From contig CAILLA010000081.1 in assembly GCA_903834925.1 (NCBI GenBank), positions 1 to 64,000 of the forward strand: a stretch of DNA of 64,000 nt, read 5' to 3'. The DNA is from an uncultured Schlesneria sp. (GTDB lineage: Bacteria > Planctomycetota > Planctomycetia > Planctomycetales > Planctomycetaceae). Position numbers and translations under genes: made by a program. Shown here one piece after another: positions 1 through 64,000 of this stretch. The notes beneath the pieces were generated by a model. That model did no database searches and had not been told where the DNA came from. It saw nothing but the letters and a program-made list of their open reading frames with translations. How positions within the stretch are numbered: the stretch's first letter is position 1; each line of letters starts with the position of its first letter.

Positions 1-59
1 CAAGCTCGTCTTCGAGCGCCGCCCCGGGTTTTGGTACAGAAAATTGAGAAATGCCCTGA

Positions 60-258
60 AAGGCAACGCCGTGAAGGATTTTTCTTCGGGAAATGAGGGA
101 TTCGAACGAAATCTTGTGCCACTGAATGATCGTCTTCGATCACTCAGTGTCCTTCAATCGCCAGTTTGAAGTTCGAAGGACACTGCGTCGGAGAAGACTC
201 CGATGCAGTGGCACGTCACATTAGTCTCATTCTGAAAAATCCTTCACGGCGTTGCCTG
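60..258. repeat. Composite inverted-repeat element (double-hairpin family, copy 1)
   Basis: Two perfect 24-bp inverted arms lie at 60-83 and 235-258. They enclose one copy of the GTGCCACTG...CAGTGGCAC element (116-214), which is itself two adjacent hairpins (about 118-150 and 181-212). Similar cores occur at 17353-17450, 22076-22168, 49075-49171 and 54512-54608, and the outer-arm sequence recurs near 17482-17515. The start of the window (1-28) matches a stretch near 17310-17335, so the 5' end of the window and the 17.2-17.6 kb region share a longer repeat block. No protein-coding signal is seen in 1-612; the remainder (259-612) presumably carries the promoter of the downstream TIR gene, but no clear -35/-10 is evident. 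Confidence 0.8.
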
Positions 259-612
259 AAAGGGCAAGGGAACCCGATGAGGCGAGAAATCATATGGAAA
301 CGGGGCATTGGTCATCGCGTGCCACTGGCGTGCGTCTTCGGTTCACGGTATCGCCCTCAGAGAATGGATGGCCGGGCAATTCGGCGACGGAAGGAGTGGA
401 CCAAGAATTCGCCACCATGCCGTCGCAATTTCAAATTTCATTGCCTGTTCAAAATTGAACCTGTGCCGCCGTCGACGTATCCTGAACAGAACGAATGAAC
501 GCAATACTGATTCACTCGCCATAGCGTCCCAAAGCACCGTTCAGCTATATCGCTTGTGTTATCGCCGTTGATACTGCGTTTTACCGATCTCTTCGATTGA
601 CCGACCACACAT

Positions 613-3576
613 ATGATCTTCATCAGTTACCGCATCGCAGATTCGGACACGGCCACGACACTGCTGGAACGAGAACTGACTCGCGTGTTCGGGGACAAGG
701 CCGTCTTTCGTGACAAATCGGGAATCGAAGGTGGTGACCCGTGGCGCGACGTAATCCTGGAAAAATTGACAGGCAGTTGCGCCGTGCTGGTCGTGATTGG
801 AAAAGATTGGGAAAGCGCCAAATTCGAGAAGGGCAAACTCAAACACAGTCTTCGCCTTTCTGATCCAAAGGACTGGGTTCGGCTGGAGATCACAAACGCG
901 TTGGCCAGCCACAAAACGCTGATTCCTGTTTTGTTGGACGGCGTGGAGCGGCCTGATCCGGAATGGCTCGCGAACTTCGAGTTACAGGAACTGAGCAATG
1001 CTCATTCGGTTGAATTACGGGTCAGCCGTTCTAAAGATTTTCAGTCCGACTTTGACGACCTCGTCGCACTGCTGCGAAAGAAATGTCCGACGCTGACGCA
1101 AGTCGATGTTTCTGCGGATAACGACCCGGCAACAACGCCGACCGAGATCCCCCCGACGTACATTCAATGGCTGACAAAACAATGTGGTGACATCACGCCG
1201 TTCGCGATGGAACTCAATCAGGGGCTTTCGGTTTCTCTGCAGGATGTTTACGTCCCGCTGCTGACCGGCCGGCGGTTCGACCGCATGCTGGACGAAATGT
1301 CGCCCGATTCAAAGATCGGAAAACGTGGGCAGCACACACCCAAGCAGGTCGTTGGCGAGACGGAATTGGAAGACGAGGCCAAGCCGCAATTGCTGCTCAA
1401 TGTTCTGGGCGAAAATTCGTTGTATGTCTCGGGCGACCCTGGCACCGGGAAGACAACGTTCTGCCGTTGGGTCGGTCTGTTGGCCGCAACCGGCAAGATC
1501 CCGCTGTTCTGCGTTGATGATCCTGAGTATCTCGAAACCTTGCCGGATGCGCTGTGCAGCAGGCTACCGGTTCTCGTCCGATTACGGGAATTGAGTGATT
1601 ACCTGATCGAAAAATCCGCCCCGTTAAAGCCTCGCACGCTGGACGCGGTCCTCAAAGATTGGGCGACCGCCACAAAGTTGGGGGGATTGAGTTGGGCCGA
1701 TGTGAAATCGCATTTGCACCACGGTTCGCTACTGCTGATCCTGGATGGAGTTGACGAAATCCCGCTCAGCAGTGGCGATGCGGCCAGCGGGCCGTCACCG
1801 CGCGAATTGTTTCTGACCGCCTTCAGCAATGCCGCTCCCAAATGGATCAAGCTCGGCAATCGCATCCTGATCACCAGCCGCCCCTACGGACTGAAACCCG
1901 ATCAGGTTCGTCAACTGGAACAAGCGGGCTTGCCCGAGGCCCGTCTGGAACCGCTCCCGGAAGCATTGCAGAACCTGCTGGCGACGCGCTGGTTCGTAGC
2001 ACTGGAAAAGACATTGGATGAGGGTCGCGGTGTTGCCGATGCGATGTTGAAACAGGCGCGGGGTTTATCCGAAGACGTGGCCAGAATGACCGCCAGTCCG
2101 TTGCTGCTGACAGCCATCTGTGCCATCTACAGTTCTGGCAAAGAACTACCGAAGGACCGCCATCATTTATTTGACCGGATCGTGGATACGGCGCTTTACA
2201 GCCGATTTCGACGTGACAAAAACCTGATTGCCAAAGTTCGCGGCCGTCTGGCCGCTATCGCATTGGGGATGCACACAGGACAACCCATCGAACCGGGCCG
2301 CAAGTCACCCGCTCGCGAAGTCCACAATTCGGAACTCGATGCGATCCTGAGTGACTATATTCAAGCCAATCCCGAAACCGAGTCGGGCGGATTGGGAGTT
2401 GTGAAGGCCAGGGAAGAATTATTGGATCAATGTGGTTTGTTGTTATCCACCCGGCCTCAACACGCGGCCTTTTCGCATTGGTCGTTTCAGGAATTTCTGG
2501 CAGCTGAGCGGATGACAACGATCTGTCTTGCGAACGAGGATCGGATTTTTGAACGATATTGTGAATGGTCCAATCTGGCCGGTTGGCGACCGACACTGTC
2601 GTTCCTGTTCGACCGCCGAGTCGCCCAGCTTGGCTGGCAATCCGGAACACCGTTATTCCAAAGAATGGTCACTGAAATCGAACGACGATCACTCGCCAGT
2701 TCGCTCGGACTGGCAACGTGTGCCGCCGACGCATTGGGAATTGTGCTCGATCTCAAGTTGATGTTGAAAGAAGAATTGCTCGCACCATTTCGGACGGTTT
2801 GCCTGGCCGCAATCGATCAGGAGGTCGAATTAAAACCACGTATCGACCTTGCGAGGGCTCTGGGCCGCATCGGCGATCCCCGAGTTTCAAGCGACCTTCA
2901 CGACGCGAACAACTGGGTGACAGTTGAGGCGGGACGATACATTTACGGCGAAGACAAACGTCCCATCCAGATCGACCAACCGTTCCGTTTGTCAAAATAT
3001 CTAGTGACCAACGGCCAGTTCGCTCGCTTCAATGATGCGGGTGGATACTACGACCAATCGCTCTGGGGTAACGATGGATGGAGCTGGAGACAGAAAGGCA
3101 AGATTGATAAACCGCGTTTATGGCACGAGTCGAAATGGAACGGTTCGACACAACCGGTGGTGGGTGTTTCGTGGTATGAGGCCGAGGCCTTTTGTCGTTG
3201 GGCGGCCTGCCGATTGCCGACGGAGCAAGAATGGGAAGCGGCGGCACGCAGTCCAAAAGGAACAGAATATCCGTGGGGCAATGAATGGAAAAAGGAGATC
3301 TGTAATTCTGCGGAGGCGGATATTGGAGTGACAACACCCGTGGGAATTTTTTTGAGTTCCGTTGCCTCTTGCGGCGCTCACGATTTGGCGGGGAACGTGT
3401 GGGAATGGTGTGCAGATTGGTGGGACGAAAACAAGACAGTGTCTCGTGTGATCCGTGGGGGTTCCTGGGCAAGCATTTCGAGGGACGCGCGCTCTGCTGT
3501 CCGTGACAGGAACGCGCCAGTCAACCGTGGCATCAACCTCGGTTTTCGTGTGGTGTCGTTGCGTCAGGACTCTTAA
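613..3576 (+). CDS. TIR-NACHT-FGE (C-type-lectin fold) protein, candidate DGR variable protein
   Basis: A 987-residue three-part protein. Residues 1-120 are a TIR domain (MIFISYR start, LVVIGKDW strand, probable catalytic Glu92 in WVRLEI), a fold that in bacterial immunity consumes NAD+. Residues about 265-700 are a NACHT-type STAND NTPase: Walker A GDPGTGKTT at 274-282, Walker B LLILDGVDE near 374-382, a TSRPYG sensor motif and the HWSFQEFLAAE motif typical after NACHT. Residues about 768-987 are an FGE-sulfatase domain (LPTEQEWEAAAR, GNVWEWCADWW, RGGSW, GFRVV). The last part resembles a DGR variable repeat: a 24-codon block (3469-3540) differs heavily from the paralogue at 4346-7705 while the following 36 nt are nearly identical. 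The start ATG at 613 puts the TIR beta-strand at the N-terminus; no Shine-Dalgarno is visible. Likely an NLR-like defence sensor; this function is inferred. Confidence 0.9.
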   Translation: MIFISYRIADSDTATTLLERELTRVFGDKAVFRDKSGIEGGDPWRDVILEKLTGSCAVLVVIGKDWESAKFEKGKLKHSLRLSDPKDWVRLEITNALASHKTLIPVLLDGVERPDPEWLANFELQELSNAHSVELRVSRSKDFQSDFDDLVALLRKKCPTLTQVDVSADNDPATTPTEIPPTYIQWLTKQCGDITPFAMELNQGLSVSLQDVYVPLLTGRRFDRMLDEMSPDSKIGKRGQHTPKQVVGETELEDEAKPQLLLNVLGENSLYVSGDPGTGKTTFCRWVGLLAATGKIPLFCVDDPEYLETLPDALCSRLPVLVRLRELSDYLIEKSAPLKPRTLDAVLKDWATATKLGGLSWADVKSHLHHGSLLLILDGVDEIPLSSGDAASGPSPRELFLTAFSNAAPKWIKLGNRILITSRPYGLKPDQVRQLEQAGLPEARLEPLPEALQNLLATRWFVALEKTLDEGRGVADAMLKQARGLSEDVARMTASPLLLTAICAIYSSGKELPKDRHHLFDRIVDTALYSRFRRDKNLIAKVRGRLAAIALGMHTGQPIEPGRKSPAREVHNSELDAILSDYIQANPETESGGLGVVKAREELLDQCGLLLSTRPQHAAFSHWSFQEFLAAERMTTICLANEDRIFERYCEWSNLAGWRPTLSFLFDRRVAQLGWQSGTPLFQRMVTEIERRSLASSLGLATCAADALGIVLDLKLMLKEELLAPFRTVCLAAIDQEVELKPRIDLARALGRIGDPRVSSDLHDANNWVTVEAGRYIYGEDKRPIQIDQPFRLSKYLVTNGQFARFNDAGGYYDQSLWGNDGWSWRQKGKIDKPRLWHESKWNGSTQPVVGVSWYEAEAFCRWAACRLPTEQEWEAAARSPKGTEYPWGNEWKKEICNSAEADIGVTTPVGIFLSSVASCGAHDLAGNVWEWCADWWDENKTVSRVIRGGSWASISRDARSAVRDRNAPVNRGINLGFRVVSLRQDS
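3469..3576 (+). other. Candidate DGR variable repeat (VR1) with initiation-of-homing-like 3' end
   Basis: Codons 3469-3540 encode the hypervariable block between RGGSW and GFRVV; 3541-3576 is the conserved end including the stop. Compared with VR2 (4346-4453) the 72-nt block has 22 differences: 15 have A in one of the two copies, three are second-position T/G pairs compatible with an A template mutated in both, and four are third-position C/T. The following 36 nt differ at one position. This is the adenine-biased pattern expected of DGR mutagenesis, though two sequences alone cannot prove it. Confidence 0.7.
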
Positions 3577-3660
3577 TTTCCCCTGATTAGCTTCTCTTCT
3601 TTACCCTTTTTCTTGCATTTTGATTTCTTATCGCCGCGAAGCGGCGCGCGAGTTTTTTCA
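3577..3660 (+). other. Conserved 3' flank with GC hairpin downstream of VR1
   Basis: This non-coding stretch matches the 3' flank of the convergent paralogue (4261-4345, other strand) at about 91 percent by eye, better than the coding sequence just upstream of the VRs (about 79 percent). It contains the hairpin CGCCGC-GAA-GCGGCG (3632-3646), starting 55 bp after the stop and followed by a T run (3653-3658). DGR targets commonly carry a GC-rich stem-loop just downstream of the VR that assists homing. The same hairpin could also act as a transcription terminator. Confidence 0.65.
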
Positions 3661-3664
3661 TTTG

Positions 3665-4095
3665 GAACTTGCCCGGAATTGTACAGCGGTTGGATGACAC
3701 GCTTTCCACCATGGCTCGCCCAGGTGGAAGCACATTTGGAAACCAGAAAACATCCTCAACCCAGCGTCTCCATTCTTGCTTTCCACTATGGCTTGTCCAA
3801 GTGGAAGCGAATTTGGAGACCAGAAAACGACTTGATTCCAATGTACTCGGTTTTTCCTTCCACGTGGTCGGGGAAGAATTCGCGACTGATCAACGGGCTA
3901 TGATGACACGTATTGCGCTTCAGAGCTTGTCTGATTGATCGCAACTTTTGGAATCAGCACCCCTCGAGCGATACCAAATTCGCTCCCACTTGGACAAGCC
4001 ATAGTGGAAAGCAAGACAGGGTGTTGGGAAGCGCTGCTTCATCTGGTTTCCAAATTCGCTTCCACCTGGGCGAGCCAGTGTGGAAAGCAAGTATC
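3665..4095. repeat. Four palindromic repeats between the convergent NACHT genes
   Basis: Four copies of a ~40-bp imperfect palindrome (GCTTTCCAC ... GTGGAAGC followed by AATTTGG-like sequence) lie at 3701-3743 and 3778-3820 in one orientation and at 3974-4012 and 4046-4090 in the opposite orientation. More copies occur at 8711-8750, 8881-8922, 8954-9000 and 61533-61576. Each can fold as a stem of about 8-9 bp. The rest of 3577-4345 shows no gene. Confidence 0.8.
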
Positions 4096-4260
4096 ACCCT
4101 CATTGCCCGCCTACACCTTGTGCGCCAGCCGGTCACCAACAGTGAACTTATGGCTGCGTGGAAACTTCGCCACGTGCTGGCATCCCCAGATCACAAGATC
4201 ATACATTTTCGTAATCACTGCCAGTTCTGCCGTTGCCTTAGCCATTTTCTACCCCCCCCT

Positions 4261-4345
4261 CAAAAAAAAATCGCGCGCCGCTTCGCGGCGAAGAGAAATC
4301 AAAATGCAAGAAAAGGGGTAAAAAAGAAAAGCCAATCAGGGGAAA
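4261..4345 (-). other. Conserved 3' flank with GC hairpin downstream of VR2
   Basis: Mirror image of 3577-3660. Read on the minus strand it carries the same hairpin (4276-4290) 55 bp after the stop of the SIR2-NACHT gene, followed by a nine-T run (4262-4270). Spacing and stem sequence are identical to the other gene, so the two VR ends form a long inverted repeat separated by about 600 bp. Confidence 0.65.
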
Positions 4346-4453
4346 TTAAGAGTCCTGACGCAACGACACCACCCGAAAACCAATATTGCTGCCACGGACG
4401 CCGGGCGTGCCCCTGCCGCGGACGGCAGAGCGCGCGACCCCCGAACCGTCGTC
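4346..4453 (-). other. Candidate DGR variable repeat (VR2)
   Basis: The variable block is 4382-4453 (24 codons, the same length as VR1); the conserved end is 4346-4381 including the stop. Twelve of the 24 residues differ from VR1, while interspersed residues (for example ARSAVR) are invariant. This mosaic fits a fixed scaffold with AAC/AAT-type template codons at the variable sites. Confidence 0.7.
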
Positions 4454-7400
4454 CCAGGAACCCCCGCGGACCACACGAGCATCTTTTTTCTTGGTGTCCC
4501 ACCAATCCCCGCACCATTCCCATACGTTACCCACCATATCCTCCGCACCACAGGCAGCTTTCGACTCGGTGAAAATTCCGACAGGAGTCGTGACGCCGAG
4601 GCGCGCTTCACGCGAATTGCAGATTTCATCCCGCCAGTCATCGCCCCAAGGATAGTCCCAACCTTTGGGGCCGCGAGTTGCGGCTTCCCATTCCTGTTCG
4701 GTTGGCAATCGACAGTTTGCCCAGCGACAATACGCCATCGCTTCGAACCAGCTCACCCCAACCACCGGTTGTGTCTCGCAATTCCACTTGGAATCATTCC
4801 AATAGGCAGGCATTGTGATGTTCTTCGTCTGTCGCCATTTCCAACTAACGTCCCCGTCAGTCTCATCGATCCAGTACTTTTCGTGTGTGTAGCCACCATC
4901 GGCGACGAATGCGGCAAACTGCCGGTTCGTGACGGGAAACCGAGACATCTGGATCGCTTGCTCGAGTTGAAACTTTCCCGGCTTCAAAGCCGTTCCAGGG
5001 AAGTATTCCTTTGGAATTTTTGCATCGCCGACGCGGTAAGTGCCGGGTTTCACAGGGACCCATGTCGACGGTTCGGTCAGCCAGTTCTTGGGATCGCGAA
5101 GATCGGTCGCAACACGTGGATCACCCATCCGACCGAGGGCTAATGCCAATTCCATCCGATCCTTGACGCGGACTTCCGGTTTGATCGCAGCGAGGCAAAA
5201 ATAGACGAATCGCTGTTGCGCTTCGGCATCCAGCCGAAGGTCGTGCCCATGCAGAATGCGCCAGCAGTCGCACAGAACAATACCAAGACGAATACGGCTG
5301 ATCGACAGTTCTTCACTCAACTCCGTCAACAGCCGAACCGCCCGGTCCTTGATTGTGATATTGTTGAGGGTGGCGCCGTATAAAAATCCCAGCGATTTCC
5401 GCCATTCCGGGATATCCCCTCGTTCGAGGAAAACAGGTTTGAGATCCTCGAAATGTTGCTCATAAAGTCTTTCCGCTGCAAGAAAATCCTGGATCGTGAA
5501 ATGGTAAAAGCTGGCACTCTTGTTACCTTGCGGCAATAGCAGCCCGGATTGACTGAGTAATTCTTCCCGCGTGTCATGCGCGGACAAGATCCGCCGATCG
5601 CCCCCCGGTCGATGATCCTGATAGTATTTCAGCATCCGTTCAATTTCGTCAAATGTGGCCTCCGCTTGTGGTTGCTGCCGAGCTTCGCCGAGCTCTTTCC
5701 CCGTGTGCATGCCATGAGCGATCACACAAAGGCTGCTTCGCGCGGCGGCAAATTGATGGGACTCTTCCTGATTTCGGTTTGACAACACCGTGTTCACGAT
5801 CCGTTCATACAAATCGTATTCATGCTGAGGCAGGCGATGTTTTTCGCCATAAACGATACAGATGGCGGTCAACAGCAGCGGGTTTGAGGCCAGGCTTGCG
5901 ATTTCCTGTCGATTGGCAATGTCACCCCACAATCGTCCGCACTCGGAATCGACCTCCTCATCGCTTTTCCTGAGAACATGGAACCAGCGCCGGACAAGTA
6001 ACTCTTGCAGTTCCCGAGGCAATTCCGCTACGGGTTCGTGGTCCAGTCCGAGTCGGCGCGATTGCGCGTCGGTCAATCCGTACGGGCGACTGGTGACCAG
6101 AACACGATTTCCTTTCGACCGCCAGTGATCGATGGCATTCGAGAGTCCCGAAAGCAGCAAGGTCCGTGGCTCGGCCGCATGGTCAGGTTTGATTCGTTCC
6201 AGCGGGACTTCATCCACCCCGTCGAAAATCAAGAGTGTTAACCCGGCGTCAAGATGGTCTTGTACCGTGGACCATGCCAGTCCGCCGAACTTTTTCCCTT
6301 CGATCCAGTTTTTCATCGCCAACTCAAACTGCGCGTGCGTCAATTCCGCACCTCGTTCGAGATTCGGTAAGAATTGCCAGAAGTCTCGTAACTTGACCAG
6401 CAAGGGAAGCCGACCCCGCAGTGGTTCTGGAAATACTTCCAGAAAGCCGTCTGGCGGCGTGACGGGATGAGCCGTCAATTCCCCCTGACAGATCGCCAAT
6501 GCCAGCCAGCGGCAAAACGTGGTTTTGCCGGAACCGGGAGCACCCGAAAGATAAATCGACTTTTCAGCGATGATCGATTGAAGCAGCCGGTATTGAGCTC
6601 GACGTTCTTCGGAACCAGGCTGTTGCCGTTCGAATCCGACTTCGTCTGGTTTCTTCGTTTGCGGTTCACGGTTCTGTGTAACGACCGGAACATAGACATT
6701 TCGCAAGGTGACCGAGTGACCAATCTTTGGGCGCAGTCCCAATAGTTCGATATCTTTGCTGCAATCTTTGATCAGCCAATCGATGTACGCGGGAGGAACC
6801 ACCGGACGGTTCGGCGGGATTGTGATCGCCGGCGCTGACGACCGACCTTCGGCCAAAGTGTGAAGCAGATCCACCAGTGGCTGGCCGTAATCTTCGAATT
6901 CGATCACCTGGATGTTGAATTGGCTCCAGTGTCGTGATTTTTCGGCGTCGGATTCGCCTTTTTTCTTGAGCGCGAAATGCGGTTTGGTCGCTTCGCCAAA
7001 CGTCTTATAAACGTCCACCACCATGTCCATCACGTATTCGTCTTCCAATCCAAAACCGATGAACAACAATGTCCAATTGGCGAGCAAAGCCTTCAATTGA
7101 ACCTTGGCCGCTTGGTACTGTTTCCGGGACTCATCCGCATAAAACATGTCGTACTGCGACGGTGCGAGGATCAGGCTCTCGAGATCGGAGATATGCCCGT
7201 GAAGGTGCCAGACCAATGGTCTTTCTGCGGTGGCATCGTAGAGTCCTGCTAACTCAGGTTTCTGGCGGTTCAGCAGTTGTTTTGAATTCGGATTACACCA
7301 CGTGAGCACGTTGTCGTAATTGGTAGTGATCACAATGCCCGGCTTCAATCCCCAGATCGCGTCGGGAAGTGACCAGTCCGCTTGAGCCGGTTTGGGGATA

Positions 7401-7705
7401 TCGAATCGCTTGCGCATCACATCGTAAAAGCCATTTTTTCCCAGTTCTTCCCAAGCAACTTTGGCCGCGTCGAGCCATTTTTTCAATTTGCATTGAATCC
7501 TGACCAGGTCCGCGTGTTCTTCCTTCGGCATCCCTCTTAACGCCGCTTCCATATCCTTCAGTAGTTCGCCCCAGGTAGGGAACAACGTTCGATCAACCGC
7601 CAGGCTGACGCCGGAGCCAACAAACGGGACAACTCGTCCCTTGGCGAATTCGCTTTTCAGCTTTGCAGGAATCTGGGCGCTGGCACTGTTCTTGGAATCT
7701 GTCAT
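4346..7705 (-). CDS. SIR2-NACHT-FGE (C-type-lectin fold) protein, candidate DGR variable protein
   Basis: I choose the internal ATG at 7705 (MTDSKNSASA) because the upstream 21 in-frame residues are not domain-like; this gives 1119 residues. Residues about 15-260 are a SIR2-like domain (VVPFVGSGVS, ITTNYDNVL, WHLHGHI, LLFIGFGLEDE), a family with NAD+-degrading members in anti-phage systems. A NACHT NTPase follows (Walker A GAPGSGKTT near residue 388, LLIFDGVDEVP, VTSRPYG, FTIQDFLAAE). Residues about 870-1119 form an FGE-sulfatase domain with the same LPTEQEWEAATR, GNVWEWCGDWW, RGGSW and GFRVVSLRQDS landmarks as the 613-3576 protein. The two share architecture but carry different NAD-type effector domains and converge on one intergenic region. 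Probably an NLR-like sensor with a diversified ligand-binding end. Confidence 0.88.
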   Translation of the reverse strand: MTDSKNSASAQIPAKLKSEFAKGRVVPFVGSGVSLAVDRTLFPTWGELLKDMEAALRGMPKEEHADLVRIQCKLKKWLDAAKVAWEELGKNGFYDVMRKRFDIPKPAQADWSLPDAIWGLKPGIVITTNYDNVLTWCNPNSKQLLNRQKPELAGLYDATAERPLVWHLHGHISDLESLILAPSQYDMFYADESRKQYQAAKVQLKALLANWTLLFIGFGLEDEYVMDMVVDVYKTFGEATKPHFALKKKGESDAEKSRHWSQFNIQVIEFEDYGQPLVDLLHTLAEGRSSAPAITIPPNRPVVPPAYIDWLIKDCSKDIELLGLRPKIGHSVTLRNVYVPVVTQNREPQTKKPDEVGFERQQPGSEERRAQYRLLQSIIAEKSIYLSGAPGSGKTTFCRWLALAICQGELTAHPVTPPDGFLEVFPEPLRGRLPLLVKLRDFWQFLPNLERGAELTHAQFELAMKNWIEGKKFGGLAWSTVQDHLDAGLTLLIFDGVDEVPLERIKPDHAAEPRTLLLSGLSNAIDHWRSKGNRVLVTSRPYGLTDAQSRRLGLDHEPVAELPRELQELLVRRWFHVLRKSDEEVDSECGRLWGDIANRQEIASLASNPLLLTAICIVYGEKHRLPQHEYDLYERIVNTVLSNRNQEESHQFAAARSSLCVIAHGMHTGKELGEARQQPQAEATFDEIERMLKYYQDHRPGGDRRILSAHDTREELLSQSGLLLPQGNKSASFYHFTIQDFLAAERLYEQHFEDLKPVFLERGDIPEWRKSLGFLYGATLNNITIKDRAVRLLTELSEELSISRIRLGIVLCDCWRILHGHDLRLDAEAQQRFVYFCLAAIKPEVRVKDRMELALALGRMGDPRVATDLRDPKNWLTEPSTWVPVKPGTYRVGDAKIPKEYFPGTALKPGKFQLEQAIQMSRFPVTNRQFAAFVADGGYTHEKYWIDETDGDVSWKWRQTKNITMPAYWNDSKWNCETQPVVGVSWFEAMAYCRWANCRLPTEQEWEAATRGPKGWDYPWGDDWRDEICNSREARLGVTTPVGIFTESKAACGAEDMVGNVWEWCGDWWDTKKKDARVVRGGSWDDGSGVARSAVRGRGTPGVRGSNIGFRVVSLRQDS

Positions 7706-9293
7706 GAGTCTGCCAAATACAAAATCATGCGGAAAATACGGAAAGGAATTCTGACCAATAATGTACACACCGATTCTGTTCGCCGGAACAGTATGCCGAC
7801 CGGAATGGTCTTCAGGAAAATTGACGTTTTTTACAAATTAATCGCGTTTTTGTATTGCTGGTGATATTTATGTCGTTAAGATGTGTTGTGCGTGATGGGT
7901 TTGACTTGAATCAAGGCGACGAGGGTGTTGATTTGGGAAAGTCGTAGAACAATCAATGAATCGAACACGACGATGGTTACGGGGGTGTGCAGCGGTGATA
8001 AAGAGGTTGAACCCAAAAGGGTTTTCTGCGGGAAGAATAGGTCCTATGGGTCGTATAAGACCTATGGGACCTATCGGGCTTCTCGCCCCGAGACCCAATC
8101 GGAGTTTTTATTCTGTGGCGATTCGAATAATCCCGGAGTCGACATTGTTCCCGGGCATTGTCCGGGCCGATCGGTCGGCAGTTGGAACAAAGGCGATGTT
8201 GGCCAACTTGGCCAAGTTCGACCGTGTCAAAACACTATAAAAACAGGAACTTTGCCAACTTGGCCAACTTTCTTGCGAGACGATGGAATAATTAGGGGCC
8301 GCAGTTTCGGATGGAAGTTGACTCGCCGTTCGGGAAGCGGAGCTTCGAAGAGGGGCGTTCCCAAGCTGGAGCCTTTGAAGTTGCGCATTTTCGATATCTG
8401 AAGTGAAATCAAGAATTCAACGCAAAGTCGCCAAGGCGCAAGGACGCAAAGAATTCAAAAAGTCGGTAACGCCGTGGAAGAAATCCGGAAACTTGACTCA
8501 ATGAGTCAAGTTTCAGATCAGAAGAAGTCTATTGAAGAAAAGAATCCGGGGACTGACGTCACCCGGCTCGCCTCGACTATTGTTTTTCGTGAATTGGGAA
8601 CCTGGCCCTGACCGAAATGAAGACTTTGAGCGTAGGCCGAAGTGGTAGAAGGTGGTCATGAGAGAGTTGGATTTGCAAATTGTCGGGAATTGTACAGCGT
8701 TTGGATGACACGCTTTCCACTCTGGCTTGCCCACAGGTGGGAGCAAATTTCAGCCGTCAGCATTGAGTGAATGGCAGCCAGGTTTGGCCAGAGACGGCCA
8801 TGTCGATAGTGAAACGGCATCCCCTCGAGTTTGTCTTGGTGGCAGCCATATTTCGCGGAATGACGCTTGAAAGTCGCGCGACCAAATTCGCTTCCACCTG
8901 GACAAGCCAAGGTGGAAAGCAAGAATAATTGCGTTGGGAAACGCCACGTCGTCTGGTTGCCAAATTTGCACCCACCTGGACAAGCCAGGGTGGAAAGCTT
9001 GTCAGCCAATCCCTACGCGAATCCCAACTTTTTCGAAATCCGCCCTCATGAGAGAGTCGTAAGTCGTTAAATACGAAGAATCCGGGGGTTTACACCGGCC
9101 GGCTCGCCTTGGTCAACGCGCGAATGATTGTCCTATTTTGATCCCATCATCCGACGCGCATGAACCGGCTGTGCCGGCCGGCTCGCCTGGAATTCTTGAA
9201 TCGCTGATTGCAAAACCCGCGACAGGGGTTGTTCTGTCTGATAAACTGTTGCTGATGGTTGATGTTTCGTTTTTCCTCACGGAAACCTGATCA
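7706..9293. repeat. Repeat-rich intergenic region (about 1.6 kb)
   Basis: No convincing gene. It holds several repeats: tandem CCTATGGG/ACCTAT motifs (8037-8085), two TTGGCCAACTTGGCCAA-like palindromes (about 8199-8221 and 8250-8272), a CGCAAAG-type array (about 8420-8452), the palindrome TTGACTCAATGAGTCAA (8493-8509, again at 17803-17821), three copies of the GCTTTCCAC/GTGGAAGC palindrome (8711-8750, 8881-8922, 8954-9000), and two copies of an AAGAATCCGGGG...GGCTCGCC repeat (about 8540-8574 and 9078-9111). The last also occurs at 12884-12914, where its centre is the perfect palindrome CCGGGGGTTAACACCCCCGG. A partial GCGTTCCCAAGCTGGAGC repeat is at 8355-8373. Confidence 0.7.
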
Positions 9294-12200
9294 ATGCGAC
9301 TGCGAATTTTTCTATTCTGCCTGTTGTCTCTGGTGTTTGAAGCTGGTCCGCGACTGACGGTTGCCGCCGATGGTGGCCCGGTGGCCAGTGTGGATTTCAG
9401 CCGGGATATCAAACCGATCCTTTCCAATAACTGTTATCGGTGTCACGGTCCTGATGCCGCCGAACGTAAGGGTGGCAAAGATGGCGTGAGGTTCGATACC
9501 GCAGACGGATTGTTCGCGGATCTGGGTGGTCGAGTTGCTGTCGTACCCGGCAAGCCTGATGCGGGTGAATTGATCAAGCGCGTGACTTCGGCTGATCCTG
9601 ATGAGATCATGCCTCCGAAGGGGCATGGAAAGCCGTTGACGCAGCGCGAAGTCGAATTGCTGAAGGCCTGGATTGGGCAGGGAGCGAAATTCTCGCAGCA
9701 TTGGTCGTATACAGTTCCCGTCCGCTCTCCCCTGCCCGCTGTGAAGGATGCCGCCTGGCCCAGGAATGAGATTGATCGGTTTATCCTCGCTCGACTGGAA
9801 CGGGAAGGACTGAAGCCAGCGGTTGAAGCGGACCGGTATGCTCTGATTCGACGAGTCTCCCTCGATTTGATCGGGTTGCCTCCGTCAATTCAAGAAGTGG
9901 ATGCCTTTGTGAATGACACCGATCCGCAGGCGTATGAAAAACTGGTGGATCGTATTCTCGCCAAACCGGCGTTCGGTGAGCACTGGGGTTTGTTGTGGCT
10001 CGATCTGGCTCGGTATGCGGACTCGGCGGGCTACGCTGACGACCCGGCTCGACGGATCTGGTTGTTTCGGGATTATGTGGTGAAGTCGTTTAATGCCAAT
10101 AAGCCGTTCGATCAATTCACGATCGAGCAGCTGGCGGGTGACCTGTTGCCGAACCCGACCGATGACCAGTTGATTGCGACCGCGTTTCATCGGAATACGA
10201 TGACCAACAACGAAGGTGGTACGAACGACGAAGAATTCCGAAATGTCGCCGTTGTTGACCGAGTGAACACGACCGCAGCGGTCTGGATGGGGACGACGAT
10301 GACGTGTGCCCAATGTCACAACCACAAGTACGATCCGATCACCCAGGAAGATTTTTTTCGTTTGTTCGCGATTCTCAATAATACGGAAGACGCGGATCGA
10401 GGTGACGAATCGCCGCTGCATTCGATCTACACCGAAGAACAACAAAAGCAACGAGCGGTCTGGCAGACCGAGATCGCGCAACTCGAACAAACCTTGAAGA
10501 CTGAAACGCCCGAACTGAAAGCGGCACTGGCGAAATGGGACGCCGCCTTTCCTCGGACTTTGACCTGGTCACAGATCAAGCCCGCATCCGTGAAGTCACA
10601 AGTGGAAGCTGCGACGACGGTGGCTGAGGATGGTTCGGTCAAAGTTGCTGCCGGTGCCAAAAACGATTCGTATACCGTCAACTTTTCTGGTGCGATCGAA
10701 TCGTTCCGAGGTCTTCGACTGGACGCATTGACGGACGATGCCTTGCCGGGCAAAGGTCCCGGTCATGCCGGTGGGAATTTTGTGATCTCGAAAATTTCGG
10801 CGATTGTTACGCCGCCTGAGGGAGCCTCCGCCGTCGGGCGATTTGTCCGCATCGAGTTGCCTGGCGACAAATATTTGTCGCTGGCCGAAGTGCAGGTCTT
10901 TAACGGGGCTGAGAATGTCGCACTCAAGGGTGAGGCCAAACAAATCAGCACTGACTTTGGTGGTGAAGCGAAACTGGCGATCGACGGAAATACGAACGGA
11001 CTCTATTTCGAAGCGAAATCAACGACTCATACGGCCACCGGTCGAGATCCGTGGTGGGAAGTCGATCTGAAAGCGGACCAGAAAATCGACCGGATCGCCG
11101 TCTGGAACCGAACCGATGGTGGCGTGGGTGACCGGTTGGCCAATTTCAAGGTGATCATACTTAACGAAAAACGCGAACCGATCTGGCAACAGGACGTCGT
11201 GATGTCGCCGAATCCAAGCAGCGAATTCTCCGTGACCGGTCAGCGAACGATCGCGTTTGAAACGGCGGTCGCTGATTACACTCAACCCGGTTTCGATCCG
11301 GCCAATGTGCTGAAGAATAAAGATCCGAAAGCCAAGGGGTGGGCCGTCGGAGGAGGGATTGGTCAGCCTCATTCACTGACGTTGATTGCCAAGAATGGGA
11401 TCGAAATTCCCGCCGGATCGACATTGACGGTGACGATCGATCAGGCGTCTGAGCATCCCAATCATACGCTTGGTCATTTTCGATTTTCGGTGACGAATGA
11501 AGCTCGAGTAGAAGAATGGGCTCGGACACCTGCTGCCGTCATCACGGCTTTGGCTACAACTGCAGCCGAACGGACGCCAGAACAGTCGGCGTTGATTACT
11601 CAGCACTTCTTGAGCATTGCGCCGGAGCTGGCGGCGTCACGACAACAGCTTGCGGGATTGCAGAAATCGCTCGGAGACCTGAAGCCTGAAACTGTACCGG
11701 TGATGCGAGAATTGAAGGCGAATCGCCGCATCACGAAGGTGCAGCATCGAGGCAACTTCGCGGATCTTGGCAAAGAAGTGACTGCGGGGATTCCTGCTGC
11801 AATTGCCTCTGGAGATGCGGGAGTTGCAACGGATCGGTTGGCTCTGGCAAAGTGGCTGGTCGATCCAAAAAATCCGCTGACGGCTCGCGTCATTGCCAAT
11901 CGCTATTGGGAACAACTTTTCGGTATTGGGATTGTGGCGAGCAGTGAAGAATTCGGTTCGCAGGGTGATCTTCCCGTCCATCCGGAACTGCTCGATTGGC
12001 TCGCTTGTGAGATTCAAGGATTGCCGGCTGAACCCAGCCAGAGTACGTCCAAGCCGCAAAGCCCGTGGGATACGAAGGCGTTTCTCAAGAAGCTGGTGAT
12101 GTCGGCCGCGTATCGGCAGTCATCAAAAGTCTCGGAGGAACTTCAGCAGCGTGATCCTGACAACCGGCTGCTGGCACGTGGCCCTCGGTTTCGCCTGTCG

Positions 12201-12812
12201 GCAGAAACACTGCGAGACCAGGCCCTGTTCGTCAGTGGGCTTATCAGTGCAAAGATGTATGGTCCACCAGTCAAACCCCCTCAACCGAATCTGGGTCTGA
12301 GTGCCGCGTTCGGAAGCAGTACCGACTGGCAGACGAGTGGTGGTGAAGACAAATACCGACGTGGGGTTTACACCACCTGGCGCAGGTCGAACCCGTATCC
12401 TTCGATGGCGACGTTCGATGCCCCCAATCGGGAAGTCTGTACGGTTCGCCGCGTTCGAACCAATACACCTTTGCAGGCCCTGGTGACTTTGAATGATCCC
12501 GTTAACGTGGAAGCGGCTCAGGCGCTGGCACGCCGCGTTGTCAAAGAGGGTGGTCAATCGGTCGCTGACAAAGTCCGTTACGGATTTCGATTGACGTTGT
12601 CACGTCCGCCTCATGAAGTTGAATTGGCTCGGCTGGTCAATTTGTATGATCGATCGTTGACTCGTTTCCAGCAAAATGCCGAAGATGCGGTTCGGATGGC
12701 GACCGACCCGTTAGGTGCCGCGCCGGCAGATGCGAATGTGGCGGAATTGGCGGCGTGGTCGGTTGTGGGAAATGTGATGCTGAATCTGGATGAAACTGTG
12801 ATGAAGAGATAG
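9294..12812 (+). CDS. Planctomycete cytochrome c / DUF1549 / DUF1553 protein
   Basis: A 1172-residue exported protein. An N-terminal signal peptide (about residues 1-25, ending near LTVAA) is followed by a PSCyt1 haem-binding domain with CYRCH at 47-51, a DUF1549 (PSCyt2) domain at about 155-365, a discoidin/F5-8-type segment at about 515-625 ([40 protein letters not shown]) and a C-terminal DUF1553 (PSD1) domain from about 850 ([18 protein letters not shown]). This architecture is highly expanded in Planctomycetes and is nearly always encoded next to a DUF1501 gene, as here. Role unknown; the combination of haem and carbohydrate-binding-like domains suggests extracellular or periplasmic polymer oxidation or degradation, which is inference. 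Full length for the family. Confidence 0.93.
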
Positions 12813-12883
12813 AGACGAAGAATCCGGGGGCGGGCCGAAGCGGCAGAGAGTAGTGATGAGAAAGTAGTGAGTAGAAAAAACGC

Positions 12884-12914
12884 GAAGAATCCGGGGGTTA
12901 ACACCCCCGGCTCG
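12884..12914. repeat. Palindromic intergenic repeat
   Basis: GAAGAATCCGGGGG...GGCTCGCC repeat whose centre (12889-12908) is the perfect 20-bp palindrome CCGGGGGTTAACACCCCCGG. Relatives lie near 8540-8574 and 9078-9111, with a truncated copy near 12814-12830. It sits between the DUF1553 and DUF1501 genes and could form a stem-loop in their mRNA. Confidence 0.75.
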
Positions 12915-12941
12915 CCTGGGTTTTTGATAGTTGAAGGACTT

Positions 12942-14402
12942 ATGACAATGAATCATCCGCAATTCGATCAGTTGCAGCATCAGACTCGTCGACAGTTTTT
13001 ACGTGACGCTCAACTGGGTGTCGGTTCGTTGGCTTTGTCGTCGTTGATTGGTGGTGCATCGTCCGCCGCAACTTCGTCCGTGGTGAATCCGCTTGCTCCG
13101 AAGCTGCCCCCCTTTCCGGCGAAAGCCAAGCGAGTGATCTACCTGCATCTGACCGGTTCGCCGCCGCATCTTGACATGTACGACTACAAGCCCGAGTTGG
13201 TAAAGATGAGCGGGCAGGACGCGCCTGATTCGTTCATCAAGGGAAAGCGATTCGCTTTCACCTCGGGAACTCCCAAGTTGCTGGGGACGCCACGGACATT
13301 CAAGCAGTGTGGTCAGGGTGGTGTCTGGTTATCCGACGCCTTGCCAAACCTGCAGACCGTCGCCGATGAGATGTGCGTCATCAAGTCGATGTTTACCGAG
13401 CAGTTTAATCATGCTCCTGCCGAACTGCTGCTTTATACCGGTTCGGCCAGACCCGGTCGTCCTTCGATGGGAGCCTGGGCCACATACGGACTGGGGACCG
13501 AAAACGAAAACCTGCCTGGCTTCGTCGTGTTGATTTCGAGTGGTGTCCAGCCGAACGGCGGCAAGAATTCGTATGGAAGCGGTTTTCTGCCGTCGGTTTA
13601 TCAAGGGGTGCAGTGCCGGTCCAAAGGTGATCCGGTTTTGTTTGCCTCCGATCCGGCAGGAATGTCGCGAAGTCTGCGACGCGAGACACTCGACGCACTG
13701 CACGATCTGAACGAGATGCAGGCGGCTGAGCTGGGACATCCTGAAACGCTGACCCGGATCGCTCAGTACGAACTGGCGTTCCGGATGCAGATGTCGGTCC
13801 CCGAGGTGATGGACATTACCAAAGAGACGAAAGAGACGCTCGAGTCCTACGGTGCTCAGCCAGGTGCCTCCAGTTTTGCGAACAACTGTTTGCTGGCTCG
13901 TCGACTTTGCGAGCAGGGAGTCCGTTACGTGCAGTTGTTCGACTGGGGCTGGGACTTCCACGGGACTGGTCCGGGTGAGGCTCTGACCGACGGTCTAACC
14001 AACAAATGCGCGACCATGGACAAGCCGGTCGCGGCCTTGATCAGGGACTTGAAACAGCGAGATATGCTGAAGGATACGCTGATCATTTGCGGCGGCGAAT
14101 TCGGTCGGACTCCGTTCCGCGAAGGCCGGACAGCAGCCAGCGCGAATCTTGGCCGAGACCATTTTCCCGACTGCTATTCGATGTGGATGGCAGGGGGCGG
14201 CGTGAAGGGTGGTTACTCACACGGCGAATCGGACGAGCTTGGTTTTTCGATCGCGAAAGACAAAGTTCATATTCACGATTTGCAGGCAACGATTATGCAT
14301 CTACTTGGGTTTGATCACACGCAGTTGACGTATCGTTTTCAGGGCCGGGATTATCGTTTGACGGATGTACATGGCGAGGTGGTGAAGCCAGTCTTGGCGT
14401 GA
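12942..14402 (+). CDS. DUF1501 family protein, Tat-exported
   Basis: DUF1501 (sulfatase-like) protein, 486 residues from the ATG at 12942, which is preceded by a good Shine-Dalgarno (GAAGGA). A longer reading frame to 12867 would be translated through a palindromic repeat and is unlikely. The N-terminus carries a twin-arginine signal (TRRQFLRDAQLG, Arg16-Arg17) followed by a small hydrophobic stretch. Conserved features of the family include HLTGSPPHLDMYDYKP, EQFNHAPAE and the C-terminal CGGEFGRTPF...GRDHFPDCYSMW...HDLQATIMHLLG blocks. It belongs to the alkaline-phosphatase/sulfatase superfamily but its enzymatic activity is not established. Probably co-expressed with the upstream DUF1553 protein. 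Confidence 0.93.
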   Translation: MTMNHPQFDQLQHQTRRQFLRDAQLGVGSLALSSLIGGASSAATSSVVNPLAPKLPPFPAKAKRVIYLHLTGSPPHLDMYDYKPELVKMSGQDAPDSFIKGKRFAFTSGTPKLLGTPRTFKQCGQGGVWLSDALPNLQTVADEMCVIKSMFTEQFNHAPAELLLYTGSARPGRPSMGAWATYGLGTENENLPGFVVLISSGVQPNGGKNSYGSGFLPSVYQGVQCRSKGDPVLFASDPAGMSRSLRRETLDALHDLNEMQAAELGHPETLTRIAQYELAFRMQMSVPEVMDITKETKETLESYGAQPGASSFANNCLLARRLCEQGVRYVQLFDWGWDFHGTGPGEALTDGLTNKCATMDKPVAALIRDLKQRDMLKDTLIICGGEFGRTPFREGRTAASANLGRDHFPDCYSMWMAGGGVKGGYSHGESDELGFSIAKDKVHIHDLQATIMHLLGFDHTQLTYRFQGRDYRLTDVHGEVVKPVLA

Positions 14403-14423
14403 TTGTCGGGATCGTACTCTTGC

Positions 14424-14596
14424 AAAGTAGCCATCATCGCTCCGCGTGATGAGCATTACACGGGAGACAAACAACTAAAGTGTGACATTGCTTAGGTCGA
14501 GGTGAATAGGAGGTTCATCAAAATGAAACGTCACCTCGGCAACGATCGGCTGGTTTTCGAGAGAGGCTCATCATGCGGAGCGATGATGGCTACTTT
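14424..14596. repeat. MITE-like inverted repeat with 31-bp arms
   Basis: Arms at 14424-14454 and 14566-14596 are reverse complements with one mismatch; a nested shorter inverted pair (CGAGGTGA/TCACCTCG) lies inside at 14497-14504 and 14531-14538. A related sequence starting AAAGTAGCC with a CTCGCTCCGCGAG core lies at 17838-17866. Both are followed by a GGTCT(C/G)AGGCAA(T/A)GCCTC motif. No ORF is contained. Confidence 0.8.
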
Positions 14597-14670
14597 GGTC
14601 TCAGGCAATGCCTCGACCGTGACATTAAGAGAACCGCAATCCCAATTCACCGCCTGAAGCGAGCTTTATC

Positions 14671-15195
14671 ATGGGCGAGTTTTTCCACGGATGGCGACGC
14701 AAGTTGGGGATGGTGACTTTGGTCCTGGCGCTCGCCTTCATGATGGCTTGGATCAGGAGTTTCAATGAGGTTGATCAGATTGAATATTTGAAAGACTCGC
14801 AGACGTTACATGTCGTGTATTCGTGTCCTGCAGGGATTGGTTGGACCCGGCTTCACGAAATCCGTAACGTGCCTAAGTACAAGGTCGGGATTGGCAAGTT
14901 TAACTGTCAAACATTTCATTCAAAAAACCGCAACGGAGCCTATCCCTTCAACTGGAACGACGAGCCTCGGGAAGCGAACTGGTTTGGATTTCGAAAATTG
15001 TCAGTGTACCTCGAAGGCGGATCATCGTTGGAAGCGTTGAAAATCTGGATTGTTGCTTACCCGACAATCGTGATTCCGTTGACGCTGCTTTCCGGGTTTC
15101 TGTTGTTTGGCAAGAGGCGGGGTCAATCGAAGAAAGTGACTTTGGGTATTGAGAAGCCTTCTGGCTTGGACGACTTGTTTTGTCGCACGGGCTGA
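14671..15195 (+). CDS. Hypothetical protein with two membrane segments
   Basis: 174 residues, not recognised as a named family. An N-terminal hydrophobic segment (about 14-29, LGMVTLVLALAFMMAW) and a second near 126-146 (WIVAYPTIVIPLTLLSGFLLF) flank a polar domain of about 95 residues that probably lies outside the membrane. The C-terminal end (after KRRGQSKK) reads into the palindromic CATGGGCTT-type repeat at 15185-15207, so the last few residues may be a recent extension. Stand-alone gene flanked by repeats. Confidence 0.6.
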   Translation: MGEFFHGWRRKLGMVTLVLALAFMMAWIRSFNEVDQIEYLKDSQTLHVVYSCPAGIGWTRLHEIRNVPKYKVGIGKFNCQTFHSKNRNGAYPFNWNDEPREANWFGFRKLSVYLEGGSSLEALKIWIVAYPTIVIPLTLLSGFLLFGKRRGQSKKVTLGIEKPSGLDDLFCRTG

Positions 15196-15207
15196 AGCCC
15201 ATGCTAC
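15185..15207. repeat. CATGGGCTTTAGCCCGTG palindrome family
   Basis: Inverted copy of a 23-bp palindromic repeat also found at 30649-30671 and 33722-33744. Here it overlaps the 3' end of the preceding ORF and sits between convergent genes, so it could serve as a bidirectional stem-loop terminator; there is no long T tract. Confidence 0.75.
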
Positions 15208-15220
15208 GGTAACCACCGAC

Positions 15221-16153
15221 TTAATCCTTGCGTCGGATCGAACGCATTTTGGCAGTGATGCGTGTCAGGACGGCGTTGGCTCGGGATTCGGCTTCGCGAC
15301 CTGATTTGGAGATACTCGCTTGAGCGCCCGACAACACGTTTTGCATGGTTTTTCGATACGATTCGAATTCGTTGACCGATTGAGCCAGTCCAGAAAATGA
15401 CACTTTGGGAACCACATATTTTCGATAGATCTCTTCAAACTTGTGGCGCTGACCTGCGCCACTGGTTATTCCGGTATCAATTTCCTTCACTGATCGAGAG
15501 AGAGACGAAATGGAGTCGCGCAGCCAGCGACGGGCATCGGTCCAGGCTTGAATGTCCTTGCTGTCGCACGTCCGTCGTTCGTCGGAGTTCAAGTCTCGGT
15601 TCAGCGAGTTCAACCGAGAGATATTGCCCCCCAGTTCTTTTCGAATGCTGGCGATGCGGACTTCCATTTGAAGAATGGCACCCCAGTGTGAATCGATGGC
15701 TTCGATCAACCGTGCGTCGGTGCCAGACGCACTTCCTCCAGAGGTGAATGCAGCTTGTCCATTGGCCGCATTCGGTGCGGCGGTCATCATCGGTGGAATG
15801 GCAAAGGAGTGGGTTGGTTCGATCCAGACGGAAATGTTGATGTTCGTGCCAGGAGGCGGAGATGGAATTATCTGATCAAGCATGGGAGATGTACCCCCTG
15901 CCGCATCGAAACTCAATCCATTTAATGACCAGAAGAGAATACGCTCTTCGTCAAGACCCGTTGCCAGGACTAATCGCCGCACCGATAATCCCGCGGCGAC
16001 TTGAGGATCAGCGAACACGGTGGGAGGGACGACGAACATCAGCCCGTACGGAATAGCTGCGGGGCGAAACCAGACCCACGCGACAGATTGCCCCGAGGAG
16101 TCGAGTGGGAGTGGTTCCCAATTGAGGGAGGGATTTCTTTGCGCGAGCTGCAT
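15221..16153 (-). CDS. Hypothetical protein, C-terminal helical region
   Basis: 310 residues with no family I recognise. The N-terminal half (1-130) looks like a globular beta-rich domain (AWVWFRPAAIPYGLMFVVPPTVFAD, VRRLVLATGLDEERILFWSLNGLSFD). It is followed by an Ala/Gly/Ser-rich linker (about 125-145) and a C-terminal region (150-310) rich in charged residues and likely coiled-coil, with repeated R/K-E heptad-like spacing. No signal peptide or membrane segment is evident. Divergent from the downstream hydrolase gene at 16270, with 116 bp between the starts. Confidence 0.65.
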   Translation of the reverse strand: MQLAQRNPSLNWEPLPLDSSGQSVAWVWFRPAAIPYGLMFVVPPTVFADPQVAAGLSVRRLVLATGLDEERILFWSLNGLSFDAAGGTSPMLDQIIPSPPPGTNINISVWIEPTHSFAIPPMMTAAPNAANGQAAFTSGGSASGTDARLIEAIDSHWGAILQMEVRIASIRKELGGNISRLNSLNRDLNSDERRTCDSKDIQAWTDARRWLRDSISSLSRSVKEIDTGITSGAGQRHKFEEIYRKYVVPKVSFSGLAQSVNEFESYRKTMQNVLSGAQASISKSGREAESRANAVLTRITAKMRSIRRKD

Positions 16154-16269
16154 AATGGATTCTAGGAACGACGGTTTCGTTGTATCAATAGACGCAATCG
16201 TCTAAGTCAGACAATAAGATATCAACCCGATGCAAGAGTTTTAACACGAAACCCGCGAAAGAACAGACG

Positions 16270-17211
16270 ATGACGATTCTCTATACCGATGATCGATTCC
16301 TGGATCATGAAACAGGGACTCATCGCGAGCGTCCCGAACGACTGGTAGCGATCCGGGAAGAACTGAAACGAACGGGCCTGGCGGCGAAGTGTCAGCTGGC
16401 CGAGACCCGGGTCGCGACGGTTGATGAACTTTCGAAGATCCACGGAGGGATGTATGTCGGCCGAGTCGCTCAGTATGCCAAAGAAGGTGGAGGCTGGATC
16501 GAAGGTGACACGTTCATGTCGCCGAAATCCTACGATGTCGCTTGTCGTGCTGCGGGGACGGCCATCGCAGCGGTTGATGCCGTGATGAAGGGGACTGACA
16601 AGAAGGCGCTTTGTCTGGTGAGGCCTCCCGGTCATCATGCTCTGGTCCATGAAGCGATGGGATTTTGCTTATTCAACAATATTGCCTTAGCGGCCGATCA
16701 CGCGGTTAAACAACATCACCTTGAAAGGGTTCTTGTAGTTGACTGGGACGTCCATCATGGCAATGGGACGCAGGATATTTTCTACGAACGGGATGATGTC
16801 TGGTTTCTTTCGGCTCATCGATCACCGTTCTATCCGGGGACTGGGGCGAAGGACGAAACCGGTACAGGGAAAGGGCTTGGTAGCAAGTTCAATCTGCCGG
16901 TGGAATTCGGAACGTCACGCAAGGAGTATCTGACAAGATTTGAATCGTTGCTGAACGATGCAGCGAAAAAATGTCAGCCGCAGATGGTGCTGATCAGTGC
17001 GGGGTTCGACGCACATTCGCAAGACCCGATCGGGTCGCTCGGTTTGGAAACCGAAGACTTTGAAACGCTGACGCGGATGGTCATGCAGGTCGCTCAGGCC
17101 TACAGCCACGGTCGGATCGTGAGCTGCCTGGAGGGAGGCTACCACGTTCAAAGATTGGCGGAATCGGTCGCGTGTCATCTGACAACGCTATTGGCCGTTA
17201 AGGGTGGCTGA
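16270..17211 (+). CDS. Histone deacetylase family (AcuC/acetoin utilisation-like) hydrolase
   Basis: 313 residues matching the zinc-dependent arginase/deacetylase fold. Visible active-site motifs are RPPGHHA (His122-His123 pair), FNNIALAA, DWDVHHGNGT (Asp158-Asp160, His162-His163), SAGFDAH (Asp-x-His zinc ligands) and the C-terminal LEGGYHVQRLAESV containing the catalytic Tyr. Bacterial members deacetylate acyl-lysine or acetylpolyamines; the substrate here cannot be assigned. Length is typical. Single-gene unit with a repeat-rich region downstream. Confidence 0.93.
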   Translation: MTILYTDDRFLDHETGTHRERPERLVAIREELKRTGLAAKCQLAETRVATVDELSKIHGGMYVGRVAQYAKEGGGWIEGDTFMSPKSYDVACRAAGTAIAAVDAVMKGTDKKALCLVRPPGHHALVHEAMGFCLFNNIALAADHAVKQHHLERVLVVDWDVHHGNGTQDIFYERDDVWFLSAHRSPFYPGTGAKDETGTGKGLGSKFNLPVEFGTSRKEYLTRFESLLNDAAKKCQPQMVLISAGFDAHSQDPIGSLGLETEDFETLTRMVMQVAQAYSHGRIVSCLEGGYHVQRLAESVACHLTTLLAVKGG

Positions 17212-18122
17212 CCTTTGTAGAATGAACCATTCGTTTTGTTTCGTGACGCGAAGGGTTTTCACGGGTGATCCCGTATTTTGCCCTGTTAAGGGCAAAGCAA
17301 ATCAGCCCAGGCAAGCTCGTCTTCGAGCGCCGCGCTGGGGGGACTGTGTGAAGTGCCACTGCATCGGAGTCTTCTCCGACGCAGTGCTCTTCGCAATTTT
17401 CGTTGGCTTCAAAGAGCACTGAGTGACCGAAGACGGTCATTCAGTGGCACAAGATTTCGTTCGAACCATTGTTTTCTCGACGAAAAATCCTACACGGCGT
17501 TGCCTGTTAAGGGCAGCGCAATCTCTTTTAAAACCGTTTGTGTCGCCCTTATCAGGGCTGGAAATCGCAACGCATGCAGACCCAAGGCGACGCTCTGCGG
17601 CTGCTGCCGCTTCGCTCTGCCCTGGGCTGATTTGTGATGACCTTTCAGGCCGGAAGAAGAACGTTGTCGGGACGTTGAGACCCTGGTCAACGGAAATCTG
17701 AAACCCTAATACACTCAAGCGGTCGAAAGGATCTGTGCGGTCATCAGCCTGAAGTGGTCTGTACTTGTGGTGCCACGGTTTTGGAGTCCTTCAGATCCGA
17801 AACTTGACTCAATGAGTCAAGTTTTAGGATTTCCTCAAAAGTAGCCTTCTCGCTCCGCGAGAAGAAAGCCGAATTGCCGAAAACCTCGTGATTTTTCGGA
17901 GCTTTCAAGTGCCAGTCGAGGTCTGCTGCAATTCGGCTATCGTTTTACAGGAACGAGACGGCCACTTTGGTCTGAGGCAAAGCCTCATTGGAGTCTTCCG
18001 CAAGGCCGTGCCTTCAACGTTCAAAAGCGTTTCATAGGAGCACTGCCTTACCGAAGACGGTAAAACCGTGGCACCCATTTTCGAGGCTTTTGCGTCCTAT
18101 CCGAGCTTTGTGATAACGGTTG
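17212..18122. repeat. Repeat island (double-hairpin element and 306-bp TIR element)
   Basis: A 0.9-kb stretch without a convincing gene. It contains the second full copy of the GTGCCACTG...CAGTGGCAC element (17353-17450), blocks shared with the first 270 bases of the window (about 17310-17335 and 17482-17515), and a larger unit bounded by perfect 13-bp inverted ends GTGCCACGGTTTT (17769-17781) and AAAACCGTGGCAC (18062-18074). Inside that unit are the palindrome TTGACTCAATGAGTCAA (17804-17820) and an AAAGTAGCC-type inverted repeat (about 17838-17970). The ends resemble the double-hairpin family, so this may be that element expanded by nested insertions. Confidence 0.75.
17353..17450. repeat. 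Double-hairpin element, copy 2
   Basis: 98 bp beginning GTGCCACTG and ending CAGTGGCAC. Left hairpin CACTGCATCGGAG...CAGTG, right hairpin CACTGAGTGACCGAAGA...CAGTG, joined by a short AT-rich spacer. No ORF. Confidence 0.85.
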
Positions 18123-18389
18123 TTACTCAGCGTTTTGCGCACGGACGGTCGCAATTTCCGCGCTATTGACGGAAAGCGTAGGTCCCTTTCGGGACGTGAT
18201 CCGCTTCACCAATTGCGTCTTATTTGAGTTTGCTCGTTGGCTGAATTCGGGGTCCAGCGACGGGGCTGGGCCTCGATTCAATCGTTGCAAACGGGATGGT
18301 TTTAAGTCATGCCAAAAGCTGGCGCAGCCCAAGTTCGACATGATCGAACACACGAGGGCACACGTCAGGATCGTTCGAGACGAAATCAT
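18123..18389 (-). CDS. Small lipoprotein, hypothetical
   Basis: 88 residues from an internal ATG at 18389 (MISSRTILTCALVCSIM), chosen because it starts a lipoprotein signal peptide ending in the lipobox SNLGC. The mature part begins ASFWHDLKPSRLQRLNRGPAP, a motif I associate with small secreted planctomycete proteins (WHDLKPxRLxRLNRG). A longer frame to 18464 is less likely. The rest is polar and low in complexity. Function unknown. Confidence 0.55.
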   Translation of the reverse strand: MISSRTILTCALVCSIMSNLGCASFWHDLKPSRLQRLNRGPAPSLDPEFSQRANSNKTQLVKRITSRKGPTLSVNSAEIATVRAQNAE

Positions 18390-18803
18390 CGCCAGGAACC
18401 TCCAGCGGAAAAGGCCATCATGAATGTCGTATAGGGAGAGAACGGCAAGGTAGTGCAAACTCAATTTTCCGCCAAGACGAGTTTTGCGGTTTTCGAATGA
18501 TTCGTCGATAACTGCCTATGTTGCCACCGAGAACCGGCGGTTATTGCGTGTTCTCAACGCCTTTTATCACAAATGGTTCGATTGATTCGACGAATTGACT
18601 TTGTCTGGTCGCCGTGCCGGAGCGCGAACGAGTCGTCTTCAACGCCCCCTTTTGAAAAGTCGCTTCAGATGAACTACGATAGAATTGTCCGTGAGAGGCC
18701 ATTTCAGACTCCCGTGAATTGTCCGTGAATGGGAGCTGACAGTGAGAAACTTGAAAGAAAACAAAAGGTTACGCCCCTGCGGCTGAATCTAAGAGAGATG
18801 CTG
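18390..18803. other. Intergenic region upstream of thiC
   Basis: About 410 bp without a supported gene. Two short direct repeats of AATTGTCCGTGA occur near 18682 and 18717. I looked for a TPP riboswitch before thiC; no convincing CUGAGA / ACCUGAUC pair at the proper spacing was found. Contains the promoter(s) of thiC by position only. Confidence 0.4.
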
Positions 18804-20633
18804 ATGTCGACTGCTATGACCGATCGTTCCTATCAATTACCCCCCTTGGGTCAGAACCCTTCGTCAACCGCTCAGGGGACGACGCCGGGCAGTTTCGCAT
18901 TACGTCCGGCGATCAAGCCTGGTCGTGAGGGAGCGTTAACGTTCGCTTCCCCCGATACACCCGGGATGCCAGCTCCGTCAGATAAGACCGCATGGGATTT
19001 CATGCCGTCAGACTGGAAGCGTCTACCGGGGTATGGGACCGAACCAGGTCAGCAGTCACATGAACAAGCGGCTGCCTGGCAACCTCCGGCAGGATTTGAG
19101 CCGGTCACGCAGTTGGAATTTGCTCGCATGGGGATCGTGACTGCCGAGATGGCTCGTGTCTCGGAACGGGAACCACATCTCACGCCTGAGCAGGTGCGCG
19201 ATGAAGTTGCTGCAGGGCGGATGGTGATCCCTGCCAACAAGGTTCACTTGAAACACAAGCTTGATCCGATGGCGATCGGACGTGCTTCCAAGACGAAGAT
19301 TAACGCCAACATGGGGGCGTCACCGGTCTCATCCAGTACCGATGAAGAAGTCGAAAAGCTGAAATGGGCCGAGCGTTGGGGTGCCGACACGGTGATGGAT
19401 CTCTCCACCGGTGGCGATCTGGATGCCTGCCGCGACGCCATTGTTCGTAACAGTACGGTTCCAATCGGCACGGTCCCGATCTATTCGATGATCATTGGCC
19501 GAAAGATCGAACAGCTTTCTCCCGAGATTATTCTCGAATCGCTGAAGCATCAGGCTGCACAAGGGGTTGATTACTTCACGATTCACGCAGGGGTCCAGCG
19601 CGAACATCTTCCATTCATCAATAAGCGATTGATTGGCATCGTCAGTCGTGGCGGTTCATTGCTCGCCAAATGGATGCTCGTGCATGGCAAGCAGAATCCG
19701 ATGTATGACCATTGGGAAGCGATCTGCGACATCATGCGGGAATACGATGTTACGTTCTCAATTGGTGACGGCCTTCGTCCCGGTGGTCTGGCGGATGCCA
19801 CGGATCAGGCTCAGCTTGCGGAACTGGTGACGTTGGGAGAACTGACCGAACGAGCCTGGCGGAAGGGGGTTCAGGTCATGGTCGAAGGGCCGGGGCACGT
19901 CCCCTTCGATCAGATCGAATTCAATATGAAGTTGCAACGGCGGCTATGTCACGGCGCGCCGTTTTATGTGCTTGGTCCACTCGTGACGGATATCTTTCCT
20001 GGGTATGACCATATCACGAGTTGTATCGGAGCGACCGCAGCCGGGTATCACGGTGCCGCGATGCTTTGCTATGTGACACCCAAGGAACATCTTGGTCTTC
20101 CAAAGAAAGACGACGTCAAGCAAGGGTGTATTGCTTACAAGATCGCCGCCCACGCGGCGGATGTTGCGCTTGGTATTCCCGGTTCGCGAGATCGTGATGA
20201 CGAACTGACCAAGGCCCGAGCTGCCCTCAATTGGCAGAAGCATTTTGATTTGAGCTTTGATCCGGATACGGCTCGAGCCTATCACGATGAAGATCTCGAC
20301 GTTGATACCGACTTCTGTGCAATGTGCGGCCACGACTGGTGCAGCGTTCGAATCAGTAAAGAGATCGTCGAATTCACGTCAGGTAAGGATGAGCACTACA
20401 AATGGGACAAGGCCAAAGTCACCGCAGCTTTGACGCCCGAGCAGCAGGAAATCCTCGCCAAACGTGGGGTACTGAGTCCTGAAGAAATTCATCGTCTGGC
20501 AGCCAAGACGAAGAAAGTGATGACAGAAGAAGCGGCGGATAAGGCTTCGTGCCACAGTGACTACGTCGATGCCGAAGTCGCTCGCAAGCTACAGGAAAAG
20601 CAAGGCGATCTGGTCGAATTGATCGTCCCGTGA
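18804..20633 (+). CDS. thiC: Phosphomethylpyrimidine synthase ThiC
   Basis: Radical-SAM enzyme converting aminoimidazole ribotide to HMP-phosphate in thiamine biosynthesis. The core matches the family strongly ([82 protein letters not shown]). The C-terminal [4Fe-4S] ligands CAMCGHDWC (CX2CX4C) are at about residues 505-513. About 609 residues from the ATG at 18804 (preceded by AGAGAG); ATGs at 18729 and 18798 are alternatives. No thi neighbours. Confidence 0.97.
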
Positions 20634-20708
20634 AGAGGCCAACCTTGATCCAAAGCGTCAACGACGATGTGAGACATAGGCAATTTTGTTTTCCAATGGG
20701 GTCTTTAT

Positions 20709-22001
20709 ATGTCTAAGTTCGTTCGGCTGTTTCTTTTTCTTGGCGTCGTGTTTGGTGTTCATCAGTTGTCGGCTGCCGACTTTCCTGATTTCGCATCACT
20801 TCCAGCCCGGCCTGAATTGCCCGATCCGTTGGTGATGCTGGATGGGATGAAGATTACCTCGGCAGCGGATTGGACGGCGAAACGGAGACCGGAACTGAAG
20901 GCTCTGTTTCAGCATTACATGTACGGTTACTTGCCGTCCAAACCGCTGCGGTGGTCCGTCGAGGAAGTCCTGTTCAAAGACCCGGAATTCCTGAACGGGA
21001 AAGCAACGATCAGCGAGAGTCGTCTGGCGTTTTTTGGACCCGATCTGAAGCATCGACTGCATGTGTTGCTAGTCGTTCCCAATGGCCGTTCCGGTGTACC
21101 GGTTTTCGTGGGGATGAACTTCTGTGGTAATCACGCATTAACGAATCATCCAAAGGTCCATGTCCCTGAAGGCTGGGTCTACAAATCGTGTGTAGGTTCC
21201 GAGAATGAGCGAGCTACTGAAAAGGGGCGAGCGGGTCAGATCGATGCCTGGAATCTTGATCTGATCATAGATCGAGGCTACGGCCTGGCCTGTTTCTATA
21301 GTGGGGATATTGATCCCGATACGGCCGATTTTTCAGATGGAATTGAACCATCGTTCTATGCGCCGGGCCAGACAACACCGAAGCCTAACGATGCCGGAGC
21401 GATTTCCGCCTGGGCATGGGGTTATCACCGCGTTGTCGATTTCCTGTTGGAAAAGCATTCGGGAGCGATCGACCCCAAGCGGATTGCGGCTGTCGGACAT
21501 TCCAGAAATGGAAAGACAACCTTGCTGGCTGCGGCGATGGATGAACGAATCGCCTTGGCCATTCCCCATCAGGCAGGTTGCGGAGGGACGGCTCCCAGTC
21601 GAGTCGATATCGATCGCAAGGATGTTGAAACGATTCGCCGAATTAATACCGCATTTCCTCATTGGTTCTGCGACAATTTCCCCTTGTTTAACGAACAGCC
21701 TGACAAGCTTCCGTTCGACCAGCATTGCCTCGTCGCCCTGTGTGCCCCTCGTCCTGTTTTGTATACGAACGCGATCGAAGATCAGTGGGCCAATCCGGAT
21801 GGTCAGTTTGAGATGCTGAAAGCGGCTGATCCGGTTTATCGATTATTGGGTGCTGGTGGTCTTGATGCCAAGGAACGGCCCGAGTTGCGAAAGCTGGTTG
21901 ATAGCAAACTCGGTTACTACATCCGTCCTGGAAAGCATTCAATGGACCGCGAGGATTGGGGCGTGTTTCTCGACTTCGCAGATAAGCAGTTTAGAAAATA
22001 G
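20709..22001 (+). CDS. CE15-like glucuronoyl esterase / alpha-beta hydrolase, secreted
   Basis: 430 residues with a signal peptide (1-22, cleavage near LSAAD). The nucleophile motif GHSRNGK (Ser265) is the G-x-S-R-x-G-K signature of carbohydrate esterase family 15, followed by IPHQAGCGGTAPSR, FPHWFCDNF, LYTNAIEDQWANPDGQ and a late KHSMDREDW holding the probable catalytic His. Family members cleave esters between 4-O-methyl-glucuronic acid and lignin or related alcohols; the true substrate here is not determined. Single gene about 75 bp after thiC, probably independently expressed. Confidence 0.85.
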   Translation: MSKFVRLFLFLGVVFGVHQLSAADFPDFASLPARPELPDPLVMLDGMKITSAADWTAKRRPELKALFQHYMYGYLPSKPLRWSVEEVLFKDPEFLNGKATISESRLAFFGPDLKHRLHVLLVVPNGRSGVPVFVGMNFCGNHALTNHPKVHVPEGWVYKSCVGSENERATEKGRAGQIDAWNLDLIIDRGYGLACFYSGDIDPDTADFSDGIEPSFYAPGQTTPKPNDAGAISAWAWGYHRVVDFLLEKHSGAIDPKRIAAVGHSRNGKTTLLAAAMDERIALAIPHQAGCGGTAPSRVDIDRKDVETIRRINTAFPHWFCDNFPLFNEQPDKLPFDQHCLVALCAPRPVLYTNAIEDQWANPDGQFEMLKAADPVYRLLGAGGLDAKERPELRKLVDSKLGYYIRPGKHSMDREDWGVFLDFADKQFRK

Positions 22002-22075
22002 TCGGCGACGTTGCGATCGATTCATTCGGATGATGCCGTTATTACTGGTACTTAAAAATGCCGAATTAGAATCCT

Positions 22076-22168
22076 GTGCCACTGCTTCGGAGTCTTCGCA
22101 GGAGCAGTGTCTTCTTGTTCTGCCGGTGAAAGAGCACTGCATGACCGAAGACGCTCATACAGTGGCAC
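22076..22168. repeat. Double-hairpin element, copy 3
   Basis: 93-bp copy beginning GTGCCACTG and ending CAGTGGCAC with the same two-hairpin layout; lies between the esterase and the NfeD-like gene (gap 22002-22224). Confidence 0.85.
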
Positions 22169-22224
22169 CCTAGTCCAGAAGTTCGACAAAGTACTAGATA
22201 CGTGACAACGGAAAAGGACGCCCG

Positions 22225-22869
22225 ATGGCGGCGAAGATTGGTGATCGCGGTCGAGCGGCCTGCCCACTGTATCCCAGCGGTCGCGTCTTGATTGACCGGG
22301 CACCGATGGCCGCACGAGCGGAAACGGGTCCGATCGAGGAAGGAACCGAGATCGTGGTGGTTGGCGGAGACCGCTTCAGTCTGGTCGTACGCGCATTCGG
22401 CCCATCAGATTCGGCGACATCACTGCCAAATTTTGGTGAGCCGATTCTGACTGCTAAGGAAGAAGCCGCGTTTCAGGCCGAGATCACTGAAGAAACCCGG
22501 CGGCAACAAGACGAAGACCATCGCCGCATGTTTCACAAATTGTTGAAGTTCGGGGCCGTGGCCGGAGTGATGATTGGGGTGGGATTGGTGGTCATCCAAA
22601 CGTATCGCCGGGGCTACACGGACGATCTTGTTTGGATTCCGTTACTCTCTTCAGCCTGTTGGTTTTGTATTGTGTTTCTCGCCTTTTTTCTCGGTGCAGC
22701 GACGGAAAATATTCTGATGTTTATTTCGATTCCGTGTGCGCTGGCCGGTCTGGTTCTGGGGATGCTCTGCTGGGGACCGTTCACGGCCATTGCTTTGTGT
22801 TTCATGATCGGGATTACGGTGACGACGCTCTCTCTCTTGATCGAGGCGATGCGACATCCGATTACGTGA
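22225..22869 (+). CDS. NfeD-like OB-domain membrane protein
   Basis: 214 residues. The N-terminus (about 1-60: GDRGRAACPLYPSGRVLIDRAP...GTEIVVVGGDRFSLVVR) resembles the soluble OB-fold domain of NfeD proteins, here placed before rather than after the membrane part. A charged linker (EEAAFQAEITEETRRQQDEDHRR) follows, then four hydrophobic segments (about 110-125, 135-158, 160-178, 185-205). NfeD proteins partner with stomatin-like proteins or ClpP-like proteases; none is encoded next to it. ATG follows the repeat at 22076-22168 by about 55 bp. Confidence 0.65.
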   Translation: MAAKIGDRGRAACPLYPSGRVLIDRAPMAARAETGPIEEGTEIVVVGGDRFSLVVRAFGPSDSATSLPNFGEPILTAKEEAAFQAEITEETRRQQDEDHRRMFHKLLKFGAVAGVMIGVGLVVIQTYRRGYTDDLVWIPLLSSACWFCIVFLAFFLGAATENILMFISIPCALAGLVLGMLCWGPFTAIALCFMIGITVTTLSLLIEAMRHPIT

Positions 22870-22925
22870 AAAGTCGTCTGACCAGGTTGGCTCGGTTTTT
22901 GTTAGCGTTATAAAGGATCGCACCT

Positions 22926-23714
22926 ATGGCGGCTCGGGTTGCCAAAATCACGATCTTTCCGATGAAATCATGCGACGGACTGGCATTAGAAACCGCGTCG
23001 GTCATGCCGAGTGGAGCACTGAGCCATGACCGGCAATTCGCGCTTGTGGATTCCGACGGACGATTCATCAATGCCAAAAGGACGCCACTGATTCATCAAG
23101 TTCGAATGCAGATCGACCCGTCTTCGCGTACGTACGAAGTCGGTCGGCGTGGTGAAGAAGTGGCGCTTCGCGGTCGATTTGATGCCGACAGCAAGCAGTT
23201 GTCAGACTGGTTAAGCGATTTCTTCTCGCTGGAAGTCTCGATCGTTGAGAATGACGAGACTGGCTTCCCAGATGATTTGGGTGCTGTTGGGCCAACGATT
23301 ATCAGTACATCCACGCTTGAAACGGTTGCCGATTGGTTTAATGGACTGACGGTCGATGAGGTTCGCCAGCGCTTTCGGGTCAACATCGAGGTTGATGGCG
23401 TTGAACCATTCTGGGAGGACTGGCTCTTCCGAAGCGATCGCCAACCACAGCCCTTTCGCGTGGGCGATGTCCAGTTTGGCGGCACCAACCCCTGCCAGCG
23501 GTGTGTGGTCCCGACCCGACATTCACAGACGGGTGAAGTGACACCGGCTGGATTCTCACTGCAGTTTTCCAGTCGGCGGGAAGCCACGCTTCCAGCGTGG
23601 GCACCACGTGAGCATTTCAATCACTTCTACCGGCTCTCAACCAACACCCGACTTCTAAATCGGGGGAACGGCATCATCCGTGTTGGAGACCCTGTTGAGC
23701 TGGATGTTATTTAA
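22926..23714 (+). CDS. MOSC domain protein
   Basis: 262 residues: an N-terminal MOSC beta-barrel domain (KITIFPMKSCDGLALETA...GALSHDRQFALVD) and a C-terminal MOSC domain (RFRVNIEVDGVEPFWEDWL, FGGTNPCQRCVVPTRHSQTGE, IIRVGDPVEL). The Cys in NPCQRC is the position typical of the MOSC sulfur/molybdenum-cofactor handling family (YcbX-like), so a role in Moco-dependent reduction or sulfur transfer is plausible. It overlaps the convergent gene at 23707 by 8 bp. Confidence 0.88.
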   Translation: MAARVAKITIFPMKSCDGLALETASVMPSGALSHDRQFALVDSDGRFINAKRTPLIHQVRMQIDPSSRTYEVGRRGEEVALRGRFDADSKQLSDWLSDFFSLEVSIVENDETGFPDDLGAVGPTIISTSTLETVADWFNGLTVDEVRQRFRVNIEVDGVEPFWEDWLFRSDRQPQPFRVGDVQFGGTNPCQRCVVPTRHSQTGEVTPAGFSLQFSSRREATLPAWAPREHFNHFYRLSTNTRLLNRGNGIIRVGDPVELDVI

Positions 23715-25449
23715 CGATTGACGTTGCCCACACCGCGAGTTTCTCACGGAAAATCTTTGAGTTATGACGGATATCCACGGGGAAGCTGGGATGAAACAGA
23801 AATGTTTGAATCGAACGAGTCAGTTCGAAACGGCTACCCAGTTCCCTCAATTCCGCGATGATTTGTTTCTGATCTTGCCGTCGATCTTTTACGCCAGATG
23901 CAATCCAGGGCTCGCGTTCCACACATAAAACCGGCTCGGTTTTACCTGCTCGAACGACTCCCACAAGGGCCGTCCGAAAGACCGCAGGATGAGCATTGAA
24001 GATGCCTTCGACAGGTTCTGTAAAATACGTCCGATCGTTGGTCACGACACGGTGTGATTTACGCCCGCAAAACCAGAGGCGTCCCTGGTCATCGAAATAG
24101 CCGACGTCACCCATACGATGACGCATTCGACCGGTGACCGGATCTCGAATCTTGGCAATCGCCGTAAGATCGGGGCGCTTGTAATACTGTTGAGTCACCA
24201 TCGGTCCATGCACGACGATTTCGCCAATCTGACCTTGCGGTAGACAGAGTTGATCGGTCCATTCAGCAATCGGATCGTCGGTGATGCCAATAATGCGGAC
24301 TTCAATGCTTTCGACTGGATGGCCGACGCACGTTCCGGAACCCTGCGCCGTGAGGTGCCGGGTTTCACGCAGGATTTCATGACTGCCAATAACGGCGACC
24401 GGCAAGGATTCGGTGGCACCGTAGGGTGTATAGATCTGTGAATCCACCGAAAGGAACTTTGAGAACCGCTCAAGGATCGCGGGCGAAACGGGTGCTCCAG
24501 CGGAAAGGACTCGACGTAAAGATGGCCAAGTTTGCGATACGGCCGCTGAAGACTGCAACGGTGGCTCGGCCGTTTTTGTTTCGGGCTTCCAGTCCCGACC
24601 AACTCGGTTAAGCAGCGCCGGGGAGCCAAACAAGTTGTTGATCCCGAATCGAGCGATCGGTTCAGCAATCTCGCGAGGATCGACGGTCGCGGGCTTCGTG
24701 AAGTCCATTCGAGGAATGACCGCCGTCATCCCAAGTGCCGGGGCAAATAGAGCAAACAGTGGGAACGTACACAGGTCAACCTCACCTGGTTCAATTCCAA
24801 AGGCCTGCTTCAATGCCGAGACTTGAGCGGCAAAGTTGCCATGCGAATAGACCGCCCCCTTGGGGATGCCGGTACTTCCACTGGTAAAAAGGATTGCGGC
24901 AGTCTCGTCGCTTTCTGTTTGTGCAGCCTGCCAATGATTGTTGGGGGACATTGAGTTTGACTGACGGTTGCGTCCAGTCTCGGTCACTTGAGCCAGGTTG
25001 TACCCGCCCCAACCCAAACGACTTCCCACGGTGACCAACTGTTTCAGCGACTTCTTCGCCCAGCAAAATAGCAGGCGGGCAACGTGGGCCTTGGTAATAC
25101 CGATGAATGCTTCCGGCTCTGCTTCCGCCAGACATTTACCCAGATTCTTGATGCCGATACCGGGGTCGACCAGAACCGGGACGGCTCCGACTTTGAACAA
25201 CGCAAACGTCAGTGAGAAGAACTCAAGTGACGGGGGAACCATGAGCACCGTCTTGACCCCGCGGCCGATCCCGACTTCATCAAGTCCCGCTGCCAGGAAA
25301 TCACTTTCTTCATCGAGCTTCTTGTACGTGAAGCTCGAGTAGACTGTTCGACCTGTTCCATCACGAGAAGCAGGGAACAGCACCGCCTGTTGGTCCGGGT
25401 GGTGCTGAGCCATCCCCTTCAGGTGTGAGGCGATATTCACGGTTGGCAT
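23707..25449 (-). CDS. oleC: OleC-like AMP-dependent synthetase (beta-lactone synthetase/fatty-acid ligase)
   Basis: ANL-superfamily enzyme of about 580 residues. P-loop TSGSTGIPKG lies near residues 189-198 (ATG at 25449; a TTG 7 codons upstream is possible), followed by LCTFPLFALFAPALGMTAVIPRMDFTKPATVDP, LSAGAPVSP, YTPYGATESLP and the GDVGYFDDQGRLWFCGRKSHR hinge. The LCTFPLFALFxPALGMT-PxMD block is characteristic of OleC, which closes beta-hydroxy acids into beta-lactones in long-chain olefin synthesis. OleA, OleB and OleD are not adjacent, so the pathway assignment is moderate; a general fatty-acyl ligase is the alternative. Confidence 0.82.
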   Translation of the reverse strand: MPTVNIASHLKGMAQHHPDQQAVLFPASRDGTGRTVYSSFTYKKLDEESDFLAAGLDEVGIGRGVKTVLMVPPSLEFFSLTFALFKVGAVPVLVDPGIGIKNLGKCLAEAEPEAFIGITKAHVARLLFCWAKKSLKQLVTVGSRLGWGGYNLAQVTETGRNRQSNSMSPNNHWQAAQTESDETAAILFTSGSTGIPKGAVYSHGNFAAQVSALKQAFGIEPGEVDLCTFPLFALFAPALGMTAVIPRMDFTKPATVDPREIAEPIARFGINNLFGSPALLNRVGRDWKPETKTAEPPLQSSAAVSQTWPSLRRVLSAGAPVSPAILERFSKFLSVDSQIYTPYGATESLPVAVIGSHEILRETRHLTAQGSGTCVGHPVESIEVRIIGITDDPIAEWTDQLCLPQGQIGEIVVHGPMVTQQYYKRPDLTAIAKIRDPVTGRMRHRMGDVGYFDDQGRLWFCGRKSHRVVTNDRTYFTEPVEGIFNAHPAVFRTALVGVVRAGKTEPVLCVEREPWIASGVKDRRQDQKQIIAELRELGSRFELTRSIQTFLFHPSFPVDIRHNSKIFREKLAVWATSIVK

Positions 25450-25537
25450 CTGATTGATTCCCGATGCCAATCAAGCGTTCTAAAAAAACAGGTTCGAGAA
25501 CGCGACACGATAAAAATTCTCGAAAGGACTTTTTCGT

Positions 25538-28387
25538 TTAGTTCGACGGAGTCTCAGGTGGAACTTCTGGCGGTGTTGGTGGAGTCGGTGAATCGGCAAC
25601 TGGCATTGGGGAGACGGCAGCAGCTGCTGCAACGTTCAGATCGGCAGGGATCCGAGCCATGCTGACGAGCTTGTCGTTCTCTTCGAGACGAATGACCCGC
25701 ACGCCCTGGGTATTGCGGCCAATTTCATTGATGTCACCGGCACGAATCCGTTGAATCTTTCCAGTTGCTGTGACCATCAGAACTTCGTCCTGATCCATCA
25801 CTGCAAGAATCTTCACGGCATTTCCGTTGCGTTTGGTGACCTTAATGTCTTTGACACCCTTCCCGCCTCGCTTCTGGCGACGGTATTGGTTGGAGGAGCC
25901 GACCACTTCGTCATCACCTTCGGCTTCTTCCGTTTCCAATTCCGGTTCGTCTGCGGTCACTTCGTCTTCCGCTGAATCATCCTCGGGTAGAGCGGCCTCT
26001 TCGTCCACGGTCTCGTCTGAGACGATCGGCTCTTCGGTTGTCCCCTCGGCAGCGGCACCACCGTTACCGATTGCTGTTCGTTTGCCGTATCCGTTTTCGC
26101 AAACGGTCAGCAGGCTCATCGCAGGGTCGGCGAGGATCATGCCGATGACGAGATCGTCCTTCTTCAAGCGGACACCCCGCACACCACTCGTGTTTCGACC
26201 CATACTGCGAGCGTCCGATTGAGCGAACCGGATGGCCATTCCCCCTTTGGTTGCGAGCAGAACATCGTCTTTCGGAGAAACGATCATTGCCTCGATCAAG
26301 GCATCGTTGTCTCGCAAATTGATGGCGATAATTCCACCTTTGAGCGGACGCTTATAGGCTGAAAGTGGTGTCTTTTTCACGACGCCATTTTTCGTGGCCA
26401 TAATCAGGAAGCGTTCTTCATCGAATTCACGAACGGCGACGCAACTACTGATGCGATCACCTTCGGGGAGCGCCAAAAGGTTGACCAGTGCCCGGCCTTT
26501 ACTCGTTCGGTTCTGAAGTGGCAGGTTGTAAACCTTCTCCCACAGCACCTTGCCTTTGTCCGTGAAAAACAACAGCCAGGCATGAGTGCTCGCGACGAAG
26601 AGATGTTCGATCGCGTCTTCGTCGTCCGCCTTGGCGCCGATAATTCCCTTGCCGCCACGGTTCTGAGCCTGATACGTATTAAGCGGCATGCGCTTGATAT
26701 AGCCGCGCTGCGACAGCGTGACAACCATTGGTTCTTCGGCGATCAGATCTTCCTGATTGATCCCACTCAGTTCCAGATCGTTGATTTCGGTGCGGCGTTT
26801 GGTCGCATATTTCGCTTTGATTGCCAGCGTGTCTTCGCGAACGACAGCACGGATATTCGCTTCGTCCGACAACAAGAACAGATGTCCGCCGATATCCGTG
26901 AGCAGCTTGGCATGTTCCTCGTGAAGCTTTTCCCGTTCGAGATTCGCCAGCGAACCAAGCTGCATCGAGACGATCGCTTCAGCCTGGTTGGCCGACAGCG
27001 AATAATTCTCTTTTTCGCCCACTTCGCTCTGATACATCGCGAAGCCCGCGTCACCCAACGCTCGTTTGACCAGCGGCGCAGGGACCTGGATCAGTTGCAA
27101 CCGCTCCTTGGCTTCGGATCGGCTGGCCGAACTGCGGATCGTGGCAATCACTTCGTCGAGATTGATCTGAGCGATCAACATCCCTTCGACGGTGTGTTTT
27201 CGCTTACGCGCTTCACCCAGCAGGAACTCGGTCCGGCGGCGAAGAACCGTCACCCGGTGGCGGATAAACTCAGCCAGCATTTCCTTCAGCGAAAGCAATC
27301 GCGGACGATTACCGACCAGGGCCAACAAAATGATACTGACGGTGGATTGCAGCGATGAGAACTGGAATAGCTGGTTGAGGACGACCTCTTTGTCTTCACC
27401 TCGCTTGACCGCAATATGCAGACAGGTCTGCCATGAAGGGAGCGTGCGGTCGGTCAGGTCGGTGACGCGAGCAATCCCCTTGATCCGCTCGTCCTTAATC
27501 AGTTGCTCGATCTTTTCACGGATTCGATCGCGAGTTTCGAGATACGGAATCTCAGTCACTTCGATGATGTCGGTGTTTTTCTCGGTGATAAACCGTGTTC
27601 GTGCCCGAAGAATGATCGTCGAACGTCCCGTGAGGTACGCCTGCCGAATACCGAGCCGACCACAAATCACCCCGCCTGTCGGGAAGTCTGGCCCCGGCAT
27701 ACACTCAATTAAGTCGTCGAGCGTACTCTCAGGGTCATCGATCAGACGCACGATCGCGTCGCTGACTTCGCCCAGATTGTGAGGAGGAATACTCGTCGCC
27801 ATCCCGACGGCGATACCGTTCGATCCGTTGACGATCAGATTGGGAAACCGCGACGGCAGAACGACCGGTTCGCGATTTCGCTGGTCGTATGTCAGCACGT
27901 AATCGACGGTGTCTCGCTTCAAATCGTCGAGCATTTCTGCGGCGACGGCGGAAAGGCGGGCTTCGGTGTATCGCATGGCTGCGGGAGGCATCCCCGCCAG
28001 CGAACCGAAGTTCCCTTGCTTATCGATCAGAACTTCGCGGACGTTCCAGTTCTGTGCCATGCGGACGAGCGTCGGGTAGATCGACCCGTCACCGTGGGGA
28101 TGGTAGTTACCGCTCGTGTCACCGCAGATCTTGGCGCATTTGACTCGGCCCGAGCTGGGTCCGAGGTTCAGATCGTTCATCGCGACCAGGATTCGTCGCT
28201 GAGACGGCTTCAGGCCGTCACGTACGTCTGGAAGTGCCCGGCTGATGATAACGGACATCGCATACGTGACGTAGCTTGTCCGCATCTCGTCCTGGATCGC
28301 GATATCCTGCACGCGATCGTTGGGAGCACCCTCAGGAGGGTTATTGGGCAGTTTGGGGTCTTCAGGAGTTCCGTCGCCAGTAGCCAA
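25538..28387 (-). CDS. gyrA: DNA gyrase subunit A
   Basis: 949-residue type IIA topoisomerase subunit. N-terminal domain [37 protein letters not shown]; active-site Tyr140 in [10 protein letters not shown]; six-bladed C-terminal beta-pinwheel with a GyrA-box-like QNRGGKG near 573-579. The start is TTG at 28387 with AAGGA 8 nt upstream. Longer than the ~875-residue E. coli protein because a strongly acidic insert (about 779-830, Glu/Asp-rich) precedes a second KRGGKG motif near 838-842, and the tail ends in a Pro-rich stretch. The quinolone-pocket residues equivalent to E. coli Ser83 and Asp87 are Gly101 and Pro105. gyrB is not in the window. Confidence 0.96.
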
Positions 28388-28637
28388 TCGTCGATTCCTT
28401 GAAGGGAACGCAGGTAGTCAGCGGTTTACTCGATGCGATCGAGCAATTCACCACGAACAGAACGTCCCGTAGGGGGTTGGGGGACCGCCATTCCGCGATC
28501 TCAGCATTGGTTTTTCTTGAACCAACAATGATACCTGAAAAAACGTCAAATCTCAACAGTCATCACCAGTTGAGAACGCTGTTTTAGTCGACAAAAACAG
28601 ATGTTTTCCCGTTTTTTTGTTTCGCTATGGATGTTTA

Positions 28638-28738
28638 CCATCCATTACGGGTTCCCCAGACCCGGGGAGTGATCAATTCGACCGAATTCTCACTAGGATC
28701 TCGGAAGTAAATCGAATGCCCGCCCCTGGGCCATACGC
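28638..28738 (-). pseudogene. Relic of a VOC/glyoxalase-family gene (C-terminus only)
   Basis: Minus-strand translation gives WPRGGHSIYFRDPSENSVELITPRVWG split across the relic, the terminal strand-helix motif of vicinal-oxygen-chelate proteins (G-H-S-I-Y-F-R-D-P-S-x-N-S-V-E-L). Upstream, the reading frame runs straight into the terminator of the htrA gene, with no N-terminal two-thirds. It is most likely a remnant left after deletion or rearrangement. Confidence 0.6.
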
Positions 28739-28744
28739 CAAAAC

Positions 28745-28792
28745 AAAAAAAACGACGCGGAAGAACATCTGTTAAAACGTCCTCCCGCGTCG
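28745..28792 (-). terminator. Rho-independent terminator of htrA
   Basis: On the minus strand a GC-rich stem (CGACGCGGGAGGA paired with TTCTTCCGCGTCG around a ~14-nt loop) is followed by eight T residues (28745-28752), about 50 bp after the protease stop codon at 28843. Confidence 0.85.
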
Positions 28793-28842
28793 GTGATCTC
28801 CGAGTGTGGGCAACCCCTGCCAATTGAGTTGCCCACGGTTTA

Positions 28843-30366
28843 CTATTCAGTCGCTTTCAAAACCAGAAACCTCGAGTTCTGTCCGTCCGAGACGAGCAGC
28901 AACAGCGTCTTGCCGTCCTTATTCTGTTGAACGGCGTCGTTGAATTCGTCAGCCGAAGCGACCTTTCTCCGATTTACCGATTGAACGAGCATCCCAGGTT
29001 CAAGTCCCGCTGCACTCGCAGGTGAGTTTGGCGCGACTTCCGTAATCACGACTCCGGCATTTTCACTGTAGCCGAATTTCTTTGCCAGCTCGGATGTTAA
29101 AGGTTGAACCGAGAAGCCCCATGGGCTTGACGATTTCTGGCTTTCCCTGGTCGACGCTACCGATCCGTTTTCGGGAAGTTTGTCGAGCGTGGCAGAGACA
29201 GGAATCCGCTGGCCATCGCGAACGACGGTCAGGTTGACCTTCGATCCAGGAGCTTTCATCGCAATCGCATTTCGGAATGCAGCCGCTTCATCGATCGCCT
29301 TACCATCCAGTTCGACGATCACGTCTGCCTGTTTCAGTCCTGCTTTTTCACCAGGAGCACCCTTCTGAACGTCGCCCACAAGCACGCCATGTGAATCCTT
29401 CAATCCAAACTGCTCCGCAAGATCCTGGTTCAATCCCTGGATTCTGACACCAAGGTAGCCTCGCACAACCGTTCCATGATCAACAATCTGTTCGTAAACC
29501 TGTTTCGCCATTTCAATCGGGATCGCGAATCCCAGACCAACCGATCCCCCGGTCTTACTAAAGATCGCGGTGTTGATACCGATCGCTTCGCCTCGCAAAT
29601 TGACCAGTGGTCCACCGGAATTACCTGGGTTGATCGCTGCATCCGTCTGGATGAAGTTTTCATAGTTGTTGATCCCAACACTGTTTCGGCCAACCGCACT
29701 GACGATCCCCGCCGTTAAAGTTTGAGTCAGGCCGAACGGAGCACCCGAGGCCAGCACCCATTCTCCCACTTCCGTTGTTGTCGAGTCCCCAAGAGGCAGG
29801 ATGGTCAGGTTCTTCGCATCAACCTTGATCACGGCGACGTCGCTTTGGGAGTCGCTGCCAACAACCTTTGCCAGCATCTCTTGTCCGTCGTGAAATCGGA
29901 CGGTCACTTTGCTCGAATCACCCACAACGTGATGGTTCGTCAAAATATACCCGTCTGAACTGACCACAAATCCCGACCCCTGTCCCACGACAGCGTGCTT
30001 CTGGCTGGGCTGCTGTCGTTGCCGAAGTCCCTCGGGAATCCGATCACCGAAAAATCGTTTCAACATTTCGTCGTTCAGCGGATTCGGCGCGTCGTCCGAC
30101 GGGCCATTTCCAAACGCTACGTCACTTCCAACTTTCTTTTCGACTTTGAGAGACACGACCGCCGGAGAAATTCGCTTTGCGATCGAAGCGAATGCCCGAC
30201 CAGATTGTTCTAACCCCTGAATTGCCGCCTGGTCGACATTCGTCGACGTCGATGCCGGTGGCGTCGCAAACGCCATATAACCGACACCTCCGAGCAACAT
30301 CATTGAAGCAAGGGTCAGGCGACCTGCTTTTTTCACTGTTGAACTGACTGAGTCTTGATGGTTCAT
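28843..30366 (-). CDS. HtrA/DegP-family periplasmic serine protease
   Basis: About 507 residues from the ATG at 30366, chosen for the Shine-Dalgarno (AGGAG) just upstream; a frame extending to 30474 lacks one. An N-terminal hydrophobic anchor or signal (LTLASMMLLGGVGYMAF) is followed by a trypsin-like domain with His in TNHHVVGD (about residue 144), Asp in SDVAVIKVD and nucleophile Ser in PGNSGGPL (about 250), and two PDZ domains (GYLGVRIQGLNQDLAEQFGL and SELAKKFGYSENAGVVITEV). Envelope protein quality control is the family role. Stand-alone gene. Confidence 0.95.
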   Translation of the reverse strand: MNHQDSVSSTVKKAGRLTLASMMLLGGVGYMAFATPPASTSTNVDQAAIQGLEQSGRAFASIAKRISPAVVSLKVEKKVGSDVAFGNGPSDDAPNPLNDEMLKRFFGDRIPEGLRQRQQPSQKHAVVGQGSGFVVSSDGYILTNHHVVGDSSKVTVRFHDGQEMLAKVVGSDSQSDVAVIKVDAKNLTILPLGDSTTTEVGEWVLASGAPFGLTQTLTAGIVSAVGRNSVGINNYENFIQTDAAINPGNSGGPLVNLRGEAIGINTAIFSKTGGSVGLGFAIPIEMAKQVYEQIVDHGTVVRGYLGVRIQGLNQDLAEQFGLKDSHGVLVGDVQKGAPGEKAGLKQADVIVELDGKAIDEAAAFRNAIAMKAPGSKVNLTVVRDGQRIPVSATLDKLPENGSVASTRESQKSSSPWGFSVQPLTSELAKKFGYSENAGVVITEVAPNSPASAAGLEPGMLVQSVNRRKVASADEFNDAVQQNKDGKTLLLLVSDGQNSRFLVLKATE

Positions 30367-30868
30367 CACCTGGTCTCCTGTTGTTGATTGTTGAGAAACT
30401 TCCCAACCGTTCGTGCTGTTCCACGAACTTGATGGCAAGGAGGTCAATCGCAACTGTGATGCCAACAATTTCAAATTGAGATCGCAATTCAGTCATCACC
30501 CGAGAATCAGATCAATGTGTGAGAAAACAGGCATTCGAGACCTGTCAGAAGAATTCCGCAGAGGAAATTGGAGAGGGGAATCGGCTCTTACCAAGATGAA
30601 TCCACGGGGCAATCTGCCCCACCGGGGAAATGTGCCCCAAAAAAGCCGGTAGCATGGGCTTTAGCCCGTGCGAAAAATCAATGCGTGCAGGCTGGAAGCC
30701 TACGCCACATGATCGGCTTTTTCTCGGTGCATGAGCCATCGCTCCACAAAACCACGTTAAGCAAATTCCTAGGGCAAAGGCCCGTTAACCACCCCCGCAG
30801 GGGAGGTGGGGTTGCATTTTCGTTCGGTTAATAACTTCACCCCTCACCGCCCTGGAGGCGAAACCAAT
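30367..30868. repeat. Intergenic palindromes between htrA and the sigma-54 regulator
   Basis: About 500 bp with no supported gene. Contains GGGGCAATCTGCCCC (30605-30619) and GGGGAAATGTGCCCC (30624-30638), the CATGGGCTTTAGCCCGTG repeat (30649-30671), and a GGCTGGAAGCC palindrome shortly after. The htrA promoter should lie near 30380-30450; no clear consensus is seen. Confidence 0.6.
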
Positions 30869-32248
30869 TCACGAACCCGAATCATCACTGGTCACTTCTC
30901 CCATTTGTTTCAACTTGCGATACAGCGTTTTTCGATCGAATCCCAGGATCTGAGCCGTCAGCGTCCGGTTTCCATGTGTCACCTTCAGCACATGCTGAAT
31001 GTACCGTCGCTCGACCTCTTCCATCTTAAGCAGTTCCGAAGGATTGTCCCCACCCAGCTCCAATTGAGTCCCTCGATAGTTCCGGATCTTGTCCGGCAGA
31101 TCGTCCACCGCAATCCGATCAAACCGAGCCAGCGCCACGGCTCGTTCAATCGCGTTCCTTAATTCGCGAACATTCCCTGGCCATTCATAATCCAGCAGCT
31201 TCTGAGCGGTCGCATCCGACAAACCAACAACCTTCTTACCATTTCGAGTCGCAAAATCTTCGAGATAATGCTGAGCCAGCAGCAAGACATCCGTCCCACG
31301 AGATCGAAGTGGTGGTAATTTGATCTGGATCACGTTAACTCGAAAATACAGATCCTCACGGAACCGCTTTTCTTCGACTGCAGTTTCGAGGTCTCGATTC
31401 GTGGCCGCGATCAGTCGAACATCAAAGGGGATTTCCTTGTCGCTGCCGACCGGTCGGACCATTCGTTCTTCCAGGGCACGCAATAGCTTTGGTTGCAGGG
31501 CGAGCGGGAATTCGCCGAGCTCATCAAGGAAGAGAGTGCCACCGTCCGCTTGCAGGAATAGCCCTCGCTGGTCCGAAACCGCGTCCGTAAAAGACCCACG
31601 CTTATGCCCAAACAATTCGCTTTCCAATAACGATTCCGGAAGAGCTGCACAGTTGATCGCGACAAACGGCTTGGTTCGGCGCCGACTTTGTTCGTGTAGA
31701 GCCCTGGCCACAAGTTCCTTACCCGTACCGCTCTCGCCGGTAATCAGGACTGACGTGTCCGTTTCCGCAATTCGGCGAAGATCATCAAACAAGCGTTTCA
31801 TCGCGGGACTCTCGCCCAGCAGCTTTGAAAATCGATTCGCCTGCTGCACACGATCGCTCAGCATCCGAACTTGCTCCGAGAGCGATCGATGCTGAATCGC
31901 TCGTTCGAGTCGAATGGCTAAGAGATCCAGCTCGACAGGTTTGCTGACAAAGTCGTAGGCACCAGCACGCATCGCCGCGACAGCGGCTTCCAAACTCCCG
32001 AAAGCCGTCATGACGACGACGGGGATGTCCGGCCGATTCGCGACAATCCGTTCACATAAGGCCAGCCCGTTCAGTCCCGGCATCTGCAGGTCGGTCAGAA
32101 TCACGTCGAAGTGTCCGTCCTGAATGATAAGCAGTGCTTCTGCTGCCGACGTCCGCCACTCCGATTGAATATTACGACTCGCGAGATCCGCTTCGATCAG
32201 TTCGCACATGCTTTGATCGTCGTCAACAATCAGGACGCGTCCTGGCAT
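30869..32248 (-). CDS. NtrC-family sigma-54-dependent response regulator
   Basis: About 459 residues from the ATG at 32248 (MPGRVLIVDDD), preceded by AGAGGGG; a frame to 32320 is less likely. Receiver domain with phospho-acceptor Asp53 (VILTDLQMPG), AAA+ sigma-54 activator domain (Walker A GESGTGKE, ELFGHKRGSFTDA as the GAFTGA-loop equivalent, GGTLFLDELGEFP as Walker B), and a C-terminal Fis-type HTH (NRTLTAQILGFDRKTLYRKLKQMG). The partner kinase gene overlaps it by 19 bp. Target genes are not evident here. Confidence 0.95.
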   Translation of the reverse strand: MPGRVLIVDDDQSMCELIEADLASRNIQSEWRTSAAEALLIIQDGHFDVILTDLQMPGLNGLALCERIVANRPDIPVVVMTAFGSLEAAVAAMRAGAYDFVSKPVELDLLAIRLERAIQHRSLSEQVRMLSDRVQQANRFSKLLGESPAMKRLFDDLRRIAETDTSVLITGESGTGKELVARALHEQSRRRTKPFVAINCAALPESLLESELFGHKRGSFTDAVSDQRGLFLQADGGTLFLDELGEFPLALQPKLLRALEERMVRPVGSDKEIPFDVRLIAATNRDLETAVEEKRFREDLYFRVNVIQIKLPPLRSRGTDVLLLAQHYLEDFATRNGKKVVGLSDATAQKLLDYEWPGNVRELRNAIERAVALARFDRIAVDDLPDKIRNYRGTQLELGGDNPSELLKMEEVERRYIQHVLKVTHGNRTLTAQILGFDRKTLYRKLKQMGEVTSDDSGS

Positions 32249-33705
32249 GGTTGATTCCCCTCTGGAAGGTAAACCCGAAAATGGCTTCCTTGACCGAGCT
32301 TCGTTTTGACGTCGATCCAACCGCCATGTTCCTGAACAATACCATACGCGATCGAGAGACCAAGCCCCGTCCCCTGCCCCACATCTTTTGTGGTGACAAA
32401 CGGCTCAAACAACCGGTTGAGAATCTCATCCGGGATTCCATGACCCGTATCTTCGACCGATAAACAATAATAGTCTTTTGCGATCGCGTCGTTGGAAGGG
32501 GGTTGGACGTGTTCGCGTGAGACTCCCATCGTCACTCGACCACCCGCAGGTGTGGCCTGAATCGCATTCATCACAAGATTGGTCAGGACCTGCTGAATCT
32601 GTCCCGGATCGACACAAGCCGACATCGGTTCTGAAGCTTCATTGATGATCAAATCAACCCCATGTTTGCGACTCAGTGGATTCAGGATCCTCGACGTTTC
32701 GCGAACGATCATCTGTAAGTCGACCGGGACACGACGCGACTTTGCACTGCGAGAAAAATCCAATAACTGACGAATAATGTCTGCCATACGTTCGGCTTGA
32801 GACTTGATGATCTGGGCACTCTCGACAATCGCTTCGGGAGCTAATCGCCCTGACGAGATCAGCGATGCCCGACCGGTCACAACGTTCAGTGGCGTCCCCA
32901 ACTCATGAGCAACTCCTGAGGCGAGTTGTCCGACCGTTCGCAGTCGATCCGAATGCCTGAGTTGTTCGATGGTCGCGATTCTTGCATCTGCTTCGTGACG
33001 AATTTTCTGTTCAGACTCCGACAGACTTTGACACATCAGGTTCAGCGTGTCTGCCAGTTCCGAAAGTTCGTCGCGACTCCGCAATTCGATCGGTCCCGAA
33101 AGATCACCGGTTCCGACGCGACGAGCTTTCTCGATCAGTCTCTTCAAAGGCCATCCCACCAGCCAGATACCCAGCAAAAGTGTTGCTCCAATTGCACTGA
33201 GGACGACAATCGCCGTAAGCGCGATTTTTCGAATGATCGACGTCCAGACAAAGTCATCTGTGACGCTGAGCGGTTCAGTCAACTCGAGCGCTCCAGGTCG
33301 TTGCCCGACGTTGACACCGACGTACGTCACCAGAAATTGTCTTCCATCTCGCGTACGGTATTGGAGTGTGACTGGCTCACCAAGCGTCGTTTGTCCAAGC
33401 TGATCTGTGGGTGCATGGGGACGGAATGTTTCATTGCCGAATTCGTCTAACCAGACCCAGCGAATCATCAGTAGACGTTCACGCTCGTTGGCAGCCTGAA
33501 TCAGCGCTAGCGCGACATCAGGTCCTTGGCGTCGCCATGCATCGGCGACAAGTTCTTTCATGGCACTACCGATGCGATAGGCCTTTCGCTGCAACTCATC
33601 TCGCAGGAAAGCAGACTCACGGCGCACGGAAAGGTAAGCGTCCACGACCAGAATCAGGACGATCAAAGCGATCAGAGCAAACACAAGTTTGAACGTCAGC
33701 TTCAT
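32230..33705 (-). CDS. Membrane sensor histidine kinase
   Basis: About 491 residues from the ATG at 33705 (MKLTFKLVFALIALIVLILV). Two membrane segments (about 5-24 and 165-190) flank a ~140-residue periplasmic sensor region, followed by HAMP (WPLKRLIEKARRVGTGDLSGPI), a coiled linker, HisKA with phospho-His in ASGVAHELGTPLNV (about residue 267) and HATPase_c (QVLTNLVMNAIQA, DTGHGIP, GTGLGLSI). It is translated just ahead of, and overlaps, the NtrC-type regulator, so the two form a two-component system. The in-frame upstream extension runs into the 33722-33744 palindrome and is rejected as start. Confidence 0.94.
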   Translation of the reverse strand: MKLTFKLVFALIALIVLILVVDAYLSVRRESAFLRDELQRKAYRIGSAMKELVADAWRRQGPDVALALIQAANERERLLMIRWVWLDEFGNETFRPHAPTDQLGQTTLGEPVTLQYRTRDGRQFLVTYVGVNVGQRPGALELTEPLSVTDDFVWTSIIRKIALTAIVVLSAIGATLLLGIWLVGWPLKRLIEKARRVGTGDLSGPIELRSRDELSELADTLNLMCQSLSESEQKIRHEADARIATIEQLRHSDRLRTVGQLASGVAHELGTPLNVVTGRASLISSGRLAPEAIVESAQIIKSQAERMADIIRQLLDFSRSAKSRRVPVDLQMIVRETSRILNPLSRKHGVDLIINEASEPMSACVDPGQIQQVLTNLVMNAIQATPAGGRVTMGVSREHVQPPSNDAIAKDYYCLSVEDTGHGIPDEILNRLFEPFVTTKDVGQGTGLGLSIAYGIVQEHGGWIDVKTKLGQGSHFRVYLPEGNQPCQDAS

Positions 33706-33721
33706 GAAAGTTCCAAAAGTC

Positions 33722-33744
33722 GTAGCATGGGCTTTAGCCCGTGC
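33722..33744. repeat. CATGGGCTTTAGCCCGTG palindrome, third copy
   Basis: Same 23-bp palindrome as at 30649-30671 and, inverted, 15185-15207. It sits just upstream of the histidine-kinase start, in the 33706-34009 gap, which otherwise shows no gene. Confidence 0.75.
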
Positions 33745-34009
33745 AAGGTGTAACGCCACACGGGAGAAAGCCTTGTCTTACGCACGTTTCCCCTTCATCG
33801 AAAAGTACATTTCATGATCCTCAAATTCGAAGAAAGAGCGAAGAGTTTTTGCCATCGATGAACACAGAATCACACGGAGAAATGCAAAACAGGATAATTG
33901 ACGCAACGATCACTTTTAAAAGTACCACATGGCATTTGCCCTTCTTCATCTGTGTGGTTCTGTGTGCATAGTTGGCTAAACCCCTTTTGAATTTCATTTA
34001 TATAAGATA

Positions 34010-34045
34010 ATTCAGAGCATGACCGCATTCGGCCATGCTCTGAAT
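34010..34045. other. Perfect 12-bp stem-loop
   Basis: ATTCAGAGCATG and CATGCTCTGAAT form a perfect inverted repeat around a 12-nt loop, just beyond the rpsI terminator. It lacks a long T tract on either strand. Possibly a second, bidirectional transcription stop or an mRNA end-stabilising hairpin. Confidence 0.6.
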
Positions 34046-34049
34046 CGGC

Positions 34050-34085
34050 AAAAAAAATCCCCGCACGGAACGAATTCCGGCGGGG
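34050..34085 (-). terminator. Rho-independent terminator of the rplM-rpsI operon
   Basis: On the minus strand, CCCCGC...GGAA-TTCG-TTCC...GCGGGG forms a strong stem with a TTCG loop (34058-34085), followed by a run of eight T (34050-34057), about 57 bp after the rpsI stop. Confidence 0.9.
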
Positions 34086-34141
34086 CAATTTATCAGATAA
34101 AACCAACCATTTCGCAGTGAATCCACCACGAAACAAAGTGA

Positions 34142-34663
34142 TTATCGTTTCGAGAACTGTGGCGAACGACGGGCTTTCTTGAAGCCGTACTTCTTACGTT
34201 CAACCATTCGGCTGTCTCGGGTGAGGAAGCCGTTTTCACTGAGTAGAGCGTGGAAGCTTGGGTTCAATGCTTCGAGAGCACGAGCGATACCCATCACGAT
34301 GGCTCCGGTCTGACCCGTGGTTCCACCGCCATTAACGCGAACCCACAAATCGACTTGACCCAGTTTTTCGGTGGCTCGCAAAGGAGCTTCGATCATCTGC
34401 AGGTCGCGAATATTATTAAAATATTCTTCCAGCCGACGACCGTTGATCGACGTCGCACCGTTACCAGCTTTCAATCGGACGCGAGCGACCGAAGTCTTAC
34501 GGCGGCCAGTACCGATCGCAACTCCGTTACGATCCAGTTTGCCGTGAATCTTTACGACTCGCGGTTCAGGCGCAACAACCACCGGTTCGGCAGCTGTCGA
34601 AAAATTGAGTTCTGTGGCAGTAGTGACAGGAGTCGTCGTGTCGTCCATCGGATCCATGCTCAA
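34142..34663 (-). CDS. rpsI: Ribosomal protein S9
   Basis: 173 residues. The S9 core starts near residue 50 (AIGTGRRKTSVARVRLKAGNG) and ends with the universal RRSPQFSKR tail that contacts the P-site tRNA. The N-terminal ~45 residues (acidic, Thr/Val-rich, including VVVAPEPRVV) are an extension not present in E. coli S9. Located 69 bp downstream of rplM, the usual order. The start could be either of two nearby Met codons. Confidence 0.97.
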   Translation of the reverse strand: MSMDPMDDTTTPVTTATELNFSTAAEPVVVAPEPRVVKIHGKLDRNGVAIGTGRRKTSVARVRLKAGNGATSINGRRLEEYFNNIRDLQMIEAPLRATEKLGQVDLWVRVNGGGTTGQTGAIVMGIARALEALNPSFHALLSENGFLTRDSRMVERKKYGFKKARRSPQFSKR

Positions 34664-34732
34664 CGGAAATGTTTCAGAAAAAAGTTACTTGTCGTGTGCT
34701 TCAGGCCAACGTGTCAGGCCAGAATGAGCCGA

Positions 34733-35239
34733 TTATTTCGGCAGCAAATAAGCGGGCAGCGGTTCTGGCTGTTGGGCCTGATGAGTATGTTCCGGGCCAA
34801 CAAACAGTTTGAGTTTCGCGAGCATGTGAGTCGCGAGGGCATTCTTGGGCAGCATTCGCTTCACAGCCAACCGCAACAGTTCCGTCGGGTTCTTTTCCCA
34901 CAGATTAATGGCGGGGATGTTCCGTTGACCGCTGGGCCAGCCAGTAAACCATTGATAGCTCTTCTTGGCCATCTTGGTCGTGTAGTGTGGATAGGTCGGA
35001 TGAACCATCTGACCACCCGTGAATCTCACTTTGTCAGCATTGACGACAATGACATAGTCACCCGTATCAACGTGTGGCGTATAGTCTGGTCGGTGTTTGC
35101 CCATGAGTATCGTGGCCAATCGAGTCGCCAGGCGACCGACTGTCATTCCTTCGGCATCTACAACAAACCACTTTGCCTGGTGGTTTCCAGTAGGCCCACG
35201 ATCAGAGGCTTTCAAAAACGTCGTGCGGGGAGCAATCAC
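34733..35239 (-). CDS. rplM: Ribosomal protein L13
   Basis: Large-subunit protein. Core motifs are KWFVVDAEGMTVGRLATRLATILMGKHRPDYTPHVDTGDYVIVVNADKV and NLWEKNPTELLRLAVKRMLPKNALATHMLAKLKLF. No ATG precedes the core; I take the GTG at 35239 as start (168 residues), with GTG at 35281 as the alternative. Both are somewhat longer than the usual ~142-150 residues, and the C-terminus has a Gln/Pro-rich tail (AQQPEPLPAYLLPK). Forms an operon with rpsI. Confidence 0.95.
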   Translation of the reverse strand: MIAPRTTFLKASDRGPTGNHQAKWFVVDAEGMTVGRLATRLATILMGKHRPDYTPHVDTGDYVIVVNADKVRFTGGQMVHPTYPHYTTKMAKKSYQWFTGWPSGQRNIPAINLWEKNPTELLRLAVKRMLPKNALATHMLAKLKLFVGPEHTHQAQQPEPLPAYLLPK

Positions 35240-35884
35240 AACTTCAACCTTCACCGAAATTTCGCAAATACAAAAAGACACCCACCCAAAAATTTGGGGA
35301 ACGAAGAATTTAGCGACTTACGCCGCTTCGATCAACCGACTTGCCGAAGATTTGACCCTATTAAACCATTTTCGCTTACAATTTTTGTCGTATCTCGTTC
35401 CCAAACTCCAGTTTGGGAACGCCTCTCTTCGAAGCTCCGCTTCGCGCACGGCAATTGCGAAAACAGCAAAAGTCATGATTCAGTGGTGGTTTATGGCGAT
35501 TTGATAGTCTCCTCCTACGATTCGCGAGTGAATCAATTCAATAAGACGACAACCACGAATCTCACAAATTTTCACGAATTGAAGACAACAGACGCAATAG
35601 AACGAGCTGAGCTTTTCATTAACAGCCAGGATTTTCTCCCGAAATACGACCGAAGATGATTTCATTCATATTTCTCCCGGTCTCTTATTCGATTGATTCG
35701 TCAGATTCGTGGTTAAAACTCTTCAGCATTCTCTTGTTCCTCGAAGCAGAGCTTCGAAGAAGGGCGTTCCCAAGCTGGAGCTTGGGAACGAGGGAAACTA
35801 GGGGAAATACCGCCTTCAGTCTGGCGATCGGCAACTGACCATGCGAGAATCAGAATCGAGAAATCCAGAATGGAGAGGACTCGG
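35240..35884. repeat. Intergenic region with CGTTCCCAAGCT palindromes
   Basis: About 645 bp without a supported gene. Two palindromes of one family lie at 35394-35421 (CTCGTTCCCAAACTCC...) and 35765-35792 (CGTTCCCAAGCTGGAGCTTG...), each next to a second palindrome (GAAGCTCCGCTTC / TCGAAGCAGAGCTTCGA). A partial relative is at 8355-8373. The rplM promoter should be at its left end. Confidence 0.65.
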
Positions 35885-37378
35885 ATGCTGCGAATCCTGG
35901 GAAGTCGGAAACGCCTTTGCAACGGAATCACGCGACGTGATTTGCTTCACGTTGGCGGAATCGGTGCGTTGGGACTCGGGCTCAACTCTGCAGCGCAGAC
36001 TTCGTTAATGGCATCTGGCTTGGGCTATGAAAAACCACGAGCCAAATCGTGCATTTTCGTCTTTCTGTTCGGTTCGCCCCCTCAGCACGAAACGTTCGAT
36101 CCCAAGCCGCTGGCACCTGCTCAAATCCAGGGTGAGATGAAAGCCATCGAAACCGTGGTGCCGGGCCTGCAAATTGGCGAAGGGTTGCCAAAAATCGCGC
36201 AGATTACCGATCGACTGACTGTTGTCCGTTCGATGACGCACGAGTACCCCATTCACTGTTGTGCTTACGTCATGACGGGAATGCCGACATACAACATTCC
36301 GCTGGAAACAAATCCGCGAGCACCTGAACATTGGCCGTATCTCGGCTCGGTCGTCGATTACCTTGATGGACGTCGGTCCGGCCAGCGGTCCCCTTCCCTT
36401 CCCCGAAACATCGGCCTCCCCTGGCGATTCTGTTCGAAAGGGAGTTCCTCCGATCAAGCGGGCCCGTACGCAGCGTTTCTTGGCAATGGTTACGACCCGT
36501 TCTGGACCGATTTCACCGGTCAAGGAACCGTCGTCGTTCCGAAGCTGGCCGATGGTCAGATGGAACAGGTGCGTGATCCGCACGGCGGAATCGAATCCGC
36601 CGCCCGGTTTCAACTGTCACAAGGCTGTCAGCTTCCTGACGACTTGTCGTCGCGGCGGTTTGATGCCAGGGTGCATCTGCTTCAGCAATTCGATTCCTCA
36701 AGAACCATGCTGGATCGTTCGGCAGAATTCGGCAATTACGACGCTCATCAGCAACGAGCGATGTCGTTAATCGGTTCGAACCGAATCCGTGAGGCGATCG
36801 ACGTCGGTCGCGAATCACCCGCCATGCGCGAGCGATACGGCATGAACCTGTTTGGCCAATCCTGTCTCGCCGCACGACGCCTGGTCGAAGCGGGGGCACG
36901 CTTCGTCTCCGTCTTCTGGGACCCCTTCGGCCCACACGGAGCCTCCGTCTGGGACACTCATTCGAACCATTTTCCAAGGCTGAAGAATTATCTGCTGCCG
37001 GTCTTTGATCAAAGCTATTCCGCTCTGATCCGGGACCTGGAGGATCACGGCCTGCTCGACGAAACTCTGGTTCTCTGCACGAGCGAACATGGCCGAACCC
37101 CTCAAATCGACTCGGGTCCGGTCGGAGGAGCCCGTCATCACTGGTCACGAGCCTACTCATCGGTCTTTGCCGGCGGCGGGATGTCACGCGGAAAAATCGT
37201 CGGCCAGACCGACGCCATCGCAGGGGATGTGGTCGATACACCGATCTCTCCGAAAGACATGCAGGCGACCGCGTATCACCTGCTCGGTTACGATGAATCG
37301 ACCACCATCCCCGACCAGCAAGGCCGACCACACCCCATCGCAGGCGATGGTCGAGTCAGACCAGAATTACTCGGCTGA
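35885..37378 (+). CDS. DUF1501 family protein, Tat-exported (second copy)
   Basis: 497 residues from the ATG at 35885, which has GGAGAGG shortly upstream. Twin-arginine signal ITRRDLLHVGGIGALGLG near residues 16-33. Family blocks: CIFVFLFGSPPQHETFDPKP, VRSMTHEYPIHCCAYVMTGMP, LCTSEHGRTPQI, HHWSRAYSSVFAGGGMSRG and the C-terminal SPKDMQATAYHLLGYD. Unlike the copy at 12942-14402 it has no adjacent DUF1553 gene. Enzymatic function unproven. Confidence 0.92.
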   Translation: MLRILGSRKRLCNGITRRDLLHVGGIGALGLGLNSAAQTSLMASGLGYEKPRAKSCIFVFLFGSPPQHETFDPKPLAPAQIQGEMKAIETVVPGLQIGEGLPKIAQITDRLTVVRSMTHEYPIHCCAYVMTGMPTYNIPLETNPRAPEHWPYLGSVVDYLDGRRSGQRSPSLPRNIGLPWRFCSKGSSSDQAGPYAAFLGNGYDPFWTDFTGQGTVVVPKLADGQMEQVRDPHGGIESAARFQLSQGCQLPDDLSSRRFDARVHLLQQFDSSRTMLDRSAEFGNYDAHQQRAMSLIGSNRIREAIDVGRESPAMRERYGMNLFGQSCLAARRLVEAGARFVSVFWDPFGPHGASVWDTHSNHFPRLKNYLLPVFDQSYSALIRDLEDHGLLDETLVLCTSEHGRTPQIDSGPVGGARHHWSRAYSSVFAGGGMSRGKIVGQTDAIAGDVVDTPISPKDMQATAYHLLGYDESTTIPDQQGRPHPIAGDGRVRPELLG

Positions 37379-37432
37379 ACGTTTCGGGCGAAGGTTTTCA
37401 GCCGTATTTCGCACTCCTCCCCGAATTCAAAT

Positions 37433-38098
37433 TCACTTCGGAAACTTCAGGTTATCCTCTTGCGGTTGATCGGATTCATTTTCTTTAATTTCTGTCTCTT
37501 CGAGAGCCGGCGCTTTGGAAATGGGAATATCCTCGTTCGGAGCTCGATTTCGCGAAGAAGGGACCGCGATGCCCATGATATCCATATTAATCGCGATCGT
37601 TAGCGCACCGAAAAATGTCATGATCAGGATCACGACCCACGACAGGATTGCGGCTAAGAAAGCGTACCATAGTGGAGCCGGGCGATTTGGAGGTGTTGAG
37701 AGTATTGCAAACGGCTTTCTGAACGGAGCGTACTGCCAGCGAAACAACGAGCGCGCAAGCAAATATGCAAGCAATGCCGGACCCCAAAACCTCACTAATC
37801 CTGCAGATGGGTCCGCTTTTGCCTTCAGTGTTTGAAAAAAGGAGGGCAACGTGACACCGGCAATTGGAATAAGCACCATGGCTGCCAGAACTCGTTGACC
37901 CATCAAGTACAGGTTGATTGCAATCAATGAGCCGCCCCCGAGAAAGCCTGTAAAGATTGAGATAATAGCAATCTGCCAACAGGCAAAGACTTGATGCCTT
38001 AATAATTGCGGCTGCGACTGGTTAATTTCCCCCCCCGTTGAATGCGGTTCCGATCCGATGTCTTTGCATTGCTCAAATTTATCAGGCAGATTTGTCAT
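37433..38098 (-). CDS. Hypothetical multi-pass membrane protein
   Basis: 221 residues, no recognised family. Hydrophobic segments at about 42-65 (IAIISIFTGFLGGGSLIAINLYL), 70-88, 105-118 and 143-172 (WYAFLAAILSWVVILIMTFFGAL), with a strongly acidic, Glu/Pro-rich C-terminal tail (about 185-221). The first and last membrane segments share a GGGSLIAIN / FGALTIAIN pattern. Divergently arranged with the hydrolase gene at 38188. Confidence 0.65.
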   Translation of the reverse strand: MTNLPDKFEQCKDIGSEPHSTGGEINQSQPQLLRHQVFACWQIAIISIFTGFLGGGSLIAINLYLMGQRVLAAMVLIPIAGVTLPSFFQTLKAKADPSAGLVRFWGPALLAYLLARSLFRWQYAPFRKPFAILSTPPNRPAPLWYAFLAAILSWVVILIMTFFGALTIAINMDIMGIAVPSSRNRAPNEDIPISKAPALEETEIKENESDQPQEDNLKFPK

Positions 38099-38187
38099 CG
38101 GTGGCTTTCGTGCAATTGCATGGCGTAAATTTCAATCAAAAAGGCTACTCTTCACGAAACTTCAAAACCAGCGATAAAGGAATTCTG

Positions 38188-39021
38188 ATGACGAGACAAT
38201 ATTCAAAAAGTTCGATCCGTATTCTGTTTTGTACCTTGGTTGGCATCTGGACCACATCGCCGGTCGCCGCCGAGGAACCAGTCAAGAAATTGATCCTTCC
38301 CGGCGAATCGTTTCTCGTCGAAGGTCGCCCGGCGTTCATCCTCACCCCCAAAGGAGATTCTTCCGTCAAAGCACTACGGCCCTGGGTCATGTATGCACCG
38401 ACCTTAGCCGGGTACCCTGACGAGCACGAGAAGTGGATGCACTCACAGTTCCTCGATGCGGGAATCGCCGTCGCGGGGATCGATGTGGGCGAAGGATACG
38501 GCAGTCCCAAAGCACGACAGCTGTTCACCGCGTTTTACAACGAGATGACCAAAAATCGGGGTTTCGCGGCAAAACCCTGCCTGTTAGGCCGCAGTCGTGG
38601 GGGCTTATGGGTCACCAGTTGGGCCTGTGAAAATCCCGACAAGGTTGCAGGGATCGCCGGGATTTATCCCGTCTTCGATTTTCGCACCTACCCGGGCCTG
38701 GCGAACGCCGCCCCCGCCTACGAACTGACGACCGAACAACTGACCGAACGCCAAGCGGAGTTCAATCCGATCGAGCGGGTCTCGAAGCTAGCCAAATCAA
38801 AAATCCCCGCGTTAATGATCCACGGCGACGAAGATACGGTCGTCCCTCTGAAAGAAAACTCCGCCGAATTCGTCGCCCGTTACAAACAAGAAAACGCCGA
38901 AAGCGCGGTCACGTTGATCGTCGCCAAAGGCCAGGGTCACAACTACTGGGAAGGCTTCTTCCGCTGCCAGGAATTGGTCGACTTCACCATCGCCCGAGCC
39001 AAAGCCGGAGCGAATCCGTAA
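38188..39021 (+). CDS. Secreted alpha/beta hydrolase
   Basis: 277 residues from the ATG at 38188 (AAAGGA upstream); a frame reaching 38038 is rejected because its first 50 residues are not signal-like. Signal peptide ILFCTLVGIWTTSPVAA. Alpha/beta-hydrolase landmarks: nucleophile in GRSRGG, a DVGEGYG strand, acid in MIHGDEDTVVP and His in KGQGHNYWEGF. Prolyl-oligopeptidase or esterase-like; substrate unknown. Ends 141 bp before the hsd locus. Confidence 0.85.
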   Translation: MTRQYSKSSIRILFCTLVGIWTTSPVAAEEPVKKLILPGESFLVEGRPAFILTPKGDSSVKALRPWVMYAPTLAGYPDEHEKWMHSQFLDAGIAVAGIDVGEGYGSPKARQLFTAFYNEMTKNRGFAAKPCLLGRSRGGLWVTSWACENPDKVAGIAGIYPVFDFRTYPGLANAAPAYELTTEQLTERQAEFNPIERVSKLAKSKIPALMIHGDEDTVVPLKENSAEFVARYKQENAESAVTLIVAKGQGHNYWEGFFRCQELVDFTIARAKAGANP

Positions 39022-39162
39022 CGTGCCGGGATACACAGACCCCTCTTTCTTCACGTGGTATTCGCCGTTTCATTGATTGGCGTCGAATCATTTCGCGTCG
39101 TATGATCGTGAAACTTGTTTCTAATCCTCCTCTCATAACTAAGCGAAGGTACACCTTCATCC

Positions 39163-41148
39163 ATGGCACTCGCGCTCAACAAACCTAAACTGGACAATCT
39201 TGCCGGTGACATCTGGAAATCTGCCGAGCGGCTACGTGGGAAGTTCAAGGCCTATGAATATCAGAGTGTCATTCTACCGATCATCGTTATTCGTCGGCTG
39301 GAATGTGTTTTGTTGGCCTAGCGCGAGGCAAAACGGGCTGAGGTATTGGCCAAGCGTCCGTCAATGGGGGAAAGAGAGCTCGAAAAGTTGGTGAAAGAGC
39401 TGGAGCTGAATCCGAAGCAGTCCCCTTTCTCAAATAAAACAGACTGGACGCTTCGGACCGTTTACGAAGAAGACCCAGCGTTGCTGGAGGCAAACTTCCG
39501 GGCGTACATCAATGGTTTTTCGAAGAACGTTGAAGACATCATCGAGCATTTCAATTATCGCGCGACGATCGCCACGATGGTCAAGAACAATCGACTTGCG
39601 CCAATCCTGAACCAGTACAAGGAACTGGATCTTGGCCCCGACCAGCTTTCGGGGCTGGAAATGGGATATATCTATGAAGAGTTGTTAAGGCGTTTTTCAG
39701 AACAGAGCGGTGAAGAGGCCGGGGAACATTTCACGCCGCGCGAAGTGATTCGGTTGATGGTGGAACTGCTTGAAATTTCGATCCCCGACCGGCACCTTTC
39801 GATCTACGATCCCGCCAGTGGTACCGGTGGGATGCTCTCGGTGGCCAAAGAACATTTGCTCGATAAAGCCGAAACGAAAGAGGAAAAGGATCGGGTTGAG
39901 AAGTATGTGACGGTGCATGGACAGGAACTTTCACCCACCAACTACGCTGTCTGTCAGGCCGACTTGTTGATCAAGAATGACAAGCAGGCAACGGTTTATC
40001 TTGGCAATTCCCTGATTCCCAATGACCCACAAAGCAAAGAGCCGGGCGACCAGTGGCCGGAAACAAAGTGGCGATTCAATCGGATGTTGAGTAACCCGCC
40101 ATTTGGTGTCACGTGGGGTGGTAAAGATGGCTACGAGGATGATGCCCGCAAGCTGGCGAAGACTCGGTATTGTGCCGGGATGCCTCGTTCGAATGACGGC
40201 GCGCTGCTGTTTCTGCAGACGATGCTGGCGAAGATGGCGCCTGTTGAAGAAGGGGGAAGTCGAATCGCGATCATCTTCAATGGTTCACCTCTTTCGAATG
40301 GCGATTGCGGTTCCGGCGAAAGCGAGATCCGGCGCTGGATTCTGGAAAATGACTGGCTCGATGCGATCGTCATGTTGCCTGACCAACTGTTTTATAACAC
40401 GGGCATCTTCACCTACGTCTGGCTGCTTCGAAACGACAAGCCTGCGAACCACCGGGGACGGGTGATGCTGATCGATGCTCGTCAGCAGTTCGAGAAAGAA
40501 TTGAAATCTTTCGGCAACAAACGGAACCGGATCACGGATACCCATCGTGCCTGGATTGAAAAACATTACCGGCATGGCTGGGGAAAGAATCAATCCGATG
40601 ACCACGTGAAGATCTTCGATACCCAAGATTTCGCCTATCACAAAGTCAGTGTCGTCTTCTGGCAGACCGATGAGCACGATCAACCCGCCACAATTACCGA
40701 ACCCTACGAAAAGGCATTTACGGCTGCGAATTTAAAAAAGGAACAGGAGTTTCATGAGAGCGACCTGAATTTCCGCGTGCAGGCGAAGGCCAAAGGGAGG
40801 GCCCGGCAGGTCGAATTCAGTTTGAAGCCGAAGGACAATCCCACGAAGATATTTAAAGAAGCAATGTCAGCGGTCGACGAAGTTGTGTCGGTGGAATGGA
40901 CACATCGGCATTACCTCCAGGACGACGAATACATCCCGCACGGGGAAGCTATTGTGGTATTCCTGAACCGCGAGATCGCCAAGCCGATGATTCGCTGGTC
41001 CGACAGCAAACAGCTTGGTTACGAAATCTTGCCGAACAAGTATTTTTATCGATATCAACCGCCCACACCGGCAAAAGAATTACTCGCCGAATTCTGGAAG
41101 CTGGAAAAAGAGGCTGAGAAACTGTTAGAGGGCCTGGCGAGTCAATGA
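39163..41148 (+). pseudogene. hsdM: Type I restriction-modification DNA methyltransferase, interrupted by an amber codon
   Basis: HsdM N6-adenine methyltransferase subunit. The frame starts at ATG 39163 (MALALNKPKLDNLAGDIWKSAERLRGKFKAY) and is open to 41148 except for TAG at 39319-39321 (codon 53, in ECVLLA-stop-REAKRAEV), where a Trp (TGG) would fit. Downstream it is intact: helical HsdM_N remainder, SAM motif I YDPASGTGGMLS, catalytic NPPFG (RMLSNPPFGVTWGG), and a C-terminal HsdS-contact region. Translation could restart at TTG 39346 or ATG 39364, giving about 600 residues without the first alpha-helices. It may therefore be non-functional, read through, or a sequencing error. Coordinates cover the whole frame. 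Confidence 0.85.
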
Positions 41149-41168
41149 TCTTGTGAAGGAGAAATTGC

Positions 41169-41627
41169 ATGTCTCAATCGTTGGCAAAAGTTCTGGTGCA
41201 TATCGTCTACAGCACAAAGGGGCGTCACCCGTAGTTGAAGGACCCCGAACTTCGAAAAGATTTATATGCCGTCCAAGCGAAGGTTTTTCGCGATGACGCC
41301 GATTCACCCGCGTTAATCATCAACGGAGTCGAAGACCATATCCACGCCCTTTGTTTGTTGACACGAAATCTTGCGATCAAAGATGTGATGCAGGTGGCCA
41401 AAACGGAAACAAGCAAGTGGGTCAAGAAACAAGGCGCACAGTACGCCAATTTTCATTGGCAAGGAGGGTACGGCATTTTTTCGGTGAGTGAATCCAATTC
41501 GGCACAGGTCAAGAAGTACATCGCCAATCAGGAAGAACATCACAAAAAGAAAACGTTTCAGGACGAGTTCCGCGAATTGTGCAAACTTCACGAAATCGAA
41601 ATCGACGAACGATATGTGTGGGATTGA
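41169..41627 (+). pseudogene. IS200-like Y1 transposase gene with in-frame amber codon
   Basis: Frame of about 152 codons starting MSQSLAKVLVHIVYSTKGRHP, then TAG at 41232-41234 (codon 22), then LKDPELRKDLYAVQAKVF through ERYVWD. HUH motif in GVEDHIHAL (His-Ile-His) and catalytic Tyr in VKKYIANQEEHH identify a single-domain Y1 HUH transposase of the IS200/REP-associated (TnpA/RAYT) type. Full family length apart from the nonsense codon, again where Trp is expected. It begins 20 bp after hsdM ends and is followed directly by a repeated palindromic array, probably its substrate. Confidence 0.85.
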
Positions 41628-41639
41628 ATGATGCAGCAG

Positions 41640-42530
41640 CAACCGTCGACATGTGACAAACACGAACGAACGCGAACGATCGCGTCGAACGAACGTCGAC
41701 ACGCGAAAAACACGAACGACCCAAGGAAATTCCGAAACCCCGAATGGGGTGGCCCGATGTCAGCCCAGGCCATCGGCCTGGGTCCGCGACCCCACCCCAC
41801 AAAACGTAACCCCAACGGGGTGGCCCGAAATTCGCGACCAACGGGCAATCCAATCACCGCCAATGAACGATGTCCGAACGATACGATGAATCAAACAACA
41901 TGAACCCAACCGTCGAAACTATCGCACATCGCCATCGAATCGGGCCACCCCGTTGGGGTTTTGGGTCATTTCGGGGGCCATTACCCAGGCCGATGGCCTG
42001 GGCTGACATCGGGCTGTCGCGTTGCGACGTCGGAGCGCCGGTGAACGACACGCGTGCGGGTTTTGGTTCGGGAACGCATTTTCACCCGATCGTCGGCGGG
42101 GGCGGACGTTCCCGAACAACGGCATCACGCAAAACATGCCACCATGCACACACCGTCGACCCACGACAAACACGAACGGACCCCGACAATTCCGAAACCC
42201 CGAATGGGGTGGCTCGATGTCAGCCCAGGCCATCGGCCTGGGTTCGCGACCCCACCCCACAAGACGTAACCCCAACGGGGTGGCCCGAAATTCGCGACCG
42301 ACAACAAAAACCAATCACCACGAATGATCGACGCCCGAACGACACGATGAATCCAACAACATGACCCCAACCGCCGAATCCAACGTACATCGCCGTCGAA
42401 TCGGGCCACCCCGTTGGGGTTTTGGTTCATTTGGGGGGCCGGTACCCAGGCCGATGGCCTGGGCTGACATCGGGTTGTCGCGTTGCGACGTCGGAGCGCC
42501 GATGAACGACCCCCGCCCGGGTGTTGATTC
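41640..42530. repeat. Duplicated ~260-bp palindromic array next to the Y1 transposase
   Basis: Two similar units with a period of about 460 bp: 41754-42012 and 42214-42472. Each is a large imperfect inverted repeat: the left arm has GATGTCAGCCCAGGCCATCG followed by CCCCAACGGGGTGGCCCGA, and the right arm has the reverse complements TCGGGCCACCCCGTTGGGG then CCAGGCCGATGGCCTGGGCT. CCCAGGCCATCGGCCTGGG is itself palindromic. Flanking ACAAACACGAACG-type sequence is also repeated (about 41656 and 42167). No gene; short ORFs here are translations of the repeats. Resembles REP/BIME substrates of Y1 transposases. Confidence 0.85.
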
Positions 42531-42584
42531 AAGGACCGTCGGCGTTTTTTATTCAATCGACGTAAAGAAACACCACACACCACA

Positions 42585-43928
42585 ATGAAAACCACCCAAG
42601 AGAACCAGATTGCGGGCTTTGAATGGCTGAATGGAATGCCAACCGGTTGGCATTTTGCCGCGTTGAAACGACTCTTATCTGAGCCGTTAAAATACGGCGC
42701 TACGGAATCAGGGGATTGTAACGATCAATCATTACCGCGTTATCTTCGGATTACAGATTTCGACAACGACGGGAAGTTACGCACGGATACCTACGCATCG
42801 CTCCCCGAAGAAATTGCCCGCAATTTTGCATTGAAGGAAGACGATGTGTTGTTTGCACGAAGCGGTGCCACGGTCGGAAAAACATTCTTTTTCCGAAATT
42901 ACCAAGGGCAAGCATGTTTCGCGGGCTACCTAATCAAAGCGTCGACGATGCGTCACCGCCTCGCACCGGAGTTTCTTTACTTCTTCACGAAATCAAATGC
43001 ATACGAGGCGTGGAAGGACTTCATCTTCACTCAAGCAACGATCCAAAACATCGGGGCAGACAAGTATTCGTATTTACCAATCCCGCTTCCACCCCTTCCC
43101 GAACAACACCGAATCGCAACCTATCTGGATGCTAGTTGTGCCGCGATTGACGCGGCGATCGTTGCTAAACGCCGACAGATTGAAACTCTGGGTGCGCTTC
43201 GAAAGTCAATGATTTTATCCGCAGTAACAAAGGGGATTAAACACGCGGTATCGTCGAAACTTTCAGGCGTGGAATGGTTCGGCGATATCCCGAACCACTG
43301 GTATTGCCAGCATCTTAAACGCGTCACGGTACGAATACAGGCTGGTGTCACGCCCCCAACTGACACGCCGGAGTATTATGAAGAAGGCACAATTCCGTGG
43401 TTTGCACCAGGAAGTTTTGAGGGCGGTCTTGAGCTTCGAGAGCCGCGAAAACTTGTAAACACGCTCGCATTGACGAACGGTGTTCTTCGAATGTATCCGA
43501 CGCAAACCGTGTTTCTGATTGGGATCGGTGCCACTATTGGAAAGATTGGAATCATTACGGAGCCAGCTTCGTGCAACCAGCAAATCATTGGGATCGTCAG
43601 CGGCCACAGTCTTTTCGGACGATTTCTCGCTTACCAAATGAAGATCTATGAAGATGTGATCCCAAATATCGCAGTCGCAACGACACTCCCGATATTTGAC
43701 CAAGTTAAAACTGGCTATTTACCCATTCTTATTCCGCCGCTTTGCGAACAAGAGGAAATCTGTGATTTTCTTGATAAGAAACTCGCTGAGTTGAATGCAA
43801 TTGTCGTTACGATTAATGAACAAATTCAAACCCTCACCAATTACCGAAAATCCCTGATCCACGAATGCGTCACAGGTCAACGACGAATCACCGAGGCGGA
43901 CCTCAACCGGGTGAAAGCGCATGGCTAA
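42585..43928 (+). CDS. hsdS: Type I restriction-modification specificity subunit
   Basis: 447 residues with two target-recognition domains: TRD1 about 15-175 (begins GFEWLNGMPTGWHFAALKRLL), central conserved helix LPPLPEQHRIATYLDASCAAIDAAIVAKRRQIETLGALRKSMI, TRD2 about 225-385 (begins VEWFGDIPNHWYCQHLKRV), and distal helix IPPLCEQEEICDFLDKKLAELNAIV. It defines the bipartite DNA target of the HsdMSR complex. Separated from hsdM by the transposase and repeats (1.4 kb); overlaps hsdR by 8 bp, so hsdS and hsdR are translationally coupled. Confidence 0.93.
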   Translation: MKTTQENQIAGFEWLNGMPTGWHFAALKRLLSEPLKYGATESGDCNDQSLPRYLRITDFDNDGKLRTDTYASLPEEIARNFALKEDDVLFARSGATVGKTFFFRNYQGQACFAGYLIKASTMRHRLAPEFLYFFTKSNAYEAWKDFIFTQATIQNIGADKYSYLPIPLPPLPEQHRIATYLDASCAAIDAAIVAKRRQIETLGALRKSMILSAVTKGIKHAVSSKLSGVEWFGDIPNHWYCQHLKRVTVRIQAGVTPPTDTPEYYEEGTIPWFAPGSFEGGLELREPRKLVNTLALTNGVLRMYPTQTVFLIGIGATIGKIGIITEPASCNQQIIGIVSGHSLFGRFLAYQMKIYEDVIPNIAVATTLPIFDQVKTGYLPILIPPLCEQEEICDFLDKKLAELNAIVVTINEQIQTLTNYRKSLIHECVTGQRRITEADLNRVKAHG

Positions 43929-46845
43929 AAAACCAAAACCCCCGGAACTGTTATTCCAGCAGCATCTGCGCGATTACTTCGTCAAGAAGCAGAAGTATGG
44001 TGTGCTCGAACAATCGGACATCACCGACACCGAGCATTTCATTGCCGAAGATCTGCTCTGGGCCTTTCTGAAAGCGACTCAGGCGGAAACGCTGAAGAAA
44101 CTGACCGATGACTACGGGACGGATGCTCGGGATGAGGTTTTTAAAGCATTACGAAAAGAGCTGATCAGCACGCCGCTCTGGATGCTGATGCGGCAGGGAT
44201 TGAAAGTACGAGGGCTGGAGTTCCGGTTGTATTATCCCAAGCCTCGTTCCGTTGAGAGTGCTGCAACTGCGAAATATGCCGAGAACCGCGTCACGTTTCG
44301 GCCTCATTTCTATTTCGGCGAAACGAACAAGGAAATCGATTTTGTTTTCTTCCTGAATGGTCTCCCCATCGTCTTGCTGGAACTGAAACACGAAGCGAAT
44401 CAGACTGTGCATCACGCTGTGGCCCAGTTCAACAAACGGGATCACTCCTGCAAGATCTTCCAGCATCCCTTTCTGTATCTGGCGGCGGATACGTCGGACG
44501 TGATGGCGGCGACCGATCCGAGCCGGGAACGGAATTTCCGCTGGCATAACATGGGTCTGTCGAACAGCCCGCAAAATCCCGACGAATACCCCGTCGAGTT
44601 TCTGTATCGCGATGTGTTGTCGCGGGAAGAACTGATAGAAGCGCTGTCATTCTTTCTGGTGCGGGTGCCGCATCGGGACGCCGAGGATGATAAACCCGAA
44701 CGGCCCGCGTTCACGATGTTTCCGCGTTACCATCAAGCTCGACTGGTCCGCAAAGTGTCGGAGGATATTTCGGCTCATTTTGCAGCCACCGGAACGATTG
44801 GCCGAAAATATCTGGCGGCTCATTCACCGGGGAGCGGCAAAACGCTGTCGATCTGCTGGCTGGCGGACCGGTTACATAGCCTGTTCAAACCGGGGACGAG
44901 CGAAAAGCTGGTCGACATCACGTTTATCCTCACCGATCGTAAATCGCTCGACACGAATATCCGTGAAGACATCACGAATTTTACTCATCTGAAAGAGAAC
45001 ATCGGACTGGCTCGACGGTCCGACGATCTGCCGAAATTTCTGAAGGATCGACGTTCGATCATCGTGACGACCCAGCAAAAATTCGCGTGGGTGCTGGACG
45101 AACTGAAAACCAATCCCGCGTTGAAAAACTTGCGGGTCGCCTTCCTGATTGATGAAGCACATCGATCACAGGAAGGTCGGATGGGGGCCGCAATACGGTT
45201 GCCGTTCCGCAAAGTCGATGAGCCGGACGCGGAAACACCGGAAGCCGACCCTGAAGAACAGTTGGCTCAGATCATTCGCGAGCACGACACGAACCAGATG
45301 TTTGTTGCGTTCACGGCGACTCCCGCCCCCGCGACGCTCGATCTTTTCGGAGCGGTCTTTGACAGTTACACCGAAGAGGAAGCGATTCAGGAAGGCTACA
45401 TCGTTGATGTGGCTGCCAGCATTATTTCTTACAAGACGCTCTACAACCTGCACTGCCATTTTGTTCCTGCGCCGGATGAAGAACAAAAAGTCTATTCCAA
45501 AGGGGTTGTTTCCAAAGCACTGATGAACGTCGCGTTTCAGGATGACGGCCTGATTCAGTACAAGGCCGAAGTGATGCTGCGGATTTTCGAAGAGTCTGTG
45601 ATGCCGCTTGTCGGTGGTCGAGCCAAGGCGATGATCGTCACCAGTTCCCGCGTAGCCGGACTGAGGTATTTTGAAATTATCCGGGAAAAACTGAAGGAAC
45701 GCGCGGCCAAGTACAAGGTTCTGTATGCCTTTTCGGATTTCACTCATCCGGAAACCAATGCTGAAATTCACGAGCATGCCGTGAACGAATTGAAAGATTC
45801 GGAATTGATTGAGGAACGGTTTGAAGGTGACGATTACCGCCTGATCGTCGTGGCGAACAAATTCCAGACCGGTTTCGACCAGACACTGTTGGCGGGAATG
45901 TTTCTCGACAAGCCCGTCGTCGACCGGAACGCCGTTCAGACCGTGTCTCGACTGAACCGTTGCCACGAGGGGAAGAGAGACGTTGTGGTCGTCGATTTCA
46001 CCAACAACGCCGTCGCCATCCTGAAAGCGTTCCAGAAATACCGCAAAGGGACACCGTTTGCGCCTCATGAACCGGATCAAAAGCTTTGTCTGACGTTGTA
46101 TCGCGAGATTCTGGAACACGGGATCTTCACGCAGAAGGACGCGGTCGATTTTCTGAAACTCGTCGCCAATGGGACCGATGCACAGGCTCAGTTTGTCGTG
46201 AACGCTCTGCGAGCACGGTTCACTTCTTTAATCGTTAATGCCGAAGAACGAAAAACGTTCGTTTATCAATTAGGACACTTCGTCAAGACGTTTCATTTCC
46301 TGACCTGCTTCTTTACTTATGCAACGGAAGTGAAAGAGTTCGCTGCGTTTGCTGAAGCAATCGGCCCGCAACTGATCAAGGAAGGGAGTGTTTCCGACCT
46401 GATGAAACAGATTCGGCAAACCGAGGTGATCAAGGCTGCGGTCGTTTATCAGGGGGTCACCACCAGCGGTGGACCTGTCAAATTGAGGTCCGGGAAAGGG
46501 GGCGGCGGACCGGGAGTGCCTCCGAGGAAAGTGACCGTACAGGACATGATTACCGAGATTCGCAATAAGTACACGATCAGTGACGAAGAGGCGCTCTATA
46601 TCAAGCAGGTGACAGAAGAGAAATCGGCCGATCCGGTGATTCGTGGAACCGTGACGGCCCATCGAGACGATCACGTCTACCTGGACGGGCCGTTTCGAGG
46701 ACAGGTGAACGGCGAAATCCAGAACGCGTATGATTCGCACGGCCGTTATGAAGAACTGGGTGATCCCAAATACACCGGTACCGGCGGGATTTTCGATATT
46801 ATGGCGGTGACCGTCATTCAGCATCATTTGTCGATCGCGGTGTGA
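43921..46845 (+). CDS. hsdR: Type I restriction endonuclease subunit R
   Basis: 974 residues. N-terminal PD-(D/E)XK nuclease with Asp140 in EIDFVFF and ELK (Glu154, Lys156); SF2 translocase with Walker A SPGSGKT (about 302-308), IDEAHRSQ (about 409), FTATPAPATLD, and a helicase C-terminal domain (NKFQTGFDQTLLAGMFLDK, VQTVSRLNRCHEGK). C-terminal helical domain contains a Gly-rich stretch (KGGGGPGVPP). Reading frame intact and typical in length, unlike hsdM. Restriction without a working HsdM would be harmless in classical type I systems because cleavage requires the full complex. Confidence 0.96.
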   Translation: MAKKPKPPELLFQQHLRDYFVKKQKYGVLEQSDITDTEHFIAEDLLWAFLKATQAETLKKLTDDYGTDARDEVFKALRKELISTPLWMLMRQGLKVRGLEFRLYYPKPRSVESAATAKYAENRVTFRPHFYFGETNKEIDFVFFLNGLPIVLLELKHEANQTVHHAVAQFNKRDHSCKIFQHPFLYLAADTSDVMAATDPSRERNFRWHNMGLSNSPQNPDEYPVEFLYRDVLSREELIEALSFFLVRVPHRDAEDDKPERPAFTMFPRYHQARLVRKVSEDISAHFAATGTIGRKYLAAHSPGSGKTLSICWLADRLHSLFKPGTSEKLVDITFILTDRKSLDTNIREDITNFTHLKENIGLARRSDDLPKFLKDRRSIIVTTQQKFAWVLDELKTNPALKNLRVAFLIDEAHRSQEGRMGAAIRLPFRKVDEPDAETPEADPEEQLAQIIREHDTNQMFVAFTATPAPATLDLFGAVFDSYTEEEAIQEGYIVDVAASIISYKTLYNLHCHFVPAPDEEQKVYSKGVVSKALMNVAFQDDGLIQYKAEVMLRIFEESVMPLVGGRAKAMIVTSSRVAGLRYFEIIREKLKERAAKYKVLYAFSDFTHPETNAEIHEHAVNELKDSELIEERFEGDDYRLIVVANKFQTGFDQTLLAGMFLDKPVVDRNAVQTVSRLNRCHEGKRDVVVVDFTNNAVAILKAFQKYRKGTPFAPHEPDQKLCLTLYREILEHGIFTQKDAVDFLKLVANGTDAQAQFVVNALRARFTSLIVNAEERKTFVYQLGHFVKTFHFLTCFFTYATEVKEFAAFAEAIGPQLIKEGSVSDLMKQIRQTEVIKAAVVYQGVTTSGGPVKLRSGKGGGGPGVPPRKVTVQDMITEIRNKYTISDEEALYIKQVTEEKSADPVIRGTVTAHRDDHVYLDGPFRGQVNGEIQNAYDSHGRYEELGDPKYTGTGGIFDIMAVTVIQHHLSIAV

Positions 46846-46849
46846 AACG

Positions 46850-47512
46850 ATGAATAAAACGATCGACCAGATTCCCGAAGACGACCGCCCGCGAGAAAAG
46901 CTATTGCGTAAAGGGGCTCGTGCGCTAAGTGATCAGGAATTGCTCGCCATTCTGCTCGGGATGGGCACACCTGGGATGGACGTAATGACCTTGGCGCGGA
47001 AGCTGGCACATTTGATTGATGAAAAGGGATTGGAGGTCAAAGCCGAGGATTTGAAGCAGTTTGCCGGCGTCGGGGATGCCAAAGCGACTTTAATTCTGGC
47101 CGCAATCGAATTTGCCCGACGTCGCATCAAACCCGAAGGGGCCAGGATCGAAACCCCGGCCGACCTGTTGCCACACGTTTGTCATTTTGCAGACCGTAAA
47201 CAAGAACATTTTCTGTGCGCGACAATCAACGGTGCGAATGAGATCCTTAACATTCGCGTCGTCTCGATCGGGTTGGTCGACAGAACTCCAGTCCATCCGC
47301 GAGAGGTTTACGCAGACGCTGTTTCAGACCGCGCTTCTGCCGTAATTGTCGCCCATAACCACCCCAGCGGCGGACTCGAACCATCGCAGAGCGACATTGC
47401 CATCACGGCGCAATTGAAATCCGCCGGGGACATTCTCGGGATTGATCTTCTGGATCACATCATCTTCAACCGAACCGGTTACTTCAGCTTTTTGGAAGAA
47501 GGCAAGCTGTAA
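46850..47512 (+). CDS. radC: RadC family JAB-domain protein
   Basis: 220 residues: N-terminal UPF0758/HhH part (PREKLLRKGARALSDQELLAILLGMG, FAGVGDAKATLILAAIEFARR) and a C-terminal JAB1/MPN-like metalloprotease fold with HNHPSGGLEPSQSD (His169, His171, Asp182) as metal ligands. Starts 4 bp after hsdR, so it probably belongs to the same transcript. RadC proteins are common in mobile and defence islands; the DNA-repair role once assigned is disputed. Confidence 0.94.
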   Translation: MNKTIDQIPEDDRPREKLLRKGARALSDQELLAILLGMGTPGMDVMTLARKLAHLIDEKGLEVKAEDLKQFAGVGDAKATLILAAIEFARRRIKPEGARIETPADLLPHVCHFADRKQEHFLCATINGANEILNIRVVSIGLVDRTPVHPREVYADAVSDRASAVIVAHNHPSGGLEPSQSDIAITAQLKSAGDILGIDLLDHIIFNRTGYFSFLEEGKL

Positions 47513-47580
47513 GTTGTGAGTTGGGGAGTGAAGATCAGTAGCGGCAGTTATCCAGAATTTCTGAATAACTGAAACGATAC

Positions 47581-48906
47581 CTACTTCTTCCCGATTCGAT
47601 ACAGGTGCGTCTGACTTCTCAGTAAGAGAGACTCGTCCAGTACGACGGGTGAAGCCATTAACTGGCCTTCGAGTTGGTTGACTGCGACCTCTTCATATTC
47701 TCGGCCTGGTTTCAAGACGGTTGTCTTTCCTTCCTGGCTTAGGAAATACAATTTTCCGTCTGCGTAGATTGGTGATGATGAATAGTTGCCGGAGATCCGT
47801 TTTGTCCAGATCTGATCGCCGGTCAGTGCATTCACGCACGTGGCGACTCCTTGATCCGAAACATAGTAAAGCTGGTCGTTGACAAGTACCGGCGATGGCA
47901 TTGCGGGAATCTGTTTTGTGACTTTGAATTTGACGTGAGTTTTCGAAACGTCGCCTTGACCATCCAGGCCAATTGCCCAAAGTTGTGGTGCCATGAACCC
48001 GGTGCAGATATAGGCCATTCCGTGTCCGACTACGGGACGGGGCACATTCGAAAAACCGTCGCCGTATCGAACTTTCCAGATCTCGTACCCGTCGCGTGGG
48101 TCATAGGCGACGACCCATTGCGCACCGGGAATGATCACTTGATCGCGTCCATTAACGGTCACTTGCAGCGGCGTGCTAAAGGATTTGTGCATTTCGCCCA
48201 GGTCACCCGACATGGATGGACGGTTTGTTTTCCAGGCTTGCTCGCCGGTCAGTTTGTTCAAGGCAATCACGTACTGTTGCTCGGTTCCATCACAGGGAAC
48301 GATGAAAAGATCACCGGAGATAATCGGCGAGCTGCCCGGGCCGACTGAGTGTTTTGACGGAAGCTGTTTTTTCCAGACGATCGTGTTTGAAACAGTATCA
48401 ACGCAGGCCGTGCCCAATTCCCCGAAATGACAGTACAGCAGATTCCCGTCCAGGACGGGCGTTGGTGAAGCAAAGCTGTTGAGCGAATGAATGGGATCGA
48501 GTTCCGTCAGCTTAAAGAGTTCGATGTTGTGCTTGATCTGGCCCGTGGCGGCATCAAAACCGATTGCGCGCAGTTCGACGGAGGATAAGAGACTCATCTC
48601 TTTTGCCAGAGGATTCTTCGCCAGTTTTGTCTCCCGAGCTTCGGCTAACTCCTTTTCGCTTAGCGGAAATTCGACGGCGGTCGTCAGCCAGATGGTCGGT
48701 CCTGCGAAGACGGGAGACGACCAGCCTCGACCAGGGATTTTTGTTTTCCAGAGGATGTTCTCGGATTCGCTCCAAGTGGAAGGAAGGTTTTTCGCTTCAA
48801 TCTGTCCTTGGCCGCTCGGGCCGCGAAACTGACGCCATTCGTTCGCTGGAATCGCAGCGGCAAGGGACAAGAATGCTGCTGCGATCAACGTCACTCGGAA
48901 ATTCAT
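47581..48906 (-). CDS. Secreted PQQ-like beta-propeller protein
   Basis: 441 residues with a signal peptide (1-21, SLAAAIPA). A PQQ-binding-like beta-propeller (BamB/quinoprotein dehydrogenase type) starts with the planctomycete-typical EWRQFRGPSGQG, followed by repeated blades containing W-K and A-x-x-x-x-TG patterns (ATGQIKHNIEL, LTGEQAWKTNRP, RDGYEIWKVRY, LTGDQIWTKRI). No haem or catalytic Asp motif of true PQQ dehydrogenases is seen, so a scaffold or binding role is more likely. Single gene on the minus strand. Confidence 0.9.
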   Translation of the reverse strand: MNFRVTLIAAAFLSLAAAIPANEWRQFRGPSGQGQIEAKNLPSTWSESENILWKTKIPGRGWSSPVFAGPTIWLTTAVEFPLSEKELAEARETKLAKNPLAKEMSLLSSVELRAIGFDAATGQIKHNIELFKLTELDPIHSLNSFASPTPVLDGNLLYCHFGELGTACVDTVSNTIVWKKQLPSKHSVGPGSSPIISGDLFIVPCDGTEQQYVIALNKLTGEQAWKTNRPSMSGDLGEMHKSFSTPLQVTVNGRDQVIIPGAQWVVAYDPRDGYEIWKVRYGDGFSNVPRPVVGHGMAYICTGFMAPQLWAIGLDGQGDVSKTHVKFKVTKQIPAMPSPVLVNDQLYYVSDQGVATCVNALTGDQIWTKRISGNYSSSPIYADGKLYFLSQEGKTTVLKPGREYEEVAVNQLEGQLMASPVVLDESLLLRSQTHLYRIGKK

Positions 48907-49074
48907 TGGAAACCCTTACGAATCGGGGTGGATTCTGTTTTGCAAAAAGATCTTCAAGACATATTTCAGAAATCAGGCGTTATCGCAACAGCATACGATA
49001 GGTGAGGAAGCAAAAAAAGAAAGACGATGGAACTTATTGCCAAGTGCATTGTCAAGATTCAACGTTCGGGTTGT

Positions 49075-49171
49075 GTGCCACTGCATCGGAGTCTTCTCCG
49101 ACGCAGTGTCTTCCCGATTTTCGAGGCAAACGAAGAGCACTGGGTGACCGAAGACGGTCATCCAGTGGCAC
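49075..49171. repeat. Double-hairpin element, copy 4
   Basis: 97 bp, GTGCCACTGCATCGGAGTC at the left and TCCAGTGGCAC at the right, with the two-hairpin layout. Lies in the 48907-49458 gap between divergent genes, which otherwise shows no gene. Confidence 0.85.
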
Positions 49172-49458
49172 CCGAATCTTTAGCTTTGACGACGCACTTG
49201 TTCGACTTCGTTTACCCCGACAGCAATTTCTTCCGTTTTTGACATCGAACCAGTTGCGTGAACATCGTGTCAGTGGTTTGATATGAGGCGAAAAATCCCC
49301 TCTTGAGTGTTTAGTCTTTTAATCACCTGGGAAGCCTGACTTCCTCGTTGTGTCGCTTAATCCTTCTGAATTTCAATTTGTGATGTATCCAGAGATGGAC
49401 GTGTCGATGCGATGATACGTCAGGTTGTCTGACCCTTACCAGTTGAGAAACTTGCTGT

Positions 49459-52400
49459 ATGATCCTCGAAGAAGAACACGCGTTGCCGGTGATACATCTG
49501 TATGACAAAGGATTGTATCTTCAGGCTCTGAATGCCGGACTTCCCTTTGGTCAGTTAAAAGACTGGGGCGGTCCGCGCGGGCGGATGATCGCGGCCCGGT
49601 TGGCCGGGAATTTGGGTGCCCCCCGGTTATCGCGTCTTCACCGACTGCGGGCGTGGCGCGAAACGCCCGATGATCCTGAAGTTCTTTATTATCGTGCTTT
49701 CACGCGACTCGAAACGCATGGTCCGTATGTTGCCTGGAAATTTCTAAATGAGCATCCCTTTCCGACCGATGCCAGTCCCGACCTTCGATCCTCGTGGTTA
49801 ACTCTCTATGGTCAGACATTAACACTGCTGCACGATTTTTCTGCCGCCGAAGAATGGATGAAACAGGCTGAGGACGTTGCCCCCGACAACCCGTGGGTTC
49901 ATGTCGGCTGGTCCACGTTATATGAAGACCAGGATCGTTACGAAGACGCTCTGGCTGCCGTCGACCGGTCATTGTCGCTACGAAGCTGGTATCGACCCGG
50001 AGTTCAGGCGAAAGGTCACCTCCTACCGTTAGTCGGTCGGGACGACGAGGCAGAAGCGTTCTTGAAGGAAGCGAGTTCTCGGCTTGAGTCTTCTGCCGTT
50101 TATCTTTCATGGGCCGGGATTCTGTTGGAACGAGAATCCTACGACGAACTTGGGATCGTGCTGCAAAAGGTAGATGAACTATCGCCGCTGATGGAAACCC
50201 AGTTCGCCAAAGGGATGGCCGGACTCCGGTCTCTGATCGCCTATCGAATGGGTGATATCGATGGAGCGATCCGATATGCGAAACAAAGCGGTGACAAGTT
50301 TGAATTGAAGATGGCCGATCGATTGGAAGACCCAGCCCGTCGTCAGCGCCGGCGCGTGAAGTTGCCTGTGGGATTTGTGAGGCAACACGAAAAAACGTGT
50401 GTTCCGGCGACGCTGTCGGCAATCAGTCAATATTTGTCAATGCCTGCCGAACATCTTCAGATTGCAGAATCGATCTGTTACGACGGCACTTCGTCCTATA
50501 ACGAACGGAATTGGGCTAATACCAATGGTTGGTACACGCGTGAATTTACGGTTTCCGAAGAGAGTACAGAACTTCTGATCGATGCGGGGATCCCCTTTAC
50601 GTTGACCACGACCGCACCGGGTGGCGGACATCTGCAGGCAGTGATCGGATATGACGGATTGCGGGGGACGTTGATCGTTCGTGATCCCTATATGCGTAAC
50701 TGGAGCGAAGGGTTTGCAGATGGAATTATTGAACACTATCAGGCATTCGGTCCGCGCGGAATGGCCATGGTTCCTGTCGCAGAACGGGGACGATTAGAGA
50801 CACTGGACCTTCCTGACGCAGCCTTGTGGGATCAGCTTCATTTGTTGGACGGAGCGCTCGAAACACATCGTCGCAGTGATGCCGAGGCGGTTTTTTCGAA
50901 GCTACAAGAGGACGCGCCGCAGCATCGGATCACGTTCGAGGCGGAGCGACGCCTGATGCTGTACGATGCCAATCCAACGGGAATGCTGGAAGCGATTGAT
51001 AAATTGCTGGGACTTTATCCCAAGGACCCGTTGTTGCAACTCTCTCGACTGTCCCGATTACGCGATCTGGCGAAACGGGACGAGCGTGTTGAGACCTTGC
51101 AGCGTTTATGCGATGAGAAGGATACTCATCCGATGTTCCTCAGCCAATTGGCTCAGGAGCTATCCGCAGATGCGCGGGAACATGAACGAGCAATCGATCT
51201 GCTGAATCGCGCCATGCGGCGAAATCCACTGGATGCAGGCAATTTCTACATCCTGGCCGGGATTCGTTCCGATCAACGGATTTTTGACGAGGCTCTCGAT
51301 CTTTATCGATTTTCAGCTTGCCTGGATGATAAGAACGAAGCGGCAGCAGAAGCTTATTTCCGCATGGCTCAATTTCGCCAACAGACGGATGTTGCACTCG
51401 ACTGGATCCGTCGTCGTGTTGATCGGTTCGGAAAGATTTCCAGCCAGCCGGTCAGAACATATGAATTGGCATTGCGCCGACTCAGCCGTGATGAAGAAGG
51501 TGTTGCGGCTCTCGAAACGGCGATTGAACGACGACCCGACGATGGGGATCTGTTGCTTTACGCCGCCGACATTGAAGCGTATGCCACGTTTCGACATATC
51601 GATCGAGCCAGGGAACTTTATCGCCGCGCAGAAGGACGAGTTTCACGAACCGAATGGCTGCGTGTTGGTGCGCGACTCGCTTCTTACGAAAGCAATTACG
51701 TCGAAGCCCTGCGGATCTGGCGAGAGATTGTGGAACTGCAGCCGATGGCGGTGGATGCTCATCGAGCGATCGCCAGTCTGCTTTCCGAACTGGAAGGGCA
51801 AGCGGCAGCGATCAATCACGTGAAATCGGTCGCCGAACGATTTCCGCACCACCAGCCGTTGCTCGTACTTTCAATTGAATATCTTCGTGAGGAACCTGCC
51901 GAAGTCATGGAAGCGGCAATTCGCAGGTTGATTGAACTCAACCCGGCGGATGCGTGGGCACATCGTGAACTCGGCTTTCTGATGACGAAGTTGCGCCGGT
52001 TCGACGAAGCTGCGGAATGTGCCGAGGCCGCAGGACGACTCGATCCCACGCATACGGCATGGTTCCATTTGCGGGGCGAAATTGCTGCCAGTCAGAGTCG
52101 ATTTGCGGATGCGAGAAACGAATATCGTCAGGCGCTGCGGCTTTCGATCGACAATGATTTTGCCATGGATCAGTTGTTGACCTGTTGCGAAACGACGGAC
52201 GAGCGAATCAAGGAACTCTCATTTCTGCTGGACGAATTGACCAGGCAGGTCATCTACGGTGACGGGCTGTTGAACTACCGAGGCTGCGCGTCACAGTTGA
52301 TCGATCCCGAAGAATTGTTGAAGCAGCTTCGAGAAGCTTTAAAGGCCAGGCCCGACTTGTGGCACGCCTGGTCGGCCTGCGTTCGTCAGTTGACAGATAT

Positions 52401-54456
52401 GGACCGGTTGGACGAAGCGTTAGAGCTATCGAACCAGACGACGGAACGATTTCCGCTCCTCCCGAGGATCTGGTTGGATCGTGCTCACGTCTGTCAGGTT
52501 CAGCTCGATGTCGACGGTGAACTGGCCGCGTTGGAAAAATGTCACGAGATCAGCCCGACATGGACTGAGGCGACTCGACAATTATCGGATGTTTATCTTC
52601 GTAAAGGGGATTTTGAGAAGTCGATCGAATTACTTCAGCGTGCCATTGCGCTCAGCCCTCAGGAAGGCTTGAATATTGGCTGGCTGGCAGATGTCGAATG
52701 GCGACAAGGGAAACATGACGAAGCGTTGAGTCATATCGAAAAAGCGGTTCAGTTGTCGCCGGGCTATTCCTGGGCCTGGGATTGCTTGAGGTACTGGTCG
52801 AATGAACTTGATGATTCAGATCGCCCGATTCGCGTTGCGCAGGAATTGACCGAGCGGCGACCAGGTGAAGCGAGGTCATGGTTAATTCTGGCGAGAATGC
52901 TGGCAGGAAAAGAGGATTGCCTTGAGGAACGGCTGACGACACTCAAGAAGGCGATAGAATTGCAGCCACGCTGTGTTGCCGCTTTCGAACAGATGGCGCG
53001 CGGACTCCAATTGGCGGGGCGAACCGATGAGGCATTGGAGGCGTGTTCACCGCCAGTCTTTGGCGAACACCGACCTGTCGACCTTGTCGCCTGTGCCGCT
53101 TGGATTCAATGGGAACGCGGCAATCGCGAGCAGGCGATCAAGGAAATGCGTGCGGCTGTCGAGCGAGATCCCAGCTATTATGCCGGATGGTCTCAATTGT
53201 CGGATTGGCTGGAAGCTCAAAAGGACTATCCGGGCTGCCTGGAAGCCAGCAAGATGATGGTTCGGCTGAATCCGCATGTCGAATCGTCATTGGGACATCT
53301 GGCTCTGGCATATTTGAATAACGACGATCGCAAAGGGGCGAAGGAAGCCTTTCGGCGCGCGTTCGAGATGTTTCCTGGATATCAATTTGCCGGGCTATGG
53401 CTGTTTGATCTGGAAGAACAGGACAATCAGCTTGAAGAAGCGGCCAAAGTGCTTGCCGTCCTTGATGCCCATACAGACGGTCCGTTCGTCACGTCCAAAC
53501 GAGCTATTCTGGCGACGCGTACGAAAGATCGCGAACTGGCGTCATCGTCGTTCCGAGAATTGTGTCTCGATACGGACAACAATTCCTGGCCGTTAAGTTC
53601 CGCGTACGACGCCATGAAAAAAGCCAAATGGCTCGAAGACGTACGCCGTGTCGCTAGCGAAGCGTTTGAGGAAGAAAAAGTTCACTCGGAAGTCGGAAAG
53701 AAATGGATTCAGGCCCATGTTGACGACCGACGATGGGATCTGAAGGGACGGCTGAAATTCCTGGTCGAAAGACACCCGCGCGCCGGTGGTTTTGCCGTCT
53801 ACGAATGGGTCGAAGCACTGCTCAACGCAGGACGTAAATCGCAGTTTCATAAGTTTGCCAGAGTCGAAGATTCCTGGCTGCGAACGAATTCATTTGCATG
53901 GGGTTCGGTTGGCTGGGGAATGACGCGGATCAAGGATTACAAGTCGGCGTATCAATGGCTGAAGGATTGGCGAGAACAAAAGGCTGCGGAACCTTGGATG
54001 CTGGTGAATGCCGTTGAAGCGTTTCGTGATCGAGGAAAAAATGTAGAAGCCAGCGAAATCAGCCGCCACGCGCTAACTCTATCACCTGATGGCGGAGTGC
54101 CGTTACATCAGTTGTGGCTGGCCGCAGATGAAGTTGTCGCGGGAGACTTTGCTGCCGCGCGTGAACGAGTGACACAGGTTGATCGAACCACTCTTGACGC
54201 AGACTACACGTTTCTGATGATCATTATTGAAGTGATTGTCGAAATGATGGAGACCCCTGCTGATCAGCGTCGAGCAACGTTCACTTCTGTCCGCAAACGC
54301 GTCAATCTTGCCTTATACAATTACACCTATCAGAGCCTCTCAGCAGAACGATCACGAAGACTGTTCTACCGGTACGGAGTCAAGCAGATTGCAAAAGCAG
54401 TAGGAGGCTGGAGGGCGACACTTTGGATGTGGTATCGCGTTGCGTTTTCGTATTGA
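49459..54456 (+). CDS. Giant TPR protein with embedded C39-like peptidase domain
   Basis: 1665 residues. TPR-like helical repeats occupy about 1-290 and 450-1640 (for example YEDALAAVDRSLSLRSWYRPGVQ, FEKSIELLQRAIALSPQ). Residues about 297-440 form a papain-like C39 domain: VGFVRQHEKTCVPATLSAI with probable nucleophile Cys314, GGGHLQAVIGYDG with His391 and LIVRDPYM with Asp409, the Cys-His-Asp order expected. No signal peptide or membrane segment is visible. C39 domains process double-Gly leader peptides or, in TPR proteins, act in unknown peptide handling. The C-terminal ~100 residues (ending LWMWYRVAFSY) are hydrophobic-rich. Stand-alone gene with repeats on both sides. Confidence 0.85.
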   Translation: MILEEEHALPVIHLYDKGLYLQALNAGLPFGQLKDWGGPRGRMIAARLAGNLGAPRLSRLHRLRAWRETPDDPEVLYYRAFTRLETHGPYVAWKFLNEHPFPTDASPDLRSSWLTLYGQTLTLLHDFSAAEEWMKQAEDVAPDNPWVHVGWSTLYEDQDRYEDALAAVDRSLSLRSWYRPGVQAKGHLLPLVGRDDEAEAFLKEASSRLESSAVYLSWAGILLERESYDELGIVLQKVDELSPLMETQFAKGMAGLRSLIAYRMGDIDGAIRYAKQSGDKFELKMADRLEDPARRQRRRVKLPVGFVRQHEKTCVPATLSAISQYLSMPAEHLQIAESICYDGTSSYNERNWANTNGWYTREFTVSEESTELLIDAGIPFTLTTTAPGGGHLQAVIGYDGLRGTLIVRDPYMRNWSEGFADGIIEHYQAFGPRGMAMVPVAERGRLETLDLPDAALWDQLHLLDGALETHRRSDAEAVFSKLQEDAPQHRITFEAERRLMLYDANPTGMLEAIDKLLGLYPKDPLLQLSRLSRLRDLAKRDERVETLQRLCDEKDTHPMFLSQLAQELSADAREHERAIDLLNRAMRRNPLDAGNFYILAGIRSDQRIFDEALDLYRFSACLDDKNEAAAEAYFRMAQFRQQTDVALDWIRRRVDRFGKISSQPVRTYELALRRLSRDEEGVAALETAIERRPDDGDLLLYAADIEAYATFRHIDRARELYRRAEGRVSRTEWLRVGARLASYESNYVEALRIWREIVELQPMAVDAHRAIASLLSELEGQAAAINHVKSVAERFPHHQPLLVLSIEYLREEPAEVMEAAIRRLIELNPADAWAHRELGFLMTKLRRFDEAAECAEAAGRLDPTHTAWFHLRGEIAASQSRFADARNEYRQALRLSIDNDFAMDQLLTCCETTDERIKELSFLLDELTRQVIYGDGLLNYRGCASQLIDPEELLKQLREALKARPDLWHAWSACVRQLTDMDRLDEALELSNQTTERFPLLPRIWLDRAHVCQVQLDVDGELAALEKCHEISPTWTEATRQLSDVYLRKGDFEKSIELLQRAIALSPQEGLNIGWLADVEWRQGKHDEALSHIEKAVQLSPGYSWAWDCLRYWSNELDDSDRPIRVAQELTERRPGEARSWLILARMLAGKEDCLEERLTTLKKAIELQPRCVAAFEQMARGLQLAGRTDEALEACSPPVFGEHRPVDLVACAAWIQWERGNREQAIKEMRAAVERDPSYYAGWSQLSDWLEAQKDYPGCLEASKMMVRLNPHVESSLGHLALAYLNNDDRKGAKEAFRRAFEMFPGYQFAGLWLFDLEEQDNQLEEAAKVLAVLDAHTDGPFVTSKRAILATRTKDRELASSSFRELCLDTDNNSWPLSSAYDAMKKAKWLEDVRRVASEAFEEEKVHSEVGKKWIQAHVDDRRWDLKGRLKFLVERHPRAGGFAVYEWVEALLNAGRKSQFHKFARVEDSWLRTNSFAWGSVGWGMTRIKDYKSAYQWLKDWREQKAAEPWMLVNAVEAFRDRGKNVEASEISRHALTLSPDGGVPLHQLWLAADEVVAGDFAAARERVTQVDRTTLDADYTFLMIIIEVIVEMMETPADQRRATFTSVRKRVNLALYNYTYQSLSAERSRRLFYRYGVKQIAKAVGGWRATLWMWYRVAFSY

Positions 54457-54511
54457 TACAAAATGACACGCCGCTTTTTGTCCTCGTGCGTTGTCAAAGC
54501 TAATGATTCGG

Positions 54512-54608
54512 GTGCCACTGGATGACCGTCTCCGGTCACCCAGTGCTCTTCGACTTCCTTGAAAAAAAGTCAAGACATTGCCCTCCGAAGACTCCGATGC
54601 AGTGGCAC
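54512..54608. repeat. Double-hairpin element, copy 5 (inverted)
   Basis: 97 bp between convergent genes; starts GTGCCACTGGATGACCG and ends CCGATGCAGTGGCAC, so its two hairpins are in the opposite order to copies 2-4. Confidence 0.85.
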
Positions 54609-54673
54609 ACAACCCAAACTTTGAGTTTTGACGACGTACTTGGTGAAGGTACAACGATTCACAACAAAACAGA

Positions 54674-55792
54674 TTAACGGATCAAATGCGGGATAAAACG
54701 ACTGAGGTTGTGAGTGATCGGGTTTTCGTCTTCGCGAATCCCCAGGCCGCAGGCAGTGTCGCCGACGATCCAGCTGCCGAGTACCGCGAAGCTTTTGCCT
54801 GACTGCATCAGCGGATGGAATTTTTGGTAGACCGCAGGCTGGTTTGAATAGGGGCCATCGGTTTCCAGTACTGTCCGGCCGTGTTGAACCACCTGGATGT
54901 TACTCCCTTCCCGTGCCAGAATCGGTTTGCGGACGTAATCGCCCGTCAGCGGTTCCCACGCGGCTGGCAGCAGATAATCGCTTTCAGGAAACATTTCCCA
55001 TAACACGACCAACAACGCCTTGTTGGAAAGCAACATTTTCCAGGGAGGTTCGATCCAGCGAGTGGGAGCCGTCAGCAGTTGTGGCGCGAAAGGCTCGTTC
55101 AACATCCATTCCCATGGGTACAGTTTAAACAGGCAATTAATCGGGATGTCATGCTCGTTGACAAACAGATTGCGGCGCGAGTCATATCCGATCGCAGACA
55201 TCGGCAAGTATTCGGTAGTCAGTCCGGCTTGTGCTGCCGTGTCCCTTAAGTACGTAACATTCCCAAAATCCTCTTCATGGTCATCAGTGGTTGCAAAACT
55301 GATGCGTCCCTGATCCTGCCAGTCTGCCCACCTGGCGATTAATTGCTCGTGAAGACTGTTGAACTGATCGCAACGGGGATGAACTGCTTCCAGCCATTTC
55401 CATTGAACAACGGACGCTTCGAATAATCCCGTCGGCGTATCCGCGTTGTATTCCAGCATTTTTGGCGCAGAACGACCGTCCCAGGCGAGATCAAACCGAC
55501 CGTAAAGAGTCGGTTCGTCCCCATTCCAACTCTGCCGAATCCAATTGTGAAAGGCGGCCGGAATTTGGAACTCATCAAAACGGTCTTCGTCCATGACGGC
55601 TTGGACTGCCTTCAAGCACATGTCATGCAGGCAATTTGTCGCGAGCTCCAGTTCTTCGATTTCGTTCTTGGAAAACTCGTACCACCCTGCCTCATCCCAA
55701 TACGGTTCGTTATCGATGGTGTGGTAGGTGAATCCCAATTCTTCGACATCGCGACGCCAGTTCGGTCGAGGTTCAGCAGTGATCCGGCGCAT
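54674..55792 (-). CDS. Glutathionylspermidine-synthase family ATP-grasp protein (YjfC/YgiC-like)
   Basis: 372 residues matching the GSP_synth ATP-grasp family (usual length ~385): VEELGFTYHTIDNEPYWDEAGWYEF, YGRFDLAWDGRSAPKMLEYNADTPTGLFEASVVQWKW, LFKLYPWEWMLNEPFA, WEPLTGDYVRKPILAREGSNIQVV, YQKFHPL and VLGSWIVGDTACGLGIREDENPIT. The catalytic synthetase part resembles E. coli YgiC/YjfC, which lack the amidase half of true Gss and whose substrate is unresolved. Its ATG overlaps the stop of the upstream lipoprotein gene (TGATG). Confidence 0.93.
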   Translation of the reverse strand: MRRITAEPRPNWRRDVEELGFTYHTIDNEPYWDEAGWYEFSKNEIEELELATNCLHDMCLKAVQAVMDEDRFDEFQIPAAFHNWIRQSWNGDEPTLYGRFDLAWDGRSAPKMLEYNADTPTGLFEASVVQWKWLEAVHPRCDQFNSLHEQLIARWADWQDQGRISFATTDDHEEDFGNVTYLRDTAAQAGLTTEYLPMSAIGYDSRRNLFVNEHDIPINCLFKLYPWEWMLNEPFAPQLLTAPTRWIEPPWKMLLSNKALLVVLWEMFPESDYLLPAAWEPLTGDYVRKPILAREGSNIQVVQHGRTVLETDGPYSNQPAVYQKFHPLMQSGKSFAVLGSWIVGDTACGLGIREDENPITHNLSRFIPHLIR

Positions 55793-56235
55793 CAGCTTCC
55801 TCCCGACAAATGAGACCCCGTTCCGCCGAAACCGCCGCGAGTAATGCCGGTGCCGGTCGAATGAGGCGCTGAAATACCGTTATTAACCGGCCCGGCGACG
55901 GAACGCCCCGGTGGTGCAGATGGCGAATTCTGGTAACGATTCGAGGAACCGCCAAACACATTCGGGAAGTACGTCGATCGGTGATGATAATGTTGGCCGG
56001 TGGAACTCGATGTTGGGTTCAGATTGGAACTTTGTGGATTCTGTTTTTCGGAATCGTCCTCATTCTGTGAAACGACGAATTCTTCGTCTTCCTTTCCATT
56101 GTGAGCGGCAGGATTCACCTTACGTGGGGCAGCGATACTGGTCGGAGTTGGCTTCGGAGGTTCCGTTTGAGAACAACCGAAAGCAGCCATTGAAGGGACC
56201 AGCAGCGTTAACGCGACTTTCGAACTTCGTTTCAT
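55792..56235 (-). CDS. YgiB/YjfM-like (DUF1190-type) lipoprotein
   Basis: 147 residues from the ATG at 56235, which begins a lipoprotein signal (MKRSSKVALTLLVPSMAAFGC); a frame to 56277 is less likely. The mature protein is low in complexity (Pro/Ser/Asn/His-rich) and ends TGITRGGFGGTGSHLSGGS. The TRGGFG tail is the signature end of E. coli YgiB (TVTRGGFGES). Encoded directly before the YgiC/YjfC-like ATP-grasp gene with a 1-nt stop/start overlap, as in enterobacterial ygiBC and yjfMC. Family assignment rests on the tail motif and gene order. Confidence 0.75.
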   Translation of the reverse strand: MKRSSKVALTLLVPSMAAFGCSQTEPPKPTPTSIAAPRKVNPAAHNGKEDEEFVVSQNEDDSEKQNPQSSNLNPTSSSTGQHYHHRSTYFPNVFGGSSNRYQNSPSAPPGRSVAGPVNNGISAPHSTGTGITRGGFGGTGSHLSGGS

Positions 56236-56322
56236 GTTACAGACTTCTCTCACGTAGTGGAGGATTGCAACCTCCACGCAACATTTTCCATCAGCAGTTG
56301 GAAGCCGCCGCGACTGTTCTGG

Positions 56323-56417
56323 TGTCGGGCGTTAAAATTTCAAAAATGGCCGCCACGGTCAAACTCATCAAGCCAATCGCTTCATTGGCCAAATTTGAAA
56401 ATGGAAACCCCGACCCC
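56323..56417. repeat. GGGGTCGGG palindromic element, copy 1
   Basis: Begins TGTCGGGCGTTAAAATTTC and ends AATTTGAAAATGG...CCCCGACCCC, an imperfect inverted repeat. A second copy at 56899-56987 has perfect GGGGTCGGG / CCCGACCCC ends. This copy lies between the DUF350 and DUF1190-like genes of one operon. Confidence 0.75.
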
Positions 56418-56454
56418 CTCTTCGAAACCTGTCCTATTGAGTTCGACACGACCG

Positions 56455-56718
56455 TTAGTGCATCGAGTTGACGACAATCAGGCTGAGGCCAAGCAGCATC
56501 GCAGCGACAACAATTCCGACTGCCATGTTTCGATCTTCCAACTGTTTTTCGATATCCAGCCGTCTGGTGATGATTTCAAATGCCTTGAATCCGACCAGCA
56601 TCAAAGCCAGGCCGAGTAACCCGAATGAAGCGGTTCCGATCAGCGCCGACCAAAGTCCTGACGAATCCGAAGGAATGGACGCGAATAGATTTTGATTGGC
56701 AAAAACAGCATTTAACAT
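56455..56718 (-). CDS. DUF350 (YjfL-like) inner-membrane protein
   Basis: 87 residues with two hydrophobic segments (about 20-46, WSALIGTASFGLLGLALMLVGFKA, and 63-84, NMAVGIVVAAMLLGLSLIVV) joined by a charged loop (ITRRLDIEKQLEDRN). Matches a single DUF350 repeat, half of the four-helix E. coli YjfL. Upstream of the lipoprotein and ATP-grasp genes on the same strand; in E. coli yjfL-yjfM-yjfC have the same order, which supports a membrane-associated module. Confidence 0.82.
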   Translation of the reverse strand: MLNAVFANQNLFASIPSDSSGLWSALIGTASFGLLGLALMLVGFKAFEIITRRLDIEKQLEDRNMAVGIVVAAMLLGLSLIVVNSMH

Positions 56719-56898
56719 CGGTTGAGTCTTTCAACGGATTTAAGAACTGGAAATTGATTTCCTGGAGAATAACGTCGCCGGACGCGTTTCGGATCATTCG
56801 AATGGAAGAATGCCGTCAGTTTTCATGCAAAATATCGTGAATTGTAACTACGAAAAAATCAGTCGAGTTGAGCCGGGTAGCGGAAGCCGTCGGAATCT

Positions 56899-56987
56899 GG
56901 GGTCGGGCATTCAAATTTTAAAAATCGCCGATAAGATCAAAGGTTTTTACTTGGTGGGCCCATTTTGAAATTTGAAATCCCGACCCC
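56899..56987. repeat. GGGGTCGGG palindromic element, copy 2
   Basis: 89-bp element with perfect 9-bp ends GGGGTCGGG / CCCGACCCC and near-palindromic AT-rich arms (CATTCAAATTTTAAAA and CATTTTGAAATTTGAAAT). It lies in the 56719-57107 gap upstream of the WD40 gene; nothing else coding is seen there. Confidence 0.8.
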
Positions 56988-57107
56988 TCTACTTTTTTCA
57001 GATTTGGGTCGCACCCCGTTTCTCAGAGCGAAAGATCATTCGCGATGTCCACATTGAAAGTTCTTCGTTTTCGCGGAACAGGTCAACACAAACTGAACGA
57101 TTTATCA

Positions 57108-59600
57108 ATGATGAACTCGTTCATACGTTACGGCTACGTGCTGATCAGTATCTTCACGGCGGGAACTGATTTTAGTTGGGCCCAACTGGATGCAGATCCC
57201 ATCACGACAAAGTCCGGGCAGGACACCGCCGAATCAGGCTTAAAGTCGGTTGCAACCGATTCACTGGGAGATCCGTTACCCAAAGGAGCAATTCGGCGCT
57301 TTGGCACATTGCGGATGAAACACAACCCAGGTATCACGATCGAACTGGCGCTGTCACCGGATGAAAAATCGATCGTCTCCATGAACTCGGACGTCGTGGT
57401 CTGGGATTCGATGACAGGAAAAGAAAAATGGAGATCGAATGCGGATATAAAGAGAACTGGCTCCTGCTACGGAAATCGACTGTTGGCATTTTCTTCCGAC
57501 AGTTCGCGGTTTTTCACTCCGGCGACAGGACGCTCGTTTGAGGTCTGGAACACCGAAACCGGAACGAGTGAAATGATTGCTGTTCAAGGTTCGCAACTTC
57601 CGACTCGAAACGCGGGCAACGCGATATCGATCGACGTGAGCAGGGATGGAACAAGGATTGCCCTCGGCAATGGTGATGGCCTGAGTCTCTTTGACCAGGA
57701 GGGAAACGTGATCTTTGAAGTTGCAAACGAATCGCTGAATGGACCCGATACCAACAAGGACCGTTTGGCGTTTGGCGGCAGTTACTGTTACGGACGATTT
57801 TCTCCTGATGGTAAAACGCTGGCGGTGGCTGCGGATGATCACGTTGACGAGGTTCGTCTGTTTCGTGTCGAAGATGGCAAACTTCTGACATCCGTTGCCG
57901 TCAAAGAACGCATCGTGAGAATGGAGTTTTCTCCCAACGGTCGGCAATTGGCCGCAACGGAACGTGACAACGCCGTTCGCCTTTATGATGTCGAAAGCGG
58001 TAAACCAATCTGGTCCCGCGTGATTGAACTTTCGAATATCTACGAAACTTATACGTCAGCGATCGCCTTCAGCCCTGACGGAAAGACAATCGCAGCCGGT
58101 GCAACCGACCATTTGATTTATTTACTTAACGCCGAATCCGGCGAAGTCAGTGGACGGCTGACGGGAACCAGCTGGTATCCGTGGGCGCTCGCCTTCACTG
58201 CGGATAGCAAGCGACTTTACTCGTCCGGCTGGGACAGCAATATCCGGAGCTGGGACGTTGAACAACAAAGACAACTTCCCCTACCGAGCGGCATCCGCGC
58301 ATCTTCCGTGGTAACGATCTCGCCTGACGGAAAGTTGATTGCCTACGTTGATGACAACAGCAATGTGCATCTCGTTGACGCAAGAACGGGTGATCAACGG
58401 CAGGTCATGAGCGTCGACAAAATGGAGTTATCGGTTCTGCGTTTTTCGGCGAACAGTTCGATTCTTGCCTGTGGTGGAAGTTTGGGTGATCAAGTTCAAG
58501 TCGTCGTTTGGAATGTCGCCGATGGAAAGCAGCAGCAACTCTTCCATTGGGACAAGGGCCGCGATCCACATTCCCAGGTCGAAGCTCTGGCATTTACTCC
58601 GAACGGAACTCACCTGGTTGTGGCGGTGTTTCGCCAGGATTCCATTTCGGCTTGGGATCTTTCGAATGGGCAACGCGTTGCTGAACTCAAACACGAACGC
58701 GTTTACGGAATGGCCTTTAGTCCCGACGGAAAAATGTTGGCAAGTGCCGGTTGGGATAAGGCGATTCGCTTCTGGGAAACGAGTGAATGGAAAGCTCATC
58801 ATTCGCACCAATTGTCCGACGATGACGGACAGAAAGGTGACGCACGAATGTATTCAGTCTGCTATGCCTCCGATGGTTCACTCGCAACGGCCCATTTGGA
58901 CGGTGTCGTCAGGATCTGGGATTCCGCCGAAATGCAGCTTCGTTCGCAGTTCGCGGTGGAAGGTCGTTTCACGTTTGGCGCGATGAATTATTCCCCCGAC
59001 GGTCTCTGGCTTGTGACGGGGAATAACGTTGGCGACGTCGACATATGGGATTCCTGGACAGGCAAGAAAGTGAAAACGGTCGGTTCGCATGCCAGCACGA
59101 TCTACACCGTCAGCTTCGGTCGTGTTTCGGGGACGCTGGTCAGCGGCGGAAGTGACGATATTTGCTATCAATGGGACCTGCGATCGCCCGGAATAAATGT
59201 CGCTGCCTTGGACATGAACCAGTTATGGAAGGATCTCGCCGGAGCAAACCCGACAGTGGCTTACCATGCCATGCTGGCGTTAGCGTCGGTTCCTGACCGG
59301 ACGGTCGAGTTACTGTCCGATAAACTTCGATCCGTCCAATCAGTCATCGACCCGGAACGGGAGGGACGGCACCCATCAGCAGAAGAAAGCGAGCGTCGCA
59401 CGCGAATGATGCAGGCAATGACCGAGCGAAGTCCAAAAGTGAAATCCATCAACACGATTCGCCGAGCGATCGCGCTATTGATCAACGTGGGAACTCCAGC
59501 AGCCAGGCAAGTGCTGGAAGACCTCGCATCCCGAGACCCAAACGGAGAGTTGGGAAAACTGGCAAATTCCGCATTAAAGTGTGGTTGGGATCAGCAATGA
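57108..59600 (+). CDS. Secreted WD40-repeat protein
   Basis: 830 residues from the ATG at 57108 (MMNSFIRYGYVLISIFTAGTDFSWA), chosen because a signal peptide follows; ATG 57045 is the alternative. The body is a string of WD40-type blades, recurring as FSPDGKxLAxA...VRLxDVExG (for example MEFSPNGRQLAATERDNAVRLYDVESGKP and FSPDGKTIAAGATDHLIYLLNAESGE), probably two seven-bladed propellers. The last ~130 residues are helical (LWKDLAGANPTVAYHAMLALASVPD...RRAIALLINVGTPAARQVLEDLASRDPNG), a common tail in planctomycete WD40 proteins. Function unknown. Confidence 0.9.
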   Translation: MMNSFIRYGYVLISIFTAGTDFSWAQLDADPITTKSGQDTAESGLKSVATDSLGDPLPKGAIRRFGTLRMKHNPGITIELALSPDEKSIVSMNSDVVVWDSMTGKEKWRSNADIKRTGSCYGNRLLAFSSDSSRFFTPATGRSFEVWNTETGTSEMIAVQGSQLPTRNAGNAISIDVSRDGTRIALGNGDGLSLFDQEGNVIFEVANESLNGPDTNKDRLAFGGSYCYGRFSPDGKTLAVAADDHVDEVRLFRVEDGKLLTSVAVKERIVRMEFSPNGRQLAATERDNAVRLYDVESGKPIWSRVIELSNIYETYTSAIAFSPDGKTIAAGATDHLIYLLNAESGEVSGRLTGTSWYPWALAFTADSKRLYSSGWDSNIRSWDVEQQRQLPLPSGIRASSVVTISPDGKLIAYVDDNSNVHLVDARTGDQRQVMSVDKMELSVLRFSANSSILACGGSLGDQVQVVVWNVADGKQQQLFHWDKGRDPHSQVEALAFTPNGTHLVVAVFRQDSISAWDLSNGQRVAELKHERVYGMAFSPDGKMLASAGWDKAIRFWETSEWKAHHSHQLSDDDGQKGDARMYSVCYASDGSLATAHLDGVVRIWDSAEMQLRSQFAVEGRFTFGAMNYSPDGLWLVTGNNVGDVDIWDSWTGKKVKTVGSHASTIYTVSFGRVSGTLVSGGSDDICYQWDLRSPGINVAALDMNQLWKDLAGANPTVAYHAMLALASVPDRTVELLSDKLRSVQSVIDPEREGRHPSAEESERRTRMMQAMTERSPKVKSINTIRRAIALLINVGTPAARQVLEDLASRDPNGELGKLANSALKCGWDQQ

Positions 59601-59696
59601 CGCGAAACGAGTGAAAATCTCGTTGCAGGAAGTTGTGCCAACCGTTTGCGTGGATGACTGGCACCATACCTAACTGTTTCGACAGGAGTTCTCATC

Positions 59697-60599
59697 ATGA
59701 CCATGATTGGAATCAGCCCAACGGTCGATTTTGCATTCAAGTTAATGTTGGGAAGCCCCGAACATGTTCGGGTGACAATCCACTTCCTGAACGCAATTCT
59801 GGGATGCCAGACTCGAATTACTTCGGTCGAATTTCTAAATCCAAATTTGGGTAAAGAAAGGAACGAAGACAAATTAGCCGTTCTGGACATTCTGGCCACG
59901 GACAATCACGGCCGACAGATGAATATCGAGGTTCAGACGACGCTCCCGATGGGGATTCTTCAACGTCTGGCATACTATGATGCCCGACTGTTCGTCGATC
60001 AGCTCAAGGAAGGAGAAAAGTATCACCAATTGCGTCCGGCAATTGTCATCTGCGTTCTGACAAAGCCGTTATTTCCTCAACGGCCGGAGTTGCATTCGGA
60101 CTTTCGTATGCGGGACGCGACGGGAAACCTTTTCAGCGACGACTTGCAGATTCACACATTGGAATTGACGAAGCTGAATGTAAAACGTGAGAATCTAGCG
60201 AGTGCGACACCAGTAGAGCGTTGGGCCTATTTTTTGTCGAACGCCGAGACGATGACCGACGCAGAAATCCGCGAACTTTTCGTCGAACCTGAATTTGTAG
60301 AAGCGGCAGGAGTGCTGGAAATGATTAACCAAACCCCCGAACAACTTTTAGAGTATCGAGCAAGGAAGAAATTCCAGATGGACGAAATCGCGCGCCTGGA
60401 TTATGCCCGCGAAGAAGGTCTTGAAGAAGGACTTGAAAAGGGACTTGAAAAAGGGGAGTTCATCGGACAGATCGGAATTTTGCAGTCGATTCTCGGAATT
60501 TCTGAACCAACGCGCGAGTCACTCTTGAGCTACGATCTACCTCAACTCTCGGAACTGTCGAAGCAACTTCAGCAACAGTTGAGTAGTCGCGGTCGTTGA
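59697..60599 (+). CDS. Rpn family recombination-promoting nuclease / PD-(D/E)XK transposase-like protein
   Basis: 300 residues. N-terminus SPTVDFAFKLMLGSPEHVRVTIHFLNAIL matches the Rpn/PDDEXK_2 family; active-site region LDILATDNHGRQMNIEVQTT (Asp ... Glu-x-Gln) is followed by RLAYYDARLFVDQLKEGEKYHQLRPAIVICVL. The C-terminal tail EEGLEEGLEKGLEKGEFIG is the repeat-rich segment common in this family. Members nick DNA and promote RecA-independent recombination or act in phage defence; they are often horizontally acquired. Start ATG at 59697, shortly after CAGGAG. Confidence 0.9.
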   Translation: MTMIGISPTVDFAFKLMLGSPEHVRVTIHFLNAILGCQTRITSVEFLNPNLGKERNEDKLAVLDILATDNHGRQMNIEVQTTLPMGILQRLAYYDARLFVDQLKEGEKYHQLRPAIVICVLTKPLFPQRPELHSDFRMRDATGNLFSDDLQIHTLELTKLNVKRENLASATPVERWAYFLSNAETMTDAEIRELFVEPEFVEAAGVLEMINQTPEQLLEYRARKKFQMDEIARLDYAREEGLEEGLEKGLEKGEFIGQIGILQSILGISEPTRESLLSYDLPQLSELSKQLQQQLSSRGR

Positions 60600-60645
60600 T
60601 TCTCGCCCTCACAACGGCGTTGGTCTAATACGGCGATTAGATTAG

Positions 60646-60803
60646 CGACACGCACTTTGGTCACGACGCATCGAGTTTACGCCGGGTATTGTCGATTGTC
60701 AGCAATGACTTATTGATGCATTAAGGTGAATGCCAATCGAGTCGACGCTGGCCCGCCTTTGTCTTTCGAACGCCCGGATCGTAAGAAAGTGAAGTGTCCC
60801 CCC
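60646..60803. repeat. MITE-like element flanking the TA locus, copy 1
   Basis: About 158 bp, directly repeated at 61662-61820 with roughly 80 percent identity by eye (shared TCGAGTTTACGCCGGGTATT-type core). Ends (GACACGCACTT ... AAGTGAAGTGTCC) are degenerate inverted repeats. No gene inside. Confidence 0.8.
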
Positions 60804-60816
60804 CACGGCTTGAACT

Positions 60817-61116
60817 TTAACTCCGTCGCTTTCGCCATTTTTCGAATGACCGGGCGGTATGCAGAGTTCCGAGAAAGAACACTGATGTCTCAGTGACGGA
60901 AAAAAGAACGATATACGGGAATCGTTTTACCTGTTGGTAACGAAGCCCATTGAAAGTCAGGGCGAAGCTGTCCGGATCAGAGATTATTGATTCCGTTGCT
61001 TGCAACACGTTCGCTGCGAACGCATCACCCAAACCGGCTGAGCGACTGTCGTACCAGTTTGCCGCTTAAATGACATCGTTCTCAAACTCAGGGTGATACC
61101 GTATGGTTCTAGCCAT
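60817..61116 (-). pseudogene. RelE/ParE-type toxin gene with in-frame stop
   Basis: Reconstructed minus-strand frame starts MARTIRYHPEFENDVI at ATG 61116, hits TAA at 61066-61068 (codon 17, where Glu is expected: DVI-E-AANWYDSRSAGLG), and continues open to KWRKRRS at 60817. The rest is a normal plasmid-stabilisation/RelE fold (FAANVLQATESIISDPDSF, VKRFPYIVLFSV, VFFLGTLHTARSFEKWRKR). The ATG overlaps the antitoxin stop by 8 bp (ATGGCTAG), the usual arrangement. The toxin is probably inactive; translation from a later start would lack the first strand and helix. Confidence 0.8.
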
Positions 61117-61330
61117 CACGGGACCCGATTTTTTCCCAGACAGATTGATGTTCCCGACCGATTTCGGGATTTAATGTCATTTGACTTAAACGCCGCAGTC
61201 CCTCTTTCTCAACCCAATCCGGGAGTGGGATTTCTGACGAAGATTCGCCCAACTGATCCCAAAGCATCTCGATAATCCGGAGTTTCTCGGACGCGGGCAG
61301 GTCAAGAAGTTCGGAATTGCTGATGGACAT
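61109..61330 (-). CDS. Antitoxin, addiction-module component family
   Basis: 73 residues: MSISNSELLDLPASEKLRIIEMLWDQLGESSSEIPLPDWVEKEGLRRLSQM, matching the small acidic Unstab_antitox / addiction-module component family that neutralises RelE/ParE-type toxins. Intact and first in the operon, with the broken toxin gene overlapping its stop. No DNA-binding domain is obvious. Confidence 0.88.
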   Translation of the reverse strand: MSISNSELLDLPASEKLRIIEMLWDQLGESSSEIPLPDWVEKEGLRRLSQMTLNPEIGREHQSVWEKIGSRDG

Positions 61331-61980
61331 GGGTGGCTCCAGAGTGGCAACTGTCGACGGGTTACTCTACTTCACGCGTTGGGAAGACGCGAGCAAGATC
61401 TTCTCATGGAAGGCAGCAAGGATATTTTACTGCGGAGGCGATTTGCACGCCAGAACAATGCATCCTCTGCATGGCTGACGACGGCGGCACGACACTCGCC
61501 GTTTTGGCCTTGTCCGTCAGGCCGTCCAACCAGACCAAATTTGCACTCACTTGGGCGAGCCAAAGCGGAAAGCAAGAATTGTTGGAAAGAAAGAAAGCCG
61601 CCCGGTGTCGAGCGGCTTTCTTGTGTTGGCAGGCTTCAATGGCTTGAAGAATGTCAAGATTGGGGACACTGCACTTCAGTCGAGACGCATCGAGTCTACG
61701 TCGGGTATTGTCGATCGTCAGCAATGTCGTATTGATGCGTTAAGGCGAATGTCAATCGAGTCGACGCTTGCCTGCCGTTGTCATTCAAGCGCCCTGATCG
61801 TGAGAAAGTGCGGTGTCCCCGTGCCCGAATTGCGTCGTGCAGCTATTGACCTAATGGGACATTTGCGAGACGACAAACAGTTGGTGGTGTTACTGGACGG
61901 TTTGAATGCGAACACACCTCGCTAAATGTATTTCCAACCACGAAAAAGGTGTGTTCCCATTGACCGCCATTCGATTCCTC
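61331..61980. repeat. Intergenic repeats downstream of the TA locus
   Basis: Contains one GCTTTCCAC/GTGGAAGC-family palindrome (61533-61576), a stem-loop AGAAAGCCGC...GCGGCTTTCT (61590-61619), and the second MITE-like copy (61662-61820). A frame 61551-61925 exists but crosses all three repeats and is not supported as a gene. Confidence 0.7.
61662..61820. repeat. MITE-like element flanking the TA locus, copy 2
   Basis: 159 bp with 15-bp imperfect terminal inverted repeats, GGGGACACTGCACTT (61662-61676) and AAGTGCGGTGTCCCC (61806-61820), 14 of 15 matching. Direct relative of 60646-60803. No obvious target-site duplication could be read by eye. Confidence 0.82.
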
Positions 61981-64000
61981 TCATTGACGCTTTACTTCGT
62001 CGAGTCGACGAGGAATCTTCAGCAGCTTGAATTTCTGAGATTCCGACTGGATCAAAACGTGAAGATCGTCGAGAACTTTTGTTCCAAGATAGGACGTACT
62101 TCCCACATTGGAGTCTACGCTGAGATCGCGCAGGACGGTTTCATTGACGCGATCATAGACAAACCGCTGTCCAATTAACCATCCTTTCCCATCCGGAAAC
62201 CACTGTAGCGGTTCGGGGCCAACGACAAAAACCAGACCCAGGTTTCCGTCCGCATAGGCAATCTTGTTGATCGGATGTGCGGAAATTAATTGCCCCGACT
62301 TTGTACTCCAGACAAAGATAAACTGTCCGCTACTTGCATCTGCTCGCACACCAATCGCCTGTGCCGCAAATTCCTTGCCGTCTAACGAAAACGAGATGGC
62401 GGAAACGCGGGCGCTGGCAAACCGTTCGAGAATTCCGGCATCAATCATCCCGACTTTGTCTCCTGACTCCAAATCGTAAAATGTAATGATTCCTGCCGAC
62501 GGTCGATCGATATAGGCCAGATAACGTCCTCCAGGACTACAGACGAGCCGCCCATAACTACAGTCAATTTCAGGATCGGCGATCACTTTTCGTTCGACAG
62601 TCCCTTTGGGAAGTGAAATCACATCAAACGGCTTGCCTTCGCCGTAATCCAGGGCGAGCAATCGCGTCGGATTGGCGAATAAAATTCCGGCGCCGAGATC
62701 TTCATGCGGTATTTTCACGACGAGTTTCTTTTTGACGACGTCGCCGACCAGAATCGCTTTTTTTGTGAAATCGACGACCGCCAGATACTTTCCATCTTGG
62801 GAAATCGTTGGTCCCCTCAACATCGTCGCGTCGGGCAATTCATTCACGGCTCCCGCCATACCAGACTCGCGACCCGTCTGCAGATTGTAGATGTAATAAT
62901 TCGTATCGACGCTCAACTTTTGACTCGCCGCAGCGGCTGCAAACGTGGCCGCACCACGCGCGTAAATCATGCGGGTTCCGTCGAACGACTGGCCGGGAAC
63001 TCGAATTTCAAAATCCAGAACCTGCGGCGGATTTTTCTCTGAAGGTCCAGGATCGATATCCATGGTCCAGCCACGAACCCGATTTTCCGGATGTTCCGCT
63101 ACGGTCGATTCCGTGGTTGGAACGGCTTGATTAACGGCTTCACCGGTTAACAATTGATTCTGGGGTGCAGTTGGCGGCTTGGAAGCAGTTTCATTAGCGG
63201 CGGTCATCACGGCCGATGACAACCCCGCCATTTCAGTCTTTAATCGATCAATCGATTTCGTGAGATCGTTCAGTTCATTTTGTAATTCCCGGTATTCAAA
63301 AGATGACTTATTGGCACGAGGATCATTTGCGAGTTCCTGCATTCGTGGCAGCATTTTTGTCTCGAGGGCGAAACGCAATTCGGCGTACTGTCTGACGGCA
63401 TCGCGGACTTCCGGGGATTTGGGTAGCTTTAATCTGGTATCCGCAAAATCATTCCGTTCCTGTCGCAATTGTTCGGCCGCACTCTTCTGCTTCGCGTCGT
63501 CCATTCTGGCGGCCGCTTGAATGAGAGCCCTTTCTAATGCATCAATCGGCGACTTCAACACCGCGTGCCGCTTAGCGACAATGTCGGTCACACTGCGGCT
63601 CCATTCGGTATGTCGCTTAAATGCTTCGAGTTCTTCGGCGTCACGCTTGGCGGTTCTTTCCTGATGTTCCCGAGCCTCTTTGAACATCTTTTCGAAATCG
63701 GCATTCATCGAATCGTTCGAGGAAGGGGGCGACGGACTGACATTCGCCGTCGACTGCGTTACCGCTGCAAGCTGTCGAGGATCGTTTCCCGTCAGGTCCG
63801 TGCTGGGTGTTCGCGGCAGCAATGTGCAGACAGCAAAAATCGCGATCGCAAGAACACTCACTGTCGCGACAATTTTGTAGACGGGCTGAGTGTCGCCTCG
63901 TCTAGCAGTCGATCGGCCAGTCACACGAAATCGGGTTCCGCAGTTCGAGCATTTGATCGAACCACTATCCGAGTCGGAACCAGGCTGAGTCCGGAGATTG
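61981..64000 (-). CDS. Zinc-ribbon/TM/coiled-coil/propeller protein, 5' end outside window
   Basis: The frame is open from 61981 to the right edge, so the N-terminus is missing. The visible part begins with half a zinc ribbon (SGSIKCSNCGTRFRV, CxxC), then a membrane segment (YKIVATVSVLAIAIFAVCTLL), a Ser/Pro linker, a long coiled-coil region (EKMFKEAREHQERTAKRDAEELEAFK to LNDLTKSIDRLKTEMAGL), and a WD40/TolB-like beta-propeller (GPTISQDGKYLAVVDFTKKAILVGD, LVCSPGGRYLAYIDRPSAGIITFYDLESG). A zinc-ribbon plus one TM plus propeller is a recurrent planctomycete architecture. GTG at 63924 could look like a start but would drop the zinc ribbon. Function unknown. Confidence 0.85.
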   Translation of the reverse strand, partial: NLRTQPGSDSDSGSIKCSNCGTRFRVTGRSTARRGDTQPVYKIVATVSVLAIAIFAVCTLLPRTPSTDLTGNDPRQLAAVTQSTANVSPSPPSSNDSMNADFEKMFKEAREHQERTAKRDAEELEAFKRHTEWSRSVTDIVAKRHAVLKSPIDALERALIQAAARMDDAKQKSAAEQLRQERNDFADTRLKLPKSPEVRDAVRQYAELRFALETKMLPRMQELANDPRANKSSFEYRELQNELNDLTKSIDRLKTEMAGLSSAVMTAANETASKPPTAPQNQLLTGEAVNQAVPTTESTVAEHPENRVRGWTMDIDPGPSEKNPPQVLDFEIRVPGQSFDGTRMIYARGAATFAAAAASQKLSVDTNYYIYNLQTGRESGMAGAVNELPDATMLRGPTISQDGKYLAVVDFTKKAILVGDVVKKKLVVKIPHEDLGAGILFANPTRLLALDYGEGKPFDVISLPKGTVERKVIADPEIDCSYGRLVCSPGGRYLAYIDRPSAGIITFYDLESGDKVGMIDAGILERFASARVSAISFSLDGKEFAAQAIGVRADASSGQFIFVWSTKSGQLISAHPINKIAYADGNLGLVFVVGPEPLQWFPDGKGWLIGQRFVYDRVNETVLRDLSVDSNVGSTSYLGTKVLDDLHVLIQSESQKFKLLKIPRRLDEVKRQ

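What the first reader, a model, noticed from the sequence alone, without database searches (positions are those of the whole stretch)
3391..4480. Convergent TIR-NACHT and SIR2-NACHT genes end in DGR-type variable repeats
Seen: both genes end in an FGE domain with a 24-codon block flanked by RGGSW and GFRVV. The block differs at 12 of 24 residues and 22 of 72 nt; 15 of the 22 have A in one copy and three more are second-position T/G pairs consistent with a mutated template A. The next 36 nt differ at one site, and ~75 nt of non-coding 3' flank are ~91% identical, higher than the upstream coding sequence (~79%). Known: DGRs mutate template adenines and write them into C-type-lectin/FGE domains, and NACHT-type conflict proteins with DGR targets have been described in multicellular bacteria. 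Inference: this pair is diversified by an off-window reverse transcriptase.
Basis: partly seen in the sequence, partly recalled or inferred. Interest (0 to 1): 0.93.

Follow-up and report, generated by a model that had tools for sequence, protein, structure and literature searches.

The report
Orphaned hypermutated sensors on NADase-type receptors
Two facing bacterial defence-type genes, each with a different NAD-cleaving-type head, end in the same kind of sensor tail that a retroelement once randomised at chosen letters; the genome still holds related machines of this kind, but the template that wrote these two tails survives, as far as the assembly shows, only as a fossil.

Summary
TIR-NACHT-FGE (613-3576 +) and SIR2-NACHT-FGE (4346-7768 -) end in true DGR-type variable regions (VRs); a third copy lies at C140. 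Positions that are A in most of seven other template repeats (TRs) vary among the three copies at 22 of 27, other positions at 6 of 45 (p=9e-9). In the closest pair 17 of 18 differences are at codon positions 1-2; in non-DGR FGE orthologues 37 of 275. An IMH-type end and a hairpin follow both VRs.

The genome holds two DGR loci with open RT frames (C245, C229), but neither TR fits these VRs outside adenines or at the 3' end. Three searches find one window-type TR trace: a fossil 3' end at C206 near a decayed TIR-NACHT piece, without TR body or RT. Relatives show stages: in L189 a SIR2- and a DUF4062-NACHT-FGE VR match one TR at every non-A site (RT truncated); G128 keeps a TR beside a gutted RT; for G003 and G126 VRs no fitting TR was found.

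Verdict: DGR-made sensors of a TIR/SIR2 receptor pair, most likely orphaned; present diversification is not shown. DGR-diversified STAND-FGE receptors are known (Doré 2024); the SIR2/DUF4062 heads and traceable orphaning are new here.

The parts
613..3576 (+). TIR-NACHT-FGE gene (987 aa): TIR aa 2-136, NACHT aa 271-461, FGE/C-type-lectin aa 767-981
4346..7768 (-). SIR2-NACHT-FGE gene (1140 aa): SIR2_2 aa 145-289, NACHT match aa 511-597, FGE aa 901-1134
3469..3540 (+). Variable block of VR1 (24 codons); GGSW codons at 3457-3468
4382..4453 (-). Variable block of VR2 (24 codons); GGSW codons at 4454-4465
3559..3572 (+). IMH-type 3' end of VR1, TTGCGTCAGGACTC (VR form AGGACTC; TRs mostly AG[T/C]ACT)
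4350..4363 (-). IMH-type 3' end of VR2, TTGCGTCAGGACTC
3632..3646 (+). Hairpin CGCCGC-GAA-GCGGCG after VR1, followed by CGCGAG and a T run; may double as terminator
4276..4290 (-). Hairpin CGCCGC-GAA-GCGGCG after VR2, followed by CGCGA and a T run
3660..4094 (.). MITE/REP-like array (77-nt units, then inverted units) between the two VRs; a similar array lies in the VR-TR spacer of the C245 DGR

Best explanation
The two genes are STAND (NACHT) receptors with NAD-targeting-type N-terminal domains (TIR, SIR2) whose C-terminal FGE/C-type-lectin sensor was randomised by a diversity-generating retroelement. A TR with AAY codons was copied by an error-prone RT (A to N) and written into the VR upstream of the IMH, with a hairpin further downstream as target mark. 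SHOWN: the A-confined variation, the codon pattern, the VR-type 3' end and hairpin, homologous DGR loci in the same genome, a relative (L189) whose SIR2- and DUF4062-NACHT-FGE VRs match one TR at every non-A site, and a fossil window-type TR 3' end in this genome. INFERRED: this lineage's RT and TR body were lost from the genome and the sensors are now frozen (orphan VRs); ligand binding by the variable FGE face opens the NACHT switch; TIR or SIR2 then cleaves NAD+ and stops the cell.
For: Mask test with seven TRs of other loci: 22/27 vs 6/45, p=9e-9; v2/v3 17/27 vs 1/45, p=9e-9. Codon-position signature of v2/v3 [9,8,1] is like that of VR pairs at DGR loci (C245/C278 [8,9,1], C229 pair [7,10,0], G003 pair [9,8,1]) and opposite to non-DGR FGE orthologues [20,17,238]. 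Two DGR loci in the same genome: C229 (TR, two FGE VRs) and C245 (TR, kinase-FGE VR), with a probable remote VR at C278. IMH and hairpin as in VRs of other DGR loci. L189: SIR2-NACHT-FGE VR 14 A-mismatches, DUF4062-NACHT-FGE VR 12, both 0 non-A, against one TR. Orphaning: the DNA search with a predicted TR (18 of 18 candidates scored) finds no further TR. A scan for TTGCGTCAGYACTC with one mismatch gives 11 sites, of which only the two window VRs and C206 have GGTTTTCG upstream, and only C206 the TR-RNA motif downstream. The TR-RNA model reports C245 (a training sequence) and C206 (not in training). C206 has the window-type end CGTCAGCACTC, no TR body, no significant RT match, and a TIR-NACHT fragment 0.5 kb upstream. 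G128 shows an intermediate stage: TR present, adjacent RT gutted.
Against: Draft assembly (307 contigs): a TR/RT core could sit in a gap, and repeats like these break assemblies; C140 starts about 350 nt beyond VR3 and C81 starts 613 nt before the TIR gene. In one search only 150 of 2848 first-look candidates were scored with the RNA model, and R1 does not recognise the C229 or G012 TR types. The 3' flank is conserved far beyond the coding sequence (v1/v2 7 of 111 differences vs 223 of 615 upstream), which suggests the targets were in use until recently or still are. G012 fits the mask test poorly (p=0.28 against G003, 0.054 against v1). The mask comes from TRs of the same wider lineage, one of them (C245) in this genome. 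The C206 TR-type base (C for G in AGGACTC) is one base; the downstream RNA is the stronger evidence.
Confidence: 0.74

Rival explanations
1. The pair is still diversified today by a TR/RT core of its own lineage that is missing from the assembly or present only in part of the population.
For: IMH, pyrimidine-rich flank and hairpin are conserved among v1-v3 and orthologues although the genes have diverged. [quoted passage not shown]
Against: The DNA search with a predicted TR, the TR-RNA model and the 3'-end pattern scan find no further copy in 9.02 Mb at 99.99% completeness (the RNA search scored 150 of 2848 candidates). For the window-type VRs of G003 and G126 no fitting TR was found either (candidates capped there too).
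Confidence: 0.17
2. The C245 DGR (RT and TR) diversifies the window VRs in trans.
For: C245 TR shares the AAY layout; mismatches are enriched at A for v1-v3 (p=0.004, 8e-6, 0.006), and C278, a remote VR, has only 2/44 non-A mismatches to it.
Against: v1-v3 have 7-9 of 44 non-A mismatches to this TR, several shared by all three (codon 4 TCG, codon 11 NTC), and the 3' ends differ (TTAGTCGTGCGGCGTGAG vs GTGTCGTTGCGTCAG). C245's own adjacent VR also has 6/44, so scaffold mismatch alone is not decisive.
Confidence: 0.05
3. Ordinary divergence or positive selection of a ligand-binding loop, without a DGR.
For: GGSW...GFR is a common C-terminal motif of FGE domains, so the flanks alone prove nothing.
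Against: Changes sit at template-A positions with third positions nearly unchanged (v2/v3 17:1, control 37:238, p=5e-13, control comparisons not independent), and the homologues in L189 match a TR at all non-A sites.
Confidence: 0.02
4. Gene conversion between paralogues homogenised the 3' region and the VR differences are a residue.
For: The 75-nt 3' flank is 92-97% identical between copies that are 61-83% identical upstream.
Against: Conversion does not create differences confined to A positions; the flank is also recognisable across species.
Confidence: 0.02

Closest known systems
DGR clade 5D targets: STAND NTPase-CLec/FGE putative antigen sensors (Doré et al. 2024, PMC10907252; abstract, sections 7 and 12 and passages read)
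   Same: Central NACHT/nSTAND NTPase, C-terminal VR-bearing CLec/FGE domain, commonly two targets per DGR, some with TIR; MITE-like arrays replacing RT or TR; trans-acting TRs
   Different: Here a SIR2 head (0 occurrences of 'sir2' in that main text), a TIR/SIR2 pair, a SIR2/DUF4062 pair in L189, and a series of orphaning stages with a fossil TR RNA. RT clade of C245 not tested
DGR-associated VMAP ternary conflict systems (Kaur et al. 2020, PMC7159879; passages read)
   Same: FGS/FGE C-type-lectin domain as VR carrier in conflict systems
   Different: The receptor here is a single NACHT polypeptide with its own effector; vWA/MoxR/VMAP genes were not sought at the window pair
Bordetella phage BPP-1 DGR (Guo et al. 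2011, PMC3240598; passages read)
   Same: Hairpin downstream of the VR, stem sequence free to vary
   Different: Hairpins here lie about 45-78 nt after the IMH motif with 3-4 nt loops, against 4-34 bp from the VR and GRNA loops in the cited phage set
TvpA, Treponema denticola DGR variable protein (PDB 2y3c)
   Same: Sequence relative of the FGE domain, E=8.5e-12 with profile A4
   Different: No NACHT fusion is indicated in that entry's listing (294 aa chain); better-scoring matches are EgtB and FGE-type proteins

Membership tests
Diversity-generating retroelement (window locus as a complete DGR) | RT gene in or near the locus | tested here: not met
   No RT relic between the genes; four RVT_1 genes genome-wide, two DGR-type, at C245 and C229
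Diversity-generating retroelement (window locus as a complete DGR) | TR differing from the VR only or almost only at adenines | tested here: not met
   Best TR in genome (C245) leaves 7-9 of 44 non-A mismatches; no other fitting TR found
DGR variable region (target) | Variation confined to template-A positions | tested here: met
   22/27 vs 6/45, p=9e-9
DGR variable region (target) | VR in a C-type-lectin-fold domain | tested here: met
   By sequence only: PF03781 FGE, match to TvpA 2y3c; the fold was not predicted
DGR variable region (target) | VR-form IMH at the 3' end, different from the TR form | tested here: met
   AGGACT in 13 of 14 VRs and AG[T/C]ACT in 7 of 7 TRs; exceptions elsewhere: G125 TR has AGGACTC, G005 TR AGCACA, G012 and C229 TRs lack the motif
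DGR variable region (target) | Hairpin downstream of the VR | tested here: met
   Both window VRs; 11 of 14 VRs in all; none found for G126 (two VRs) and G004
DGR variable region (target) | Homing or population polymorphism | not testable with these tools
   Needs reads or strains
NACHT antiphage receptor (bNACHT/Avs-like) | Effector - STAND NTPase - sensor architecture | tested here: met
   Pfam domains in that order; sensor role of the FGE domain inferred
NACHT antiphage receptor (bNACHT/Avs-like) | Protection against phage | not tested
   Bench assay needed; PADLOC gave no family for the TIR gene and, for the other, 7 families all matching within its N-terminal aa 36-293

The most novel reading that the evidence does not exclude
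A portable 'randomisable sensor tail' (FGE with VR, IMH, pyrimidine tract and hairpin) is passed among receptors with different NAD-targeting heads (TIR, SIR2, DUF4062). It is kept under selection after the mutating core is lost, because the core is supplied by only part of the population or by re-acquisition, so that sensor repertoires are written in bursts and then frozen.
Probability: 0.2. Interest if true: 0.78.

Novelty: new variant of a known kind. Interest (0 to 1): 0.58.

Why it matters
It ties DGR hypermutation to three NAD-targeting-type heads (TIR, SIR2, DUF4062) on one NACHT-FGE chassis. It also gives stages of one lineage: TR with clean VRs and a truncated RT (L189), TR with gutted RT (G128), fossil TR with orphan VRs (this genome). 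That makes it testable what happens to an adaptive-type bacterial sensor after its mutator is lost, and shows that a search limited to RT neighbourhoods misses such targets.

Tried and rejected
Ordinary FGE divergence: rejected by the mask test and the negative control. C245 TR as direct donor: judged unlikely on scaffold and 3' end. Two of the four RT genes (C245:26043 and C138) match retron-type models best and were set aside. Another CGTCAGCACTC site among the fetched own-genome loci, at C220, is not a TR; eight further one-mismatch sites of the 3' end lack the TR surroundings. C140 and C81 contig ends share only an 84% repeat, so I could not link them. No RT remnant near C206 or between the window genes: best RT matches there had E 0.06 and 0.16. 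An A-biased repeat scan of 19 kb around C245 found nothing at first, probably because the C245 VR has 6 non-A mismatches; the TR was found. 'order' gave 170 genomes like 'family', apparently the same set. The predicted TR hits 6 of 72,556 plasmid records at 73-78% identity (mostly cyanobacteria) and no phage record (0 of 50,697); not followed. Caps met: searches scored up to 5 first-look candidates per genome, 23 per genome, 150 of 2848. Rows dropped: the TR set was meant to include L150, L185 and L186, but my pattern did not match them, so n=7; G128 was left out of RNA model R1 because of a duplicated stem, and C206 to keep it independent. The count of 36 FGE-tailed ORFs among 77 loci is my reading of the list.
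Full report
WHAT IS THERE. The window (G000:C81:1-64000) starts with two convergent genes: TIR-NACHT-FGE, 613-3576 +, and SIR2-NACHT-FGE, 4346-7768 -. Both end in RGGSW-24 codons-GFRVVSLRQDS.

A THIRD COPY. The only other long match in the genome is C140:347-561, the tail of a SIR2-NACHT-FGE-like gene whose 5' part is lost (77% identity to the SIR2 gene over 284 aa). I call the VRs v1 (TIR), v2 (SIR2), v3 (C140).

DGR SIGNATURE. From TRs of seven other loci I marked the 27 of 72 block positions that are A in at least 4 of 7. Among v1-v3, 22/27 marked and 6/45 unmarked columns vary, p=9e-9; v2/v3 differ at 17/27 and 1/45, p=9e-9; v1/v2 at 16/27 and 6/45, p=6.5e-5. v2/v3 differences by codon position are [9,8,1] against [31,20,66] upstream. 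VR pairs at DGR loci give [8,9,1], [7,10,0] and [9,8,1]; 16 comparisons among 8 non-DGR FGE sequences sum to [20,17,238]. Against: the more distant G012 VR fits weakly (v1/G012 p=0.054; G003/G012 p=0.28).

DGRs IN THE GENOME. Four RVT_1 genes were found. C229 is a DGR: RT, AAC-rich TR, two FGE VRs with mismatches almost only at A. C245 is another: a kinase-FGE VR, a TR encoding GGSWNNNARNARSANRNRNTPDNRNNNIGF, and an RT with GLPIGNQTSQ and YVDD (meaning of these motifs recalled). C278 carries a remote VR with the C245-type 3' end and 2/44 non-A mismatches to that TR. The other two RTs are retron-like. The predicted TR, built only from v1-v3, hits the C245 TR at 86% over 105 nt. But v1-v3 share non-A differences from it and have another 3' end, so the C245 TR is probably not their donor.

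CIS ELEMENTS. Of 14 VRs, 13 end in an IMH-type AGGACT; 7 of 7 TRs have AG[T/C]ACT. Exceptions: G012 VR (AGGATTC), L189 VRs (AGAACTC), G125 TR (AGGACTC), G005 TR (AGCACA), G012 and C229 TRs without the motif. Some 45-78 nt later 11 of 14 VRs carry a perfect-stem hairpin followed by CGCGA-like sequence and mostly a T run; the stems differ in sequence between lineages. The window VRs have all of these. The flank is more conserved than the gene: v1/v2 7 of 111 differences vs 223 of 615 upstream (p=7e-12), and it is recognisable in G003 and G012. Guo 2011 found that a hairpin after the VR is required for homing in BPP-1 and that its stem sequence can vary (passages).

THE MISSING TEMPLATE. A search of 170 family genomes with the predicted TR matched 25 (up to 5 candidates scored per genome). 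G128:C63 has a SIR2-NACHT-FGE gene, then a TR with ATC at the predicted codon and 3' end TTGCGTCAGCACTC, then an RT remnant with aa 40-154 and 267-349 only. Twelve TR 3' flanks, C245 among them, C206 and G128 not, gave an RNA model (13 pairs). In the own genome it reports two sites: C245 (E 2e-15) and C206:29059-29160 (E 7e-11), with 150 of 2848 first-look candidates scored. C206 reads GGTTTTCGAGTGGTGTCGTTTCCGTCAGCACTCTACG and then the conserved RNA, much like G128; the TR body is replaced (4 in-frame AAY codons in 110 nt, C245 TR 11), RT matches are not significant, and a TIR-NACHT fragment (62% over 53 aa) lies about 0.5 kb upstream. I read C206 as the fossil of the DGR lineage that made the window VRs. 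Across 170 genomes the model matches 19 (23 candidates scored per genome), several of them training genomes; G003 only at its own C67 TR, G126 not; G012 not either, but R1 also misses G012's known TR, so that says little. No RT was found beside the G126 VRs; its whole genome was not searched for RTs.

RELATIVES. A GTDB scan with the NACHT region gave 77 loci, many in Planctomycetota and Proteobacteria. In 36 of 77 the matched ORF has an FGE tail by my pattern, and in 6 of 77 (L189, L190, L209, L222, L223, L225) a nearby repeat differs from the VR at 11-19 A and 0-1 non-A positions. Five of these six have an RT match; L189's is truncated (aa 169-349) and L225 has none. In L189 one TR matches a SIR2-NACHT-FGE VR (14 A, 0 non-A) and a DUF4062-NACHT-FGE VR (12 A, 0 non-A), with the same hairpin type as the window. 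G012's window-type VR also sits on DUF4062-NACHT-FGE, and G128 has a DUF4062-NACHT gene opposite its SIR2-NACHT gene. DUF4062 is reported as a TIR-like NADase family (PMC13174449, preprint, abstract). The chassis thus carries three NAD-targeting-type heads; none was assayed. The NACHT-FGE part of G128's SIR2-headed protein is 56% identical to the window TIR gene (850 aa), while its NACHT region is 41% identical to the window SIR2 gene, as expected from head swapping.

LAYOUT. G145:C202 has two convergent FGE targets flanking TR and RT. The window has the same convergent layout with a MITE-like array in between, and a similar array lies in the C245 VR-TR spacer. Doré 2024 describes MITE-like arrays replacing RT or TR (section 7). 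That the window core was deleted from this spot is possible but not shown, since the fossil TR lies at C206.

HOST. G003:C82 has the length of CAMBQP010000082.1 (24,200), a MAG named Schlesneria paludicola, so the window is probably from a Schlesneria-like planctomycete (inference).

NOVELTY. Searches: DGR, NACHT, TIR, formylglycine, any two (20 of 1,955 listed); orphan VRs; Planctomycetes; SIR2 with NACHT and DGR (one paper, in which SIR2 appears as one of several effectors and DGRs only in references in the passages seen); IMH and cruciform. I found no description of SIR2- or DUF4062-headed DGR targets in these listings and passages; the library lacks most subscription papers, and supplements were not read.

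Noticed in passing
G000:C271, C255 and C146 (L154, L153, L156): FGE tails ending GGCTTCCGTTGTGCCCAAGTTC, at C271 and C255 with NNC-rich variable codons, look like a second orphan VR family; an AAY-density scan of these three loci showed no TR.
   Followed up: partly
G003:C67 (L146): Two FGE VRs differ [9,8,1] by codon position while the 300 nt upstream differ at only 5 sites: a probably recently active DGR.
   Followed up: partly
TR 3' flanks, e.g. G000:C245:52334-52439: A conserved structured RNA (GCCAGA-stem-TTCACGGA-stem-GCGTGCC...GTGCAGTCCA...GTGTCG) follows the TR in many planctomycete DGRs and can find TR remnants without a neighbouring RT.
   Followed up: yes
window 8671-8998: A second MITE/REP-like array of the same family upstream of the 5' end of the SIR2-NACHT gene.
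   Followed up: no
window 98-265 and G000:C140:3-168: An 84% identical repeat lies near both contig ends.
   Followed up: partly
G126:C147 (L181): Frameshifted SIR2-NACHT-FGE convergent with a NACHT-FGE piece; an ORF that looks like a REP-associated transposase (by eye, no family search) lies between them; no TR or RT seen on this contig.
   Followed up: partly
G000:C159 (L151) and C123 (L152): Two more TIR-NACHT-FGE paralogues (C159 by Pfam; C123 by similarity) whose FGE tails do not show the VR pattern by eye.
   Followed up: no
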